Part shown: one piece after another, positions 1 through 64,000 of the stretch
Position numbering within the stretch: the first letter of the stretch is position 1
Layout: every line of letters starts with the position of its first letter
Origin: Pseudomonas viciae
Lineage (GTDB): Bacteria; Pseudomonadota; Gammaproteobacteria; Pseudomonadales; Pseudomonadaceae
NCBI RefSeq assembly: GCF_004786035.1
Contig: NZ_CP035088.1
Span: 2,206,001 to 2,270,000, forward strand
DNA: 64,000 nucleotides
Reading direction: 5' to 3'
Translations under genes and position numbers: made by a program
Notes under the pieces: model-generated
Told to the model about the DNA's origin: nothing
The model's database searches: none
The model's input: the letters and a program-made list of their open reading frames with translations, nothing else

Positions 1-520
1 CCAGATGCAAGCAGGCATCGATGCCTGCGGCGCTGCCGGCCGAGGTGATGACTTGTCCTGAATCCACATACAACACGTGCGGGTCTACCCGGATGGCGGG
101 AAAGCTATCCGCCAGTTCGTCGGTGTAGCGCCAGTGGGTCGTGGCCCCCAGCCCATCCAGCAGCCCGGCGGCTGCCAGGACGAAGGCCCCGGAGCAGATC
201 GACAGCAGGCGCGCGCCTCGGCCATGGGCGCGGCGCAGTGCCTCGAGCAAGGCCGGAGGCGGTGGCTCGTTGCGGCTACGCCAACCTGGCACGACAATGG
301 TTCGAGCCGTTTCGAGCAACTCCATGCCGCCATCGGCCAATACCTGGAAGCCGCCCATGGCGCGCATTGGGCCGTCATCGACGGCGACGATGCGATGCTG
401 GTACCAGGGGAAATCGAATTCGGGCCGCTCCAATCCGAAGATCTCGACGGCAACGCCGAATTCGAACGTGCATAAGCCGTCATAAGCGAGGATCGCGACC
501 AGGCCGGGAGTAGGCTGCAT
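1..520 (-). CDS. ftrA: FtrA-like GATase1/AraC transcriptional regulator (3' end beyond window)
   Basis: Reading from an ATG at 520 on the minus strand, an uninterrupted frame runs off the left edge, giving 173 visible residues. It begins MQPTPGLVAILAYDGLCTFE and shows the DJ-1/PfpI-like fold typical of GlxA/FtrA regulators, with the nucleophile-elbow motif ICSGAF (Cys109) and TSAGSAAGIDACLHL at 159-173. In this family an AraC-type DNA-binding domain follows, so it would lie outside the window. Its neighbour on the other strand is a rhodanese, the arrangement often seen for FtrA loci, which suggests it controls that gene. The effector is unknown. Identification rests on motif recognition. Confidence 0.85.
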   Translation of the reverse strand, partial: MQPTPGLVAILAYDGLCTFEFGVAVEIFGLERPEFDFPWYQHRIVAVDDGPMRAMGGFQVLADGGMELLETARTIVVPGWRSRNEPPPPALLEALRRAHGRGARLLSICSGAFVLAAAGLLDGLGATTHWRYTDELADSFPAIRVDPHVLYVDSGQVITSAGSAAGIDACLHL

Positions 521-622
521 TTGGCGGAAAATTCCCACAGAGTGTCTTGTGCGCCACTGTAGCGGTAAGCGGCGGACGGATAAAGTCTGCTCACGCCCTC
601 ATCTACCCTGGAGTACACCCCG

Positions 623-1057
623 ATGACCAGTCTGGTTCGCGAAGTGCCTGCTGCCCCGTCCGAGATCGCCCTGCAGCATTTTAGTCGGCGTCTGACATTC
701 GAAACCGATTGTTCCGACGTTCACGCCAGCCAACAGGCTGGCGAACTCGATTTTGTGCTGGTGGATGTGCGTGGGCCCTTGGCTTATGAGCGCGGGCATG
801 TGCCTGGGGCGATCAACCTGGCGACCCGTACGCTTACCGCCCAGGCGCTGGAGGCCTATCCCAAGAGCACGTTGTTCGTGGTGTATTGTGCAGGCCCGCA
901 CTGCAATGGCGCGAACAAGGCGGCGGTCCGTCTGGCGACCTTGGGTTACCCGGTCAAGGAAATGATCGGTGGCGTCATGGGTTGGCTCGATGAAGGCTTT
1001 CGCCTGACCGGCCTGGTGGAGCGCATGGCGGATGAGGCGATCAGCTGCGATTGCTGA
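623..1057 (+). CDS. Rhodanese-like domain protein
   Basis: This 144-residue cytoplasmic protein is a single rhodanese (sulfurtransferase-fold) domain. The markers are LVDVRGPLAYERGHVPGAIN at about residues 46-65 and the active-site loop VVYCAGPHCNGA, with the candidate catalytic cysteine at 89 and a second cysteine at 94. The C-terminus carries two more cysteines (SCDC). It starts 102 bp from the divergent FtrA-like gene and is probably its target. It may transfer sulfur or act as a thiol sensor; the substrate cannot be told from sequence. Confidence 0.85.
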   Translation: MTSLVREVPAAPSEIALQHFSRRLTFETDCSDVHASQQAGELDFVLVDVRGPLAYERGHVPGAINLATRTLTAQALEAYPKSTLFVVYCAGPHCNGANKAAVRLATLGYPVKEMIGGVMGWLDEGFRLTGLVERMADEAISCDC

Positions 1058-1080
1058 TTCTCTTCTGTAACCAGGCTTTT

Positions 1081-1108
1081 GTGGCGAGGGAGCAAGCTCC
1101 CTCGCCAC
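1081..1108. repeat. REP-type palindrome (GTGGCGAGGGAGC family)
   Basis: A 28-bp near-perfect palindrome reads GTGGCGAGGGAGC, a two-base centre, then GCTCCCTCGCCAC. It lies just after the rhodanese gene and an identical 28-mer recurs at 30974-31001. It can form a strong hairpin and may limit read-through. Confidence 0.8.
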
Positions 1109-1309
1109 AGGGGTTTACCTGTCAGGTTTTTCGCAAATCACTTGTCCTTGGGAAAGCCTGTTTATTTTCATAACTATTTGTCGCCTCAACACAATTTCCC
1201 TCCTGGGTGCCCCTCTAGACTCCCGGCCACTTCGGTTTTTACTGACTGAACGCTGCCTACGAATCTGCCAATAATCGCTAATAAAATCCCTGCGCACTCA
1301 GGAGCAAAA

Positions 1310-2089
1310 ATGAACAAACTAGCCATGTTCGGTGCCCTGGCACTGTCCGTATTGTCCCTGTCGGCCGTGGCCGAAGAGGCCAAGCCGATCCGTCTCGGGA
1401 TCGAAGCCGGTTACCCACCTTTTTCGATGAAAACCCCAGACGGCAAACTGGCCGGCTTCGATGTCGATATCGGCGATGCGCTCTGTGCGCAGATGAAGGT
1501 CAAGTGCACCTGGGTCGAGCAGGAATTCGATGGCCTGATTCCGGCACTGAAAGTGAAGAAAATCGACGCGATCCTGTCGTCCATGACCATCACCGACGAT
1601 CGCAAGAAAAACGTCGATTTCACCATCAAGTACTACCACACCCCGGCGCGTTTCGTGATGAAGGAGGGCGCCGACGTCAAGGACCCGCTGACCGAACTCA
1701 AGGGCAAGAAAGTCGGTGTGCTGCGGGCCAGTACCCACGACCGTTTCGCCACTGAAGTGCTGGTGCCGGCGGGCATCAACCTGGTGCGTTATGGTTCCCA
1801 GCAGGAAGCCAACCTGGACATGGTCGCCGGTCGCCTCGACGCCATGCTGGCCGACTCGGTCAACCTTGACGAAGGCTTCCTGAAAACCGACGCCGGCAAG
1901 GGCTTCGCCTTCGTCGGCCCGACCTACGAAGACCCGAAATATTTCGGTGGCGGCGCCGGCATTGCGGTGCGCAAGGGTGATCAGGCCCTGGCCGATAAAT
2001 TCAACGCCGCCATCACCGAAATCCGCGCCAACGGCACGTACAAGAAGGTGCAGGACAAATACTTCGCCTTTGACGTCTACGGGCATTAA
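1310..2089 (+). CDS. Periplasmic cationic amino-acid ABC transporter substrate-binding protein (lysine/arginine/ornithine type)
   Basis: The 259-residue protein has a Sec signal peptide ([21 protein letters not shown], cleavage near 21/22). It is followed by a family 3 solute-binding domain: [29 protein letters not shown] near the N-terminus and the central [19 protein letters not shown]. These resemble HisJ/ArgT/AotJ proteins that bind basic amino acids in the periplasm. An AGGAG ribosome-binding site lies 7 bp before the ATG. No permease or ATPase gene is adjacent, so it is an orphan binding protein that may share a transporter encoded elsewhere. A terminator follows at 2101-2136. The exact ligand is inferred from family resemblance. 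Confidence 0.9.
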
Positions 2090-2100
2090 TCGCTGACGCC

Positions 2101-2136
2101 AAGGTGGCCCGCCGTTGACCCGGCCGGCCACCTTTT
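2101..2136 (+). terminator. Rho-independent terminator
   Basis: A stem AAGGTGGCC...GGCCACCTT followed by TTTTT begins 11 bp after the binding-protein stop codon. It separates that gene from the deacylase gene downstream. Confidence 0.8.
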
Positions 2137-2191
2137 TCATGGGCGATTGTTTTACCCTGCGCCTATCGAGATACCGCCATCCGGAGAGTTC

Positions 2192-3304
2192 ATGCAACGC
2201 ATCGACCATACCCTGCCATGGAGCCACCTGGGCACCGAGCGCCGGCTCAGTGTGTTTCGTTTTGGCCATGGCCCGCGCAAGGCCTATATCCAGGCCAGCC
2301 TCCACGCCGATGAGTTGCCGGGCATGCGCACCGCCTGGGAACTGAAGCAGCGGCTCAACGACCTCGAGGCCCAGGGCTTGCTCAAGGGCGTGATCGAGCT
2401 GGTGCCGGTGGCCAACCCCATTGGCCTGGACCAACACCTGCAAAGCGCCCACATGGGACGTTTCGAGTTGGGCAGCGGCAAGAACTTCAACCGCGCCTTC
2501 GTCGAACTCAGTACCCCGGTGGCGCAACGCATTGGTGATCGCCTGGGTGACGACCCGGCCGCCAATATCACCCTGATTCGCCAGACCATGGCCCAGGTCC
2601 TTGATGATCTGCCAGCACCGCCTTCACAACTCGAAGGGCTGCACCGTCTGTTGCTCAAGCATGCCTGCGACGCTGATGTGACCCTGGATCTGCATTGCGA
2701 TTTCGAGGCGGCTATCCACTTGTATGCCTTGCCGCAACACTGGCCACAGTGGCGCTCCCTGGCAGCACGGCTGAAAGCCGGTGTCGCGTTGCTGTGCGAA
2801 GATTCCGGCGGCAGTTCGTTTGACGAGTCGTGTTCCACGCCCTGGTTGCGCCTGGCCAAGACCTTTCCCGAGGCGGCGATCCCGCTGGCCAACCTGGCGA
2901 CAACGCTGGAGCTGGGCAGCATGGGCGACACCCGGGTAGAGCAAGCCCAGGCCAATTGCGAAGCGATTCTCGGATTCCTCGCTGAGCAGGGCTTCATCAG
3001 TGGCGATTGGCCGTGCGCACCCACTCAATGCTGCGAAGGTTTTCCGTTCGAAGGCACTGAGTATCTGTTCGCGCCGCACCATGGTGTCGTGAGTTTCCTG
3101 CGCGAAGCGGGGGAATGGGTGGAGCAGGGCGATCCGTTGTTCGAAGTGGTCGATCCGCTCAGCGACCGCGTCACCACCGTCCGGGCCGGCACCCCTGGCG
3201 TGTTGTTCGCCCTGGACCGTGGGCGCTACACCCAACCGGGAATCTGGCAGGCGAAAGTCGCCGGGCGTGAACCGATTCGGAGCGGGAAATTGAGCAACGA
3301 CTGA
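2192..3304 (+). CDS. M14-family succinylglutamate desuccinylase/aspartoacylase-like protein
   Basis: The ATG at 2192 is chosen because a GGAGAG site sits 3-4 bp upstream; an in-frame start at 2147 lacks one. The 370-residue product carries the zinc carboxypeptidase-like signature HADELPG (His38, Glu41), an NFNR motif at 98-101 and the third metal ligand in DLHCD (His168). The C-terminal region (about 290-360) resembles the beta-barrel of the AstE/aspartoacylase superfamily. Such enzymes hydrolyse N-acyl amino acids. It follows an amino-acid binding protein, so a role in amino-acid or acyl-amino-acid use is possible. The substrate is unknown. Confidence 0.82.
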   Translation: MQRIDHTLPWSHLGTERRLSVFRFGHGPRKAYIQASLHADELPGMRTAWELKQRLNDLEAQGLLKGVIELVPVANPIGLDQHLQSAHMGRFELGSGKNFNRAFVELSTPVAQRIGDRLGDDPAANITLIRQTMAQVLDDLPAPPSQLEGLHRLLLKHACDADVTLDLHCDFEAAIHLYALPQHWPQWRSLAARLKAGVALLCEDSGGSSFDESCSTPWLRLAKTFPEAAIPLANLATTLELGSMGDTRVEQAQANCEAILGFLAEQGFISGDWPCAPTQCCEGFPFEGTEYLFAPHHGVVSFLREAGEWVEQGDPLFEVVDPLSDRVTTVRAGTPGVLFALDRGRYTQPGIWQAKVAGREPIRSGKLSND

Positions 3305-3368
3305 TAAGTGCTGTCTACCTCAGCGCACGGTCTTTGCCGTGCGGCTATCGAACGATGGAGGAAGATTG

Positions 3369-4085
3369 ATGTTTAAAGCGCTCGCCCTGTTTCTATTGCT
3401 GGTCTCGTCCGGGTTGCAGGCCCAACCCTCGCTGCACACCGACTTGCCGCTCAACTACCTGGCCCAGGTCGATGAGCAAGCTAAAAACCGACCGCTGGTG
3501 ATCTTCCTGCATGGTTCCGGCAGCAACGAGCAGGACTTGTTCGACCTCAAGGACGAGTTGCCCCGGCACTACAACTACCTCTCGGTGCGGGCCCCGAAGA
3601 CCATGGAGCAGGGAAGTTACCAGTGGTTTGCCAAGCAGGGCGAGGGGGCCTATGACGGCGACCCCGCGGACCTGAAGGCCAGCGGCCAGTTGCTGCTGGA
3701 TTTCATCGAGAAAGCCCGCACCAAATACTCGACCGACGCGAGCAAGGTTTACTTGGTGGGCTTTAGCCAGGGCGCGATGATGAGCTACGAAATAGCCCTG
3801 CGACACCCCGAAGCCGTGGGCGGCATTGCTGCGATGGGGGGGCGGGTCCTGTCGGTGCTACGCAGCGAGCTGACACCCAACGAGGCACGTCGGGCACTGG
3901 CGGTGTTCATCGGCCATGGCACGGTAGATCCGGTCATTCCCTACCACGACGGCACCGAGGCCAACACATTCCTCAAGACCCTGGCGCTGGAACCGGAATT
4001 CCATGCCTACCTGGGCCTTGGCCATAACATCAGTGCGCAGGAGGTGCAGGATCTACGGGCCTGGCTGGAGCGACTCAATCCCTAG
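3369..4085 (+). CDS. Secreted phospholipase/carboxylesterase (alpha/beta hydrolase)
   Basis: The start at 3369 follows GGAGGAAGATTG and gives a 238-residue protein with a signal peptide (MFKALALFLLLVSSGLQA). The mature part is an alpha/beta hydrolase of the carboxylesterase 2 type: oxyanion region FLHGSGSNEQDLF (47-59), nucleophile elbow GFSQG (Ser133), then probable Asp187 (TVDPVIP) and His219 (GHNIS). All catalytic residues are present. Export suggests it acts on esters in the periplasm. The natural substrate is not determinable. A REP half-element follows the gene. Confidence 0.85.
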   Translation: MFKALALFLLLVSSGLQAQPSLHTDLPLNYLAQVDEQAKNRPLVIFLHGSGSNEQDLFDLKDELPRHYNYLSVRAPKTMEQGSYQWFAKQGEGAYDGDPADLKASGQLLLDFIEKARTKYSTDASKVYLVGFSQGAMMSYEIALRHPEAVGGIAAMGGRVLSVLRSELTPNEARRALAVFIGHGTVDPVIPYHDGTEANTFLKTLALEPEFHAYLGLGHNISAQEVQDLRAWLERLNP

Positions 4086-4104
4086 GCTGCGTTGGATGTG
4101 CCGA

Positions 4105-4135
4105 CGCCATCGCGAGCAAGCTCGGCTCCCACAGG
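4105..4135. repeat. Single REP element
   Basis: The sequence CGCCATCGCGAGCAAGCTCG...GCTCCCACAGG is one half of the Pseudomonas REP pair. It lies between the convergent esterase and DcrB-like genes. Confidence 0.7.
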
Positions 4136-4146
4136 TTCCGGGGGGC

Positions 4147-4734
4147 TTACTGACCGCTGGCGATCTGTTTCACCAATGCCTCATGACCGGCCTTGTCACT
4201 GGCCCGGGAGATGACCTGTACCACCGCCATGCGGGTGCCGGAGGCACCTATCAACGTGGTGTCGAGGGTTGGCCCGCCGCCCTGGGTGGCGCTGGTGTCG
4301 AGCTGGCGCAGACCCAGGCCGGTGCCTTTTTGGGTCAGGCTTTTTTCGCCCAGGATCTTGGCATCCGGCAGGGCCTTGGTTTTCTGAACGGCGAAGTCAG
4401 CGAAGGTGGTATCGAGAAAGGCATTGTCGTTGTCCTTCACATTCGTGCCGTTGACGATGGTGTTTTCAGCCGCGATCACCACGGTTTTACGGGTGGCATT
4501 GCTGTACATCGTGCCCGTTGCCCCGGCTGTGCCCTGGGCGACTTCACCGGCGGGCAGCGATGTCGCGGTGAAGCCCTTGGGCAAGGTGAAGACGAACTTG
4601 CCGCCCAGCATCGAAACCTTCTGCGCCGGCGCATCGCCGGTGGTTTTCGGCTGGGCCGCATGGGCCGGCGCCATGATCAGGCTGGCGATGGCCGTCAGCA
4701 ACAGGGCGGTGGCGTGTTTACTCAGCAATGACAT
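4147..4734 (-). CDS. Exported protein of unknown function, DcrB-like
   Basis: Read from ATG at 4734, the 195-residue protein starts with a clear signal peptide (MSLLSKHATALLLTAIASLIMAPAHA). The mature part, GGKFVFTLPKGFTATSLP onward, resembles small periplasmic DcrB/PsbP-fold proteins, but I recognise no catalytic residues. It converges with the esterase gene and lies downstream of a membrane-protein gene on the same strand. The family assignment is tentative; export is well supported. Confidence 0.72.
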   Translation of the reverse strand: MSLLSKHATALLLTAIASLIMAPAHAAQPKTTGDAPAQKVSMLGGKFVFTLPKGFTATSLPAGEVAQGTAGATGTMYSNATRKTVVIAAENTIVNGTNVKDNDNAFLDTTFADFAVQKTKALPDAKILGEKSLTQKGTGLGLRQLDTSATQGGGPTLDTTLIGASGTRMAVVQVISRASDKAGHEALVKQIASGQ

Positions 4735-4819
4735 GAAACTCTCCACGGATGGTCGCGCTTGGACGCCGATCATCCCATGGGCATGGCATCTGACTCCAGC
4801 ATGGAGGCGGACGGGGCGG

Positions 4820-5620
4820 TCATTTTGCTGGCGGCGGCGTGGTGGCGGGGGTGATCGCCACGGGGGCCGCGGTGCGCACCAGCAAGCAGCGGGTCACGCC
4901 GAGCATGGTCACCGATACCGCGATGCCCAGGATGAAGGCCGGCATGCCGAATAACGGCAGGGCGACGGCCACGGTCAGGCAGAAGGCGGCGAAGCAGTAC
5001 ATGCCGGTGGCTGTGGCCCGCAGCAGCGCCGCAGTGAAGGCCGGCCCCCGGGTTTGCTGGGAGAATACGGCCATGACGCTGCCCAGCACCGGAAAGACGG
5101 CCAGCAGTCCACTCCAGCGTTCGCCGACGGTGCTGGCCAGCAAGGTCACTGTCAGGGTCAACAGCGCGCCGGCGATCATGCGCAGCAGCAGTTTGTCAGA
5201 CTTGGGCGCCGGGCCGTTCATGACTGGCCGGACTGCCGGGAACAGATAAGGCGCCGCCACGAGGGCGACCATGGCGATCAGGCTGGACAATGGCAGCGAA
5301 GCGGGTAACCGGGACAGCACCAGCGCCACCAAGGCCCAGACGCCTAGGGCGACGGCCAGTGCCCAGGGCCAGGTGCGATGCTGGGCAACCCGGGCGTACA
5401 CCACGCAGAAAGCAATCATCGCAAACATAGCCGCCAGCGCCGCAGTCGCCGATTGCGCGGCGAACACCTCGCCTTGCTCCAGGGCCAGGAACAGCAAAAT
5501 GGGCCCCACCACCACCGGTAATCCCGACAGCCAACCGGCCACGCTCGGTCCCCAACGCCTGCCCGCCAGCGAAATCAACAGCAGGAAAGCGGGAATCACC
5601 AGCAGTTTGAGCAACAGCAC
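4820..5620 (-). CDS. Multi-pass inner-membrane protein, function unknown
   Basis: The 266-residue protein is almost wholly hydrophobic, with about eight predicted membrane helices starting at MLLLKLLVIPAFLLLISLAG. Short loops contain WGPSVAGWLSGLPVVVGPILLFL, reminiscent of small GtrA/DMT-like or DUF-type membrane families, but I cannot name it with confidence. The tail is proline-rich and charged (ITPATTPPPAK). It lies 85 bp upstream of the DcrB-like gene and could be cotranscribed with it. Confidence 0.75.
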   Translation of the reverse strand: MLLLKLLVIPAFLLLISLAGRRWGPSVAGWLSGLPVVVGPILLFLALEQGEVFAAQSATAALAAMFAMIAFCVVYARVAQHRTWPWALAVALGVWALVALVLSRLPASLPLSSLIAMVALVAAPYLFPAVRPVMNGPAPKSDKLLLRMIAGALLTLTVTLLASTVGERWSGLLAVFPVLGSVMAVFSQQTRGPAFTAALLRATATGMYCFAAFCLTVAVALPLFGMPAFILGIAVSVTMLGVTRCLLVRTAAPVAITPATTPPPAK

Positions 5621-5794
5621 GCGATCAACCTTGTCGGAGGGGAGTCGTCACGTTAGCACCTCCACGCCCAGGTCATCCACCCGCAGCCTGACCGAACGTA
5701 TGGCTGACCTCGGCCCTACCGTGCGCGCCGGAACCGTGGAGGTGCTGGTGGCGGTCAATGAACCTGGTCCAGTTGACTGAGCACCACACTGCGG

Positions 5795-6727
5795 TCAGCG
5801 ATCCCAGTAGGGCACTTCGCCAAAACATTCCAGGAAGAAATCGATCACCGTGCGGACCTTCACGGATAGGCGTCGGCTGCCGGGCCAGAGGATGGCGATC
5901 TGTTGGGGTTCGAGGCTGTTGGAGGCCTGGTAATCCTGCAGTACCGGGACCAGCGTGCCGTTGCGCAGCGCTTCGCCGATCAGCCAGGACGGAAACATCA
6001 CCAACCCCAGGCCTTGTTCGGCGGCCTGGGTCAAGGTGTCGGCGTGGTTGCCGGTGATCGGGCCTTTGACGCTGTAGGGTGTCCAGGCCTGGCCCGGACG
6101 GCGGAAGAACCAGCGCTGCTGGCCGGTCACGCCTTTGTAGGCCAGGCATTGATGAGCCGCCAGATCCTGGGGTTTGAGCGGCGCGCCGTGGCGAGCCAGG
6201 TAAGCGGGGCTGGCCGCGATCTGGAAACGGTGGGGGGCGAGGACCCGCGCCTGCATGCCTGAGTCATGCAACGGGCCGATGCGAAACAGCAGGTCGGCGC
6301 CTTCTTGCAGTGGGTCGACATAACTGTCGGTCTGCTGGATCTCCAGTTGCAGCTTCGGGTAGCGCTCGCACAACTGTCCCAGCCACGGCGTCAGGTGGCG
6401 CTGGCCGAATACCACCGGGGCGTTGATCCGTACCAGCCCGGAGGGCTCGCTGTGTTGTTCCTGCAAGGCTTGTTCGGCTTCTTCCAATTGCACCAGTAGC
6501 AGCCGCGCGTGATGACCCAGCAGGCGGCCGGCTTCGGTGGGGGACACGGCGCGGGTGTGGCGATAAAGCAACTGCTGGTTCAGGGCCTGCTCCATCAGTT
6601 GGATCTGTCGGGAAATCGATGACGGAGCCAGGCCTTCGCGCCGTGCGACCTCCGAGAAACTGCCGTGATCGAGCACCGCGACAAACAAGCGAAGCGCCTT
6701 GAAGCCAAGTTCATTGAGGCCGTGCAT
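5795..6727 (-). CDS. LysR-family transcriptional regulator
   Basis: The 310-residue protein has an N-terminal LysR helix-turn-helix (about residues 8-65: LRLFVAVLDHGSFSEVARREGLAPSSISRQIQLME) and a substrate-binding effector domain from about residue 95. It resembles the CrgA/DsdC-like branch with ASNSLEPQQIAILWPGSRRLSVKVRTVIDFF near the C-terminus. It is divergent from the YdcZ-type transporter pair beginning at 6840, and control of that pair is a reasonable inference. The inducer is unknown. Confidence 0.9.
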   Translation of the reverse strand: MHGLNELGFKALRLFVAVLDHGSFSEVARREGLAPSSISRQIQLMEQALNQQLLYRHTRAVSPTEAGRLLGHHARLLLVQLEEAEQALQEQHSEPSGLVRINAPVVFGQRHLTPWLGQLCERYPKLQLEIQQTDSYVDPLQEGADLLFRIGPLHDSGMQARVLAPHRFQIAASPAYLARHGAPLKPQDLAAHQCLAYKGVTGQQRWFFRRPGQAWTPYSVKGPITGNHADTLTQAAEQGLGLVMFPSWLIGEALRNGTLVPVLQDYQASNSLEPQQIAILWPGSRRLSVKVRTVIDFFLECFGEVPYWDR

Positions 6728-6839
6728 GGGGCGGCTGTCCTGTGCGAATTACGCAAAAGTGTTGTCGGAATACTCCCATTTATCGCACAGAGGCACCAGC
6801 CGATAATACCGGCCATCCTTTTCCAAACAGGTTATGACT

Positions 6840-7337
6840 ATGCAGGTTTCCTCATTGAACGAGGCCGGCCCGGTGGCGGTTGCCACCCCACCGCGGTCGT
6901 TCTTGCGTTGGCTATTGCTGCCCCTGGTGATCCTGGCCGGTATGGGCTTGTCGGTCGAGGCCGGCCTGCTGGGGCCGCTCGGGGGCCAGGTCGGGCATTT
7001 GTGGGCCACCCTGAGCATTTTTGGCGTCGGCTCGGCGATTCTCTTCCTGCTGTTACTGCTCAGCGGTCGGCAACAAGGCCCGGCCTTGAATGAGCTGCCG
7101 CGTTGGCAACTGATCGGCGGTTTCCTGGGGCCCGTCTACGTGGTGGTGCTGACGCTTGCCACACCCCACATCGGCATCGCCATGACCATGGTCGCGATCC
7201 TTTCCGGCCAGGTGGGCAAAAGTGTGTTGATCGACCATTTCGGCTGGTTCGGTGCGAGCCGCAAGCGGGTCAACGGCGAACGTTGGCTGGCGTTGGCACT
7301 GATCGTCGTGGCCCTTGTCCTGATTGCCCGAGGTTGA
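6840..7337 (+). CDS. YdcZ/DUF606-type DMT small membrane transporter, first copy
   Basis: I place the start at ATG 6840 because CAGG sits 8 bp upstream; ATG 6834 would be too close. The 165-residue protein has five hydrophobic helices and the DUF606 hallmarks GPLGGQVGHLWATLSIFGVGSAILF and GGFLGPVYVVVLTLATPHIGIAMTMVAILSGQVGKSVLIDHFGWFG. DUF606 proteins form half-size drug/metabolite transporters. A second, paralogous copy begins 2 bp after its stop, so the two probably make a heterodimer. The divergent LysR gene is the likely regulator. Confidence 0.85.
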   Translation: MQVSSLNEAGPVAVATPPRSFLRWLLLPLVILAGMGLSVEAGLLGPLGGQVGHLWATLSIFGVGSAILFLLLLLSGRQQGPALNELPRWQLIGGFLGPVYVVVLTLATPHIGIAMTMVAILSGQVGKSVLIDHFGWFGASRKRVNGERWLALALIVVALVLIARG

Positions 7338-7339
7338 AT

Positions 7340-7792
7340 ATGAGTCTGTTTATTTTATTGCTGGTGGTCGTCGCTGCGGGTGCGGTGTTGAGCGTGCAGG
7401 CGGCTATCAACGGCCGCCTGGGCCAGACGGTCGGTGTGCTGCGCAGCAGCCTGCTGACGTTTACGGTGGGCACTGTGACCACCGGGTTGCTGATCGTGTT
7501 TTTCGAACCGGCCCACGCTGTCACTTTGCTGGATGTGCCGAAATGGCAGCTCAGCGGTGCGTTGTTCGGTGTCGTCTACATGATGGTGATGGTCGGTGCG
7601 GTGCCGCGGGTGGGGACTGGCGTGGCCACGGTGGCGGTGATCGTCGGGCAATTGGGCATGGGCATGTTGATCGACAACTTCGGCTGGCTGGGCAACCCGG
7701 CCATCGAGTTGTCCAGTAGCCGGGTCCTGGCCATGGCCTGCCTGGCGCTGGCGCTGGTGTTCATGTATCGCAGCAATGCGCAGCAGGCCTGA
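7340..7792 (+). CDS. YdcZ/DUF606-type DMT small membrane transporter, second copy
   Basis: This 150-residue membrane protein starts 2 bp after the first copy ends, indicating translational coupling. It shows the same fold: VLSVQAAINGRLGQTVGVLRSSLLTFTVGT, then LSGALFGVVYMMVMVGAVPRVGTGVATVAVIVGQLGMGMLIDNFGWLG. The second half aligns closely with that of its neighbour (GQ.G..LIDNFGWLG), which shows an old tandem duplication. It probably works with the upstream protein as a paired inner-membrane transporter. The substrate is unknown. Confidence 0.85.
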   Translation: MSLFILLLVVVAAGAVLSVQAAINGRLGQTVGVLRSSLLTFTVGTVTTGLLIVFFEPAHAVTLLDVPKWQLSGALFGVVYMMVMVGAVPRVGTGVATVAVIVGQLGMGMLIDNFGWLGNPAIELSSSRVLAMACLALALVFMYRSNAQQA

Positions 7793-7797
7793 AGGTC

Positions 7798-8079
7798 TCA
7801 GTTGCTTTCGACGTTCAGTCGCAGGCTGCCATCGTCCAGGCGCTCGGTGCTTCGGACGATGCCACTGGTTTGCCGGCCTTCGGCGCTGAATACTACGATC
7901 TGGGCTTTATCCAGGTCGTCCGGCATCGGTGGGCGTACGTGCAGTACGAACCATGGCGGTTCGGCGTCGTCGAAGCGTTTGACGTCGAATTGGCAAGTGG
8001 CATTTTGGGTCTGGTGCCCAAGCAGCGCGTCCAGGCCGTAATAGAAGTGAGTGCTGTCGGCAGCAAGGGGCATGTGCAT
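7798..8079 (-). CDS. Small conserved hypothetical protein
   Basis: A 93-residue soluble protein, MHMPLAADSTHFYYGLDALLG at the start and ending GSLRLNVESN. It has no signal peptide and no recognised domain. The start at 8079 is supported by a GGAGA site 6 bp upstream. It converges on the YdcZ pair with only 5 bp between stops. I recognise no function. Confidence 0.68.
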   Translation of the reverse strand: MHMPLAADSTHFYYGLDALLGHQTQNATCQFDVKRFDDAEPPWFVLHVRPPMPDDLDKAQIVVFSAEGRQTSGIVRSTERLDDGSLRLNVESN

Positions 8080-8207
8080 CGGCGGTCTCCTGGGGACGCT
8101 CGGTGGATGTTCAAGTGATCCTGCCTGGAATGGAAAATTCCATCGGGTGAGCTATAGAAATTAGCTCACCACCCCTGCACATTTCCTGTGACGTGGGCTT
8201 CGATAGA

Positions 8208-9233
8208 TCACAAAGCAGGCACTCCGTCTTTCCACACCGACCAGTTTTTCACGATGTCCTGCACCACCGGGTTGCCGGTGCGGAAGAGGTTTTCCAGTGC
8301 AGGAACGAACGCGCCCTGGTCAGCGTATTTGAGCAGGTTGTCCACTTCGTTGCCGCCGGGTTCGGGACGGTCGAAGTCCGAGCCGGCCCGCAGCACGGCC
8401 AGCCGGTTGATATCCACCCGACCTTCGCGGCTGGCTCGCAGCAAGGCCTCGTAGGTGGAATTGTCCTCCTGTTGGGTGGTGCAGTAGACGCCTTTGTTAT
8501 CCGTGAGCAGGCGGGTCCAGACTTCGGCGCGTTCGCTCAGGCGCGTACCGGAGAACCAGGTGTTGCCGGCCAGGGTGTCACAGCGGGTTACCACCGGTGG
8601 CTGGTTGGCCGGTGCATACGGATATTTCAAGCGCCAGGCGGCTGACTCCTTGCTTTCAGCCAAGGTCACGTTCTGGCTGAGCGCAAATGCCTTGGCTTGC
8701 AGCGCCGGGTTGAGTTCGAAGACTTCGGTCTTGTAGTCCAGCGGCGGCTTCTCATTCGGCCCCTTGGTGTTGATGCCCAGGTAGCCGGTGGGCCATTCCT
8801 TGGGTACATCTCGCGAATCCAATTCACACTGGGTACCGAACTCCACCAGGTAATGGGCCCAGGCCGTCGTACCGAGGGTGCCGTGGTGCGGGTTGATCCC
8901 GGCGATCCCGGCCACCAGGAAATAGCTTTTGCGCAGGTCGACGGTTGGCGAGAGCGCCAGGGCCAGTGTCGAGGCTGCGGCGTTGGTCTGGCCCATGCCG
9001 GTGATCAGCAGGCAGACCCGCTCGGTATTGCAGCGGATAGTCGGATATTCAGCGGACAGCCCTGGTATGCGGATCTCATTCTTGAGCTGCAGGCGTTCGA
9101 TCCAGTTCTGCGCCTCGGGGGCGAACATTGTGATCAGCATGACCTTGGGTTGATACGGCGGTGCGGCCCCTGCGGTTGCGCAGAACAGCGCAGTACTGGC
9201 CAGGCTGATGGAAGTAAACAGGCGATTGATCAT
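8208..9233 (-). CDS. Purine nucleoside permease-type periplasmic protein (NUP family)
   Basis: The 341-residue protein has a signal peptide (MINRLFTSISLASTALFCATAGA) and then a NUP-family domain: PKVMLITMFAPEAQNWIERLQL, LLITGMGQTNAAASTLALALSPTVDLRKSYFLVAGIAGINPHHGTLGTTAWA. The fold is related to nucleoside phosphorylases. It lies 54 bp downstream of the Tsx gene on the same strand with GGAGG before the start, so the two form an operon. The likely role is handling nucleosides that enter through Tsx. Whether it transports, binds or cleaves them cannot be told from sequence. Confidence 0.87.
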   Translation of the reverse strand: MINRLFTSISLASTALFCATAGAAPPYQPKVMLITMFAPEAQNWIERLQLKNEIRIPGLSAEYPTIRCNTERVCLLITGMGQTNAAASTLALALSPTVDLRKSYFLVAGIAGINPHHGTLGTTAWAHYLVEFGTQCELDSRDVPKEWPTGYLGINTKGPNEKPPLDYKTEVFELNPALQAKAFALSQNVTLAESKESAAWRLKYPYAPANQPPVVTRCDTLAGNTWFSGTRLSERAEVWTRLLTDNKGVYCTTQQEDNSTYEALLRASREGRVDINRLAVLRAGSDFDRPEPGGNEVDNLLKYADQGAFVPALENLFRTGNPVVQDIVKNWSVWKDGVPAL

Positions 9234-9287
9234 GTATTGGTGACCTCCATGGATTCGAAGTGGGTGTTGCTACAGGCACGGGCTCGC

Positions 9288-10238
9288 TCAGAATTGATAG
9301 CCAACCCCCGCGTAGTAGCCCCACCCATCTGAGCGGGCGCGGAAGTTGCCGTCGCCAAAGTTAAGTTCACTGCCGTCCTGCCAGTTGCCGCCGTTGTGAA
9401 AGTAACGGCCCACCAGCGTGAAGCGCAGGTGCGTGAAGGAGTACAGCAAGACGTTGGTCGCGACCGTGGCGTTGGCCGTGCGAGCCGGGTTGTCTTTATG
9501 CAGGTCTGAACCGAAATCGAAGTTGGTGAAGCCGATGTACGTCAGCGAAGCACCGTTGCTGAACTGGCTGATGGGCACGATGTACTTGAGTTGGGCGCGG
9601 TAGCCGTCCCAGGAATACTCATTGCTGGCGCCGTAGTTTTCCCACTGATACCGCCCGTAGAAGTTGGCCGACAGATTGACCCGCGAATGGATGTCGATAT
9701 CGGTGCCCAGGCCGCTGTACAAGGTATTGGCGCGATTGGCGGAGTTGCTGCCGTGATCGTAGATCCAGTCGAACGCCACATACCATTCCTTGAACGGCCC
9801 GACGGCCAGGCTGCGGCCCGCCAGGTAGTCGATGGAAATGCGTGGTTCGTGCTCCATGAACACCGGCGAGCCGTGGTCCCACACCCCTTTGTCGTGGCTG
9901 TTGCCGATGTTGAAGATCTTCGGGATGTCGATGTAGCCATACAACTCGAACGGCCCCTTGCGCCCGAAATACTCATATTCCAGGTAGACATCGTCGGCCG
10001 GTTGCGGGCCGAAACTGATGTCCTTGCTGCCGATGATCGTCAGGTCCTGGTTGTACCAGTCCGACAGATAGGCACCTTTTTTCGAGGGGGTGGCGTCAGG
10101 GCTGAGGGCTTCGCCCTGGGCGGACGCATCGGTTGTCTGGGCTTGGGTCGTGGGGCTGAGTAGTGCGGTAACGGCGGTCAGTAGCAGGGCGCCTGCAAAT
10201 ACGCCAGGCGCGGCGCAACACCGGGAAGTGAAATGCAT
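9288..10238 (-). CDS. tsx: Nucleoside-specific outer-membrane channel (Tsx-like)
   Basis: The start at 10238 follows AAGGA and yields 316 residues with a signal peptide (ends ...LLSPTTQA). The mature protein is a predicted beta-barrel of the Tsx family: WYNQDLTIIGSKDISFG, DVYLEYEYFGRKGPFELYGYIDIPKIFN, and the C-terminal aromatic YYAGVGYQF expected for outer-membrane proteins. It should admit nucleosides across the outer membrane. It heads an operon with the NUP gene. A perfect LacI/PurR-type palindrome at 10319-10330, about 80 bp upstream, probably regulates it. Confidence 0.88.
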   Translation of the reverse strand: MHFTSRCCAAPGVFAGALLLTAVTALLSPTTQAQTTDASAQGEALSPDATPSKKGAYLSDWYNQDLTIIGSKDISFGPQPADDVYLEYEYFGRKGPFELYGYIDIPKIFNIGNSHDKGVWDHGSPVFMEHEPRISIDYLAGRSLAVGPFKEWYVAFDWIYDHGSNSANRANTLYSGLGTDIDIHSRVNLSANFYGRYQWENYGASNEYSWDGYRAQLKYIVPISQFSNGASLTYIGFTNFDFGSDLHKDNPARTANATVATNVLLYSFTHLRFTLVGRYFHNGGNWQDGSELNFGDGNFRARSDGWGYYAGVGYQF

Positions 10239-10318
10239 GGAAAGTCCTTGTTCGTGCAGGCCGAAGCCTGTGTTCCGTGATTGAAAAAGTACCCGACCTG
10301 GAGAATTCGATCGATTGC

Positions 10319-10330
10319 GCAAACGTTTGC
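10319..10330. promoter_or_regulatory. LacI/PurR-family operator upstream of tsx
   Basis: GCAAACGTTTGC is a perfect 12-bp palindrome with a central CG step, matching the core of operators bound by PurR and other LacI-family repressors. It sits 81 bp upstream of the tsx start in the 309-bp gap 10239-10547, which otherwise holds no gene. Confidence 0.6.
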
Positions 10331-10547
10331 AGTTCTCATACCAGTTTTTCGTACTTGCTTGAAAAATAGGGGGTTGAGGCTTTTTTCCTGTCCTTTTGAT
10401 CAGGTGGCGCGCACCGGATGTTCACGTTGTTGCGCGAAGGGGCACCAAAGGGTGGCAGGGTGTGTGGCGGGCACCCATCGTGCCGTGGCACTGGGCGACT
10501 GGCGTTGCTGGTAGACTCGGTCAACTTGACTGACAAGAGGTATGCCC

Positions 10548-11582
10548 ATGAGCGAGCCGATTCGCCTGACGCAGTACAGCCACGGCGCCGGTTGCGGCTG
10601 CAAGATTTCGCCCCAGGTGCTGGAAGTGATTCTGGCCGGCAGCGGCGCGCAGAACCTTGACCCGAAGCTGTGGGTCGGCAATGCCTCCCGTGACGATGCA
10701 GCGGTATACGCCATCGATGAGGAGCGCGGGGTGGTCTCGACCACCGACTTTTTCATGCCGATTGTCGATGATCCTTTCGATTTCGGCCGCATCGCCGCCA
10801 CCAATGCCATCAGCGACATCTACGCCATGGGCGGTGACCCGCTGATGGCGATTGCGATTCTCGGCTGGCCGGTCAATGTCCTGGCTCCGGAGATTGCCCG
10901 GGAGGTGATACGCGGCGGTCGTTCGGTGTGCGACGAGGCGGGCATTCCCCTGGCCGGCGGGCATTCGATTGATACGCCTGAGCCGATTTTCGGCCTGGCG
11001 GTCACCGGTCTGGTGCAAAAGCGCCACATGAAACGCAACGACACCGCCACCGCGGGCTGCCGCTTGTACCTGACCAAGCCCCTGGGCATCGGCATCCTCA
11101 CCACCGCAGAAAAGAAAGGCAAACTGCGCGCCGCCGACGTTGGCCTCGCCCGTGACTGGATGTGCACCCTCAACAAACCCGGCAGTCGCTTCGGCAAGCT
11201 CGACGGCGTGACGGCGATGACCGATGTCACCGGTTTTGGCCTGCTCGGGCACCTGGTGGAAATGGCCGACGGCAGCCAACTGACGGCGCGGATCCGCTAC
11301 GACGCGGTGCCGCGCCTGCCGGGCGTCGAGTACTACCTGGACCTGGGCTGTATGCCGGGCGGCACGTTGCGCAACTACGACAGCTACGCCAGCAAGGTTG
11401 GTCGGCTTCAGGAACTGCACAAGCGCGTGCTGTGCGACCCACAGACCAGTGGTGGCCTGCTGATCGCTGTCACGGCGCAAGGCGAGGCGGAGTTCCTTGC
11501 GGTTGCCGCTGAACTGGGCCTCACACTGGAGCCGATTGGCGAACTGGTCGAGCGACAGACCTACGCGGTCGAGGTGTCTTGA
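10548..11582 (+). CDS. selD: Selenide, water dikinase (selenophosphate synthase)
   Basis: The enzyme makes selenophosphate from selenide and ATP for selenoprotein and selenouridine synthesis. The 344-residue protein begins [19 protein letters not shown]; Cys16 and Lys19 match the catalytic Cys17 and Lys20 of E. coli SelD. The start at 10548 is preferred to 10542 because AAGAGG then has 7-bp spacing. The ATP-binding region ([36 protein letters not shown]) is intact. Its stop overlaps the next start (TGATG), coupling it to mnmH. Confidence 0.97.
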
Positions 11583-12685
11583 TGGCCAATGACATCACCG
11601 ATTACCGCGACATCTTCCTCAATGACCGGCCGATGATGGACACCCGCGCGCCGATTGAATTTCTCAAGGGCGCCTTCCCTGGCGTGGTCAATCTGCCGCT
11701 GATGACCGACAGCGAACGGCAACGCGTCGGCACCTGCTACAAACAGCAGGGTCAACAAGCAGCCATCGTCCTGGGGCATCAACTGGTGTCCGGCGAGACC
11801 AAGGCGCAACGCATTCAGGCCTGGAGCGAGTTCGCCCAAACCCATCCGGACGGCGTGCTGTATTGCTTTCGCGGTGGCTTGCGTTCACAGATCGTCCAGC
11901 AATGGCTCAAGGACGAAGCGGGCATCGACTACCCCAGGGTCGGTGGCGGCTACAAGGCCATGCGCACATTCTTGCTGGACACCGTCGAGCAGGCGGCCAG
12001 TCAATGTGACCTGGTGCTGTTGGGTGGCATGACCGGTACCGGCAAGACCGAAGTGCTGATCCAGTTGGGCAATAGCCTGGACCTGGAAGGCCATGCCAAC
12101 CATCGCGGCTCAAGCTTCGGCAAACGCGCCACCGGGCAGCCTTCCAACATCGATTTCGAGAACCGTCTGGCGGTGGACGTGCTGAAGAAGCGCGCCGCTG
12201 GTATCGAGCAATTTGTACTCGAAGATGAAAGCCGCATGGTCGGCAGCTGCGCCTTGCCGCTGCCGTTGTTCCAGCGCATGCAGCAGGTGCCGATGGTCTG
12301 GCTTGAAGACAGCGTGGAGCAGCGGGTCGAGCGGATCCTGCGCGATTACGTCATCAACCTGTGCGCCGAGTTCATTGCCGTACATGGCGACGAGGGCTTC
12401 TCACTGTTTTCCGAGCGATTGCTGGCGAGCCTGGACAACATCCACAAGCGTCTGGGCGGCGACCGTCACCGGCGCTTGATGAACATCCTGGAAGCCGCCC
12501 TGGCCGAGCAGGCCCATAGCGGCGCCGTCGACTTGCATCGCGGCTGGATCGAAGGCTTGTTGCGTGAATATTACGACCCGATGTACGTGTTCCAGCGGGA
12601 AAAGAAGGGCCTGCGCATCGAGTTTGCCGGGGAGCGGGCGGCGGTGTTGGAGTATTTGCGAGAGCGAGCGGGGCGGGGAGGGTGA
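11582..12685 (+). CDS. mnmH: tRNA 2-selenouridine synthase
   Basis: This protein (also called SelU/YbbB) replaces sulfur by selenium in 2-thiouridine at the wobble position of tRNAs, using selenophosphate from SelD. The 367 residues contain an N-terminal rhodanese domain with catalytic Cys95 in YCFRGGLRS, then a P-loop GMTGTGKT (149-156) in the C-terminal ATPase-like part. The ATG overlaps the selD stop by one base. Length and motif spacing match E. coli MnmH (Cys97). The frame is intact. Confidence 0.96.
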
Positions 12686-12712
12686 TCACGGATTGGGTAT
12701 CCACCGTCAACT

Positions 12713-12806
12713 CCTGTGGGAGCGGGCTTGCTCGCGAAGGCAGTGCCCCAGTCGACATCAACGCCAACTGACCCACCGCTTTCGCGAGCAAGCCCGCTCT
12801 CACAGG
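12713..12806. repeat. REPIN (paired inverted REP elements)
   Basis: CCTGTGGGAGCGGGCTTGCT at the left and its inverted partner CGCGAGCAAGCCCGCT...CACAGG at the right flank a spacer of about 36 bp. It lies between the convergent mnmH and phosphatase genes. Confidence 0.85.
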
Positions 12807-12819
12807 GAATACCGACTGA

Positions 12820-13494
12820 TTACGTTGGACAGGCTTCCTTGCCATTGTCCAACCCTTGCTTGTAACTCTGGCTACTGAGGCTGGCCTTGCCGTTGTGCCA
12901 GGTCAAGGTCAGCACATACAGCGAGTCGAAGTCCCCGGATGCCCAGTCGGCGGTGATGGTCTGCTCTTTGCCCACCGCTTCACCGGCAACTTTATTGATC
13001 AGTTCCGGCAGGTAGCCATGGGACCAGGCGGTATAGATGGTGGAGTTGTGGTACTTGTCGTCCAGCAACTCGTCAGCCAGATCGCTGGTGTCGTTGGCCG
13101 AAAAGTTGATGTTCACCGGCAACCCGAGCTTGATGGCGCTGGGGCTGATGGTCATCAGCGGGCGAATGTAGCTGTAGGAGTTATCCAGCTCACCCTCTTC
13201 GACATTGCGAGTCGGGTTCGCCGCGAACACGTAATCGGCCTTGCCGAACTTTTCCGGCAGCAGGGTAGCCAGGTCGATGGCTCGGTTGAGGCCCTGGCAA
13301 TTGAGCTGGCCCAGGCCGCCGGCGGGCTTCTCGGCGTGGCGCAGGAACACCAGGGTCTGGGTGCCGTCGGCTGGCTGGGCGCGGCTGATGCTGGATTCCA
13401 GCAATAGCCCCAGGCCACAGACCACAAGCAGCGTCGGCAGCATCAGCCACGAACGGTGTTTGAAGCGTCTGGCGAAATTCAGTGGGTTCATCAT
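12820..13494 (-). CDS. Histidine phosphatase superfamily protein with N-terminal membrane anchor
   Basis: From ATG 13494 the product is 224 residues. A hydrophobic segment (about 15-34, SWLMLPTLLVVCGLGLLLES) is a signal anchor or signal peptide. It is followed by TLVFLRHAEKP with the phosphatase RH motif (Arg52, His53). The later ANPTRN and WSHGYLPELI segments would supply further active-site residues, the second His in SHG. The start is uncertain: GTG 13515 and ATG 13491 are also in frame. It probably acts in the periplasm on an unknown phosphoester. Confidence 0.75.
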   Translation of the reverse strand: MMNPLNFARRFKHRSWLMLPTLLVVCGLGLLLESSISRAQPADGTQTLVFLRHAEKPAGGLGQLNCQGLNRAIDLATLLPEKFGKADYVFAANPTRNVEEGELDNSYSYIRPLMTISPSAIKLGLPVNINFSANDTSDLADELLDDKYHNSTIYTAWSHGYLPELINKVAGEAVGKEQTITADWASGDFDSLYVLTLTWHNGKASLSSQSYKQGLDNGKEACPT

Positions 13495-13814
13495 CGAATA
13501 AATATTCTTCAGCACTCTCGATTAAGGCTGACAAACCTTGGCACCGCAGAGCTTTTGGCCCGGGGTGTTTTTCCCTGTCGTTACGCCGCTTCGATTCCTC
13601 GGGGGCATTGCTCAGAGTCTCCTGAGCTCCTTTGGTTCGATCGGGGTTGATCCTGTGCACTGTAAGGCCTCCTGTCTGGAGGTGAGTCGAATGTTAGCGA
13701 CAGGATGTTGCGAAATTAAGAAGGGGTAGTGTGAATCCCGTGACGTGCTTGTGATGTTGTCCCGCACGTCTTGGATTATTCTCAGGCCTTTCCTTAATCG
13801 CCGAGCTTGCCCCC
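13495..13814. other. Intergenic region without recognised gene
   Basis: The 320 bp between the divergent phosphatase and glutathione transferase genes hold their promoters. I see no convincing small ORF, repeat or RNA signature here. Confidence 0.5.
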
Positions 13815-14513
13815 ATGCCCGACCTGACCCCATTCCCCATCACCCAAAAATGGCCCGCCCAATACCCTGAATGGCTCCAGCTCTACTCCCTGCCAACCCC
13901 CAACGGCGTCAAGGTTTCGATCATGCTGGAAGAGATCGGCCTGCCCTACGAGCCCCACAAAGTGGATTTCGGCAGCAACGATCAGCTGTCTCCCGAGTTT
14001 CTCTCCCTGAACCCCAACAACAAGATCCCGGCGATTCTCGATCCTCATGGGCCGGGGGATCAGCCGTTGGCGTTGTTCGAGTCGGGGGCGATTCTGATTT
14101 ATCTGGCGGACAAGAGTGGTCAGTTGCTGGCTCAGGAGTCGGCGGCGCGCTACGAGACGATCCAGTGGCTGATGTTCCAGATGGGCGGGATCGGGCCGAT
14201 GTTCGGGCAGTTGGGATTCTTCAATAAGTTTGCCGGCAAGGACTACGAAGACAAACGGCCTCGCGATCGGTATGTCGAGGAAAGCAAGCGCCTGCTCAAG
14301 GTGCTCGACGGTCGCCTGCAAGGACGGGACTGGATCATGGGCGAGCGCTACACCATCGCTGACATCGCCACGTTTCCCTGGGTGCGCAACTTGATCGGGT
14401 TTTATGAGGCCGGTGATCTGGTGGGTATCCAGGACTTCCCCAATGTGACGCGGGTGTTGGAGCGCTTTCTGGCGCGACCGGCGGTGGTACGCGGCTTGAA
14501 GATTCCGGAATGA
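13815..14513 (+). CDS. Glutathione S-transferase (YfcG/YghU-like)
   Basis: The 232-residue protein has a thioredoxin-fold GST domain: LQLYSLPTPNGVKVSIMLEEIGLPYEPHKVDF at about 21-52, NPNNKIPAILDP with the cis-proline, and FESGAILIYLADK, which binds the glutathione gamma-glutamyl group. The helical C-terminal domain includes GERYTIADIATFPWV. These features match Nu-class disulfide-reductase GSTs such as YghU and YfcG. The TGA overlaps the start of the PhzF-like gene (ATGA), so the two are cotranslated. Confidence 0.9.
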   Translation: MPDLTPFPITQKWPAQYPEWLQLYSLPTPNGVKVSIMLEEIGLPYEPHKVDFGSNDQLSPEFLSLNPNNKIPAILDPHGPGDQPLALFESGAILIYLADKSGQLLAQESAARYETIQWLMFQMGGIGPMFGQLGFFNKFAGKDYEDKRPRDRYVEESKRLLKVLDGRLQGRDWIMGERYTIADIATFPWVRNLIGFYEAGDLVGIQDFPNVTRVLERFLARPAVVRGLKIPE

Positions 14514-15367
14514 ATGAGCCGATGGCCAGCCGATTCGATTTCAAACAACTGGATGTGTTCAGCAACGTGCCGCTCAAGGGGAATCCGCTGGCAGTGGTGT
14601 TTGGCGCGGATGAGCTCAGTGGCGAGCGCATGGGCGCTTTTGCCAACTGGACCAACCTCAGCGAAACCGCGTTCCTGCTGGCGCCGCAGCATCCGGAGGC
14701 CGATTACCGGGTGCGTATTTTCACCACCTCGACCGAGCTGGCGTTTGCCGGTCACCCGACCTTGGGCAGTTGCCACGCCTGGCTCGAAGCCGGAGGCGTG
14801 CCGAAAGGGCTGGAGATCGTGCAGGAATGTGGCGTCGGCCTGGTCAGAATTCGCCGCAGCGATTACGGGTTGGCATTCCTGGCGCCGCCCTTGCTCAAAT
14901 CCGGACCGCTGGAGGCCGACCTGCTGGAGCGGGTGTGCAAGGGGCTTGGGCTGGAGACCGAGGCGATTGTCGAGGCGCAATGGGTCGATAATGGCGCCGG
15001 TTGGCTGGCGGTGATGCTCAAGGATCGCCAGCAGGTCCTGACGCTCAAGCCTGATTATCATCAATTGCTCGACCTGGCCGTGGGCGTGATCGCGCCTTGG
15101 GATCCGGCCGTGGATGGCGACGAGGCACAGTTTGAAGTGCGTGGTTTCATTGCGGGCGATGGCATGCCCGAGGATCCCGCCACCGGCAGCCTGAACGCTG
15201 GGCTTGCGCAGTGGATGCTGGCCAAGGGGGTGGCGCCTTCGGCTTATGTGGTCAGCCAGGGCTTGACCATGGGCCGGGCCGGGCAGATTCATGTCGAGCA
15301 AATAGGGGAGGAGGTGTGGATTGGTGGCGCGGTGGTGACTTGCATCAATGGCTCGCTGACCTTGTAA
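14510..15367 (+). CDS. PhzF-family epimerase/isomerase-like protein
   Basis: The 285-residue protein belongs to the PhzF/YHI9 superfamily with diaminopimelate epimerase fold. Markers are LDVFSNVPLKGNPLAVV, the catalytic glutamate in NLSETAFL (Glu52), TELAFAGHPTLGS and the C-terminal GMPEDPATGSLNAGLAQW. An alternative start is ATG 14522 (MASRF). No phenazine biosynthesis genes are nearby, so a role in phenazine formation is unlikely; most relatives are uncharacterised isomerases. It overlaps the GST gene by 4 bp. Confidence 0.88.
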   Translation: MNEPMASRFDFKQLDVFSNVPLKGNPLAVVFGADELSGERMGAFANWTNLSETAFLLAPQHPEADYRVRIFTTSTELAFAGHPTLGSCHAWLEAGGVPKGLEIVQECGVGLVRIRRSDYGLAFLAPPLLKSGPLEADLLERVCKGLGLETEAIVEAQWVDNGAGWLAVMLKDRQQVLTLKPDYHQLLDLAVGVIAPWDPAVDGDEAQFEVRGFIAGDGMPEDPATGSLNAGLAQWMLAKGVAPSAYVVSQGLTMGRAGQIHVEQIGEEVWIGGAVVTCINGSLTL

Positions 15368-15415
15368 GGGGATTATTGCCAGGTCGGTAACACTCTGTTT
15401 TCCTGCCGGCGTTTG

Positions 15416-15435
15416 TGCCTTGGTCGACCAGGGCA
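15416..15435. promoter_or_regulatory. Palindrome upstream of hemB
   Basis: TGCCTTGGTCGACCAGGGCA is a 20-bp palindrome with one mismatched pair, 45 bp upstream of the hemB start. It could be an operator or a short hairpin. Confidence 0.35.
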
Positions 15436-15480
15436 TAAGCTTTGCCCCCTGTGATCGAGCCCCATTTGCCCAGGAGTCCC

Positions 15481-16455
15481 ATGTCCAGCCAGTTCCCCGA
15501 AGCACGTCCACGCCGTCTGCGCCGCAATGCGAGCCTGCGCAGCCTGTTCCAGGAAACCGAATTCACCTTGAATGACCTGGTGTTGCCGATTTTCGTCGAA
15601 GAAGAAATCGATGACTTCGTGCCGATCAAGAGCATGCCGGGCGTGGTGCGTATTCCTGAGTCGAAACTGGCCGGTGAGATCGAGCGCTATGCCCGGGCCG
15701 GCATCAAGGCGGTGATGACCTTTGGTGTCTCCCATCATTTGGACAGCGACGGCAGCGATACCTGGAACGAGCGCGGCCTGGTGTCGCGCATGGCGGGGAT
15801 TTGCAAGGACGCGGTGCCGGAAATGATCGTGATGTCCGACACTTGCTTCTGTGAGTACACCGATCACGGCCATTGCGGCGTACTTCACGGGCACGAAGTG
15901 GACAACGACCGGACCCTGGCCAACCTCGGCAAGCAAGCCGTGGCCGCGGCCCGCGCGGGTGCCGATGTGATTGCGCCGTCCGCGGCCATGGACGGACAGG
16001 TCCAGGCCATCCGCCGGGCCCTGGACGAAGCCGGTTTCAGCCAGACGGCGATCATGGCCTATTCCACCAAATTCGCCTCGGCGCTCTACGGCCCGTTCCG
16101 CGAGGCGGGCGGCAGTGCGTTGAAAGGCGACCGCAAGAGCTATCAGATGAACCCGATGAACCGTCGCGAAGCGCTGCGCGAATCCTTGCTCGACGAGCAG
16201 GAAGGCGCCGATGCGCTGATGGTCAAGCCGGCCGGTGCCTACCTCGACATCATCCGCGACATTCGCCAGGCTTCGAACCTGCCGCTGTCGGCCTATCAGG
16301 TCAGCGGCGAATACGCGATGATCAAATTCGCCGGCCAGGCCGGCGCCATCGACGAAGCCCGCGTAGTGCGCGAAAGCCTTGGCGCGATCAAGCGGGCGGG
16401 GGCAGACCTGATCTTCACTTACTTTGCGATGGACCTGGCGTTGAGCGGGATCTGA
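15481..16455 (+). CDS. hemB: Delta-aminolevulinic acid dehydratase (porphobilinogen synthase), zinc type
   Basis: The enzyme condenses two 5-aminolevulinate molecules to porphobilinogen in tetrapyrrole synthesis. The start at 15481 follows AGGAG and gives 324 residues. The active-site lysines are Lys197 (AYSTKFAS) and Lys249 (MVKPAGAY). A three-cysteine zinc site, [15 protein letters not shown] (Cys122, Cys124, Cys132), matches E. coli HemB at a constant offset of two residues. From memory, the usual Pseudomonas HemB lacks these cysteines and is magnesium dependent, so this is probably a second, horizontally related copy. Confidence 0.93.
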
Positions 16456-16511
16456 TCAGCGCTGGGTTTTCGCTGGGAGCGGGTGTTCACACATCCGACG
16501 TTCACCCAGAT

Positions 16512-16608
16512 CCCTGTGGGAGCTGAGCTTGCTCGCGATGGCGGTGGATCAGGTGGCGGTGATGTTGAATGTGCTGACGCCTTCGCGAGCAAGCCCGCTC
16601 CCACATCA
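16512..16608. repeat. REPIN (paired inverted REP elements)
   Basis: CCCTGTGGGAGCTGAGCTTG...GCTCGCGATGG at the left and CGCCTTCGCGAGCAAGCCCG...CTCCCACATC at the right form an inverted pair. It lies between hemB and the DUF1615 gene. Confidence 0.85.
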
Positions 16609-16733
16609 GGTATCGGGTGACTGTTGAACCGGTTCTTTCCCACAGCCATTTCGGTGCTCTGGACGACGGGCCATAGCCCGTGCCCGCTTTTGATCGTATG
16701 GTTGCTCCGCAATAACAGACTTGATGGAGCACC

Positions 16734-17828
16734 ATGCAACTCAATCGATTGATGATCAGCGTCGCCGCATTGCTGGCTCTTGCCGGTTGTGGCAGTCGCC
16801 AGGTCCAGGAACCTGAACGCCAGCCCGCCGAGGTCAAGAGGCAGATCGTGCGGTTGCTGCCGGCCAAGACTGCGGATCGCGAAGGTTGGGCGACTGACAT
16901 TTATGTGGCCTTCGCGGCTCAGCAGATCCCAACCACGACGCAGAATATCTGTGCGGTCCTGGCTGTGACCGAACAGGAATCGACGTTCCAGGCAGATCCG
17001 GCGGTGCCGGGGCTGGGCAAGATCGCTCGGCAGGAGATCAACCGCCGTGCGGCGAAGGTACACATTCCGCAGTTGTTGGTCAGCGGCGCACTGGAGGTGC
17101 GTTCGCCCAACGGCAAGAGCTACAGCGACCGGCTCGACGCGGCGCGTAGCGAGAAGGCGTTGAGTGAGATTTTCGATGATTTCATCGGCACGGTGCCGTT
17201 GGGCAAAACGCTGTTCGACGGCTTCAATCCGGTACACACGGGCGGACCGATGCAGGTCAGCATCGCCTTTGCCCAGGACAATGCCCGGGACTATCCCTAC
17301 ACGGTGGATGGCTCGATTCGTCGTGAAGTGTTCAGTCGTCGTGGCGGGATGTATTTCGGTATCGCACATTTGCTCGGCTATCCGGTGAGCTATACCGAGC
17401 CGTTGTATCGTTTTGCCGATTTCAATGCCGGGTGGTACGCCAGTCGCAACGCCGCTTTCCAGCATGCGGTGAGCCGGGCCTCAGGCATTTCCCTGGCGCT
17501 GGACGGGGATTTGATTCTGCCGGGTTCCATCATGCCGGGCAGCACGGAGCTGGCGGTGCGTACGTTGGGCAAGTCGCTGGGGATGCGCAACCCGACCATT
17601 CGCGATCAGTTGGAGCTGGGTGATAGTCTCGCGTTCGAAGACAGCAAGCTCTACAAGCGCGTGTTCGAATTGGCTGAGCGGGCCGAGGGCAAGCGGTTGC
17701 CGCGAGCGGTATTGCCGGGAATCGTGCTCAAGAGCCCGAAGATCACTCGCAAGCTGACCACGGCGTGGTTTGCCAAGCGGGTGGATGAGCGTTATCAGCG
17801 GTGCATGGCACGGGCGGCGGGGCGCTAG
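16734..17828 (+). CDS. DUF1615 family lipoprotein
   Basis: The 364-residue protein starts with a lipoprotein signal (MQLNRLMISVAALLALAGC, lipobox LAGC with the lipidated Cys19). The body matches the DUF1615 family: AVTEQESTFQADPAVPGLGKIARQEI near residue 80 and GGPMQVSIAFAQ near 170. The EQESTF and GGPMQV segments recall lysozyme-like or transglycosylase folds, though no activity is established. It is likely outer-membrane anchored. A bidirectional terminator follows at 17845-17874. Confidence 0.82.
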   Translation: MQLNRLMISVAALLALAGCGSRQVQEPERQPAEVKRQIVRLLPAKTADREGWATDIYVAFAAQQIPTTTQNICAVLAVTEQESTFQADPAVPGLGKIARQEINRRAAKVHIPQLLVSGALEVRSPNGKSYSDRLDAARSEKALSEIFDDFIGTVPLGKTLFDGFNPVHTGGPMQVSIAFAQDNARDYPYTVDGSIRREVFSRRGGMYFGIAHLLGYPVSYTEPLYRFADFNAGWYASRNAAFQHAVSRASGISLALDGDLILPGSIMPGSTELAVRTLGKSLGMRNPTIRDQLELGDSLAFEDSKLYKRVFELAERAEGKRLPRAVLPGIVLKSPKITRKLTTAWFAKRVDERYQRCMARAAGR

Positions 17829-17844
17829 GTAAACCTGGCCCATG

Positions 17845-17874
17845 AAAAAGCCCGGTGGATGAGACCGGGCTTTT
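17845..17874. terminator. Bidirectional rho-independent terminator
   Basis: AAAAAGCCCGGT...ACCGGGCTTTTA forms a stem flanked by A and T tracts. It ends both the DUF1615 gene and the convergent repeat-protein gene. Confidence 0.85.
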
Positions 17875-17925
17875 ATTGCGATGGGGCTGGTTCGGCAGAC
17901 GATTGAAGCGTTGTGGTTGAACAAC

Positions 17926-18516
17926 TCATACACGGTTTTCGATCAGGCGATCAGAGCCACCTTCAGCGACGCGACGTTCCAGCAGACGATCAGCACCGCC
18001 TTCGGCAACACGGTTTTCGATCAGGCGATCAGAGCCACCTTCAGCAACACGACGTTCCAGCAGACGATCAGCACCGCCTTCGGCAACGCGGTTTTCGATC
18101 AGGCGATCAGAGCCACCTTCAGCAACACGACGTTCCAGCAGACGATCAGCACCGCCTTCGGCAACACGGTTTTCGATCAGGCGATCAGAGCCACCTTCAG
18201 CGACGCGGCGTTCCAGCAGACGATCAGCACCGCCTTCGGCAACACGGTTTTCGATCAGGCGATCAGAGCCACCTTCAGCGACGCGACGTTCCAGCAGACG
18301 ATCAGCACCGCCTTCGGCAACACGGTTTTCGATCAGGCGATCGGAACCACCTTCAGCGACGCGACGTTCCAGCAAGCGATCAGCACCGCCTTCGGCAACG
18401 CGATTTTCAATCAATCGATCAGAGCCGCCTTCGGCGACGACGGGTTGGGAGGAGGCGGCGAATACGTTGGCGGCCAGGACAGAGAAAGCGACGCTGAGGA
18501 TGATTTGGCGTTTCAT
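17926..18516 (-). CDS. Secreted protein made of thirteen 13-residue repeats, function unknown
   Basis: Read from ATG 18516 (MKRQIILSVAFSVLAANVFA, a signal peptide), the 196-residue product is almost entirely repeats. After ASSQP come 13 units alternating between VAEGGSDRLIENR (7 copies) and VAEGGADRLLERR (6 copies), ending RV-stop. The pattern of charged and small residues with spaced Leu/Ile suggests a repetitive helical or solenoid structure exported to the periplasm or outside. There are no cysteines in the mature part. At DNA level the repeats are nearly identical, so the number of copies probably varies between strains. I do not know a function. Confidence 0.82.
   Translation of the reverse strand: MKRQIILSVAFSVLAANVFAASSQPVVAEGGSDRLIENRVAEGGADRLLERRVAEGGSDRLIENRVAEGGADRLLERRVAEGGSDRLIENRVAEGGADRLLERRVAEGGSDRLIENRVAEGGADRLLERRVAEGGSDRLIENRVAEGGADRLLERRVAEGGSDRLIENRVAEGGADRLLERRVAEGGSDRLIENRV
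17932..18438. repeat. Tandem 78-bp repeat array within the secreted repeat gene
   Basis: The motif beginning (A/G)CGGTTTTCGATCAGGCGATC recurs at 17932, 18010, 18088, 18166, 18244 and 18322, exactly 78 bp apart, with a diverged copy at 18400. Each 78-bp unit is made of two 39-bp halves. Differences are a few bases per unit, which indicates recent expansion or homogenisation. Confidence 0.92.
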
Positions 18517-18710
18517 GATGGTGTGCTCCGGGGATGCTGTTGGTTTGTGTGGGGCCATTGTTGCGCCGGGGGATTATCAAGAGAACTTCATTGACGTGAT
18601 GGTGAACATCGACGGCAGTGATAGCTCGTTGGTCCGCTACCGGCCAGCTTGATGGAACACTGATGGGGCCGCGGGCTCTACCGGCTACCCCTTATGCTGG
18701 AGGCAAGTTC

Positions 18711-19340
18711 ATGTATCAGTTATTCGGCCACAGCCAATCCGGTTCTTCGGCGGTGGAGATTGCCCTGCGTCTATGTGACGTGGCTTATCGCCGGATCGAT
18801 GCCTATTCCACCGAAGACAGCGACGCGGCGAAAGAACTCGAGGCATTGAACCCTCAGAAGCAGGTTCCGACCCTGCAGTTGCCGGACGGCTCGGTGCTGA
18901 CCGAAGCCGCAGCGATCCTGATTCATCTCGGGCTGACCTATCCAGAGTCGAAGTTGCTGCCTGATGACCCCGCGCAGCGCGCACAAGCCATACGCGGCCT
19001 GGTCTATATCGCCGCCAATTGCTATACGCCCATCGGCATCATTGATTTTCCGGAACGCTGGCTGGCCGATGCGGACGAGGCAACCCGGCAGCAATTGGTC
19101 GCGGGCACCCGGCAACGGCTGTATCGCAACTGGGCGCTGTTTGCCGACCAGTTCCCGGCCCGACCTTTTCTCAGCGGTGCCGAGCCGGGTGCGCTGGATA
19201 TCCTGGCCGCCGTGATCTCCAAGTGGAGCGGCACGCGGGAGGCGCTGATAGGCGCCCGTCCTGAGTTCTACGGGCTATTGGAGCGCATTGACCACCATCC
19301 GCGCATCGCACCAGTGCTGTCGCTGCATTGGCCCGGGTGA
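18711..19340 (+). CDS. Glutathione S-transferase family protein
   Basis: From ATG 18711 (GGAG 8 bp upstream) the product is 209 residues. The N-terminal thioredoxin-like domain has MYQLFGHSQSGSSAVEIALRL, the cis-proline motif KQVPTLQLPDGSVLTEAAAILIHL and a helical C-terminal domain with ALDILAAVISKW. It lacks the NPNNKIP signature of the other GST at 13815, so it is a separate subclass. The substrate is unknown. It converges with the pqi operon. Confidence 0.87.
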   Translation: MYQLFGHSQSGSSAVEIALRLCDVAYRRIDAYSTEDSDAAKELEALNPQKQVPTLQLPDGSVLTEAAAILIHLGLTYPESKLLPDDPAQRAQAIRGLVYIAANCYTPIGIIDFPERWLADADEATRQQLVAGTRQRLYRNWALFADQFPARPFLSGAEPGALDILAAVISKWSGTREALIGARPEFYGLLERIDHHPRIAPVLSLHWPG

Positions 19341-19341
19341 G

Positions 19342-19878
19342 TCAAGGGCAGGCATTACGCGAAGCGGCTTGCTCAACCAGGCCGACAAATTGCCGGACAT
19401 TGTCCTGATGTGCCGTCACCAGCGCATCGATGCTGTCCGCCGCCGGAGTTTGCAGGCTGCTGCGGCAGGTGAGGGGAGGGGCTTCGTTGCCCAGGTTGCG
19501 CAGGCGCCATTGCACGTCCATGCGAGCATAACGGCCAGGGATGGAGTCGAAGCGTTGTACGTCGACCCGCAGCAACCGCTTCGGCGCACCGGGGTTGTTC
19601 AGTTGCTCCTCCAGGCTGCTGTGCAGTTCATCGGCCAGACTGGCGCCCCACCATTGCGTTTCCAGGATCGCCAGCCCGCTGTTGCCTTGGCGAATGACGA
19701 TCTGGGTGCGATCCACCTGGGGCGGAACGCTCACCTGTTCGATCTGGATGTCCACGCCAGAGCGCGACTGGCCGGCCGGTTGGGCCGGGCTCAGGGTGTG
19801 ATAGTGAATGGGATCGCTGCGGCAGGCGCCGAGCAGCAGTGCCACGGCAACCAGGGTGAGTTTCAGCGTCAGCGGCAT
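19342..19878 (-). CDS. pqiC: PqiC outer-membrane lipoprotein
   Basis: PqiC anchors the PqiB needle at the outer membrane. The preferred start is ATG 19878, with AGGAG 7 bp upstream, giving 178 residues and a compact lipoprotein signal (MPLTLKLTLVAVALLLGAC, Cys19). An alternative ATG at 19899 overlaps the pqiB stop as ATGA. The mature part (IHYHTLSPAQ..., SVPPQVDRTQIVIRQ, WWGASLADEL) matches the PqiC/YmbA (DUF330) family. It is the last gene of the operon. Confidence 0.9.
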   Translation of the reverse strand: MPLTLKLTLVAVALLLGACRSDPIHYHTLSPAQPAGQSRSGVDIQIEQVSVPPQVDRTQIVIRQGNSGLAILETQWWGASLADELHSSLEEQLNNPGAPKRLLRVDVQRFDSIPGRYARMDVQWRLRNLGNEAPPLTCRSSLQTPAADSIDALVTAHQDNVRQFVGLVEQAASRNACP

Positions 19879-19895
19879 GGGGCGGGCTCCTGTGG

Positions 19896-21554
19896 TCATT
19901 CTGTCACCGGCAAGGTGAGGTTCTGCGCCGGTGCGTCCTTGGGACGGCCGCGAAGCAGCGATTCGGGATGGCGGCTCAGGTAGTCGGACAGCTCGCGCAG
20001 CGAACGTGACATGCGTCCCAGGTCGTCCAGGGTCTGGGTCAGTTGTTCACGCTGCGGCGAGTCTTCGGCCAGGGTCGAGTTGGCCGATTGCAGGGTCTTG
20101 CTGACGTCCTGCAAGGTGTTTTGCACGCTTGGCAGCGTCTTGCTATTGAATTGGGCCAGGCCTTTGCGCAGTTCCACCAGATTGCCGTTCAGGTTGTTGG
20201 CAACGCTTTCCAGCGGCAGTTTGTTGATGCGCTCGACCATCGCTTGCAGTTGTTCCTGCAATTGTTGGAGGCTGCCCGGGATAGTCGGTATACGGACCGG
20301 CCGGGCGGCGGGGTCGAAGGCGACTTTTTCTGCCTTGGGGTAGAAATCCAGCGAAATGTACAACTGCCCGGTCAGCAGGTTGCCGCTGCGGGCCTGGGCA
20401 CGCAGTCCCCGATCGACGAAGCTGCCCATCAGGCGGGCGGAGGCCGCTTCGTCCTCCGGGTCGTGATTGAGCGCCTTGAGCAGTTTCTCATGGGCCTTGC
20501 CCAGGCGCTGTGGGTAGATCACCACACCGACGTTGACCGGAAAACTGCGCTGCTTCTCATCGAAATCCAGGTTGATGGCGACCACCTTGCCGACTTCCAC
20601 GCCAAGGAACTCGACCGGCGCGCCGACGCGCAATCCGCGCAGTGCCTGATCGAAACGTAAAGCCAGGTATTGCGCCTTGCCATCGGGTGGGGCGAGGGCG
20701 CTCTGCTGGTCGGCAAACAGCTCGAATGTCTTGTCCTCGCTGGCGGGGGTGTCATTGGGGCTGTACTCCGGCGCCCGGAACGCAATGCCGCCCAGCAGCA
20801 GCGCCGAAAGTGATTCGGTCTTCACCGCAAAACCGTTGGCACCGACGTTCACGTCCACACCGCTGACATTCCAGAACCGGGTGTTTTCGGTGACGTACAC
20901 ATCGTTGGGTGCGTTGACGAACACGTCGATGTTCACGCCTTTGCCCTCGGCGTCCAGCGCATAGGACACCACCTGGCCCACCGGGATCTTGCGCAGGTAC
21001 ACCGGCGAGCCGATGTCCAGCGAGCCGAGGTCCTGGGAATGCAAGGTGAAGCGCTTGCCCGGTTCGCCATAAGTAATGGGGGGCGGGTTCTCCAAGCCAG
21101 TAAAGGACTTGGCGCGCACTTTCGACTGACCGGCGTCGGCCCCGATGAAGTCCCCAGACAGCAAGGTGTCGATCCCCGAGATGCCGCCGGCCCCTATGCG
21201 CGGTCGCACGACCCAGAACACCGAGTCTTGGTGAGTGAAAGTGTCGGCCGTCTTGGCCAGCTTGACCGTGGCGGTGACGTTCTTCTGGTCGGCGCTCAGT
21301 TGCACGTCGGTGACTTGGCCGATGACCACGTTGCGATATTTCACCTGGGTCTTGTTGGCGGTCAGGCCCTGGCCGGTCTTGAAGGTGATGGTGATGGTCG
21401 GGCCTTCCTGCAGCCAGTTGTGGACCACCAGGGACAGCCCTACCAGCACCGCGATGATTGGCACGATCCAGACCAGCGACACCGTCCAGCGGCGGGTGGT
21501 GACATTGGCGCGACCCGGTGTGGGTTGCTGCCCGTCAGTGGCTTGCGACTTCAT
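19896..21554 (-). CDS. pqiB: PqiB, MCE-domain intermembrane transport protein
   Basis: The 552-residue protein has one N-terminal membrane helix (about 25-48, VSLVWIVPIIAVLVGLSLVVHNW) and three MCE/MlaD domains: about 50-140 (ITITFKTGQGLTANKTQVKYRNVVIGQV), 160-260 (KRFTLHSQDLGSLDIGSPVYLRKIPVGQV) and 285-400 (LALRFDQALRGLRVGAPVEFLGVEVGKV). A long C-terminal coiled-coil (about 430-530) would form the needle across the periplasm. Its start overlaps the end of the second pqiA gene by 20 bp. It probably moves lipids between membranes. Confidence 0.95.
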   Translation of the reverse strand: MKSQATDGQQPTPGRANVTTRRWTVSLVWIVPIIAVLVGLSLVVHNWLQEGPTITITFKTGQGLTANKTQVKYRNVVIGQVTDVQLSADQKNVTATVKLAKTADTFTHQDSVFWVVRPRIGAGGISGIDTLLSGDFIGADAGQSKVRAKSFTGLENPPPITYGEPGKRFTLHSQDLGSLDIGSPVYLRKIPVGQVVSYALDAEGKGVNIDVFVNAPNDVYVTENTRFWNVSGVDVNVGANGFAVKTESLSALLLGGIAFRAPEYSPNDTPASEDKTFELFADQQSALAPPDGKAQYLALRFDQALRGLRVGAPVEFLGVEVGKVVAINLDFDEKQRSFPVNVGVVIYPQRLGKAHEKLLKALNHDPEDEAASARLMGSFVDRGLRAQARSGNLLTGQLYISLDFYPKAEKVAFDPAARPVRIPTIPGSLQQLQEQLQAMVERINKLPLESVANNLNGNLVELRKGLAQFNSKTLPSVQNTLQDVSKTLQSANSTLAEDSPQREQLTQTLDDLGRMSRSLRELSDYLSRHPESLLRGRPKDAPAQNLTLPVTE

Positions 21555-22194
21555 CCATGACCTCCTCGGAAGGTTGGGTGTCCCAGATCAATCGGGGGTC
21601 GAAACTCATGGCCGAGAGCATGGTGAACAGCACCACGAGGCCGAAGAACAGGATGCCCGGCCGCGGTTCGATATCACTCAGGGCCTGGAACTTGACCAGC
21701 GCCGCCACCAGGGCGACCACCAGCACGTCGAGCATCGACCAGTAGCCGATGATTTCCACCAGCCGGTACAGCTTCGCCCGCTGGACCTGGGCCCAGATGC
21801 TGCGCCGTTGTACTGTGACCAGCAGCAAGGTCAGTACCACGAACTTGATGCCCGGCACTGCGATGCTGGCGATGAAAATGATCAGGGCGATGTCCCAGGC
21901 GCCGCTCTGCCAGAATTCGATGACGCCGCTGATGATGGTGCTGTCGGCACCGTCACCGAGCATCTGGGTGTTCATCACCGGAAGGAGATTGGCCGGGATA
22001 TAGAACACCAGCGCGGCGAGCATGTAGGCCCAGGTGCGTGTGATGGGGTTGGGTTTGCGTCGATGCAGGGCGGCGTCGCAGCGGGGGCATGTCTCGGGTT
22101 CGTCGGTCATGTCGCAAGCCAGGCCGCAGCTGTGGCACAGGCACAGGTTCAGATCGCGAGCCTCTGGCGGAGTGTTCTGCGGCTTGCCGTTCAC
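21535..22194 (-). CDS. pqiA: PqiA-type membrane protein, second half
   Basis: A GTG at 22194 overlaps the stop of the preceding gene (GTGA) and gives 219 residues: VNGKPQNTPPEARDLNLCLC. A four-cysteine zinc-ribbon-like head (CHSCGLACDMTDEPETCPRC) precedes four membrane helices containing AALVFYIPANLLPVMNT and GIKFVVLTLLLVTVQ. This is the C-terminal half of PqiA, which in E. coli is a single protein of two such halves. Here it is a separate gene, strongly coupled to its partner and to pqiB. Confidence 0.9.
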   Translation of the reverse strand: MNGKPQNTPPEARDLNLCLCHSCGLACDMTDEPETCPRCDAALHRRKPNPITRTWAYMLAALVFYIPANLLPVMNTQMLGDGADSTIISGVIEFWQSGAWDIALIIFIASIAVPGIKFVVLTLLLVTVQRRSIWAQVQRAKLYRLVEIIGYWSMLDVLVVALVAALVKFQALSDIEPRPGILFFGLVVLFTMLSAMSFDPRLIWDTQPSEEVMDEVASH

Positions 22195-22787
22195 AGGCTG
22201 TCCCACAGGTCGCGGACATCGCGCCCGGCAATGCGGATCATCAACAGGCTCAAGACCGCCAGGGCGAACAGGCCGATGCCCGGCAGCACGTCCAGCAACC
22301 CGGCGAGCTTGATCACCGCCACCAGCGCGCCCAGCAGGCACACCTCCAGCATGCTCCAGGGCCGCAGGGTTTCCAGGCTGCGCATGCACAGGTTGAACCC
22401 CGGCGCCCGCTGGTTGGCGTAGGCGTAGGCCAGTACCCAGATCAGGAGCGTCAGTTGAAAGGCTGGGGCAATGATGATCGCCACCGCCGCGACCAGGGCG
22501 ATGAAGGTAATCGGCCCCAGGCTCAGCGCGACGATGGAGTCCCACAGCGTGGCGCTGTTGCTCAGGCCCTGAAGGCGAATGCTCATCACCGGATAGACGT
22601 TGGCGAACGCCCAGAGCACCGCTGCGGTAACGCTCAGGGCCAGGCGCTGCTCGATGCTCAGGCCGTTGTAACGCTGGATCACCGCGTGGCAGCGCACGCA
22701 CGAGGCTTTCTGGTGCGGGGCCAGCACAACCGGCTCGTACACCGCATCGCAATGCTCACAAATGATCAGTCGGTCGGTGGTGGCCAT
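22191..22787 (-). CDS. pqiA: PqiA-type membrane protein, first half
   Basis: From ATG 22787 the product is 198 residues: MATTDRLIICEHCDAVYEPV with CxxC...CVRC zinc-ribbon-like cysteines, then four membrane helices (ALSVTAAVLWAFANVYPVMSIRLQG, ITFIALVAAVAIIIAPAFQLTLLIWVLAY and others). It is paralogous to the downstream half and overlaps it by 4 bp. It heads the operon pqiA-pqiA-pqiB-pqiC. The inner-membrane pair probably supplies substrate to PqiB. Confidence 0.9.
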   Translation of the reverse strand: MATTDRLIICEHCDAVYEPVVLAPHQKASCVRCHAVIQRYNGLSIEQRLALSVTAAVLWAFANVYPVMSIRLQGLSNSATLWDSIVALSLGPITFIALVAAVAIIIAPAFQLTLLIWVLAYAYANQRAPGFNLCMRSLETLRPWSMLEVCLLGALVAVIKLAGLLDVLPGIGLFALAVLSLLMIRIAGRDVRDLWDSL

Positions 22788-22851
22788 CGGGATGCTCGCA
22801 GGAACAACCCCTTCAATATAGAAGTACGTTGAGAATGAGCAACCCGACCGG

Positions 22852-22890
22852 CTGGCCATGTGAAAACTCGCTGGGTTTTCACGTGGCCAG
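22852..22890. promoter_or_regulatory. Strong 39-bp hairpin between CBS gene and pqi operon
   Basis: The arms CTGGCCATGTGAAAAC and GTTTTCACGTGGCCAG pair at 15 of 16 positions around a 7-bp loop. No T tract follows. It sits between two same-strand genes and could terminate the CBS transcript or protect its 3' end. Confidence 0.6.
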
Positions 22891-22898
22891 CAGAACGA

Positions 22899-23339
22899 TC
22901 ATTCGCCGCGAATGTACTGCTCCAGTTGCCGGATCAGGTCCGCCTGCTCGGCAATCGCTTCCTTGACCAGGTCACCAATGGACAGCAGGCCGACGAGCTT
23001 GCCGTCCTCGACCACCGGCAAATGCCGCAGGTGCTTTTCAGTCATGATGCTCAGGCAGGTTTCGACATTCTGGTGCGGGTCTATGGTGATGACCGGGGAG
23101 ACCATGATGTCGCTCACTTTCGTGCCCACCGACGAGCGGCCGTGCAAGACCATTTTGCGCGCATAGTCACGCTCACTGATGATCCCCAGCACTTCATCGT
23201 TTTTCACCACCAGCAAGGCGCCGACGTTTTTCTCGGCCATGCGCATCAGGGCCTGCAATACCATGTCGTCCGGTGAAATGGTGTGCACTTGCTGGTTTTT
23301 CTCATCTTTTATCCGGAGCAACTGCGCGACGGTTTTCAT
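22899..23339 (-). CDS. Two-CBS-domain protein
   Basis: The 146-residue cytoplasmic protein contains two CBS domains: about 10-65 (VHTISPDDMVLQALMRMAEKNVGALLVVKNDEVLGIISERDYARKM) and 78-135 (VSPVITIDPHQNVETCLSIMTEKHLRHLPVVEDGKLVGLLSIGDLV). Such stand-alone pairs bind adenine nucleotides and act as energy or redox sensors. A GAGG site lies 8 bp before the ATG. The partner protein is unknown. Confidence 0.93.
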   Translation of the reverse strand: MKTVAQLLRIKDEKNQQVHTISPDDMVLQALMRMAEKNVGALLVVKNDEVLGIISERDYARKMVLHGRSSVGTKVSDIMVSPVITIDPHQNVETCLSIMTEKHLRHLPVVEDGKLVGLLSIGDLVKEAIAEQADLIRQLEQYIRGE

Positions 23340-23476
23340 GGAGAAGCCTCAGGTGTTGTTTTTGCGGGTGCTTAAAGAATCGTAGACCCAATGGCGTAGA
23401 GCAAGCGGTAAAGCGGCGGCCAGTCGTCCAAAAGCGTCATTGCCAGTTAAATTAACGCCGATGCAAGGCTATTCCC

Positions 23477-23523
23477 CCTGTGGCGAGGGAGCTCATGAGC
23501 AGGTGAAGTCCCCTCGCCACAGG
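23477..23523. repeat. REP-type imperfect palindrome
   Basis: CCTGTGGCGAGGGAG...CCCCTCGCCACAGG forms a 47-bp inverted structure of the GTGGCGAGGGAG family just upstream of polB. Confidence 0.7.
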
Positions 23524-23559
23524 TAGAATCACCGCTCACGCAAAATTGAGGTTGCAGCG

Positions 23560-25923
23560 GTGGATTTACAGCAGGGCTTCGTCCTGACCCGGCATTGGCG
23601 CGACACCCCGGCCGGCACCGAAGTCGAGTTCTGGCTGGCGACCGACGCCGGCCCCCGACATGTGCGCCTGCCGGTGCAGCCGTCGGTGGCGTTTGTGCCA
23701 CAGATTCAGCGTGGCCAACTCGAAGCCCTGCTGCAAGGGGAGAAGGACGTAGAGCTTCGCCCCCTGGACCTGCTGGATTTCGAACATCGCCCGGTGTTGG
23801 GGCTGTATTGCCAGCAACACGCCCAGTTGATGCGCCTGGACACCACCCTGCGCCGTGCCGGCGTGGAGGTGTTCGAGGCTGACATCCGGCCCCCGGAACG
23901 CTACTTGATGGAGCGTTTCATCACCGCCCCGGTCTGGTTTGACGGCACACCGACGGCTGACGGCCTGTTGCTCAACGCCCAGATGAAACCGGCGCCCGAA
24001 TACCGGCCACCGTTGCGCCTGGTGTCCCTGGACATCGAAACCACCGCCCAGGGCGATTTGTATTCCATTGCCCTTGAGGGCTGCGGCGAGCGTCAGGTCT
24101 ACATGCTCGGCCCGCCCAATGGCGACGCCAGCGGTGTGGATTTTCAGCTCGAGTACTGCGACTCGCGCACGGTACTGCTGAAAAAACTCAACGACTGGTT
24201 CGCCCGTTTCGACCCCGATGGGATCATCGGCTGGAACCTGGTGCAATTCGATCTGCGCGTGTTGCACGAGCATGCCCGGCGCCTGGCCGTGCCGTTACGC
24301 CTGGGGCGTGGTGGGGAAGAGATGCAATGGCGCGAGCACGGCGCGCGCAAGAACCACTTTTTTGCCTCGGCGGCCGGCCGGCTGATCATCGACGGTATCG
24401 AGTCCTTGCGTTCAGCGACCTGGAGTTTTCCGTCATTCAGCCTGGAAAACGTCGCCCAGACGCTGCTGGGGGAGGGCAAGTCCATCGATAACCCGTACCA
24501 GCGCATGGACGAGATCAATCGCATGTTCGCCGAGGACAAACCGGCCCTGGCCCGCTACAACCTCAAGGACTGCGAGCTAGTGACGCGGATCTTCGTCAAG
24601 ACCGAGTTGCTCAAGTTCCTGCTGGAACGGGCCAGCGTCACCGGCCTGCCGGCGGACCGCAGCGGCGGTTCGGTGGCGGCTTTCACGCACCTGTATATGC
24701 CGCTGATGCACCGCCAGGGTTTCGTCGCGCCGAACCTTGGTCAGCGCCCGCCCGAGGCCAGCCCGGGTGGCTTTGTCATGGATTCCCAGCCAGGACTCTA
24801 CGAGTCGGTGCTGGTGCTGGACTACAAGAGCCTGTATCCGTCGATCATCCGCACCTTCCTCATCGATCCGGTGGGTTTGATCGAAGGCCTGCGTCATCCC
24901 GACGACCAGGCGTCGGTGCCAGGCTTTCGCGGTGCGCGGTTTTCCCGTACCCGGCATTGCCTGCCGGCCATCGTGGCGCGGATTGCCGAAGGCCGGGAAA
25001 CCGCCAAGCGCGAACATAACGCACCGCTGTCCCAGGCGTTGAAAATCATCATGAACGCCTTTTATGGCGTGCTCGGTTCCAGTGGGTGCCGCTTCTTCGA
25101 TACACGGTTGGCCTCGTCCATCACCCTGCGTGGCCACCAGATCATGCAGCGCACCCGGCAATTGATCGAGGCCAAGGGGCATGTGGTGATTTATGGGGAT
25201 ACCGACTCCACGTTCGTCTGGTTGCGCCGGCCCCATGGCCAGGAGGAGGCGGCCAGCATCGGTCGCGAGCTGGTGACGCACGTCAACCAGTGGTGGCTCG
25301 AGCACGTGCGTGACGAATTCGGCCTGGAGAGCGCGCTGGAGTTGCAGTTCGAAACCCACTTCAAGCGTTTTTTGATGCCAACTATTCGTGGCGCCGAGGA
25401 AGGCAGCAAAAAACGCTACGCCGGACTGGTGACCCGCGCCGACGGCAGCGACGAGATCGTCTACAAGGGCCTGGAGACCGTACGCACCGACTGGTCGCCC
25501 CTGGCTCGGCAATTCCAGCAGGAGCTGTACGGGCGGATCTTCCACCGCAAGCCTTATCAGGATTACGTACGCGATTACGTGCAGCAGACCCTGGCCGGTG
25601 CGTTTGATGAACGGCTGGTCTACCGCAAGCGCCTGCGTCGGCCACTGGAGGACTACGAACGTAACGTGCCGCCCCATGTGCGCGCCGCGCGCCTGGCCGA
25701 CGAGTTCAACCAACGCCAGGGGCGTCCGCGGCAGTACCAGAATGGCGGCTGGATCAGCTACGTCATCACCGTCGCCGGCCCTGAACCGCTGGAAATCCGT
25801 AGCGCCCCGATTGATTACGACCACTACGTGACCAAGCAGCTACAACCGGTGGCGGATGCGATTCTGCCGTTTGTGGACGATGATTTCTCGACGTTGGTGG
25901 GGGGGCAGATGGGGTTGTTCTGA
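23560..25923 (+). CDS. polB: DNA polymerase II
   Basis: This family B polymerase (787 residues, E. coli PolB is 783) serves in repair and replication restart. The start is GTG at 23560 with GAGG 9 bp upstream. The 3'-5' exonuclease motif is SLDIETT (Asp158, Glu160). Polymerase motif A is [10 protein letters not shown] (Asp421) and motif C is YGDTDST (Asp547, Asp549). The middle motif [19 protein letters not shown] is present. All catalytic residues are intact. I see no LexA box directly upstream, although E. coli polB is SOS controlled. Confidence 0.97.
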
Positions 25924-25955
25924 CGGGATGCGGCATTATTGGTTGGCTGGATGCC

Positions 25956-26112
25956 TTTGTGGCGAGGGAGCTTGCTCCCGCTGGGCTCTGTAGGCGCTGG
26001 CGAAGCCTGCGATCTTTTGATCTTTCGCTTGAGATTCAAGTGTCATGGGAAAGAAAGATCGCAGCCTCGTTGCACTCGATAGCTCCTACGGGAGCAAGCT
26101 CCCTCGCCACAA
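25956..26112. repeat. Nested double REP structure
   Basis: Outer arms TTTGTGGCGAGGGAGCTTGC (left) and GGGAGCAAGCTCCCTCGCCA (right) belong to the GTGGCGAGGGAGC family. Inside them, 25990-26089, lies a different inverted element (GTAGGCGCTGGCGAAGCCTG ... GCTCCTAC) that also occurs alone at 27006-27104. Confidence 0.8.
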
Positions 26113-26134
26113 AAAAGCCCACTGCTCGTGAGAA

Positions 26135-26956
26135 CTAGACCATCGCCAGCCGCTGCTTGCCCCGAGGCTGCGGAAACATCAGGTCCAACGCCGCCAGATC
26201 CTGTGGTTCAAGCGTCAGGTTCGCCGCTTCGGCATTCAAGCGCACATGTTCAGGCTGCACGGCCTTGGGAATCGCAATGACGTTGTCCTGGCGCAACAGC
26301 CAGGCCAGGGCGATTTGCGCCGGCGTCGCGCCGTGGCGTTCGGCGATCTGCCCCAGGGTATGGTCCTTGAGCAGATGTCCGCCCTGGCCGACCGGGCAGT
26401 ACGCCATGACCGGCATGGGTTGTTTTTGGCTCCAGGGCAGCAGGTCGAATTCGATGCCGCGCTCTTGCAGGTTGTACAGTACCTGATTGGTCGCGCAGGC
26501 CGGCGAGGCCAGTTCTTCAAGGTCCGCCACGTCGAAGTTCGACACGCCCCAACGGCCGATCTTGCCTTCTTCGCGCAGACGCTCGAAAGCTTCGACGGTT
26601 TCCTCCAGCGGGTACTGCCCGCGCCAGTGCAGCAGGTAAAGGTCGATGTAGTCGGTGTCGAGCCGGCGCAAACTGCGTTCGCACGCCAGGGGAATGCCTT
26701 TGCGACTGGCGTTGTGAGGGTAGACCTTGCTCACCAGGAAAACCTGATCCCGCAGGCCGGTGATTGCTTCGCCAACGACGGTCTCGGCACCCCCCTCGGC
26801 ATACATTTCCGCCGTGTCGATCAGGGTCATGCCCAGCTCGATGCCCAAGCGCAGGGCTGCGACTTCTTTCTTGTGATGGGACGGTTCTTCCCCCATGCGC
26901 CAGGTGCCTTGGCCAATCACCGGTACGGACACGCCGGCCAATTCCAGAGTCCTCAT
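26135..26956 (-). CDS. Aldo/keto reductase
   Basis: The 273-residue NADPH-dependent oxidoreductase has the full catalytic tetrad: Asp47 and Tyr52 (IDTAEMY), Lys77 (VSKVYP) and His110 (YLLHWRG). The cofactor site near the C-terminus, VIAIPKAVQPEHVRLNAEA, is present. It resembles the E. coli YeaE type. The physiological carbonyl substrate is unknown. It sits between two repeat structures and is probably transcribed alone. Confidence 0.92.
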   Translation of the reverse strand: MRTLELAGVSVPVIGQGTWRMGEEPSHHKKEVAALRLGIELGMTLIDTAEMYAEGGAETVVGEAITGLRDQVFLVSKVYPHNASRKGIPLACERSLRRLDTDYIDLYLLHWRGQYPLEETVEAFERLREEGKIGRWGVSNFDVADLEELASPACATNQVLYNLQERGIEFDLLPWSQKQPMPVMAYCPVGQGGHLLKDHTLGQIAERHGATPAQIALAWLLRQDNVIAIPKAVQPEHVRLNAEAANLTLEPQDLAALDLMFPQPRGKQRLAMV

Positions 26957-27005
26957 GTCTACCTCCTGTCATGCTGATCGATAATCCAATGGACAGCAGG
27001 ATAGT

Positions 27006-27104
27006 CGTAGGCGCTGGCGAAGCCTGCGATCTTTTGATCTTTCGCTCCAGGCTCAATGGTCTGGGGAGAGATCGCAGCCTCGCTTCGCTCGACAGCACCT
27101 ACGG
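27006..27104. repeat. Second REPIN-like inverted repeat family
   Basis: GTAGGCGCTGGCGAAGCCTG at the left and CGCAGCCTCGCTTCGCTCGA...CACCTAC at the right form an imperfect inverted pair of about 99 bp. A closely similar copy is nested at 25990-26089. Confidence 0.8.
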
Positions 27105-27119
27105 GTGTTGCGTTGGGTT

Positions 27120-28271
27120 TTATTTCGCCGAGAACTTCAACACCATGGTCTGGGTGTAGGTCTGGCCTGGATCAAGTCGCGTCGAGGGGAAGTTCGGCTG
27201 GTTGGGCGAATCGGGGTAGTGCTGGGTTTCCAGGGTAAACGCACCCCAATGCGGGTAGACCTTGCCTTGCTTGCCCTTGACCGTGCCGTCGAGGAAGTTG
27301 CTGGTGTAGAACTGCACGCCAGGCTCGGTGGTATAGAGCTGCAGGCGTCGTCCGGATTCCGTGTCATACACCTCGGCGGCCAGTTTTTTCACGTCGCCCT
27401 TGGCGTCCAGCGCCCAGTTGAAATCGAAGCCGCCCTGTTTCGGTTCGGCGAATTTGAGTTGGGGGTGATCAGCCTTGATATGCGTGCCGATGGCGGTGGG
27501 CTGGGTGAAATCCATCGGTGTACCGGCCACGGGGGCCAGCTCGCCGGTGGGAATGAGCTTGCCGGTGACCGGCGTGTAGTGGGCCGCGTGCAAAGTCGCG
27601 ATCTGCTCGAGTATGTCGCCATTGCCGGCGCCGGCCAGGTTGAAATAGCTGTGGTTGGTCAGATTCAGCACCGTGGGTTTATCGGTGGTGGCCTTGTAAT
27701 CGATGCGCAACTCGTTCTGTTCATTGAGGCTGTAGGTGACATCGGTCGTCAACGCACCGGGAAAGCCCATCTCGCCATCTGGCGACACATAGGTCAGGGT
27801 GACGCCCACCGAGTCTTTGCCATCATGGGGCTCGGCCTTCCACACGCGTTTGTCGAAGCCTTGGGGCCCGCCATGCAAGGAATTGCCATGGTCGTTCTGC
27901 GGCACCTGGTAACGCTTGCCATCGAGCTCGAATGCGCCGTCGGCCAGGCGATTGCCGAAGCGGCCGATGGTCGCGCCGAAATACACGCTGCCGTTCTTCT
28001 GGTAACCCTGCACATCGTCGAAACCGAGCACGATATCGGCGGCCTTGCCGTTTTTGTCGGGCACGCTCAATGACTGGAGGATACCGCCGTAAGTGATGAC
28101 GGTGGCCTCCATGCCATGGCTGTTGCGCAGCACAAATTTTTCCACCGCCGTGCCGTCGCTGGTCTTGCCGAACGCACCGCGTTCATTGGTCAGGCCAGCA
28201 GCCTGGGAAGCCGAGGTGGCGATCATCAGAGACACTCCGAGGGCCGTGAGCAGATGTCTGGATTCAAGCAT
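27120..28271 (-). CDS. galM: Aldose 1-epimerase (mutarotase), exported
   Basis: The 383-residue protein interconverts alpha and beta anomers of hexoses. It has a signal peptide (MLESRHLLTALGVSLMIATSASQA), unlike cytoplasmic GalM of enteric bacteria, so it acts in the periplasm. Family motifs are FGATIGRFGNRLADGAFELDG, NDHGNSLHGGPQGFDKRVW (catalytic region), NLTNHSYFNLAG with the key histidine, and a C-terminal ALETQHYPDSPNQPNFPS-like segment carrying the catalytic glutamate. It stands alone. Confidence 0.93.
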   Translation of the reverse strand: MLESRHLLTALGVSLMIATSASQAAGLTNERGAFGKTSDGTAVEKFVLRNSHGMEATVITYGGILQSLSVPDKNGKAADIVLGFDDVQGYQKNGSVYFGATIGRFGNRLADGAFELDGKRYQVPQNDHGNSLHGGPQGFDKRVWKAEPHDGKDSVGVTLTYVSPDGEMGFPGALTTDVTYSLNEQNELRIDYKATTDKPTVLNLTNHSYFNLAGAGNGDILEQIATLHAAHYTPVTGKLIPTGELAPVAGTPMDFTQPTAIGTHIKADHPQLKFAEPKQGGFDFNWALDAKGDVKKLAAEVYDTESGRRLQLYTTEPGVQFYTSNFLDGTVKGKQGKVYPHWGAFTLETQHYPDSPNQPNFPSTRLDPGQTYTQTMVLKFSAK

Positions 28272-28592
28272 GGTATGACCTTCCTTCCTGTTGTTTTGTT
28301 GTTGTTTTTAACGCGAGTCGAGTCAGTTACTGGTCGGACAGCGGTGAAGGTTTTTTTGTCAGTAGTCTTTCTATTTGTGGGTTTAGAAGAGGATTTATAG
28401 CCATAAATAGAGATATATCAATTAAAAAGTAAGACTAATTGAACGGGCGAGTCTAGCCAGGGAGGGAAGGTTTTTCGCCGGGCACTGCACTTTTGCGCTT
28501 TTTGCCGCTCTATCCATGGCCTGGAAGCGGCGACCCCCGTGGCTTCCCCATGCTCAGACCGAGACTCGATGGCCGGTGCTTTTTATTCCGTG
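28272..28592. other. AT-rich intergenic region
   Basis: The gap between galM and the divergent lipoprotein gene includes a markedly AT-rich stretch at about 28375-28445. It probably holds both promoters. I see no further ORF or repeat. Confidence 0.5.
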
Positions 28593-29318
28593 ATGATGTT
28601 GCGACGTCGCTGTCCGGCGTTGTTGGTCGGTGTGTTGCTGCTGCTCAGCGGCGGTTGCAGCCACCAGCAGGGGCAGGACATGGTCACTCAGTTCAGCAAC
28701 GCCAGGCCCCAGGAGTTCTTGCAGACCAGCGTCGACCGCATGGCCACGCTGTCGATGCGCGACAACCTGCAAAGTCTTTATCTGCTGATGAGCAAGCTGT
28801 ACCTGCGCAACCCCGAGGAACTGCGAAAATCCGGCTTTCTCGACGCTCGCGCCGCCGAGAAACAGGTGCGCATGGCCATCGAGCAGCAACAACCCTTGCC
28901 CACCCTGGGGGGCAAGAAAGACCTGGCCGCCCTGAGCTATGCCATGAGCCCGGAGTTCCTCGGCGATCGGGTCGGTGCGTTCATCTATGCCATCGGCAGC
29001 ATGCTGGTCACGGCCCATGGCAATCGCCTGGAGTTCTACATGACCGATGCCATCGACCCGCGCTTTGTCAATAACGCGGCCCGCAATATCGAAAAGGCCA
29101 CCTGGTTGCTGAGCCAGCGACAGAACAAGGCCGGCCAGCCGTTGCTGTTTTCCAACGAGATCTCGGAGGAGGGCAGCAACCTGAGTTTCGCCGTGGAATT
29201 CGGAAAAATCGTTGCGCGCCTGGACCTGCTGACTCAGATGCTGGACGAGCGTTACCGGCGGATCGGGCTGAACTACGCCCAGAGCCTGTTGTTCCTGAAC
29301 TTCCTGCCGGTTCAGTGA
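28593..29318 (+). CDS. Lipoprotein of unknown function
   Basis: From ATG 28593 the 241-residue product starts MMLRRRCPALLVGVLLLLSGGC, a lipoprotein signal with lipidated Cys22. The remainder is mainly helical and soluble, with NARPQEFLQTSVDRMATLSMRDNLQSLYLLMSKLYLRNP. No family is recognised. The start is uncertain because no good ribosome-binding site precedes it; ATG 28569 would add eight residues. It is probably in the outer membrane. Confidence 0.75.
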   Translation: MMLRRRCPALLVGVLLLLSGGCSHQQGQDMVTQFSNARPQEFLQTSVDRMATLSMRDNLQSLYLLMSKLYLRNPEELRKSGFLDARAAEKQVRMAIEQQQPLPTLGGKKDLAALSYAMSPEFLGDRVGAFIYAIGSMLVTAHGNRLEFYMTDAIDPRFVNNAARNIEKATWLLSQRQNKAGQPLLFSNEISEEGSNLSFAVEFGKIVARLDLLTQMLDERYRRIGLNYAQSLLFLNFLPVQ

Positions 29319-29428
29319 GTTGATAATGAAAAAGGAATAAAGATAGATCACATCGATATAGGTGGTTATAAGAAAAATCGCTATGCTCGCGGCCAGATTT
29401 TCCACGCGGTCGCGCTGAGACGGGTTTA

Positions 29429-30214
29429 ATGGATTTCGGTAATGTCGGTTTAGTCGTAGCAGGCCTGGTGGTCGGTTTCATCGTCGGGATGACCGGCGTC
29501 GGTGGCGGTTCGCTGATGACCCCCATTCTGTTGTGGTTCGGTATCAACCCTGCGACTGCGGTAGGTACGGACTTGCTGTACGCGGCCATTACCAAATCTG
29601 GCGGTGTCCTGGTTCATGCCAGGAATCGCAACATCGACTGGGCCATTACTGGCTGGCTGACCTTGGGCAGCGTGCCGGCGGTCGGCTTGACGCTGTGGTT
29701 TCTCAGCAGCCTGCACAGTTCGCCCGACGCCATGAACGCGGTGATCAAGCAAGCCCTGGGCTTTGTCTTGTTCGCCACCGCCCTGGCGATCCTGTTCAAG
29801 AAACGCCTGCTGCAATTCGCCCATGATCGCGCTGGCGGTCACTACAACCCCACTGGCACAAGACTTAACGTGCTTACGGTTGTCACCGGCCTGGTGCTGG
29901 GCACCATGGTTGCGTTGACCTCCATCGGTGCCGGGGCCCTGGGCACCGTCGCGTTGTTCATTCTCTACCCGTTCCTGGTCACCAAGCGCCTGGTGGGCAC
30001 CGAAATCGCCCACGCCGTGCCACTGACGTTGGTCGCGGGCCTTGGCCACGCGAGCATGGGCAACATGGACTGGCACATCCTTGGCTACTTGCTGGTCGGT
30101 TCGTTGCCGGGGATCTACCTGGGTAGCCATTTGTCCGGGCGCATCTCTGACGAGGTACTGCGCCCGTGCCTGGCGGTGATGCTGGCGATGATCGGGTTCA
30201 AGTTGGCGTTCTGA
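29429..30214 (+). CDS. TauE/SafE family sulfite/organosulfonate exporter
   Basis: The 261-residue membrane protein has about eight helices and the family signatures GLVVGFIVGMTGVGGGSLMTPILLWFGINPATAVGTDLLYAAITKSGG at 8-55 and the mirrored second-half motif VALTSIGAGALGTVALFILYP around 160. These mark the TauE/SafE exporters of sulfite, sulfoacetate or related anions. The substrate is inferred only at family level. No sulfur metabolism genes adjoin. Confidence 0.9.
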   Translation: MDFGNVGLVVAGLVVGFIVGMTGVGGGSLMTPILLWFGINPATAVGTDLLYAAITKSGGVLVHARNRNIDWAITGWLTLGSVPAVGLTLWFLSSLHSSPDAMNAVIKQALGFVLFATALAILFKKRLLQFAHDRAGGHYNPTGTRLNVLTVVTGLVLGTMVALTSIGAGALGTVALFILYPFLVTKRLVGTEIAHAVPLTLVAGLGHASMGNMDWHILGYLLVGSLPGIYLGSHLSGRISDEVLRPCLAVMLAMIGFKLAF

Positions 30215-30401
30215 CACTGCCCCCCCCGCTCCCACAATAGTCCCTTCTGGCTTCAGTACCGAAGTCGTCTGCTCCTCGCCCGGTTGCGCAATGAACCCTC
30301 TAGCCTAAGCTTCAAGGCAGGCAGGCGTAGTATTGGGCGAGTCGCGGAACAATCGCCGCCATGCGCAATCAGTACAGCGTAGATATCAAAAGGAGAGGCG
30401 C

Positions 30402-30950
30402 ATGCTCATTCGGTCGTTGACCTTCGCTACCTTGCTGGCTGTCGCCGGCCCCCTGTTCGCCGCGGATGGCGACCCACCCCTGGAGGCGGAGAAGGGCAAG
30501 ACCCGGCCCCTGATCGTCATCGCCCCCAGCACTGTCGACCCCGCCTGGGTCAGCCTGAAAAAAGCCTTGGACGAGCCGGCCGGCAAGCAGGGCTTTGCCG
30601 AGCGCAACATGGTGCTCTACACCATCCTCAACACTATCGGCCAGCGTGATGGCAAAGACTTGGACCCACAAAGCACCATGGCGTTGATCCGTTCACTCAG
30701 GTTGGGCGCCGGTGCCCAGACCAAGGTCATCCTGGTGGGCAAGGACGGGGAAAAGAAGTTGGAGCATTCCGGGGCGATCGAACTGAAAGACGTCTTTGAT
30801 GCCGTCGATAAACTGCCTGCGGCAGAAAAGGAGGCGACACCTCCCGCCCCACCTCCCGCACCGGAACCTGTGCCGACCAAGGATGCGAAGGGCGCCAAGG
30901 CTGGCAAGGCAGTCAAACCGTCCGCTGCGCCGAAGCCGTTGGATGATTGA
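30402..30950 (+). CDS. Exported DUF4174 domain protein
   Basis: From ATG 30402 (AGGAGAGG upstream) the 182-residue protein has a signal peptide (MLIRSLTFATLLAVAGPLFA). The DUF4174-like domain spans about 33-130: RPLIVIAPSTVDPAWVSLKKAL and KVILVGKDGEKKLEHSGAIELKDVFDAVDKLP, a thioredoxin-like pattern without active cysteines. The C-terminal 50 residues are rich in Pro, Ala and Lys. The function is unknown. Confidence 0.82.
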   Translation: MLIRSLTFATLLAVAGPLFAADGDPPLEAEKGKTRPLIVIAPSTVDPAWVSLKKALDEPAGKQGFAERNMVLYTILNTIGQRDGKDLDPQSTMALIRSLRLGAGAQTKVILVGKDGEKKLEHSGAIELKDVFDAVDKLPAAEKEATPPAPPPAPEPVPTKDAKGAKAGKAVKPSAAPKPLDD

Positions 30951-30973
30951 GCCTTAAGGCTGATGAGACCCTT

Positions 30974-31001
30974 GTGGCGAGGGAGCAAGCTCCCTCGCCA
31001 C
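30974..31001. repeat. REP-type palindrome (GTGGCGAGGGAGC family)
   Basis: This is the same 28-mer as at 1081-1108, placed between the convergent DUF4174 and ampC genes. Confidence 0.8.
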
Positions 31002-31028
31002 AGCAAGCTTCCCTCGCGTACGCGTTGC

Positions 31029-32177
31029 TTATTGCCCATCCAGTGCAGTGAGGATCCGGTACGCCACTTTCACCCGTTCCTCATTCGGATAGTTCTTGTT
31101 CGCCAGCAACACAATCCCCATGTTCTTGCCGGGCACGAACGCGGCATAGGCGCCAAAACCGCGGGTCGACCCGGTCTTGTTGATCCAGGCGTCGTCCGGC
31201 GCAGGCCGTGGTGGATCGAGAGGTTCTACTGTGTTGGGCTCCATGGCCATCTGTGTCGAGTTGCCGGCCAGTAACTGTTCCAAAGTGAGAGGGTAAGGGT
31301 AGAGCTCCCAACCCAGGCCCTGGGTCATCCCGCCTACGGTGTAGAACCCGGTGTGGGTCGTGGCAATGGCTTGGTGCAGATCGGCGTCCAGTTTTTCAGG
31401 CCGCAGGTTGGCCTCGACGAAACGAATCAGATCAGATGAGCTGGTTTTCACCCCGTAAGCCTCGGAATCCATCGCGCCGGGCCCGACCCGGACGGCTTCG
31501 CCGTCCTTTGCGTAGCCCTGGGCGTATCGGTTCTGTTGATCCTTCGGCACCCGCACATAACTGTGTTTGAGCCCCAATCCCGGCATCAGCGTGTGTTCCA
31601 TCAGCTCATCGAATGGCTGGCCCAGGCTGCGGGCTGCCAGATAGCCGAACAATCCGATGCTCGGGTTTGAATAGAGCCGCTGAGTGCCGGCCGGGTAGAG
31701 CGGTTTCCAGGTCTTGTAATAACTGAACATCCGGTCTGGATGGTCCGCGTCCTCGGGAAACTGCAAAGGCAGGCCGCCGGGGGTGTAGGTGGCGAGGTTG
31801 AGCAGGCTGATGCCCTCGAAGGCGCTCCCGCGCAGTTCGGGGGCGAAGCGACTGGCCGGGTCCGACAGGGACAGTTTGCCACGGGCCTGGGCATAGGCCC
31901 CGAGCGTCGCGGTGAAGGTCTTGCTGACTGAGCCGATCTCGAAGAGGGTCTGGTCGGTCACCGGTTTTTTCGTATCTTTGGAGGCCACGCCGTAATTGAA
32001 GTAATGCCGTTGACCGTTGTAGGTCACCGCAACGGCCATGCCAGCGATGTCCTGTTGTTTCATCAGAGGCTGGATAGCGGCATTGACCGTGTCCTCCAGG
32101 CTGTCCTGGGCCAAGGCTGGCGTGAGGCCACAGCACAGAAAGAAAGTACCTGCGAGTATCGATTTGGCAATGTGCAT
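31029..32177 (-). CDS. ampC: Class C beta-lactamase
   Basis: The 382-residue periplasmic serine beta-lactamase has a signal peptide (MHIAKSILAGTFFLCCGLTPALA). The three active-site motifs are intact: SVSK with nucleophile Ser83, YSN at 169-171 and KTG at 334-336. Length matches AmpC enzymes (about 380-400). An AmpR regulator normally lies divergently next to ampC in Pseudomonas aeruginosa, but here the divergent neighbour is a DyP peroxidase, so its regulator must be encoded elsewhere or absent. Confidence 0.95.
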   Translation of the reverse strand: MHIAKSILAGTFFLCCGLTPALAQDSLEDTVNAAIQPLMKQQDIAGMAVAVTYNGQRHYFNYGVASKDTKKPVTDQTLFEIGSVSKTFTATLGAYAQARGKLSLSDPASRFAPELRGSAFEGISLLNLATYTPGGLPLQFPEDADHPDRMFSYYKTWKPLYPAGTQRLYSNPSIGLFGYLAARSLGQPFDELMEHTLMPGLGLKHSYVRVPKDQQNRYAQGYAKDGEAVRVGPGAMDSEAYGVKTSSSDLIRFVEANLRPEKLDADLHQAIATTHTGFYTVGGMTQGLGWELYPYPLTLEQLLAGNSTQMAMEPNTVEPLDPPRPAPDDAWINKTGSTRGFGAYAAFVPGKNMGIVLLANKNYPNEERVKVAYRILTALDGQ

Positions 32178-32428
32178 GTCTGACCGCTCTCCATGGATGG
32201 TTCCAGCCGCTCCGCATCCGGAGCGCCTGAGGGGGGCTCAATCTAGGGAGTTTTCGGTTGGCTGGCAATCGGCTGTCGTGTGGCCCAAACCCGCTTGCGA
32301 GTCGTCCGACTGGGGCATAGGAGAGTTCCTACGAAAAACTTTGATGTCCGGGCGTTCCACGGTCGTATGGCAAACCACACAAACTCACGGGCGCCGGGTA
32401 AACTTGCGCTCTTTCTAAAGGAGTCGAC

Positions 32429-33307
32429 ATGAGCTACTACCAGCCCGGCATTCTTGCCACCCCTGTTCCGCCTCAGGCCCGTCACTTGTTTTTTGCCCTG
32501 GAATCGGTCGAGGCGCTGCCGGCTGCGATAGACAGGCTCCTGTTGCTGGTCGATGGTCGTGCAGTGATTGGCTTCGGTGAGTCGCTGGTCCAGGCGCTGG
32601 GTGCCCAGATCGAAGGCCTGCGGGCATTTCCGGCACTGGCTGGTGTCGGCGTGGACAACCCTTCGACCCAGCACGCGCTGTGGTGCTGGTTGCACGGCGA
32701 GGACCGCGGCGAGCTGCTGCACCGCAGCCGCGCCATCGAGGCGGCGCTGGCCCCGGCGTTGCGCCTGGTGCAGATGAACGAAACCTTCCGCCACATGACC
32801 GGCCATGACCTGACGGGTTATGAAGATGGCACCGAAAACCCGCATGACGAAGCAGCTGTCGCCGCAGCCCTGGCCCAAGGCGTCGACGGCGTGCGTGGTG
32901 GCAGTTTTGCCGCGATCCAGCAGTGGCAACACGATTTGGACGGTTTCGCCGCCATGCAGCCTCACGAGCGCGACAACATCATGGGCCGGCGCTTGAGCGA
33001 CAACGAGGAAATCGACGAAGCGCCGGAGTCGGCCCACGTCAAACGCACCGCCCAGGAAAGCTTCGCGCCGGAGGCCTTCGTCGTGCGCCGCTCCATGCCG
33101 TGGATCGAGGGCGATCGCGCCGGTCTGATGTTTCTGGCGTTTGGTTTCTCCCTCGACGCTTTTGAAGCGCAACTGCGGCGCATGAGTGGTCTGGAGGACG
33201 GCATCACCGACGGTCTGTATCGCATGAGCCGGCCGATCACCGGCGGTTACTACTGGTGCCCGCCGCTGCTGGACGGGCGCCTGGACCTGCGCGCCCTGGC
33301 CCGGTAA
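32429..33307 (+). CDS. Dye-decolourising (DyP-type) peroxidase
   Basis: The 292-residue cytoplasmic haem peroxidase carries the DyP hallmark GYEDGTENP (130-138; Asp133 is the distal catalytic residue). His203 in SAHVKRTA is the likely proximal haem ligand, and the arginine-bearing VVRRSMPW follows. Length and sequence are close to the YfeX type. AAGGAG precedes the ATG. No encapsulin gene is present nearby. Confidence 0.93.
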   Translation: MSYYQPGILATPVPPQARHLFFALESVEALPAAIDRLLLLVDGRAVIGFGESLVQALGAQIEGLRAFPALAGVGVDNPSTQHALWCWLHGEDRGELLHRSRAIEAALAPALRLVQMNETFRHMTGHDLTGYEDGTENPHDEAAVAAALAQGVDGVRGGSFAAIQQWQHDLDGFAAMQPHERDNIMGRRLSDNEEIDEAPESAHVKRTAQESFAPEAFVVRRSMPWIEGDRAGLMFLAFGFSLDAFEAQLRRMSGLEDGITDGLYRMSRPITGGYYWCPPLLDGRLDLRALAR

Positions 33308-33386
33308 GCGCAGCGGTTTGTGCAAAGCGTGACGTGAACGCTATCCTTGGGGGCGCACGTCTATCCGTGGAACGGGGGAAGCAAAC

Positions 33387-34133
33387 GTGGATAAAGTCAT
33401 CGTCATTACCGGTGGCGGCCGCGGAATCGGAGCGGCCACGGCGCTGTTGGCCGCCGAACTGGGTTACCGGATCTGCATCAACTACCAGTCCGATGAAAGC
33501 GCCGCGCAGGAGGTGCTTGAGCATGTCCGGGCCAAGGGGGCGCAGGCGATTGCCGTGCGTGCCGACGTGAGCATCGAAGACGAAGTGATCGCGCTGTTCC
33601 ACCGGGTGGACGCCGAACTCGGCCGCGTCACGGCGCTGGTGAACAATGCCGGCACGGTCGCCCAGAAGTCCCGGCTCGATGAAATGTCCGAGTTCCGCAT
33701 TCTCAAGATCCTGAAGACCAATGTGCTGGGACCGATTCTATGTGCCAAGCACGCGGTGCTGCGCATGTCGCCCCGCCATGGCGGGCAGGGCGGTAGCATC
33801 GTCAACGTCTCGTCCGTGGCCGCCCGCCTGGGTTCCCCGAATGAGTACGTTGATTACGCGGCCTCCAAGGGCGCACTGGACACCTTCACCATTGGCCTGT
33901 CCAAGGAAGTGGCCGGCGAAGGCATTCGCGTCAACGCCGTTCGCCCGGGTTATATCTACACCGATTTCCATGCCCTCAGTGGTGATCCGGACCGGGTCAG
34001 CAAGCTGGAATCGGCGATCCCCATGGCCCGGGGCGGCCGTCCGGACGAAGTGGCCGAAGCGATTATCTGGCTGCTGTCGGACAAGGCTTCGTATGCGACC
34101 GGGACGTTTGTGGATTTGGGGGGCGGGCGCTAA
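33387..34133 (+). CDS. SDR family oxidoreductase (YgfF-like)
   Basis: The 248-residue protein is a classical short-chain dehydrogenase. It shows the NAD(P) motif TGGGRGIG (8-15), NNAG (86-89), the catalytic serine in NVSS (142-143) and YVDYAASK with Tyr157 and Lys161. The start is GTG at 33387. It resembles YgfF and glucose 1-dehydrogenase-like proteins; the substrate is unknown. It lies 79 bp after the DyP gene on the same strand. Confidence 0.92.
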   Translation: MDKVIVITGGGRGIGAATALLAAELGYRICINYQSDESAAQEVLEHVRAKGAQAIAVRADVSIEDEVIALFHRVDAELGRVTALVNNAGTVAQKSRLDEMSEFRILKILKTNVLGPILCAKHAVLRMSPRHGGQGGSIVNVSSVAARLGSPNEYVDYAASKGALDTFTIGLSKEVAGEGIRVNAVRPGYIYTDFHALSGDPDRVSKLESAIPMARGGRPDEVAEAIIWLLSDKASYATGTFVDLGGGR

Positions 34134-34162
34134 ACCTCTGGTTTGTCGTTGTCAGTATCGAC

Positions 34163-34264
34163 CTCTTCGCGAGCAAGCCCGCTCCCACCCTGGACTGCGG
34201 TGAACCAATGATTGTGGCCGCACAGCAAATCCAATGTGGGAGCGGGCTTGCTCGCGAAGGCGAT
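34163..34264. repeat. REPIN, reversed arrangement
   Basis: CTTCGCGAGCAAGCCCGCTC at the left and AATGTGGGAGCGGGCTTGCT...GCGAAGGCG at the right, with the heads pointing outward in the opposite order to most pairs here. Confidence 0.82.
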
Positions 34265-34283
34265 AGCCAGATCGACACAGCAG

Positions 34284-35693
34284 TCAAAACGATCGAATAA
34301 TCCGCCCCAACGTCTCCATCGCCTTCTCCGACACTTCGGTCCACGGGCTGCCGTAGTTCAGGCGGATGCAGTTCCTGAAACGCCGGGTCGGTGAAAAAAT
34401 CGGCCCCGGGGCGATGCTGATGCCTTGGGCCAGGGCCATCTGGAACAGTTTCAGCGAGTCCATCTGTTCCGGCAGTTCCAGCCACAGGAAATAACCACCC
34501 GCCGGCTGGCTGACGCGGGTCTGGGCTGGAAAGTAGCGGGCGATGGCGGCGAGCATGGCGCTTTGCTGTTCTTCCAGGGCGTAACGCAGTTTGCGCAGAT
34601 GACGGTCATAGCCGCCGTGTTGCAGGTAGTCGGCGATGGCGACCTGGGCCGGCATCGAGGCACACAGTGACGTCATGAGTTTGAGCCGTTCGATCTTCTG
34701 TGCGTAGCGCCCGGCGGCGACCCAGCCGATGCGATAGCCTGGCGCCAGGCTCTTGGCGAAGGAACCGCAGTGCATCACCAGCCCTTCGGTGTCGAACGCC
34801 TTGGCCGGTTTGGGGGCCTGCTGGCCGTAATAGAGTTCGGCGTAGACATCGTCTTCGATCAGCGGCACCTGATGGCGGCGCAGCAGCTCAACCAAGGCCT
34901 GTTTCCTTTCCTCGGGCATGGTCGCGCCCATGGGGTTCTGGAAACTGGTCATGCACCAGCAGGCCTTGATCGGATGGCGTTCCAGCGTCTGTGCCAACAC
35001 GTCCAGGTCGATGCCGTCGCGCGGATGGACGGGGATTTCAACGGCCTTGAGCTTGAGCCGTTCCAACACTTGCAGGCTGGCGTAGAACGCCGGCGCTTCG
35101 ATCGCCACCAGGTCTCCGGGCTCGGTCACCGCTTGCAGGCACAGGTTCAAGGCTTCCAGGGCGCCGTTGGTGACCAGCAGTTCCTCCATGGGCAGCATCA
35201 GCCCACCGACCATGTAGCGCAGGGCAATCTGTCGACGCAGTTGCGGGTTGCCCGGTGACATGTCCGTGACCACCATGCGCGGGTCCATATCCCGGGTGGC
35301 GCTGGACAGCGAGCGGGACAACCGTTGCAGTGGAAACAGCATCGGGCTGGGGAACGCCGAGCCGAACGGTACGGTGGTCGGATCCTTGATCGAGTCCAGC
35401 ACGGAAAACACCAGCTCGCTGACGTCGACTTCGGTGGATTCGTGCACATGGCTGCTGACCGCCGGTTCGGAAAACGGGTTCGGCGCATGGGTGTTGACGA
35501 AGTAGCCCGAGCGTGGCCGAGCCCGGATCAGGCCGCGGCGCTCCAGCAGGTAATAGGCCTGGAACACCGTGGACGGGCTGACACCGTAGGTCTGGCTGGC
35601 GTAGCGAACCGATGGCACACGCTGACCCGGGCCCAGCATGCCGGAACGGATCAGTTCAGCGATGTCGTCGGCGAATTTTTCGTAGCGTTTCAT
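34284..35693 (-). CDS. MocR-type PLP-dependent transcriptional regulator
   Basis: From ATG 35693 the 469-residue protein joins an N-terminal GntR winged helix (about 5-70: ELIRSGMLGPGQRVPSVRYASQTYGVSPSTVFQAYYLLERRGLI) to an aminotransferase class I domain (about 110-465). Pyridoxal phosphate should bind Lys314 in CGSFAKSLAPGYRIGW. The NP at 253-254 and D/Y of IEDDVYAELYY are conserved. Such fusions control amino-acid or vitamin B6 genes. No obvious divergent target is adjacent, so its regulon is unknown. Confidence 0.93.
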   Translation of the reverse strand: MKRYEKFADDIAELIRSGMLGPGQRVPSVRYASQTYGVSPSTVFQAYYLLERRGLIRARPRSGYFVNTHAPNPFSEPAVSSHVHESTEVDVSELVFSVLDSIKDPTTVPFGSAFPSPMLFPLQRLSRSLSSATRDMDPRMVVTDMSPGNPQLRRQIALRYMVGGLMLPMEELLVTNGALEALNLCLQAVTEPGDLVAIEAPAFYASLQVLERLKLKAVEIPVHPRDGIDLDVLAQTLERHPIKACWCMTSFQNPMGATMPEERKQALVELLRRHQVPLIEDDVYAELYYGQQAPKPAKAFDTEGLVMHCGSFAKSLAPGYRIGWVAAGRYAQKIERLKLMTSLCASMPAQVAIADYLQHGGYDRHLRKLRYALEEQQSAMLAAIARYFPAQTRVSQPAGGYFLWLELPEQMDSLKLFQMALAQGISIAPGPIFSPTRRFRNCIRLNYGSPWTEVSEKAMETLGRIIRSF

Positions 35694-35790
35694 TGCGGGC
35701 CCAGCCTTGAGTGACACATGGTTTGCGCTTTTAAACTGTGGGAGAGCCCGTGGGAGCAAAGCTCCCATAGGTGCTCGGCATCTTAAAGCT

Positions 35791-37203
35791 TCACCGATTC
35801 ATCGGCGCGACAAAACGGCTCTTGGCCACGCTGTAGATGTCAGGCTCGTCACTGTCTGCCACCTTGAAGGTCATTTCCCGAGAGCCGCGTTCAGGCCGTT
35901 CGCTGAGCATCGCCACCGACACCGGCACATCGACAATTTCCCCCGGAGCCAGGCTCAGCTGCGTCTTGCCTTGCAGGAGGAAGCCGTCGCCGTCCACCAG
36001 GGACAGTTCATAGTCCTGGCGCTGCTGGGTCTTGTTGATGATTTTCAGGCTGTAGATGTTTTCGATCTGGCCAGCGCTGTTTTCGCGGAACAGGCCTCGG
36101 TCCTTGCTCACGTCCAGCGACACCATGGACCGCTCCACCAACGCGAGGGCCAGCGCGCCGATCATCACCAGCAACACGGCGGTATAGCCGATCAGCCGAG
36201 GCCGTAGCAGATGGGTCTTGCCGCCTTGCAGCTGATGTTCGGAGGTGTATTTGATCAGGCCGCGGGCATACCCCATCTTGTCCATGATCGAGTCGCAGGC
36301 GTCGATGCACGCTGCGCAGCCGATGCATTCCATTTGCAAACCGTCACGGATGTCGATGCCGGTGGGGCAGACCTGCACACACATCTGGCAGTCGATGCAA
36401 TCGCCCAGGCCAATATTGGCCGGGTTCACTTCGCGTTTGCGCGGGCCGCGGATTTCGCCACGGACCGTGTCATAGGAAATGGTCAGCGTGTCCTTGTCGA
36501 ACATCACGCTCTGGAACCGTGCATAGGGGCACATGTGCATGCACACCGCTTCACGCAGCCAGCCGGCGTTGAGGTAGGTGGCCGCAGTAAAGAACAGCAC
36601 CCAGAACAAACTGACGCCGGCCATTTGCAGGGTCAGCAGCTCTTCGGCCAGCGGTCGGATCGGTGTGAAGTAGCCGACGAAGGTCAGACCGGTAAGCAAA
36701 CTGATGGCCAGCCACAGCGTGTGCTTGGCCGAGCGGCGCAGCAGTTTATTCAGGCCCCAGGGCGCGGCTTGCAGCTTGATCCGCTGGTTGCGCTCGCCCT
36801 CGGTGATTTTCTCGCACCACATGAAAATCCAGGTCCAGGAGCTTTGTGGGCAGGTGTAGCCGCACCACACGCGACCGGCGAACACGGTAATCGCGAACAG
36901 CCCGAAGGCGGCGATGATCAACAAGGCCGACAACAGGATGAAATCCTGGGGCCAGAAGGTCGCGCCAAAGATGTGGAATTTGCTCTCGGAAAGGTCCCAG
37001 AGCACCGCTTGGCGGTCGCCCCAGTTCAGCCAGGCTGTGCCGAAAAACAGCAGGAACAGAACCCCCGCACCGCTTATGCGCAAGGTGCGAAACAAGCCGG
37101 TGAAGCTGCGGGTGTGGATCAGTTTATCAGTGGTCTTGGCCTTGATCTTTGGTGGCGAGGGTTCGAAGGTCTGTATCAACTGGACGGGGATTCTATCGCT
37201 CAT
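35791..37203 (-). CDS. ccoG: Cytochrome c oxidase accessory protein CcoG
   Basis: The 470-residue protein (also FixG/RdxA) takes part in copper reduction for cbb3 oxidase assembly. It has about five membrane helices, CGYTCPQSSW near residue 120, and a two-cluster ferredoxin domain: CIDCQMCVQVCP and CIGCAACIDACD near 260-300. A C-terminal immunoglobulin-like IG_FixG domain begins near 350 (RENSAGQIENIYSLKIINKTQQRQDY). The ccoNOPQ genes are not in this window. No Anr box is visible upstream. Confidence 0.95.
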   Translation of the reverse strand: MSDRIPVQLIQTFEPSPPKIKAKTTDKLIHTRSFTGLFRTLRISGAGVLFLLFFGTAWLNWGDRQAVLWDLSESKFHIFGATFWPQDFILLSALLIIAAFGLFAITVFAGRVWCGYTCPQSSWTWIFMWCEKITEGERNQRIKLQAAPWGLNKLLRRSAKHTLWLAISLLTGLTFVGYFTPIRPLAEELLTLQMAGVSLFWVLFFTAATYLNAGWLREAVCMHMCPYARFQSVMFDKDTLTISYDTVRGEIRGPRKREVNPANIGLGDCIDCQMCVQVCPTGIDIRDGLQMECIGCAACIDACDSIMDKMGYARGLIKYTSEHQLQGGKTHLLRPRLIGYTAVLLVMIGALALALVERSMVSLDVSKDRGLFRENSAGQIENIYSLKIINKTQQRQDYELSLVDGDGFLLQGKTQLSLAPGEIVDVPVSVAMLSERPERGSREMTFKVADSDEPDIYSVAKSRFVAPMNR

Positions 37204-37360
37204 GGTCGGTCGCTCATCAGCCTCTATCTGGCCGGCGCACTATGACCATGGAACTGTTTGCATAACAGACTCAGATGTTTAGATAAAAACCGGATCAGAT
37301 GCCAGAAAACCCCGGCCCTGCGACACTTTGATGCACTCAAGGATAGCCGAACAAGCCTTT

Positions 37361-37388
37361 GTGGCGAGGGCGCTTGCTTGCTCGCCAC
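37361..37388. repeat. REP-type palindrome (GTGGCGAGGG variant)
   Basis: GTGGCGAGGGCGC and GCTTGCTCGCCAC form a partly degenerate hairpin between ccoG and the DUF3203 gene. Confidence 0.65.
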
Positions 37389-37416
37389 AGGTGGGGGCTT
37401 TTCTCGTTACAGGGAT

Positions 37417-37656
37417 TCAGATCACCGAATCGCTGTCAGTGGCCTTGAGGTGTTTGCGTCCATCAACTGCCCCGGCTACGGTCAAGGCGTCGGCTTCGGT
37501 CTCGGTGATATAGACCCGCTCGCCGTTGACATCCACGGCTGACATGGCTTTGTCCGAATCAGTCACGATGATCAGCTCGCTGGCAGGGCGCAGTTGTTCC
37601 GTCCCGTTGTCGGTTGTGAAATGGCAGGTCTTGTCTTCGTCGATTTTCTCAAGCAT
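37417..37656 (-). CDS. DUF3203 family small protein
   Basis: The 79-residue soluble protein begins MLEKIDEDKTCHFTTDNGTE and contains IIVTDSDKAMSAVDVNGERVYITETEADALTVAGAVDGR. This matches the Pseudomonas DUF3203 family. It is preceded by AAGGAGT in the correct orientation (revcomp of ACTCCTT at 37663-37669). The function is unknown. Confidence 0.82.
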   Translation of the reverse strand: MLEKIDEDKTCHFTTDNGTEQLRPASELIIVTDSDKAMSAVDVNGERVYITETEADALTVAGAVDGRKHLKATDSDSVI

Positions 37657-37793
37657 GACGTCACTCCTTCCTGAATGTCCTGAACGTTAGGCGTCACCCC
37701 ATCGCCGGGGTTCGACGCGGCTGATCAGCGGTCAAGCGCACCTCTGCCGCCGCCTGCGGTCCATCATTTAATCGATTGAAAAGAGGACGACTC

Positions 37794-38294
37794 ATGGACG
37801 CCTGGTGGCATGAAGTCTGGATGACCTTGCAAGCGGAATTCGCCGACATCACCGATGCCCAACAGATGACCCGGGTCACGGTGCGCCTGCTGATGGCGGC
37901 GCTGCTGGGCGGTATCCTGGGTTTCGAACGCGAGCACAAGGGCAAGGCCGCCGGTGTGCGCACGCATATGCTGGTGGCGCTGGGGGCCGCGTTGTTCGTG
38001 CTGGTGCCGCAGATGTCCGGCTCTCAGGCCGACGCCATGAGCCGGGTCATTCAAGGCGTTGTCGCGGGCATCGGCTTTCTTGGGGCCGGCACCATCCTGA
38101 AAAGCAACGACGGCGACGAAAGCCACGTGAAGGGCCTGACCACCGCCGCCGGCCTGTGGATGACCGCCGCCATCGGCGTCGCCGCCGGGCTGGGCCGAGA
38201 GGCGACGGCCGTGCTGAGCACCTTGCTGGCGTTGGCGATCTTCAGTGTGATGCCGGTGATCATCCGGGCGCTGGAGAGGGAGGACAAGCCGTGA
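37794..38294 (+). CDS. MgtC/SapB family membrane protein
   Basis: From ATG 37794 (AAGAGGACG upstream) the 166-residue protein has four to five membrane helices with the MgtC signature VRLLMAALLGGILGFEREHKGKAAGVRTHMLVALGAALFVL and GVVAGIGFLGAGTILK. MgtC proteins act in magnesium homeostasis or ATP synthase regulation. The C-terminal extension found in virulence-type MgtC is absent; this is the short form. Confidence 0.92.
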   Translation: MDAWWHEVWMTLQAEFADITDAQQMTRVTVRLLMAALLGGILGFEREHKGKAAGVRTHMLVALGAALFVLVPQMSGSQADAMSRVIQGVVAGIGFLGAGTILKSNDGDESHVKGLTTAAGLWMTAAIGVAAGLGREATAVLSTLLALAIFSVMPVIIRALEREDKP

Positions 38295-38323
38295 CCGCGA
38301 TCTCTAGCCAGAACACAAGCCAA

Positions 38324-38413
38324 AGTGGGAGCGGGCTTGCTCGCGAAAGCGCTGTGTCAGTCGACGAAACCTAGCCTGACACACCGCCTTCGCGAGCAAG
38401 CCCGCTCCCACAG
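38324..38413. repeat. REPIN (paired inverted REP elements)
   Basis: AGTGGGAGCGGGCTTGCTCG at the left and CGCGAGCAAGCCCGCTCCCA at the right pair across a 40-bp spacer after mgtC. Confidence 0.87.
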
Positions 38414-38421
38414 GTTTTCTG

Positions 38422-38607
38422 TTATCCACTAGGCTGTTGATCAAACCCGCTCTCCGGCGGCGCCTCGCTTGGCGGATCGCCCAGCGGCGGCTGTGGATCC
38501 AGTGGCGGGTCTTGCTCCGGAATCGGTTCCGGATCAGGGCCGGGTGGCGGCAAGGTGGGATCGTCAATGTTCGGGTCGGGTGTTTCGGCCGGGATGGGAA
38601 TATTCAT
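38422..38607 (-). CDS. Proline-rich small protein
   Basis: The 61-residue product MNIPIPAETPDPNIDDPTLP continues as repeated P-D-P-E-P and D-P-P-L runs. Over a third of residues are proline and most of the rest are Asp/Glu. GGAGAA sits 7 bp before the ATG, supporting translation. The composition indicates a disordered acidic peptide. No function is recognised. Confidence 0.65.
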   Translation of the reverse strand: MNIPIPAETPDPNIDDPTLPPPGPDPEPIPEQDPPLDPQPPLGDPPSEAPPESGFDQQPSG

Positions 38608-38708
38608 CGGGACGGTTCTCCATAACGCATATGGCTTGAGTCGTGCTTATTGTTGTTGACCACCCCGCACCGGGTTTGATCCCGGAAGGCCTCTGGGCAA
38701 ATCCCGCT

Positions 38709-38736
38709 GAACTTTTAACCGCTGATTCGGTTCGGA
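38709..38736 (+). promoter_or_regulatory. Candidate AlgU (sigma-22) promoter before glgE
   Basis: GAACTT at 38709-38714, a 17-bp spacer, then TCGGA at 38732-38736 approximate the AlgU/RpoE consensus (GAACTT-N16/17-TCTGA). It is 83 bp upstream of the glgE start. An osmotic-stress promoter would suit the trehalose-linked operon. Confidence 0.38.
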
Positions 38737-38818
38737 GTTTAAGTGAGTTTTTTCAGGGACCCGTTGGGCCTTTACCGTCACAAGCGCGTCCATGGGGCGT
38801 AAAAAGGAGTGATGCTCG

Positions 38819-40816
38819 ATGACTGCTGAATACCCGACTGACTTGGCCTCTACCCTGCACTTGCCGTTGTCCCAGGCCTTGTTGTTGCCGCGTATTGCAA
38901 TTGAAAACACCATGCCGGTGATCGACGGCGGGCTATTCGCCGCCAAGGCCGTGGCCGGGCAAGACGTGACGGTGACCAGTAAAGTTTTCGCCGATGGCCA
39001 CGATAAGTTGGCCGTGCACATCCGCTGGCGCGCGCTTGAAGACGAGGCGTGGAACCGCGAAGCGATGACCGATCTGGGCAATAACGGCTGGGGTGGCCAG
39101 TTCAACGTGCCGGAGCAAGGTCGCTATGTGTTCTGCATCGAAGCCTGGATCGATCAGTTCGCCAGCTTCCGCTACGAGCTGGAGAAGAAATTCGGCGCCG
39201 GGGTGCCTATCAGCCTGGAGCTGCAGGAGGGGCGCAACCAAGTGCAGATGGCCTCCGAGCGTAGCGACGGTGAGCTGAGCGAACAGTTGGCCGCGTTGCA
39301 CCATGAACTCTCCGGCCTGTTGCCGGCCGAACAGGTTGCGTTGTTCCTGGCGCCTCGCAGTGCCGACCTGATGTCCCAGGCCGACCACCGACCTTACTTG
39401 AGCATCAGCCCTCAGTACCCGTTGGACGTGGAGCGCAAACTGGCCGAGTTTGCCAGTTGGTATGAGCTGTTCCCACGCTCGATCACTGATGATCCCGCCC
39501 GCCATGGCACGTTCAACGACGTGCATTCGCGCCTGGCGGTGATCCAGGACATGGGTTTTGACGTGTTGTATTTCCCGCCGATCCACCCCATCGGCCGCAG
39601 CTTCCGCAAAGGCCCGAACAATTCCCTTACGGCCGGGCCCGACGATCCGGGCAGCCCCTACGCCATCGGCAGCGAGGAGGGCGGGCACGAAGCGATTCAC
39701 CCGCAATTGGGCTCCCGTGACGACTTCCGCCGCCTGGTGGCGGCAGCCGCCGACCATGGCCTGGAGATCGCTCTCGACTTCGCCATCCAGTGCTCCCAGG
39801 ATCACCCGTGGCTCAAGCAGCATCCGGGCTGGTTCAGCTGGCGGCCGGACGGCACGATCAAATACGCGGAAAACCCGCCGAAGAAATACCAGGACATCGT
39901 CAACGTTGATTTCTACGCGGCGGATGCGATTCCCAGTCTGTGGCTGGAGCTACGGGACATTGTGGTGGGCTGGGTCAAAGAAGGCGTGAAGATATTCCGC
40001 GTCGACAATCCCCACACCAAGCCGTTGCCGTTCTGGCAGTGGCTGATCGCCGATGTGCGGGCTCAACACCCGGAAGTGATGTTCCTCGCCGAAGCCTTCA
40101 CCACCCCGGCCATGATGGCCCGCTTGGGCAAGGTCGGCTATTCCCAGAGCTACACCTATTTCACCTGGCGCAACACCAAGGCCGAGCTGGCGACCTATTT
40201 CACCGAGCTCAACGAGTCGCCTTGGCGCGAATGCTACCGGCCCAATTTTTTCGTCAACACACCAGACATCAACCCGGCGTTTCTCCATGAATCGGGGCGG
40301 GCGGGCTTTTTGATCCGCGCAGCGCTGGCAACCATGGGCTCGGGCTTGTGGGGCATGTATTCAGGTTTCGAGTTGTGCGAATCGGCACCGGTGCCCGGCA
40401 AGGAGGAATACCTCGACTCGGAGAAGTACGAAATCCGCCCTCGAGACTTTACGGCGCCGGGCAACATTGTTGCCGAAATTGCCCAGCTCAACCGCATCCG
40501 CCGGCAGAACCCGGCGTTGCATACGCACTTGGGCCTGAAGGTCTACAACGCCTGGAACGACAACATTCTCTATTTCGGCAAGCGCACGCCTGACGGCAGC
40601 AATTTCATCCTGGTGGCGGTGAACCTCGATCCGCATAACCCGCAGGAAGCCAATTTCGAACTGCCGCTGTGGGAGATGGGCTTGCCGGACGATGCCGCGA
40701 CCCAAGGCGAGGATTTGATGAGCGGCCATCGCTGGACCTGGTATGGCAAGTACCAGTTCATGCGGATTGACCCGGCGACCCAGCCGTTTGGGATCTGGCG
40801 GATCAGCCTGGCTTGA
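38819..40816 (+). CDS. glgE: Alpha-1,4-glucan:maltose-1-phosphate maltosyltransferase
   Basis: GlgE extends alpha-1,4-glucan with maltose from maltose-1-phosphate. The 665-residue protein has an N-terminal beta-sandwich domain (about 20-110), a GH13 catalytic barrel with YFPPIHPIGRSFRKG, the nucleophile in FRVDNPHTKP (Asp396) and the acid/base in FLAEAF (Glu425), and a C-terminal domain. These residues sit two positions beyond Asp394 and Glu423 of Streptomyces GlgE. It is the first gene of the glgE-treS/mak-glgB operon. Confidence 0.96.
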   Translation: MTAEYPTDLASTLHLPLSQALLLPRIAIENTMPVIDGGLFAAKAVAGQDVTVTSKVFADGHDKLAVHIRWRALEDEAWNREAMTDLGNNGWGGQFNVPEQGRYVFCIEAWIDQFASFRYELEKKFGAGVPISLELQEGRNQVQMASERSDGELSEQLAALHHELSGLLPAEQVALFLAPRSADLMSQADHRPYLSISPQYPLDVERKLAEFASWYELFPRSITDDPARHGTFNDVHSRLAVIQDMGFDVLYFPPIHPIGRSFRKGPNNSLTAGPDDPGSPYAIGSEEGGHEAIHPQLGSRDDFRRLVAAAADHGLEIALDFAIQCSQDHPWLKQHPGWFSWRPDGTIKYAENPPKKYQDIVNVDFYAADAIPSLWLELRDIVVGWVKEGVKIFRVDNPHTKPLPFWQWLIADVRAQHPEVMFLAEAFTTPAMMARLGKVGYSQSYTYFTWRNTKAELATYFTELNESPWRECYRPNFFVNTPDINPAFLHESGRAGFLIRAALATMGSGLWGMYSGFELCESAPVPGKEEYLDSEKYEIRPRDFTAPGNIVAEIAQLNRIRRQNPALHTHLGLKVYNAWNDNILYFGKRTPDGSNFILVAVNLDPHNPQEANFELPLWEMGLPDDAATQGEDLMSGHRWTWYGKYQFMRIDPATQPFGIWRISLA

Positions 40817-40819
40817 CGC

Positions 40820-40908
40820 TGTGGGAGCAAGGCTTGCCCGCGATGAAGATGACGCGGTCTCTTGGAGAATCCAGGCGCCTGCATCGCGAGCAAGCTTTGC
40901 TCCCACAA
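40820..40908. repeat. REPIN (paired inverted REP elements)
   Basis: GTGGGAGCAAGGCTTGCCCG at the left and its inverted counterpart ATCGCGAGCAAGCTTTGCTC at the right lie between glgE and treS, inside the operon. Confidence 0.8.
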
Positions 40909-41003
40909 AGCGGGGCGGCGCGACGTTTCGCTAAATCCCTCCGCCACAAAAAGACTTAACAAGCCTGTTCCCGCGGCTTTATTGAATTCATCAGGAGTTG
41001 CAA

Positions 41004-44000
41004 ATGGCGAAGAAACCCCGGTCTGCCACCTTTATCAAAGACCCGCTCTGGTACAAGGACGCGGTGATTTATCAGGTCCACGTAAAATCCTATTTTGACT
41101 CCAATAACGACGGGATCGGGGACTTTCCCGGCCTGATCGAGAAGCTCGACTACATCGCCGATCTGGGCGTCAACACCATCTGGCTGCTGCCGTTCTACCC
41201 TTCGCCGCGTCGCGATGACGGCTACGACATTGCCGAGTACCGTGGCGTCAGCCCCGACTACGGCACCATGGCCGATGCGCGGCGCTTCATCGCTGAAGCC
41301 CACAAACGCAACCTGCGGGTCATCACCGAACTGGTCATCAACCACACCTCGGACCAGCATGCGTGGTTTCAGCGCGCGCGCAAGGCCAAGCCGGGTTCGG
41401 CGGCGCGGGACTTCTACGTCTGGTCCGACGACGACCACAAATACGATGGCACACGGATCATTTTCCTCGACACCGAGAAGTCCAACTGGACGTGGGACCC
41501 GGTAGCCGGCCAGTACTTCTGGCACCGTTTCTACTCCCACCAGCCCGACCTCAATTTCGATAACCCGCAGGTCATCAAGGCCGTGCTGTCGGTGATGCGC
41601 TACTGGCTGGACATGGGCATCGACGGCTTGCGCCTGGACGCCATCCCGTACCTGATCGAGCGCGACGGCACCAACAACGAAAACCTGCCCGAGACCCACG
41701 ACGTCCTCAAGCAGATTCGTGCCGAGATCGACGCCAATTACCCCGACCGCATGTTGCTGGCCGAAGCCAACCAGTGGCCGGAAGACACCCAGCTGTATTT
41801 CGGTGATGTCGATGCCCAGGGTATGAACGGTGACGAATGCCACATGGCGTTCCACTTCCCGCTGATGCCGCGCATGTACATGGCGCTGGCCCAGGAAGAC
41901 CGCTTCCCGATCACCGACATCCTGCGCCAGACCCCGGAGATTCCGGCCAATTGCCAGTGGGCGATTTTCCTGCGCAACCACGATGAACTGACCCTGGAGA
42001 TGGTCACTGACAAGGAGCGCGATTACCTGTGGAATTATTACGCGGCCGACCGTCGGGCGCGGATCAACCTGGGGATTCGCCGGCGCCTGGCGCCGCTGAT
42101 GGAGCGCGATCGTCGTCGCATTGAATTGCTCAACAGCCTGCTGCTGTCGATGCCTGGCACGCCGACTCTGTATTACGGCGATGAAATCGGCATGGGCGAC
42201 AACATTTACCTGGGCGACCGCGATGGCGTGCGCACGCCGATGCAGTGGTCCATCGACCGCAACGGCGGCTTCTCGCGGGCCGACCCGGCCAGCCTGGTGC
42301 TGCCGCCGATCATGGACCCGCAATACGGCTACCAGTCGGTCAACGTCGAGACCCAGGCCGGCGATCCGCATTCGCTGCTCAACTGGACTCGTCGGATGCT
42401 GGCGGTGCGCAAGCAGTCGCAAGCCTTCGGCCGGGGCACGCTGAAAATGCTGTCGCCGAGCAACCGTCGGATCCTGGCCTACACCCGGGAATACACCAGC
42501 CCGGAAGGCAAGCACGAAATCATCCTCTGCGTGGCCAACGTGTCCCGCAGCGCCCAGGCTGCCGAGCTGGATCTGTCGGCCTACGCCGGCATGGTCCCGG
42601 TGGAGATGCTGGGGGGCAATGCCTTTCCGCCCATTGGCCAGCTGAATTTCCTGCTGACCCTACCGCCGTACGGTTTCTATTGGTTCGCCCTGGCGGCGGA
42701 AAACCAGATGCCGAGCTGGCACGTGGAACCGGCCCAGAGCCTGCCGGATTTCACCACGCTGGTGTTGAAAAAACGTCTGGAAGAGTTGCTCGAAGCGCCG
42801 TCGCGCACCACGTTGGAGCAAACCATCCTGCCGAGCTGGCTGCAGAACCGTCGTTGGTTCGCCGGCAAGGACAGCAAGATCGAGAAGGTCAATATCGTCT
42901 ACGGCGTGCGCTTCGGTGATCCGCAGCACCCGGTGCTGCTCAGCGAAATCGACGTCACCAGTGCCGGCCAGACTCTGCGTTATCAACTGCCGTTCGGCCT
43001 GCTGCCTGAAGACCAGGTCGGGGCGGCGTTGCCACAGCAATTGGCGCTGTCGCGTGTTCGTCGGGTTCGCCAAGTCGGCCTGATCACCGATGCGTTCAGC
43101 CTGGAGAGCTTCGTGCGGGCCGTGCTGCAAGGCATGCAGAGCGCCACGGTGCTGCCATGCACCGAAGGTGAATTGCGTTTTGAGCCCACCGAAGGCCTGA
43201 CCGCGTTGAACCTGGGGGCTGAGCCTGAGGTGCGTTACCTGTCCGCCGAGCAGTCCAACAGTTCGGTGGTGGTCGGCGGCAGCCTGGTGCTCAAACTGAT
43301 CCGCAAAGTCGCTTCGGGCGTGCATCCGGAACTGGAGATGAGCGCCTATCTGACGGCCGCAGGCTTCAGCAATATCTCGCCGCTGTTGGGTTCGGTGATC
43401 CGCCGCGACGCCGAGGGCGAGGACGCGCTGCTGATGATTGCCCAGGGCTACCTGAGCAACCAGGGCGATGCTTGGGAATGGACCCAGAACAACCTTGAAC
43501 GCGCATTGCGCGATGAATTGGCCGATGCCGTGTCCGAGCAGGAGCAGCATTACAACGCGTTGGGCGAGCTGAAGGATTTCGCCGGTATGCTCGGCCAACG
43601 CCTGGGGGAAATGCACCAGGTGCTGGCCAAGTCCACCGACGACCCAGACTTCGCGCCGCAGGCTACCAATGCCAAGGAAGCCCAGGCCATCGGCAAGGAT
43701 GTGGCCGCTCAAGTGGAAAACGCTCTGCGCCTGCTCAAGCAGAATCAGAGTCAGTTGAACTCGACGGATCAAGCCATGGTCGCGCGTTTGCTCGAGCACA
43801 AGAAAACCGTCCTGGGCCACATTCAGGAACTGGCCAGCAAGGCCGCCGGTGGCTTGCGCATTCGCGTGCACGGCGACCTGCACCTGGGGCAGGTGCTGGT
43901 GATCAAGGGCGACGCCTACCTGATCGACTTCGAGGGCGAGCCGGCACGACCGTTGCACGAACGTCGGGGCAAGCACAGCCCGTACAAGGACGTCAGTGGT

Positions 44001-44333
44001 GTGCTGCGTTCCTTCGATTACGCGGCCGCCATGGCGATCCATTTGAACACTGTCGACAGCACCGCCGATGCCGATGCGGCGCGGCAGCGGGTGGCTGATC
44101 GTTATTTAAAAGAGGCCCGCGAGGCATTTGTTCAGGCATATCGACTGGCGGCAGCTAGTCTTGCTCATGAATGGAAGGATGCTGAAGGCGAAGACGCCGC
44201 GCTGGCGTTGTTCGGCCTGGAGAAGGCGGCCTATGAAGTGGCCTATGAAGCCGAGAATCGCCCCGCCTGGCTGCCCGTGCCATTGCACGGTCTGTACGGG
44301 TTATTGAGTGGGCTGAAACCCTTTTCCGATTAA
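41004..44333 (+). CDS. treS: Trehalose synthase/maltokinase fusion protein
   Basis: The 1109-residue protein fuses two enzymes. Residues about 1-545 are a GH13 trehalose synthase that isomerises trehalose and maltose: [10 protein letters not shown] (Arg210, nucleophile Asp212), [11 protein letters not shown] (Glu254) and RNHDEL (Asp327). Residues about 560-1109 are a maltokinase (Pep2/Mak) that makes maltose-1-phosphate, with [12 protein letters not shown] (catalytic Asp958) and LIDFEGEP. The product feeds GlgE. In mycobacteria the two are separate proteins. The start at 41004 follows AGGAG. The intact fusion is common in Pseudomonas. Confidence 0.96.
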
Positions 44334-44359
44334 GCCGGACCGATTTAGTGGAGAGAATC

Positions 44360-46594
44360 ATGAGTGTCTCGAACAAAGAATCCCAAGGGCAGGCCAAAGA
44401 GTCATTGCTGCCTGCACCCCATGACATCGACGCGCTGGTGCGCGCCGAGCATCAAGACCCATTTTCGATCCTGGGCCCTCACGGCGATGGCGCGAGCGGA
44501 CAGTTCATTCGGGCGTACTTGCCCGGTGCGTTGAGCGTGCAGGTGCTCGCCCGTGACGGCGGTGAGGAGCTCGGTGAGCTGCAACAGAGCGAAACCCCGG
44601 GCCTGTTTGTCGGCCATTTCGACCGCGCCCAGGCCTACCTGCTGCGCACCCGTTGGGCCGGCGGCGAGCAAGTGGCAGAGGACCCGTACAGCTTCGGGCC
44701 GCTGCTGGGAGAGATGGATCTTTACCTGTTTGCCGAGGGTAATCACCGCGACCTCAGTTCCTGCCTCGGTGCGCAACTGACCACCGTCGATGGCATCGAC
44801 GGCGTGCGGTTCGCCGTGTGGGCGCCGAATGCGCGGCGCGTCTCGGTGGTGGGGGACTTCAACGTCTGGGACGGGCGTCGGCATCCGATGCGCATCCGCT
44901 ATCCGTCCGGTGTGTGGGAGCTGTTCATCCCACGGCTTGGCGCGGGTGAAGGCTACAAATATGAAATCCTTGGCGCCCACGGCATCCTGCCGCTCAAGGC
45001 CGACCCCGTGGCGCTGGCTACCCAAATGCCGCCAGACACCGCGTCGAAAGTCGCCGCGCCGTTGAAGATCGAATGGCAGGACCACGAATGGATGCAGCAA
45101 CGCGCTGAGCGGCATCTGCCCGCTGCCCCGTTGTCGATCTACGAGTTGCACGCCGGTTCCTGGCAGTGCGAAATCGACGAGGCGGGGGAGGTGGCCCGGC
45201 AATACAACTGGCATGAAATGGCCGAACGGCTGGTGCCTTACGTCAAGGACCTGGGTTTTACCCACATCGAGCTGATGCCGATCATGGAGCACCCGTTCGG
45301 CGGCTCCTGGGGCTATCAACCGCTGTCGCAGTTCGCCCCGACGGCGCGCTTCGGCTCGCCGGACGATTTCGCTGCGTTCGTCAATGCCTGCCACCAGGCC
45401 AACATCGGTGTGATCCTTGACTGGGTGCCGGCGCATTTTCCCACTGACACCCATGGTCTGGCCCAATTCGACGGCACCGCGTTGTACGAATACGGCAACC
45501 CGCTGGAAGGCTTCCACCAGGATTGGGACACCCTGATCTACAACCTGGGGCGCACCGAAGTCCACGGTTTCATGCTGGCCTCGGCGCTGCACTGGCTCAA
45601 GCATTTCCACATCGATGGCCTGCGTGTGGATGCCGTAGCCTCGATGCTGTACCGCGACTATTCGCGCAAGGCGGGCGAGTGGGTGCCTAACCGTCACGGC
45701 GGGCGCGAGAACCTGGAAGCCATTGATTTCCTGCGGCACCTCAACGACGTGGTGGCATTGGAAGCCCCTGGCGCGTTGGTCATCGCCGAAGAGTCCACCG
45801 CCTGGCCGGGCGTCAGCCAGAGCACGCAACAGGGCGGCCTGGGTTTTTCCTATAAATGGAACATGGGCTGGATGCACGATTCGCTGCACTACATCCAGCA
45901 GGACCCGGTGTACCGCGCCCATCACCATAACGAACTGAGTTTTGGCCTGATGTACGCGTGGTCCGAGCGGTTCGTGCTGCCGATTTCCCATGACGAAGTG
46001 GTCCACGGCAAACGTTCGTTGATCGACAAAATGCCCGGTGATCGTTGGCAGAAGTTCGCCAACCTGCGGGCCTACCTCAGTTTCATGTGGGGCCATCCGG
46101 GCAAGAAGCTGCTGTTCATGGGCTGCGAGTTCGGCCAATGGCGCGAGTGGAACCACGATCAACAGTTGGATTGGTACCTGCTGCAATACCCTGAGCACCG
46201 CGGGGTGCAGAAACTGGTCAGCGATCTGAACCGACTGTATCGCGAAGAACCGGCGTTGCATGACCAGGATGACGCGCCTCAGGGTTTCCAATGGTTGATT
46301 GGTGACGATGCGGTCAACAGCGTCTACGCCTGGCTGCGTTGGAGCAAGGATGGTCGGCCGGCGTTGGTGGTGGCCAACTTCACACCGGTGCCGCGCGAGG
46401 CCTATCGGGTTGGCGTGCCGTTCGCCGGGCGTTGGGTGGAATTGCTCAACAGCGATGCCGACACCTATGCCGGTTCCAACTACGGCAACGGCGGCGGTGC
46501 CTCCACCGAAGAAGTGCCCAGCCATGGGCAAAACCTGTCGCTGGAACTCAACCTGCCGCCGTTGGCGGTGTTGATCCTGCGGCCGGAGGGCTAG
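44360..46594 (+). CDS. glgB: 1,4-alpha-glucan branching enzyme
   Basis: GlgB introduces alpha-1,6 branches in the glucan built by GlgE. The 744-residue protein has N-terminal carbohydrate-binding domains (about 25-240, with [20 protein letters not shown]), then a GH13 barrel: [16 protein letters not shown], nucleophile Asp424 ([10 protein letters not shown]), acid/base Glu477 ([10 protein letters not shown]) and Asp545 (SHDEVVHGK). It begins 26 bp after treS/mak on the same strand, closing the operon. Confidence 0.97.
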
Positions 46595-46650
46595 TCACGC
46601 AGTCCCACACGGCGTCATGGGTGACTTCAAGCTCAAGAGCGCCTGAGTCA

Positions 46651-46742
46651 ATGTGGGAGCGGGCTTGCTCGCGAAAGCGGCGTGTCAGTCACCATTAATG
46701 TGGCTGATTCATCGCCATCGCGAGCAAGCTCGCTCCCACAGG
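46651..46742. repeat. REPIN (paired inverted REP elements)
   Basis: AATGTGGGAGCGGGCTTGCT at the left and CATCGCGAGCAAGCTCGCTC at the right fill most of the gap between convergent glgB and gudD. Confidence 0.87.
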
Positions 46743-46753
46743 GGGGAGTCGTT

Positions 46754-48097
46754 TCAGCGCACCAGGCACGGCCGCTTGTTGTTGAACGTCCAGCCCGGAA
46801 TCAGGTACTGCATCGCCACCGCATCGTCCCTTGCTCCTAGCCCCATGCCTTTGTACAGCTCATGGGCCTTGGCCAACTGATCGGTATCCAGCTCAATCCC
46901 CAGCCCCGGTTTTTTCGGCACCTGCACGCAGCCGCCCTGGATCTGTAGCGGCGCCTTGGTCAGCCGTTGGCCGTCCTGCCAGATCCAGTGAGTGTCGATG
47001 GCGGTGATGTCGCCCGGCGCTGCAGCGGCCACATGCGTGAACATCGCCAGGGAGATATCGAAGTGGTTGTTGGAATGCGAACCCCAGGTCAGGCCCCATT
47101 CATTGCACATCTGCGCCACCCGCACCGAACCCTGCATGGTCCAGAAATGCGGATCGGCCAGAGGAATGTCCACTGACTGCAAAGTGATCGCGTGGCCCAT
47201 CTCGCGCCAGTCGGTGGCGATCATGTTGGTCGCGGTCTTGAGGCCTGTAGCCCGGCGAAACTCGGCCATGACCTCACGCCCGGAGTAGCCGTTCTCGGCC
47301 CCGCAAGGGTCCTCGGCATAGGCCAGCACTTTGTGCTGGTCGCGGCACAGACGGATCGCTTCCTTGAGTGACCAGGCACCGTTCGGGTCCAGGGTGATGC
47401 GTGCCTGGGGGAAACGTTCGGCCAGTGCGCTAACCGCTTCGATTTCTGCGTCACCCTCGAGCACGCCGCCCTTGAGCTTGAAATCCTCAAAGCCATAACG
47501 CGCGTGAGCGGCTTCGGCCAGGCGCACCACGGCGTCGGCGTCCAGGGCTTTTTCGTGGCGGATGCGGAACCAGTCGTTGTCGGCGTCCGGTTCGCTGCGG
47601 TAGGCCAGGTCGGTCTGCTGGCGATCGCCGACATAAAACAGATAACCGAGCATCTTCACTTCATCGCGCTGCTGGCCTTCGCCGAGCAGGGCTGCGACCG
47701 GCACGTCCAGGTGTTGGCCGAGCAGGTCCAACAACGCCGCTTCCAGGCCGGTTACCGCGTGGATGGTGATGCGCAGGTCGAAGGTCTGCAGGCCCCGGCC
47801 ACCGGCATCGCGGTCGGCGAACGCCTGGCGCACCGTGTTGAGGATCTTCTGGTAGGTGCCGATGGGGCTGCCGACCACCAGCGAGCGGGCGTCTTCGAGG
47901 GTCTGGCGAATGCGCTCGCCACCGGGCACTTCGCCCACTCCGGTGTGGCCGGCGTTGTCCTTGAGGATGACGATGTTGCGGGTGAAGAACGGGCCGTGGG
48001 CGCCGCTGAGGTTCAGCAGCATGCCGTCATGGCCGGCCACGGGCACGACCTGCATGCTGGTGATGATCGGGGCTTTGCTGGTTTCTGGTGTAGTCAT
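46754..48097 (-). CDS. gudD: Glucarate dehydratase
   Basis: The enzyme converts D-glucarate to 5-dehydro-4-deoxyglucarate. The 447-residue enolase-superfamily protein (E. coli GudD 446) shows the lid region [19 protein letters not shown], the KLKGG base motif near 208, metal ligands in TLDPNGAWS and AEDPCG, and the opposing DxH region near 310-340 ([45 protein letters not shown]). It lies 30 bp downstream of the permease gene. Confidence 0.95.
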
Positions 48098-48127
48098 GTG
48101 TACTTATCCTTGAACAAATCGAATGGA

Positions 48128-49474
48128 TCAGACGTGGCTGGCGGCGGGACTGGTCGGCGTCGTTGCCGGCTTGGGCTTGGGCGTATTGCGTGCGGCAAAC
48201 ACGATGATCGCGGCAATGATCGAAGTGGCTGCCAGGCCGTAGAGGCCGCCCTGGATCGAGCCGGTGTGCTCCTCCAGCAGGCCGAACGTGGTCGGGGCAA
48301 CGAAGCCGCCAAGGTTGCCCACGGAGTTGATCAACGCAATCACCCCTGCGGCAATTCGCGCGTCCAGGTAGGCCTGGGGAATCGGCCAGAACAGCGACGA
48401 CGCCGACTTGAAGCCCAGGGCCGCGAAGCAGATGGCGACGAAGGCGAAGATCGGCCCGCCGGTGGTGGACATGAACATCCCGGCCGCCGCGATCAGCAGG
48501 GCAGCGGCCACCCAGGCCTGTTGGAACTTCCACTTGGCCGACAGAGAGGCGAAGGCGTACATGCCGACAATCGACAGCAGCCAGGGGATGGAGTTGAACA
48601 GCCCGACCTGAATGTCGCTGAGGTCGCCCATCTTCTTGATGATGCTTGGCAGCCAGAACGTGGCGGCATAGATCGTCAATTGGATGAAAAAGTAGATTAG
48701 GCAAAACAGGATGATCTGGCGATCCTTGAGCAATTGGCCGATGGACAATTTGACCGGCGTGGCGGCTTCGCGGGCTGCCTGTTCATCGTCGATGGCCTTG
48801 ACCAGCGCGTCCTGTTCGTCGCGATTCAGCCATTTGGCATCGTGGGGCTTGGAGTCCAGCCAGAACCAGACGAAGACGCATAGGCAGACGGAGAACATCC
48901 CTTCGATGAAGTACATCCACTGCCAGCCATGCATGCCCAGGCCGTTGATTTGCAGGAGCAACCCCGACAGCGGGCCGGAGATCAACGACGCGATGGCCGA
49001 GCCGCTGAGGAAGATGGCGATGGCTTTGCCGCGTTCAACCCCTGGCAGCCAGCGGGTGAAGTAGTAAATCACCCCAGGGAAGAAACCGGCTTCGGCCACG
49101 CCCAGCAGAAAGCGCAGGATGTAGAAGTGGGTTTCGTTCTGGATGAACGCCATGCAGGCGGCCACCAGGCCCCAAGTGAGCATGATGCGGGTGAGCCAGA
49201 TACGTGCGCCGATTTTCTGCAGCAGGATGTTGGACGGGACTTCGAACAGCGCATAGCCGATGAAGAACAGGCCGGCACCGAAGCCGTAGGCGGCCGCGCC
49301 GATGCCCAGGTCGTGCTCCATGTGGGCACGCACGAAGCCGATGTTCACGCGGTCGATGTAGTTGACGATAAACATGATGACGAACAGCGGCAGGATGTGG
49401 CGCTTGACCTTGGAAATGGCCGACAGCAGCACCGGATCCGCGCCGGCATTCGCCTTGAGGCTGGATGTGTTCAC
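48128..49474 (-). CDS. gudP: MFS D-glucarate/galactarate permease
   Basis: The start is taken as GTG 49474, with GGGAGA 7 bp upstream, giving 448 residues. The protein has 12 membrane helices and the ACS/phthalate-permease signature FVIMFIVNYIDRVNIGFVRAHMEHDLGIGAAAYGFGAGLFFIGYALFEVPSNILLQKIGARIWLTRIMLTWG. It imports sugar diacids by proton symport. It is cotranscribed with gudD and faces a GntR regulator. Confidence 0.93.
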   Translation of the reverse strand: MNTSSLKANAGADPVLLSAISKVKRHILPLFVIMFIVNYIDRVNIGFVRAHMEHDLGIGAAAYGFGAGLFFIGYALFEVPSNILLQKIGARIWLTRIMLTWGLVAACMAFIQNETHFYILRFLLGVAEAGFFPGVIYYFTRWLPGVERGKAIAIFLSGSAIASLISGPLSGLLLQINGLGMHGWQWMYFIEGMFSVCLCVFVWFWLDSKPHDAKWLNRDEQDALVKAIDDEQAAREAATPVKLSIGQLLKDRQIILFCLIYFFIQLTIYAATFWLPSIIKKMGDLSDIQVGLFNSIPWLLSIVGMYAFASLSAKWKFQQAWVAAALLIAAAGMFMSTTGGPIFAFVAICFAALGFKSASSLFWPIPQAYLDARIAAGVIALINSVGNLGGFVAPTTFGLLEEHTGSIQGGLYGLAATSIIAAIIVFAARNTPKPKPATTPTSPAASHV

Positions 49475-49801
49475 TGGTTTTTCTCCCACTCGTTATTTTT
49501 ATGCGGGCATCGTGCAGGTGTCGATGTTGATGGACATCATACAACTTGATTTTTTTGAGTGACAAGACATTTTTGAACGTGTCTGGATGGGCGGATGGGT
49601 CTTTTTGTACCGTATTCATGAGGTGTTGTGACGATATTGAGGGGCGCTGGTGCGACGGGATGCGAGCCTTTCGTAGTGCGGGGTATTTGAAGTAATTTGT
49701 TAAAGCTGGTGTGTTGTCATATAAGTTGGCTGTTCGGTAATGCTCACTCTCATGCCTGCTGATGGTAGGATCGATCAGCCTGTTTTCGAGGAACCCTGGC
49801 G
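49475..49801. promoter_or_regulatory. Divergent gudP/GntR control region
   Basis: This 327-bp AT-richer gap holds both promoters. Two candidate GntR-type sites are GTTGATGGACATCATACAAC (49526-49545) and GTTGTCATATAAGTTGG (49713-49729), sharing a GTTGT core on one strand. No ORF is convincing here. Confidence 0.4.
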
Positions 49802-50512
49802 ATGCAAGACACCGAAGCGCCTCTGCGCAAGCGTACCCATAACCTGGCCCATGACTTGGTGGCGAAGCTGAGCCAGAGCATCTTGCTGGGGCAGTTGAAG
49901 CCCGGGGAAAAGCTGCCATCGGAAGGCGCTATCGTGCGCGAGCATGGTGTCAGTCGCACGGTGGTGCGCGAGGCGATTTCCAAGTTGCAGGCGTCGGGAC
50001 TGGTGGAAACCCGTCACGGCATTGGCACCTTTGTGCTGGAGCAGACCGGCGAGCCGGGCCTGCGGCTCAATGTCGATACCGCGGCGGGGGTGCGCGCCAT
50101 TCTGGAACTGCGCCTGGGCCTGGAAACCCAGGCGGCTGCGTTGGCGGCCCAGCGCCGCAGTGAACACCAACTGCAGCAGATGCGTCAGGCGCTGGATGAT
50201 TATCAACGGTTGTCCAGCAACAACGACAGCTGCGTCGAAGCCGACCGGCGTTTCCATTTGCTCATCGCCGAAGCCACGGACAACACCTGCTTTGTCGAGA
50301 TCATGCAACACCTGGGCAGTGCGATGATCCCCAGGACCCGAGTGAACGTGGCCGAACGCGGCCAGGCTGATCTCGGGAAACTGGCGCAATTGGCCAGCCT
50401 CGAGCACGAGGCAATCTTCAACGCCATCAAACGCCAGGACCCCGACGCCGCCCGCGCCGCCATGTGGCTGCACCTGACCAACAGCCGCGACCGGTTTGGC
50501 GCGGGAGCCTGA
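49802..50512 (+). CDS. GntR-family (FadR/FCD type) regulator of glucarate genes
   Basis: The 236-residue protein has a winged helix at about 10-78 (LVAKLSQSILLGQLKPGEKLPSEGAIVREHGVSRTVVREAISKLQASGLVETRHGIGTFV) and an FCD ligand domain at about 95-225 with DRRFHLLIAEAT and LEHEAIFNAIKRQDPDAARAAMWLHL, carrying the acidic and histidine metal residues. It is divergent from gudP-gudD, so it probably represses them until glucarate or galactarate is present. Confidence 0.9.
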   Translation: MQDTEAPLRKRTHNLAHDLVAKLSQSILLGQLKPGEKLPSEGAIVREHGVSRTVVREAISKLQASGLVETRHGIGTFVLEQTGEPGLRLNVDTAAGVRAILELRLGLETQAAALAAQRRSEHQLQQMRQALDDYQRLSSNNDSCVEADRRFHLLIAEATDNTCFVEIMQHLGSAMIPRTRVNVAERGQADLGKLAQLASLEHEAIFNAIKRQDPDAARAAMWLHLTNSRDRFGAGA

Positions 50513-50535
50513 GGGCTCATCGTCGCCTGACCCAC

Positions 50536-50638
50536 CGCCTTCGCGAGCAAGCCCGCTCCCACACTGGAACTGTGGTGGACGTCGCATCTGTGAGCCCCCA
50601 AGAACCCTTGTGGGAGCCCAGCTTGCTCGCGATGACGG
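50536..50638. repeat. REPIN, reversed arrangement
   Basis: CTTCGCGAGCAAGCCCGCTC at the left and TTGTGGGAGCCCAGCTTGCT at the right form an inverted pair after the GntR gene. Confidence 0.8.
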
Positions 50639-50667
50639 CCGGCGGGCCAGACTCAAAACCAGCAGGC

Positions 50668-50700
50668 AAAAAAAACCGGCGCAACCGAGGTTGCGCCGGT
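50668..50700 (-). terminator. Rho-independent terminator of atoB
   Basis: On the minus strand ACCGGCGCAACC, a short loop and GGTTGCGCCGGT are followed by a run of T. It lies 65 bp after the atoB stop codon. Confidence 0.88.
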
Positions 50701-50764
50701 GGTGGTGCCAGTGGCTGCGCGGATGTTCGTGGGTCCGCACAACCGCTGTTGAACCCTTTGCCGG

Positions 50765-51946
50765 TTACGCCCGTTCCAGCGCCAAGGCCACGCCTTGGCC
50801 GCCGCCGATGCACAGCGTTGCGAGGCCTTTCTTGGCATCGCGCTTGATCATTTCATGCAGCAGCGACACCAGTACCCGGCAACCTGAAGCCCCGATGGGG
50901 TGACCCAGGGCGATGGCGCCGCCATTGACGTTGACCTTGTCCATGTCCCATTTCAGCTCCTTGGCCACGGCCAACGACTGGGCGGCGAAGGCTTCGTTGG
51001 CTTCGATCAGATCCAGTTGCTCCAGCGACCAACCGGCCTTGTCCAGGCAGCGGCGGGTGGCCGAGACCGGGCCGATGCCCATGATCGCCGGGTCGACGCC
51101 AGCGTTGGCGTAGGCACTGATTTTCGCCAGCACCGGCAAGCCCAGCGCCTTGGCTTTTTCGGCGCTCATCAGCACGACCGCAGCGGCGCCGTCATTGAGC
51201 GACGAAGCATTGCCGGCGGTGACGCTGCCGTCCTTCTTGAAGGCGGGCTTGAGCTTGCCCAGGGATTCTGCGGTGGTGCCGGCCCGTGGTTGTTCGTCGG
51301 TGGCGAACGCCACGGGATCACCTTTGCGCTGCGGAATCAGGATCGGCGTGATCTCATCGGCAAACCGACCGCCTTCAACAGCGGCGACGGCTTTCTGCTG
51401 GGACGCGGCGGCAAAGGCGTCCTGCTCCTCGCGGCTGATGCCGTACTTGTCCACCAGATTCTCGGCGGTGATGCCCATGTGGTAATCGTTGAAGGCATCC
51501 CACAGGCCGTCGGTAATCATGCTGTCGATCATCTTCGCGTGGCCCATGCGCAGGCCGGTGCGAGCGGCCGGCAACACGTATGGGGCCAGGCTCATGTTCT
51601 CCATGCCGCCGGCGATGATGACCTCGGCATCGCCACAGCGGATCGCCTGGGCGCCCAGGTGCAACGCTTTGAGCCCCGAGCCGCAGACCTTGTTCAGGGT
51701 CAGCGCAGGCACTGCATGGGGCAGACCGGCGAGGATCGACGCCTGGCGGGCCGGGTTTTGCCCGGAGCCTGCGGTCAGCACCTGGCCGAGGATCACTTCA
51801 TCGACCTGCTCGCCGGACAGGCCGGTCTGTTCCAGCAGGCGGCGAATCACCGCCGCACCGAGTTCCGGTGCGGGAATGGAAGCCAGCGAACCCTGGAAGC
51901 TGCCAATGGCAGTGCGGGTGGCGGCGACAATCACGACTTCTTGCAT
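50765..51946 (-). CDS. atoB: Acetyl-CoA C-acetyltransferase (thiolase)
   Basis: The enzyme splits acetoacetyl-CoA to two acetyl-CoA. The start at 51946 follows GGAGAG, giving 393 residues. The catalytic residues are all present: Cys88 ([12 protein letters not shown]), His349 ([10 protein letters not shown]) and Cys379 (LCIGGGQG). It begins 12 bp after the CoA-transferase beta-subunit gene and completes the dhcA-dhcB-atoB operon. Confidence 0.95.
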
Positions 51947-51957
51947 CGAATCTCTCC

Positions 51958-52623
51958 TCACTGGGCAGCGAACTGCATTTCAGGCACATGGTCCGGCACG
52001 ATAAGTTTGCCGGCGGTCTTGGCGACGATTTCCTCGACGCTGACGCCCGGGGCACGTTCTTTCAGGATGAAGGCGCCGTCCTGGATTTCCAGGTAGGCCA
52101 GGTCGGTCAGTACACGCTTGATGCAGCCGGCGCCGGTCAGCGGCAGGCTGCAACGTGGCAGCAGTTTCGACTCACCGTCCTTGGACGCATGGGTCATGGT
52201 AACGATGATGTTCTCGGCGCCGGCCACCAGGTCCATCGCGCCGCCCATGCCTTTGACGAGCTTGCCGGGGATCATCCACGAGGCAATGTTGCCTTCCACA
52301 TCCACTTCGAACGCGCCAAGCACGGTCAGGTCGATATGGCCGCCACGGATCATGGCAAACGATTCGGCCGAAGAGAAGATCGAGGCACCGATGCGCGCGG
52401 TGACGGTCTGCTTGCCGGCGTTGATCATGTCGGCATCGACCTCGGCTTCGGTGGGAAACGCGCCCATGCCAAGCAGGCCGTTTTCCGACTGCAGCATGAC
52501 TTCCATGCCTTCGGGGATGTAGTTGGCGACCAGGGTCGGAATGCCGATACCCAGGTTCACGTAGTAGCCGTCCTGCATTTCGCGGGCGACGCGTTGAGCC
52601 ATTTGTTCGCGGGAAAGTGCCAT
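51958..52623 (-). CDS. dhcB: CoA-transferase beta subunit (DhcB/AtoA-like)
   Basis: The 221-residue 3-oxoacid CoA-transferase subunit carries the catalytic glutamate in [11 protein letters not shown] (Glu47) and the preceding [15 protein letters not shown]. With the alpha subunit upstream it transfers CoA to a 3-keto acid. Gene order (LysR, alpha, beta, thiolase) matches the P. aeruginosa dhcR-dhcA-dhcB-atoB locus for dehydrocarnitine, as I recall it; acetoacetate is the alternative substrate. Confidence 0.87.
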
Positions 52624-52658
52624 GTTGTTATTCCTTCATTCGGGCCGGGGGCAGGGGA

Positions 52659-53357
52659 TCACTTACGCACGGTGCGCTGTTCGATGCGCTTTTCGAACGT
52701 GCCGCAAATGACCCGGTCGACGTAGATGCCAGGGGTATGGATCTGCGTCGGGTCCAGCTCGCCGGGTTCGACGATTTCTTCGACTTCCACCACGGTGATC
52801 TTGCCGGCCGTGGCAGCCAGCGGGTTGAAGTTCTGGGCGGTATGGCGATAGACCACGTTGCCGAAATGGTCGGCTTTCCAGCCTTTGACAATGGCGAAAT
52901 CGCCGGTGATGGATTCTTCCATCAGGTACTGGCGGCCATGGAACTCACGCACTTCCTTGCCTTCGGCCACGGGGGTGCCGACGCCGGTAGCGGTGAAGAA
53001 CGCCGGGATGCCTGCGCCACCGGCGCGCATTTTTTCGGCGAGGGTGCCTTGGGGGGTGAGTACGACTTCGATTTCGCCGCTCAGTAGCTGCTTTTCGAAG
53101 AGGGCGTTTTCGCCCACGTAGGAGGCCACCACTTTGCGAATCTGCCGATCTTCCAACAGCACGCCGAGGCCGAAACCGTCGACTCCGCAGTTGTTGGAGA
53201 CCACGGTGAGATCGCGAATACCCTTGCGCTTGATCTCGGCGATCAGGTTTTCCGGAATGCCGCAGAGGCCGAAACCACCGGCGATGACGGTCATGCCGTC
53301 CTTCAAGCCTTCCAGCGCTTCTTCATAAGAACTCACGCGTTTGTCGAAACCTGCCAT
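52659..53357 (-). CDS. dhcA: CoA-transferase alpha subunit (DhcA/AtoD-like)
   Basis: From ATG 53357 the 232-residue protein shows the CoA-transferase alpha signature [19 protein letters not shown] at about 23-41, [14 protein letters not shown] and the [15 protein letters not shown] region. It pairs with the beta subunit whose gene starts 35 bp downstream. It heads the operon and is divergent from a LysR regulator. Confidence 0.88.
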
Positions 53358-53406
53358 AGACACCTCTTTTATTCTTGATGGGCTCGCAATGAATGCAGTG
53401 TTGCGC

Positions 53407-53429
53407 CAACTCATATATTTGTTAAGTTG
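53407..53429. promoter_or_regulatory. Candidate LysR binding site between dhcA and its regulator
   Basis: CAACT, an AT-rich spacer and AGTTG form an interrupted palindrome in the 130-bp divergent promoter region. This is the T-N11-A type layout usual for LysR proteins. Confidence 0.35.
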
Positions 53430-53487
53430 ATTTTTAGGTTGAATTGATTGATAAAACTCAATAATTGCCACCCGGAACACCGCGCCC

Positions 53488-54390
53488 ATGACCCTCAAGC
53501 AAATCCGTGCCTTTCTCGCCGTGGCCCAGAGCCTGAGCTTCGCCGTGGCCTGCGAGCGACTGCACCTGTCCCAGTCGGCCTTGAGCCTGACCATAAAGGC
53601 TCTGGAAGAGGGCCTCGGCGGTCGGTTGTTCAGCCGCAATACCCGTAACGTCGCGCTGACGCCTGAAGGCGAATCCTTGCTGCCACTGGCTCGACGGCTG
53701 GTTGCCGATTGGGACAACGCCGAGGATGAAATGCGCCAACGCTTCACCTTGCAGCGCGGTCGGGTGACGTTGGCGGCGATGCCGTCATTTGCCGGTAACT
53801 TGCTGCCACCGATCCTCAAGACCTTCCGCGCCCGTTATCCGAATGTCAACGTCACGGTCAACGATGTAATCAACGAGCAGGTGCTGGAGATGGTGCGTGA
53901 TCGCCATGTCGAACTGGGGGTAGCGTTTGAACCGCAGCAGAGCTCATCCCTGGCCTTTACCCCTTTGTACCTGGATCGCTTTGTTGCCGTGGTGCCCCTC
54001 GATTCGCCGCTGGCCCAGCTGAGCGAAATCAAGTGGCAGGCCTTGCTGGAACAGCCGTTTATCACTTTGCAGCGGCCCTCCACCGTGCGGGTGATGCTCG
54101 AGGAACATTTGCAGGCCCGGGGCATGAAACTGCCGGTGGAGTTCGAGAGCCATCAACTGGCGACCGTCGGGCGAATGGTCGCCAGCGGGTTGGGGGTGAG
54201 TGCAGTACCGGCCCTGTGTGTCGGGCAGATGCATGAGTTGGGCGCCCGTTGCATTACCTTGAGCGATCCGGTGATCGAGCGGGCCATCGGTGTGCTGACC
54301 AAGCCGGGGCATGAACTGTCGGCGGCGGCGCAGGCGTTGTTCGATACGCTCAAGGAGCAGGATCTTGGTGCGCAGTTGGCCGTACGCTGA
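53488..54390 (+). CDS. dhcR: LysR-family regulator of the dhcAB-atoB operon
   Basis: The 300-residue protein begins [50 protein letters not shown], the LysR helix-turn-helix, and has a periplasmic-binding-like effector domain from about residue 90. It is divergent from dhcA with 130 bp between, the location of dhcR in P. aeruginosa. It is probably the activator responding to the keto-acid substrate; the name is based on synteny. Confidence 0.85.
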
Positions 54391-54400
54391 GTACCGAGCT

Positions 54401-54494
54401 TTTGTGGGAGCAGGCTTGCTCGCGAAGACGGTGGAACATTCAGCATTGATGTCGACTGATACTCCGCTTTCGCGAGCAAGCCCGCTCCCACAGG
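54401..54494. repeat. REPIN (paired inverted REP elements)
   Basis: TTGTGGGAGCAGGCTTGCTC at the left and CGCGAGCAAGCCCGCTCCCA at the right lie between the convergent LysR and sirtuin genes. Confidence 0.87.
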
Positions 54495-54509
54495 GGGCTG
54501 AGTTGTTCG

Positions 54510-55349
54510 TTAGAACTGGCGATGTGTCAGTAAAGGCAGCAACGCCTCGCATGGCTCTTCCAGCTTCAAATCCAGCAACTCATCAGCCCGGGTCTTGCCC
54601 CGGTTGATCGCCAGCAGCGGTTTGCCCTGATCCTTGATCGCCCGGCACAGGCGAAACGCCGACCAGGCCATCAGCGACGAGCCCACCACCAGCAGGCCGT
54701 CCGCATCCTCGACGGCCTGGGTGGCGCGAGCGGCGGTAACGGCGGCGACGTTTTCGCCGAAAAAAACCACGTCGGGTTTCAAGCGTTCACCGCCGCAATG
54801 GGGGCAGTGAGGTATCTGGAAGCGCGCTTCGAACGCCGGGGCCAGCAGGGTGTCGCCGTCGGGCGCCTGCACCGCATCGACGTCGGCCAGGTAAGGGTTT
54901 TGTGCTTCCATCAACAATTGGATCTGCTGCCGTTCGCTGCGCTGCTCGCAATCCAGGCACAGCACGCGATGCAGGCTGCCATGGAGTTCGATCACCTCCT
55001 GGCTGCCGGCCTGGTCGTGCAGGGTGTCAACGTTCTGGGTGATCAGGCCGCTGATGCGTTGTTCGGCCTGCAGCGTCGCCAAGGCCTCGTGGGCTGCATT
55101 CGGTCGCGCCTGGCGCACCCGTGGCCAGCCCAGCATCGCTCGCGCCCAATAGCGTCGCCGCGCCTCGGGTTTGGCGAGAAACTCCTGGTACATCATGGGC
55201 TGTCGACCCCGGCGTACACCGTCGCTGTCGCGGTAATCGGGAATGCCCGATGGGGTGCTGATGCCGGCGCCGGTGAGGACCAGGAAATGGCGCCCGGCCA
55301 TGTGTTCCAGCAACTGATCGAGCGGTTCACGGTGAAGATCGTCGGGCAT
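54510..55349 (-). CDS. SIR2-family NAD-dependent protein deacylase
   Basis: The 279-residue sirtuin removes acyl groups from lysine using NAD. The NAD motif is LTGAGISTPSGIPDYRD (25-41), TQNVDTLHDQAG follows (104-115), and the catalytic histidine is His123 (ELHGS). Four zinc cysteines are at 131, 134, 182 and 185 (CLDC, CPHC). The pattern is closer to the SIRT4-like class than to E. coli CobB. Nothing adjacent suggests a specific target. Confidence 0.93.
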   Translation of the reverse strand: MPDDLHREPLDQLLEHMAGRHFLVLTGAGISTPSGIPDYRDSDGVRRGRQPMMYQEFLAKPEARRRYWARAMLGWPRVRQARPNAAHEALATLQAEQRISGLITQNVDTLHDQAGSQEVIELHGSLHRVLCLDCEQRSERQQIQLLMEAQNPYLADVDAVQAPDGDTLLAPAFEARFQIPHCPHCGGERLKPDVVFFGENVAAVTAARATQAVEDADGLLVVGSSLMAWSAFRLCRAIKDQGKPLLAINRGKTRADELLDLKLEEPCEALLPLLTHRQF

Positions 55350-55526
55350 GTGGGAGTCTCCGCTGGCCTGGAACTGTTGAGATTAGCACTGCGGTTGAGC
55401 AGGGAAACGGCGATACGCCTTTCGTCGCTCTATGCGGTGGTTCTTCAAACTTCCCCGGGCCCGCGATATCCACTTCTATGTGCGGCGATCGCGGCCGCTC
55501 CTGAACCTGCCGAGAGAAGGAGGCGT

Positions 55527-55787
55527 ATGAAACAGACCACCGGTAAAGTACGGGTCATCAATCGACAGCGTGCAATGGTGGGTGTGTACGTCGAGCAAGA
55601 GGACGACCACACCGTGCTCAAACTAAGTTCGGTCAATGACATCGACATTGGCGACGTCATGGCGTGGGACAGCGGCACGGCCTTGGGCACCCAGTCCTAT
55701 CGTAACTTGACCAAGGGCTGGACCGCCGAGGTGTATGTGGCTAAGCACGGTGTTGCGACGGCGAATCTTGAGGTCCAGTTGAGGTGA
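55527..55787 (+). CDS. Small hypothetical protein
   Basis: AAGGAGG precedes the ATG at 55527, a strong start. The 86-residue soluble product is MKQTTGKVRVINRQRAMVGV and continues with SVNDIDIGDVMAWDSGTALGTQSYRNLTKGWTAEVYVAKHG. The beta-rich pattern suggests a small barrel. I do not recognise a family. Confidence 0.75.
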   Translation: MKQTTGKVRVINRQRAMVGVYVEQEDDHTVLKLSSVNDIDIGDVMAWDSGTALGTQSYRNLTKGWTAEVYVAKHGVATANLEVQLR

Positions 55788-55858
55788 GATCCCGACAGGG
55801 TTCATATGGCTGAAATATACCGGATCTAAATCATCTAAGGGTTGTGGTTTGATCAATA

Positions 55859-55874
55859 GCCTATTGCAATAGGC
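55859..55874. promoter_or_regulatory. Perfect 16-bp palindrome
   Basis: GCCTATTGCAATAGGC is perfectly self-complementary. It lies 31 bp upstream of a small ORF and 150 bp upstream of the KGG stress gene, so it is a candidate operator. Confidence 0.45.
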
Positions 55875-55904
55875 CAGGGCGTCGACCCCATAAATAAGGT
55901 GAGC

Positions 55905-56000
55905 ATGAAAGCATCGACCGTTCGTCGTCGCATGCGCGCATTCTCTAAAACCTTAGCGGCCTCGAGTTTTCCGAATACTACGAACCAGCAGGTTCGTTAA
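55905..56000 (+). CDS. Candidate 31-residue leader peptide upstream of KGG gene
   Basis: ATG at 55905 is preceded by AAGGTGAG, similar to the site used by the next gene. It encodes MKASTVRRRMRAFSKTLAAS followed by SFPNTTNQQVR and TAA at 55998. The peptide is basic at its N-terminus. A hairpin CGAACC-AGCA-GGTTCG (55981-55996) spans its last codons and a second, CGTTAA-N6-TTAACG, spans 55995-56012, just before the next ribosome-binding site. It may be a translated leader that controls the KGG gene; translation is not proven. Confidence 0.42.
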   Translation: MKASTVRRRMRAFSKTLAASSFPNTTNQQVR

Positions 56001-56023
56001 CATCAATTAACGAGGTGAATGAA

Positions 56024-56401
56024 ATGGCTAACACAGGAAATAACAATCCTGGCAATTTCGCTAACGATCGTGAGAAGGCCTCGCAAGCTGGGAAGAAAGG
56101 CGGCCAAGCCTCGGGTGGCAACTTCGCCAACGACCCGGAGCGCGCATCCGAGGCCGGACGCAAGGGTGGGCAAGCCTCGGGCGGCAATTTCGCCAACGAC
56201 CCAGGACGTGCCGCAGAGGCCGGCCGCAAAGGCGGGCAGGCCTCGGGGGGCAATTTTGCCAAAGATCCGGAACGCGCCTCTGAAGCGGGGCGTAAAGGCG
56301 GCCAAGCCTCCGGTGGCAACGTAGCCAACGACCGTGAGCAAGCCAGCGATGCCGGTCGAAAAGGCAGTGGAAACAGTCAGGGGGGAGGGCGTAAATCGTA
56401 A
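56024..56401 (+). CDS. KGG-repeat stress protein (con-10/GsiB-like)
   Basis: From ATG 56024 the 125-residue hydrophilic protein consists of about five 22-residue repeats of the type ASEAGRKGGQASGGNFANDP. This is the KGG stress-protein motif found in conidiation protein 10 and Bacillus GsiB. There are no hydrophobic segments or cysteines. Such proteins resemble LEA-type protectants induced by general stress or desiccation. GAGGTG lies 7 bp before the start. Confidence 0.9.
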   Translation: MANTGNNNPGNFANDREKASQAGKKGGQASGGNFANDPERASEAGRKGGQASGGNFANDPGRAAEAGRKGGQASGGNFAKDPERASEAGRKGGQASGGNVANDREQASDAGRKGSGNSQGGGRKS

Positions 56402-56856
56402 TGTCCGGTGACTTTGCAGACCCTGTGCTAATTCCATAGGCCTAGGCTGGTTGGATATAACTGCCTGGCGAGAAGTTATGGATTGGCCAGATCGATGGGC
56501 TTGTAAGTTACTTAATGGTCGGGTGATTTGAACGGTTTATATAAATGACCGCTCGTCATCGTGTTGGATAAAAAATAAACTGTATTCCTTCCGCTCCTTT
56601 GGATTTTTGTGGACGCTACTATCGGTAGCGTCCACATGCGTTGTGCCAGTTGGAGAGCTTTAATCATTTTTCACATGAAAAAAAGACTGCACTGCACCCC
56701 GCCGCCACGGGTGCCGGCTTGGGTTCTGGGATGCAAGGTGACAAACTGTAAAAACGGCCAGGGGGTCGACTTCCTCGCCTGAACATTCAGTTTGATCATT
56801 CAAGTCGTGACGCCAACGACCAGGCATGGCCTGGCTAAAACCAGTAAGGACATTCA
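56402..56856. other. Intergenic region with a strong hairpin
   Basis: The 455 bp are AT-richer than the genes around. A perfect 12-bp stem (TGTGGACGCTAC, loop TATCG, GTAGCGTCCACA) lies at 56608-56636 without a T tract after it. A weaker repeat ATAACT...AGTTAT is at 56457-56480. No coding frame looks genuine. Confidence 0.55.
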
Positions 56857-57786
56857 ATGGACCAGCCCACCTCCCGGATCCGATCGCCCTGGCGTACCTG
56901 GCTGGATCCTGTGCAAAACAATCTAGTGCTGGGGATGACCTTCTGGCTGGGGTTGGCCGTCATTACCGCGTTGTTGCTCTACAGCGGCTACAACGCGCTG
57001 GTGGGGGCTGACCGGCAAAACCTGGGGTATGCGGTGCTGGGCGGCACGTCCGGCTTCGCCGCCACCGCGGTGGGCGCCATGATGGCGGTGGTGTTGCGGG
57101 ACATCTCGTCCCGTACCCAGGACATCATGCTGGGTTTCGCCGCGGGCATGATGCTCGCCGCCAGTTCATTCTCACTGATCTTGCCGGGGATCGAGGCTGC
57201 ACAGGTCATTTGTGGCAATCAGTTGCTTGCCGCGTTTGTCGTCGTAGTCGGCCTGGGGCTCGGCGTCGCCCTGATGATCGGCCTTGACCGTTTCGTTCCC
57301 CACGAACACGAGTTGAGTGGTCGGCGCGGCCCGCAGGTCGAGCGCATCAATCGTGTCTGGCTGTTCGTCCTTGCCATCACCTTGCACAATTTGCCGGAAG
57401 GCATGGCCATTGGTGTCAGTTTTGCCGACGGCGATTTCAAGGTCGGCCTGCCCCTGACCACCGCCATTGCCATTCAGGACATCCCGGAAGGTCTCGCCAT
57501 CGCCATGGCGCTGCGGGTCACTGGCATCAGTACTCTGCGTGCAGCGCTGATTGCGGTGGGCTCGGGGCTGATGGAGCCGCTGGGGGCGGTGATCGGCCTG
57601 GGCATGTCCTCGGGCGTGGCTGTTGCTTATCCCATCAGCCTGGGCCTGGCTGCCGGGGCGATGATCTTCGTGGTGTCCCACGAAGTGATTCCCGAAACCC
57701 ACCGCAACGGCCATGAAACCCCGGCTACCTTGGGATTGATGATGGGGTTTGCGGTGATGATGTTTCTCGACACGGCGTTGGGGTGA
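56857..57786 (+). CDS. ZIP-family divalent metal transporter
   Basis: The 309-residue inner-membrane protein has about eight helices and the two ZIP metal-site helices: TLHNLPEGMAIGVSFADGD in helix IV and AIQDIPEGLAIAMAL in helix V. A late SHEVIPETHRNGHETP segment supplies more ligands. It probably imports zinc or iron, or regulates their efflux, by analogy with ZupT and GufA. AAGGA is 7 bp before the ATG. No Zur-like site was seen upstream. Confidence 0.92.
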   Translation: MDQPTSRIRSPWRTWLDPVQNNLVLGMTFWLGLAVITALLLYSGYNALVGADRQNLGYAVLGGTSGFAATAVGAMMAVVLRDISSRTQDIMLGFAAGMMLAASSFSLILPGIEAAQVICGNQLLAAFVVVVGLGLGVALMIGLDRFVPHEHELSGRRGPQVERINRVWLFVLAITLHNLPEGMAIGVSFADGDFKVGLPLTTAIAIQDIPEGLAIAMALRVTGISTLRAALIAVGSGLMEPLGAVIGLGMSSGVAVAYPISLGLAAGAMIFVVSHEVIPETHRNGHETPATLGLMMGFAVMMFLDTALG

Positions 57787-57904
57787 TTGTCCCGCCAAAT
57801 ACCTGTTGGATGAGATCTTGGGTTTTGTGTGTTTAGGCCAAGCCCCTGTTTCCCGCCACCTATACTCAACCCCGTGGATCACATGAATCCGGGGTGGCGC
57901 GATT

Positions 57905-58924
57905 GTGCTGCGTTCGCTGATGCTGGCCGTTTTGCTCGTTCTGGCGGGGTGTGCCATGCCGCAGCGCGGACAACAGGTCGCTACGGTGGTGATTCCCCAG
58001 GACACCTGGCGGCAGGTCGACCAGCAGATCATCGCGGCGTCGAAAAGCGCTATCGAACAGGCCGGAGTCTACGCCCGCGGGTCGATGGAGCATTGGCGGA
58101 TGCTGGTGTACCAGCGGACCGAAGTTGAGTTCATCCCCTGGTTCAGCAGCTACTGGACCCAGGAGTGGCTGGCAGTGAAGGTCAGTTGGTATGCCGCCAG
58201 TGCCAAGGGTGAGGAGGACTCCTCGGCAAGGCGTCTGGCGGTTTATCTGCAAGAGCAGTATCGCGAGCAGGTGCTGGAGCCGGTGGCGGTGGAAATCGAT
58301 CCTGAGGCGATCAGGGCCAGTGCGACGGATTATTACCTGCGCCTGGTCAGTCAGCAGGTTCAGGTGATCGCCTCGCGGCATCAAATCCCGACCGAGCTGA
58401 TGAACCGACGCCTGCACGGCATTCCTGCTATCAGCCTGGGCCCGCCGGCGGCGCGCAACGCTTCGTTGTATGAGATGGTCCATACCGAACCGCTCAATAC
58501 ACTGCCGGCCTATGCCGCGCTGATTGATCATGTGAACAAAGCCGCCGCCACCGGTTCGGGCCCATCGGACGCAGTGATTGCCACGGTGGCACAGCGTACC
58601 AGTGAAAAAATCGAAGCGCAGTTCGCCACACGAGGAGCGGCCGGCGCGGCGGCGGCCGTGGCCGGGAAGGCGGCGGGGGCGTTGATTTCGGTGGGTGTGG
58701 CGGGTATTCGCGCCATGATCCACGAGGGCGAACGGCTGGAAATGGAAGCGCAGATCCGCAAAAACCTGAGCGCCGCGTTCGACGAGGCTTGGTTCAGGTC
58801 ACTCAAGCATCCCCTCAGTGGGGTGATGGCGCCGGTGTACTACCTGGACGAAGAAATCAAAGGCTACCTGGTCGAGTCGGACCTGGCCAACCGAGCGGTG
58901 GCGTTGCCGGACATCAAACCGTGA
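57905..58924 (+). CDS. Lipoprotein of unknown function
   Basis: The start is GTG at 57905, and the 339-residue protein begins MLRSLMLAVLLVLAGC, a lipoprotein signal with Cys16. The body includes EHWRMLVYQRTEVEFIPWFSSYWTQEWLAVKVSWY and an alanine/glycine-rich stretch (about 240-265) that could be a membrane-active helix. No family is recognised. It lies 118 bp after the ZIP gene but probably has its own promoter. Confidence 0.78.
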   Translation: MLRSLMLAVLLVLAGCAMPQRGQQVATVVIPQDTWRQVDQQIIAASKSAIEQAGVYARGSMEHWRMLVYQRTEVEFIPWFSSYWTQEWLAVKVSWYAASAKGEEDSSARRLAVYLQEQYREQVLEPVAVEIDPEAIRASATDYYLRLVSQQVQVIASRHQIPTELMNRRLHGIPAISLGPPAARNASLYEMVHTEPLNTLPAYAALIDHVNKAAATGSGPSDAVIATVAQRTSEKIEAQFATRGAAGAAAAVAGKAAGALISVGVAGIRAMIHEGERLEMEAQIRKNLSAAFDEAWFRSLKHPLSGVMAPVYYLDEEIKGYLVESDLANRAVALPDIKP

Positions 58925-58934
58925 CGGGGCGGGT

Positions 58935-59126
58935 TCACTCGCCGAGTGTGACGCGGCAACCCTTGCGATGACGGATCTGTTCATCCGTGGGACGTTCCTT
59001 GACGAATTCGAAACGCGGCTCGCCTTCGCTGTAAATCACCAGCCAGCCCCATTCCAGCTCGCTTTCATCCTGCCCGGGCCTGGGCGGCGAGGCCCACCAG
59101 GGTTCTTTTTGCATGATTTGACGCAT
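58935..59126 (-). CDS. Small hypothetical protein
   Basis: ATG 59126 is preceded by AGGAGG at 6 bp spacing. The 63-residue product MRQIMQKEPWWASPPRPGQD includes LEWGWLVIYSEGEPRFEFVKERPTDEQIRHRKGCRV. It is soluble with one cysteine and many charged residues. No function is recognised. It converges with the lipoprotein gene, 10 bp apart. Confidence 0.7.
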   Translation of the reverse strand: MRQIMQKEPWWASPPRPGQDESELEWGWLVIYSEGEPRFEFVKERPTDEQIRHRKGCRVTLGE

Positions 59127-59291
59127 CCTGTACCTCCTGTCGGTTGATCCCTTCAACTATAGACTGCTGGATTTCGTCGCAAGCGCCCGTGAAAACGCTT
59201 GCAGTCAATTGAGTGTGCTCTGACGCCGCCCATCAGCGTCTAGCGTCTGTATCCCCGCACTTCGAACGGGGAATGACTGGACCCCGCGCAT

Positions 59292-60200
59292 ATGCAAGCA
59301 CTGTTGAACGAGATCCTCGATACGGTTCGCCCCCTGATCGGTCAGGGCAAGGTGGCCGACTACATTCCAGCCCTGGGCACCGTGGCGCCCAATCAGCTGG
59401 GCATTGCCGTGTATGGCAATGACGGCGAGATGTATTGCGCAGGCGACGCCGACACGGTGTTTTCGGTGCAGAGTATTTCCAAGGTGTTCAGCCTGGTGCA
59501 GGCCATCGGGCATTCCGGCGAAGCGATCTGGGAGCGCCTGGGCCATGAGCCGTCCGGCCAGCCTTTCAACTCCCTGGTGCAGCTGGAGTTCGAACGCGGC
59601 CGGCCCCGCAACCCGTTCATCAACGCCGGCGCCTTGGTGATCTGCGATATCAACCAGTCGCGTTTCGCCGCTCCGGCGTTGTCGATGCGCGATTTCGTGC
59701 GGCGCCTGTCGGGCAACCCGCAAGTGATGGTGGACGGCAAGGTCGCCGAGTCGGAATACCAGCACCGTGCCCGCAACGCGGCGATGGCCTACCTGATGCA
59801 GTCCTTTGGCAACTTCCATAACGACGTGGAAGCGGTGCTGCGCAGTTATTTCAGCCACTGCGCCCTGCGGATGAGCTGCATCGACCTGGCCCGGGCGTTC
59901 TGCTTCCTGGCCAACGACGGGTTCTGCAAGCACAGCGGCGAACAGATCCTCACTGCGCGGCAGACCCAGCAGGTCAACTCCATCATGGCTACCAGCGGGC
60001 TGTACGACGAGGCCGGCAATTTCGCCTATCGCGTCGGCCTGCCTGGCAAGAGCGGGGTGGGCGGCGGGATTGTCGCCGTGGTGCCGGGGCGCTTCACGGT
60101 GTGCGTCTGGTCGCCTGAACTCAACGTCGCCGGCAACTCCCTGGCCGGCATGGCGGCGCTGGAGTTGATGAGCCAGCGGATCGGCTGGTCGGTGTTCTAG
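59292..60200 (+). CDS. glsB: Glutaminase
   Basis: The enzyme hydrolyses glutamine to glutamate and ammonia. The 302-residue protein belongs to the serine-dependent beta-lactamase-fold glutaminases: [12 protein letters not shown] with nucleophile Ser61 and Lys64, [25 protein letters not shown] and the C-terminal [18 protein letters not shown]. These match E. coli YneH. It is followed by a strong terminator. Confidence 0.95.
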
Positions 60201-60208
60201 ATACAACG

Positions 60209-60248
60209 AAAAAGGGCCCGTTCCTGGTTGAGGAACGGGCCCTTTTTA
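60209..60248. terminator. Bidirectional rho-independent terminator
   Basis: AAAAAGGGCCCGTTCCT, a GGTTG loop and AGGAACGGGCCCTTTTT form a near-perfect stem. It serves glsB and the convergent small gene. Confidence 0.92.
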
Positions 60249-60259
60249 TTCAAGTGCAA

Positions 60260-60589
60260 TCAGCAGAAGCGATCGATGACCTGCACTTGCGAGGTGTTTT
60301 GCATCGACTGCCAAGCCTGGGTCAACGTTTGCAATACTCGACCGATGAAGTCCTTGTCCGCAGCGGCCTTCTTGCCGACATAGCCCTGGCCGCGACGGTA
60401 CATCTTCAGCCGGGCACACAGGTCTTGGGTGTTCTTGTCGAACTCCTCCTCACCGGCGAAAGGCGCCAGGCAGTCCATATGCACTTGGCCAGTCTTGCTG
60501 ATCCACAGGATATGGCTGTCGAGAGTGTCCTTGTGCGCTGCGAACATGCGAGCCAGTTCATCAATAGATGGTTGATTATTCAGATTCAT
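60260..60589 (-). CDS. Conserved hypothetical protein
   Basis: The 109-residue soluble protein begins MNLNNQPSIDELARMFAAHK and contains DTLDSHILWISKTGQVHMDCLAPFAGEEEFDKNTQDLCARLKMYRRGQGYVG. It has no signal peptide. It faces glsB across the shared terminator. I recognise no domain; the sequence has the composition of a genuine protein and is preceded by GGGGCTTACAC with only a weak ribosome-binding site. Confidence 0.75.
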   Translation of the reverse strand: MNLNNQPSIDELARMFAAHKDTLDSHILWISKTGQVHMDCLAPFAGEEEFDKNTQDLCARLKMYRRGQGYVGKKAAADKDFIGRVLQTLTQAWQSMQNTSQVQVIDRFC

Positions 60590-61144
60590 GTGTAAGCCCC
60601 TTGACCATTTGGTTGATCTGTCTGGTGGTTCGCAAAAACTTCGCTTCTCGGTAAGTGCTACCTGGTACCGAAACCAGGCCGTCAGCGTTCATCCGTCGAA
60701 CTTCGACGGGGTCGTGCATCGGTTGTGTAGTGTTATCGAAGGGCTGCTACGCAAATGCGCTACAACGAAGAGAAACAGCGAAGAATCTTCAGCCAGTGTC
60801 AACTTTCGAGGGTCGACCACGCGCATCATGAGGATTGATCGCCAGCGTTTCTCGTCCTTGTTACCGGACGGTCATGCCAGGTCAGCACCTTCAATCTGCC
60901 TTGTGGGCAGTCCCTTATCCAAAAAAACAGCTCGGCGGTCAGACGAGCTTGCTCAAACGGTTGCCTGTACTCCCGATCGGGGAGACGTCTGCATCATGCA
61001 AGGGCAAATCGGAGGCGTCAACGGTTTTGTAGTGATTATTTTTGTTCACTACATATTGTCGGACAAAATGGTTTGGGTATGAGAAACCGGTGAAAGGTTA
61101 CGAGATGCTGACTCTGTGGCGAGGGGATTCTCGCCAGGTCATTG
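60590..61144. other. Long intergenic region without clear gene
   Basis: This 555-bp gap follows topB and precedes the 109-residue gene, both on the minus strand. It holds short perfect inverted repeats CCGTCGAA-C-TTCGACGG (60693-60709) and GTAGTGA-N10-TCACTAC (61029-61052), and a partial REP at 61118-61135. A 164-codon plus-strand frame here looks non-coding. Confidence 0.5.
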
Positions 61145-63091
61145 TCAGGTCACCTTGGCTTTGCTCGCCTTACGCGGTGTACCGGCAGCCTTGCGCTTGG
61201 CCGGCTTGCGCTTGTTCTTCCACGGTGTGGCTCCACGGCCGGCGGGGCTGGCCGGGCCGCTGATGGTCAGGCTCATGCCCTGGCAGCGAGCGATGTGCTT
61301 GCTCATCCACGCGGCTTGCCGGGTGACGAATTCTTCCAGGCTCATTTCACCGCTTTGCACCATGTCCAGCGCCTGCTCCCAGATGGCCGTGGTACCGGGG
61401 TCGGCGATGGCTCGGGGTACGGCGTCGATCAGGCTGAAGGCCGCCGGGGTGGCAGACAAGGCCTTGCCGTTTTTCACCAGGTAACCGCGGTCGAGCAGCC
61501 CCTGGATGATCGAGGCCCGGGTCGCTTCGGTGCCGATGCCGGTGGTGTCCTTGAGCTTTTGCTTGAGCAACGGATCTTCCACCAGTTTGGCGACGTTCTT
61601 CATGGCCTTGATCAGGTCGCCTTCGGTAAACGGCTTGGGTGGCTGGGTCCACAGGTCCTTGAGTTTTACCTCGTCCACTGCGCAGTCACGCCCCTCGGTC
61701 AGCGCTGGCAGGGTCTGCGGCACGGGTGCCTCACGGCCCCGCGCCGGCGCCAGCGCCTCGGGCAGGGCGCGTTTCCAGCCAGGTTCGACGATCTGCTTGC
61801 CCACCGCGCGTAGCGCCTGGCCGGCACAGTCGAAATCGGCTTGGGTCCGGTCGTATTCGTGGTTGGGCAGGAACTGCGCCAGGTAGCGCGCGCGAATCAG
61901 CGTATAGACGGCTCGCTGCTTGCTGGCGAGTTTGTCGAGGTTCTTTGCGGCGGCGGTGGGGATGATACCGTGGTGGGCACTGACCTTGGCGTCGTTCCAG
62001 GCCCGGGATTTGCGCTGTGGCTGCAGGTGCTCGCGCAGGGGCGCAAGGCCCGGGTCGGCCTGGGCGAGGGCGGTGAGGATGGCCGGGGCTTCGCTGTGTT
62101 GGCTCAAGGGCAGGAAACCGCAATCACTGCGAGGATAGGTGATGAGCTTGTAGGTCTCGTAGAGCGACTGGGCAATGTCCAGGGTTTCCTGGGCGCCGAG
62201 GCCGAGCTTCTTCGAGCAGACCTCTTGCAGGGTGCCCAGGTCGAAGGGCAACGGCGCCGCTTCGCGCAGACGCTCGGTGCGCACCTTCATCACCCGGGCG
62301 GTGGCGGCATTGCCCATGGCTTGGGCGGCGTCCCGGGCCAGGGTCTGGTTCAGGCAGCGTTCCTGATCGTCGCAAGCATCCGGGTCGGCACGCCACTGGG
62401 CGGTGAAAGCGGTGCCTGCGTGGCTGAGTTGCACGTCGATGGCCCAGTAGGCGACCGGGACGAAGTCGGCGATGCTGCGGTCGCGGTCCACCACCAGCCG
62501 CAATGTCGGTGTCTGCACGCGGCCCACCGGCAGCACGCCCTGGTAGCCGGACTGACGCCCCAGCAGGGTGAACAGGCGACTCATGTTCATGCCGATCAGC
62601 CAGTCGGCCCGGGAACGGCCCAGGGCCGAATGATACAGGTTGAAGGTTTCGGCCCCCGGCTTGAGGGCGGCGAGGGCCTTGCGGATCGACGCTTCGTCCA
62701 GGGCCGACAGCCATAGCCGCTGGATCGGCCCGCGATAGCGGCAATGCTCCACCAGCTCCCGGGCGATCATCTCGCCCTCACGGTCGGCGTCGGTGGCAAT
62801 CACCAGTTCCTTCGCTTCCCCCAGCAGGCGCTTGACCGCCTTGTACTGACTGGCGGTCTTCGGTTTGACGGTCATTTTCCATTGCGCCGGCACGATGGGC
62901 AGGTCGGCCAGCACCCAGCGCTTGTAGCGGGCGTCGTAGGCGTCGGGCGGGGCGGTTTCCAGCAGATGACCAATGCACCAGGTGACCGTGACGTTCGCAC
63001 CCAGCCAGCAACCGTCGCCACGGCGCGTGGCCCCGAGTACGGCTGCGATGTCCTTGGCCTGGGACGGTTTTTCACACAGGTACAGCTGCAT
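61145..63091 (-). CDS. topB: DNA topoisomerase III
   Basis: This type IA topoisomerase decatenates and relaxes DNA. The 648-residue protein begins MQLYLCEKPSQAKDIAAVLG, the Toprim domain with DADREGEM near 100. The active-site tyrosine is Tyr319 in LITYPRSDCGFLP. GVLPVGRVQTPTLRLVVDRD and the GIGTEATRASIIQGLLDRGYL motifs are conserved. The C-terminus is a lysine/arginine-rich tail (about 620-648). A LexA box lies 72 bp upstream, suggesting SOS control. Confidence 0.96.
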   Translation of the reverse strand: MQLYLCEKPSQAKDIAAVLGATRRGDGCWLGANVTVTWCIGHLLETAPPDAYDARYKRWVLADLPIVPAQWKMTVKPKTASQYKAVKRLLGEAKELVIATDADREGEMIARELVEHCRYRGPIQRLWLSALDEASIRKALAALKPGAETFNLYHSALGRSRADWLIGMNMSRLFTLLGRQSGYQGVLPVGRVQTPTLRLVVDRDRSIADFVPVAYWAIDVQLSHAGTAFTAQWRADPDACDDQERCLNQTLARDAAQAMGNAATARVMKVRTERLREAAPLPFDLGTLQEVCSKKLGLGAQETLDIAQSLYETYKLITYPRSDCGFLPLSQHSEAPAILTALAQADPGLAPLREHLQPQRKSRAWNDAKVSAHHGIIPTAAAKNLDKLASKQRAVYTLIRARYLAQFLPNHEYDRTQADFDCAGQALRAVGKQIVEPGWKRALPEALAPARGREAPVPQTLPALTEGRDCAVDEVKLKDLWTQPPKPFTEGDLIKAMKNVAKLVEDPLLKQKLKDTTGIGTEATRASIIQGLLDRGYLVKNGKALSATPAAFSLIDAVPRAIADPGTTAIWEQALDMVQSGEMSLEEFVTRQAAWMSKHIARCQGMSLTISGPASPAGRGATPWKNKRKPAKRKAAGTPRKASKAKVT

Positions 63092-63162
63092 AACGCCCTA
63101 TTCCTAAGCAGAGTTCATGGGGTTGTAGCATGGTCATGGATGCGTGTCGGGGCAAGTTTTAT

Positions 63163-63178
63163 CTGTATGGATATACAG
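63163..63178. promoter_or_regulatory. LexA (SOS) box
   Basis: CTGTATGGATATACAG fits the CTGT-N8-ACAG SOS consensus. The surrounding 11-bp arms TTTATCTGTAT and ATACAGATAAA are perfectly complementary. It is 72 bp upstream of topB and 157 bp upstream of the divergent response regulator. Confidence 0.75.
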
Positions 63179-63334
63179 ATAAAGGCGTTGCAATGCGTTG
63201 CAACGGGGTGTCTGGCGCAACGTTCGGCGGTGTATTTGCACGCAGAATGAATTTTATCGCCAGGGCATCGCTCATAACTTGCAGAGCGGCCGATACCGCA
63301 AAGAACGTTTACGGGGTCAAGGAGAGTCACTTAC

Positions 63335-63742
63335 ATGAATTCGATGCCAAAGGGCAACGGACAGGCGACCGCACGTTTGATTCTCGTTGTTGAAGATGAT
63401 CAGACCATTCTGGAGTTCCTGTGCGAGATCCTGCAGGAGGAGGGTTTTGATGTGGAGCCGCGGGAAAGCGCCGACGCGGCGCTGGAGTTCCTCGAACAGA
63501 GTGCCGGCGACGTAGACTTGTTACTCACCGATATCACCATGCCGGGCATGCTGAACGGCGCGGACCTGGCCAACGTCACCGGGGACCGGTGGCCGCAGAT
63601 ACCCCTGCTGATCATGTCCGGCTACGAAACGCCGGAGAGCGCCGGGATCAAGCACCACGCTTCGTTCATCGCCAAGCCCTGGGCGTTGGGGCAGATGTTG
63701 GATCTGGTGGAAAGCACGGTGAAAAATCACTCGGTGCATTGA
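63335..63742 (+). CDS. Single-domain response regulator
   Basis: The 135-residue protein is a CheY-like receiver only: acidic pocket VVEDDQT (Glu20, Asp21, Asp22), phosphorylation site Asp66 in LLLTDITMPG, conserved Ser/Thr in LIMSGYETPE and lysine in SFIAKPW near 113. No output domain is present. AAGGAGAG precedes the ATG. The partner kinase is not in the window. Confidence 0.93.
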   Translation: MNSMPKGNGQATARLILVVEDDQTILEFLCEILQEEGFDVEPRESADAALEFLEQSAGDVDLLLTDITMPGMLNGADLANVTGDRWPQIPLLIMSGYETPESAGIKHHASFIAKPWALGQMLDLVESTVKNHSVH

Positions 63743-63806
63743 GCTATGGTGAAGTGGCTGGGCCGGTCCCGCGTATGTTTGGGTTGCAAGCGGCGATGCG
63801 CTCGAT

Positions 63807-63825
63807 GACAATGCGATTCATTATC
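63807..63825. promoter_or_regulatory. Fur box upstream of ECF sigma factor gene
   Basis: GACAATGCGATTCATTATC matches the 19-bp Fur consensus GATAATGATTCTCATTATC at 14 positions. It is 22 bp before the sigma factor start. Confidence 0.65.
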
Positions 63826-63847
63826 AGTCGCGAATTATTCCATTGCC

Positions 63848-64000
63848 ATGCCCGCCAACGATCTGTCCTTACGCAGTGCTGTCGACGTTCTGTACAGTGA
63901 TCATCACAGTTGGCTCCAGGGCTGGCTGCGCAAGCGCTTGGGCAACACCTTCGATGCCGCGGACCTGACCCAGGATACTTTTGTGCGCGTCATCAAGGCG
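63848..64000 (+). CDS. FecI-like ECF sigma factor (5' part)
   Basis: An ATG at 63848 opens a frame that runs to the window edge: MPANDLSLRSAVDVLYSDHH, then SWLQGWLRKRLGNTFDAADLTQDTFVRVIKA, 51 residues. The pattern of SWL..WLR.RLG....A.DL.QDTF.R is the region 2 start of iron-starvation sigma factors such as FecI. A Fur box upstream supports iron control. In this family an anti-sigma FecR gene and a TonB receptor gene usually follow, beyond the window. Confidence 0.87.
   Translation, partial: MPANDLSLRSAVDVLYSDHHSWLQGWLRKRLGNTFDAADLTQDTFVRVIKA

Follow-up and report, generated by a model that had tools for sequence, protein, structure and literature searches.

Within the window, a stretch of 64,000 nucleotides from Pseudomonas viciae, one open reading frame (ORF) encodes a protein that is made almost wholly of a single short repeat, which raises the question of whether it is a genuine gene and, if so, when its product is made and what such a protein might do. 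The sequence-only reading had described a secreted repeat protein, and this description stands, as the ORF occupies exactly positions 17926–18516 on the minus strand and encodes a signal peptide followed by 13 units (Table 1). The N-terminal segment resembles a Sec signal peptide, with a KR n-region, a hydrophobic core and an AxA-type end (judged by eye), which backs the earlier claim of export at the level of sequence, and the protein is almost certainly exported. The mature part consists of 13 complete VAEGG(S/A)DRL(I/L)E(N/R)R units followed by a final V. It has no membrane anchor or lipobox discernible by eye and is most likely soluble and periplasmic. The gene is solitary, flanked by a DUF1615 gene in convergent orientation and a glutathione S-transferase (GST)-like gene in divergent orientation; an ABC auxiliary lipoprotein gene is also found in its neighborhood, and no phage genes were seen among the neighbors inspected. 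An automated scan for sigma-70 promoters and terminators listed nothing at the locus.

Table 1. Features of the repeat-gene locus, with positions in the window and the basis of each assignment
Feature	Positions	Strand	Basis
CDS of predicted exported tandem-repeat protein, 196 aa	17926..18516	-	ORF list and translation; frame under purifying selection
Predicted signal peptide MKRQIILSVAFSVLAANVFA, residues 1-20	18457..18516	-	by eye from translation; kept in relatives
13 complete 13-residue units, 39 bp each, alternating forms, 78-bp period	17932..18438	-	
Shine-Dalgarno-like GGAG, 9 nt 5' of ATG	18526..18529	-	sequence; conserved in locus alignment
Probable bidirectional terminator, inverted repeat AAGCCCGGT/ACCGGGCTT with A and T runs	17845..17876	.	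by eye
DUF1615 protein gene, convergent neighbor, outside the repeat-gene unit	16734..17828	+	
GST-like gene, divergent neighbor, marker of the syntenic locus	18711..19340	+	
Putative MexT-type nod box ATCACTGCCGTCGATGTTCACCAT (ATCA-N5-GTCGAT-N4-ACYAT)	18599..18622	-	genome and genus pattern searches
Wider promoter footprint TATCAC...CAATGAAGTTCTC	18581..18623	-	19-locus alignment; similar before paralogues elsewhere

The array (17930–18439) was resolved by Tandem Repeats Finder into 6.5 copies with a period of 78, 95% matches and zero indels. At the DNA level, units two steps apart (lag 2) share a mean identity of 0.951 and adjacent units (lag 1) only 0.718, so two unit forms alternate, as had been read directly from the 78-bp tandem repeats. 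On the opposite strand, a plus-strand ORF (17881–18594) is open across 237 codons with a Pseudomonas-like codon-position GC, and a gene caller could choose it wrongly. One could therefore propose that this plus-strand ORF is the gene, or that the array is neutral or has its role at the DNA level, with an incidental protein. The pattern of variation argues otherwise. A total of 445 units were collected from 43 related sequences (a set in which the window is counted twice and a few genomes are apparently duplicated). Read in the minus frame, their entropy is 0.33 bits at the first codon position, 0.16 bits at the second and 1.01 bits at the third, and the units comprise 59 distinct amino-acid forms and 307 distinct DNA forms, with Ala2 and Gly5 of the unit invariant. 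As the variation is concentrated at the third codon positions of this frame, these data show that the minus-strand ORF encodes a genuine protein under selection. A DNA-only or neutral role is further disfavored by the signal peptide, ribosome site and promoter footprint, which are conserved in step across relatives, and by a paralogue that retains the same peptide motif with different synonymous codons. The probability that we leave to a DNA-level or neutral role, or to a plus-strand gene, is negligible.

The number of units changes fast between close relatives. A search based on the GST neighbor gave 31 loci, and the repeat gene was sought in 26 of them (L052–L077, with L078–L082 outside this set). 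It was present on the expected side in 18 and was not found at the other eight (L061, in which a contig end is close, L070–L072 and L074–L077). Two of the 18 (L060 and L062) have runs of N within the array and were omitted from the counts; the array is 5 to 12 units long in the 16 readable relatives, compared with 13 units in the window. P. brassicacearum, P. kilonensis, P. thivervalensis, P. corrugata and P. mediterranea are among the relatives with names, so the window probably derives from near this group. Among 28 loci, there are 31 pairs with more than 90% flank identity, and the unit number differs in 22 of them; three of the 31 have identical flanks, presumably because a single genome is present in two collections, and some redundancy of this kind affects other pairs as well. 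At third positions, units of one locus are more alike (identity 0.73) than units of different loci (0.59), which indicates concerted evolution, with units homogenized within each locus. A comparison of repeat number across related Pseudomonas had been proposed as a check on recent expansion and copy-number variation, and both are upheld by it at the level of differences between species.

Relatives of the protein are widespread in the genus. A protein search returned 368 of them among 7997 scored candidates; within the 120 among the matches listed, those with names are mostly from Pseudomonas and several are called 'phage infection protein'. Matches at E 1e-4 or better occur in 285 of 298 Pseudomonas genomes, with up to 10 per genome, some of which overlap within one gene. 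In an order-wide sample of 115 genomes, three match at E 1e-8 or better, all of them Pseudomonadaceae, and one further listed Pseudomonadaceae genome gave no match at this threshold. Among the names seen, a family so widespread in Pseudomonas carried only misleading or empty ones. The P. viciae genome contains five further members or relatives (L047–L051). In L047 (5515–5958), the gene for a paralogue of nine VAEGGSDRL-type units follows a co-oriented Ohr gene at a distance of 33 bp, an arrangement that suggests a peroxide-controlled copy. The L048 paralogue has AADGSDRT units. In L049 (5420–5752), a single AEGGGDR module is fused to DUF2790 and the gene adjoins a copper-ATPase-like gene (by eye); DUF2790 genes are lanthanide-responsive in P. 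alloputida KT2440 (PMC11520305). L050 has AEDGYDRT units and is located downstream of a DUF2790 gene, and L051 has AEDGFDRT units and does not match NF041599, the model of the PtrA N-terminal domain; Phe or Tyr is present in the unit of both.

The most informative part of the locus, which was missing from the earlier reading, is a conserved regulatory box approximately 80 bp upstream of the start codon. It is embedded in a 43-bp footprint that hardly varies across an alignment of 19 loci and is seen again upstream of most repeat genes from the genus search (the exceptions are L022, L029 and L032). We take this element to be a MexT nod box, of which the N4-ACYAT part and the GT were reportedly described by Tian et al. 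in 2009. The MexT consensus is printed as ATYA(N7)YGAT (PMC11432991), and this nod box is present upstream of the repeat gene. The only perfect match in the 6.7-Mb P. viciae genome is the repeat-gene promoter. When one mismatch is allowed, four matches are obtained (the window, the region before L048, and L085 and L086 elsewhere), compared with one for the reversed control, and the relaxed pattern ATYA-N7-YGAT-N4-ACYAT occurs twice in 6.7 Mb, each time upstream of a repeat-family gene, whereas its reversed control does not occur. Of the five further members or relatives of the family in P. viciae, four do not have the box.

Across the genus, the perfect box was found in 135 of 298 genomes, with the reversed control at zero in each row of the search. 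Among 30 of these box loci, a repeat-family gene is located downstream in 18 by pattern and diverged repeat members were recognized by eye in three more (L096, L100 and L104); the others have a short unrelated ORF (six loci), a lipoprotein gene beside a MexT-like gene (L105 and L107) or an ArsR-OYE pair (one locus). In the family-wide sample, the perfect box is present in 54 of 198 genomes (reversed control, 1), and 29 of the loci were inspected. A repeat gene follows in 11 and a diverged one in L149, ten have an ArsR-like gene and then an MFS-like (nine) or OYE-like (one) gene, and L129 resembles these ArsR-type loci by promoter alone. Three loci have a luciferase-like monooxygenase gene (L124, L125 and L128; by eye), and in the remaining ones the box precedes a short unrelated ORF, lies within a hisD-like frame or is followed by nothing sensible (one locus each). 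The types of downstream genes were assigned by eye, with ArsR checked in L134 and L093 and OYE in L093. Seven loci (L090, L097, L110, L112, L113, L114 and L130) have the box before a short ORF with an SFPVFGSNYY-like motif; in the three that were read more widely (L097, L110 and L112) a lipoprotein gene is located upstream, and in L097 and L112 a 2Fe-2S-type gene is located downstream. In L105 and L107, the box lies directly behind the MexT-like LysR gene and before the lipoprotein gene, and the flank starts with an apparent catalase-peroxidase.

The P. viciae genome contains two MexT-like genes that could encode the regulator reading the box. The first, L118, adjoins a quinone-oxidoreductase-like gene, just as mexT adjoins mexS; the quinone-oxidoreductase match of this neighbor is below the cut-off. 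The second, L117, is a close MexT paralogue located beside DoxX and alpha/beta-hydrolase genes. The regulatory domains of both match PDB entry 6l33, 'MexT protein' (E 5e-111 for L118 and 6e-92 for L117), and neither LysR gene is named above cut-off by NCBIfam (the best model is BsrA, 180–185 bits versus 480). As a redox-responsive regulator, MexT reacts to electrophilic and nitrosative stress, and it controls pyeRM-xenB, which encodes an ArsR repressor, an MFS transporter and a xenobiotic reductase (PMC7950407). As pyeRM-xenB is a published MexT target, the occurrence of the box before pyeRM-like operons in other genomes provides an independent calibration of the box. The pyeRM-like operon of P. 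viciae itself (L152, a pyeR-like gene followed by an MFS-like gene) does not have the box, the best relaxed match within 300 bp having three mismatches, and for this reason we lowered our estimate of MexT-type control slightly, from very likely to likely. The repeat gene likely belongs to a MexT-type regulon.

The absence of the box from L152 also favors a reader other than MexT, i.e. an envelope stress protein of the kind proposed below that is controlled by another LysR protein, for example the L117 paralogue. L117 is closely related to MexT, and in two other genomes (L105 and L107) the box is located directly behind a gene of the L117 type. When P. fluorescens In5 faces Rhizoctonia, a gene annotated as 'Phage infection protein' (AL066_13550) is up 32-fold, and azoreductases, a glutathionyl-hydroquinone reductase, an alpha/beta hydrolase and a DoxX gene rise with it (PMC5557065), the last two being of the types that adjoin L117. 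The name of AL066_13550 suggests that it belongs to the repeat family. However, the box fits the published MexT consensus (PMC11432991), and its position before pyeRM-like operons in other genomes favors MexT as the reader, so that control by a non-MexT LysR protein is considered a sizable but clearly lesser possibility.

Among the Pfam and NCBIfam models, one match is above its cut-off. NF041599 of NCBIfam scores 102 bits against the repeat protein (cut-off 31), summed over 13 stretches, the best of which scores 18.6 bits and covers positions 7–30 of 46, short of a full-length match in a single stretch. The DUF2790-type relative L049, by comparison, matches the model over 1–46 with 79 bits. 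As the score of the repeat protein is a sum of 13 weak stretches, it indicates a shared AEGGxDR module only, and the protein was not filed as PtrA. The two other NCBIfam matches are far below their cut-offs, the single Pfam match is also below cut-off, and a sequence search of the PDB gave nothing below E 0.39. The earlier statement that the protein has no assigned function was therefore nearly right: the family search that had been recommended found NF041599, which matches only through the short module. The AEGGSDRL peptide and the term 'co-regulatory protein PtrA' were both absent from the open-licence literature searched.

PtrA (PA2808) of P. aeruginosa is described as periplasmic and induced by Cu and also by Zn (PMC8872213, PMC7744410, PMC8531726). 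A periplasmic copper/zinc buffer of this kind, induced through CopRS or CzcRS, would be in line with the total NF041599 score and with the copper-ATPase-like gene next to the single-module relative L049. It would fit the repeat protein poorly, however. Cys, His and Met are all missing from the mature protein, so that soft-metal binding would depend on carboxylates alone, the best NF041599 stretch covers only part of the model, and the gene has a MexT-type box upstream and the DUF1615 and GST genes as its nearest neighbors. We consider a metal buffer unlikely.

The label 'phage infection protein' on several relatives would instead point to a surface, matrix or phage-adsorption protein, the roles about which the sequence-only reading had speculated. 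Surface proteins often contain tandem repeats of variable number, and three PHROGs families match the repeat protein below E 0.001 (the best is phrog_8058, 4.7e-8, 34 bits). All three are of unassigned function, though, and no stretch passes alone, as expected for a low-complexity repeat; PADLOC gave nothing below E 0.029. Neither Pfam nor NCBIfam contains an adhesin model that matches the protein, which argues against a surface role, as do the lack of a visible anchor or lipobox and of phage genes among the neighbors inspected. The label has no visible basis, these roles found no real support, and we regard them as quite improbable.

The composition of the mature protein is extreme. It uses twelve kinds of residues, with 18% Arg and 14.8% Gly, and contains no Cys, His, Met, Trp, Phe, Tyr, Lys or Thr; each of the first seven makes up less than 1% of the repeat region in the 120 sequences among the matches listed. 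This make-up suits an oxidizing, electrophile-rich envelope, though the absence of these residues from a short unit may be due to chance, as a 13-residue unit without C, H, M, W, F, Y and K is expected in approximately 1 of 10 cases (a hand estimate from average frequencies), and the L050 and L051 paralogues do have Tyr or Phe in theirs. Structure prediction, another check that had been proposed, was run and produced low-confidence models only. With an alignment of 31 sequences, AlphaFold2 reached a pLDDT of 42.5, and with the lone sequence it reached a pLDDT of 54.4 and a pTM of 0.29, with a row of 13 short helices, twelve of which are ten residues long. Foldseek comparison of the lone-sequence model with the PDB gave nothing below E 0.6. 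Given this low confidence and the lack of a Foldseek match, no fold is claimed. Two candidate descriptions were not supported. An amphipathic helix is not indicated, as the helix moment of the unit is no higher than that of shuffles. Hydrophilins are defined by more than 6% Gly and a hydrophilicity over 1, and the repeat protein has the Gly content but not the hydrophilicity (GRAVY −0.71).

The explanation that we favor, with moderate confidence, is that of an exported low-complexity repeat protein under MexT-type LysR control in electrophile, disulfide or oxidant stress. Under such stress, MexT or a close paralogue would bind the box and activate the repeat gene. The product would be exported, most likely to the periplasm, as a soluble, low-complexity, flexible or weakly helical protein, and, when abundant, it could shield envelope components or take up reactive compounds, with the number of units setting the dose per molecule. 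The L047 paralogue near the Ohr gene and the rise of AL066_13550 along with azoreductases and a glutathionyl-hydroquinone reductase in P. fluorescens In5 were counted in support of the stress reading. As there is no confident fold and the missing reactive residues may reflect chance, the Arg/Glu/Gly-rich protective filler is only a best guess, which we offer tentatively and with less support than control by a MexT-type regulator. A generalization to the family is similarly tentative: the exported repeat proteins of Pseudomonadaceae may be dose-tunable envelope protectants in which an AEGGxDR-type module has been multiplied and evolves fast, with several copies per genome placed on different stress circuits (the MexT-type box for electrophiles, the Ohr operon for organic peroxides, and copper genes for PtrA-type relatives). 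If this is true, the unit number would set the protective capacity, which could shift quickly. The new element is regulatory, as the MexT-type box would tie the repeat family to a well-studied, efflux-controlling stress regulon. This link gives a first idea of when the protein is made and renders the function of the family directly testable, and the locus offers a tandem repeat that changes quickly in nature and whose output is probably linked to stress.

Several known systems share features with the repeat protein. RTX proteins also have GG and D-x-L inside their repeat. However, the RTX nonapeptide is GGxGxDxUx, whereas the protein described here has a 13-residue period with GG(S/A)DRL and thus differs from the RTX pattern; no RTX model of Pfam or NCBIfam matches it. 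The KGG stress-induced repeat proteins (PF10685) similarly consist of short tandem repeats of low complexity and are linked to stress by name. The window contains one of them, a 128-aa protein of KGGQASGGNFANDPERASEAGR repeats (56015–56401, plus strand), but the motif is different and the KGG ORF has no apparent signal peptide. PtrA, which was compared through the NF041599 model rather than the PA2808 sequence, is also a small exported protein with a signal peptide and an AEGGxDR-type module. In contrast to PtrA, the repeat protein has 13 tandem units, and its gene has a MexT-type box rather than the reported CopR/CzcR control and no adjacent copper genes (neighbors of the copRS/PA2807 type were not found in the gene list, inspected by eye). 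A regulatory resemblance exists to the MexT regulon of P. aeruginosa (mexEF-oprN, pyeRM-xenB, PA2486/ptrC, PA4881 and other small hypothetical proteins), with which the repeat gene shares the type of nod box, a regulator of the same class in the P. viciae genome and the theme of stress. In the open-licence literature searched, neither a repeat protein of this type among the described MexT targets nor a link between the repeat family and MexT was found; the P. aeruginosa regulon already includes several small uncharacterized proteins.
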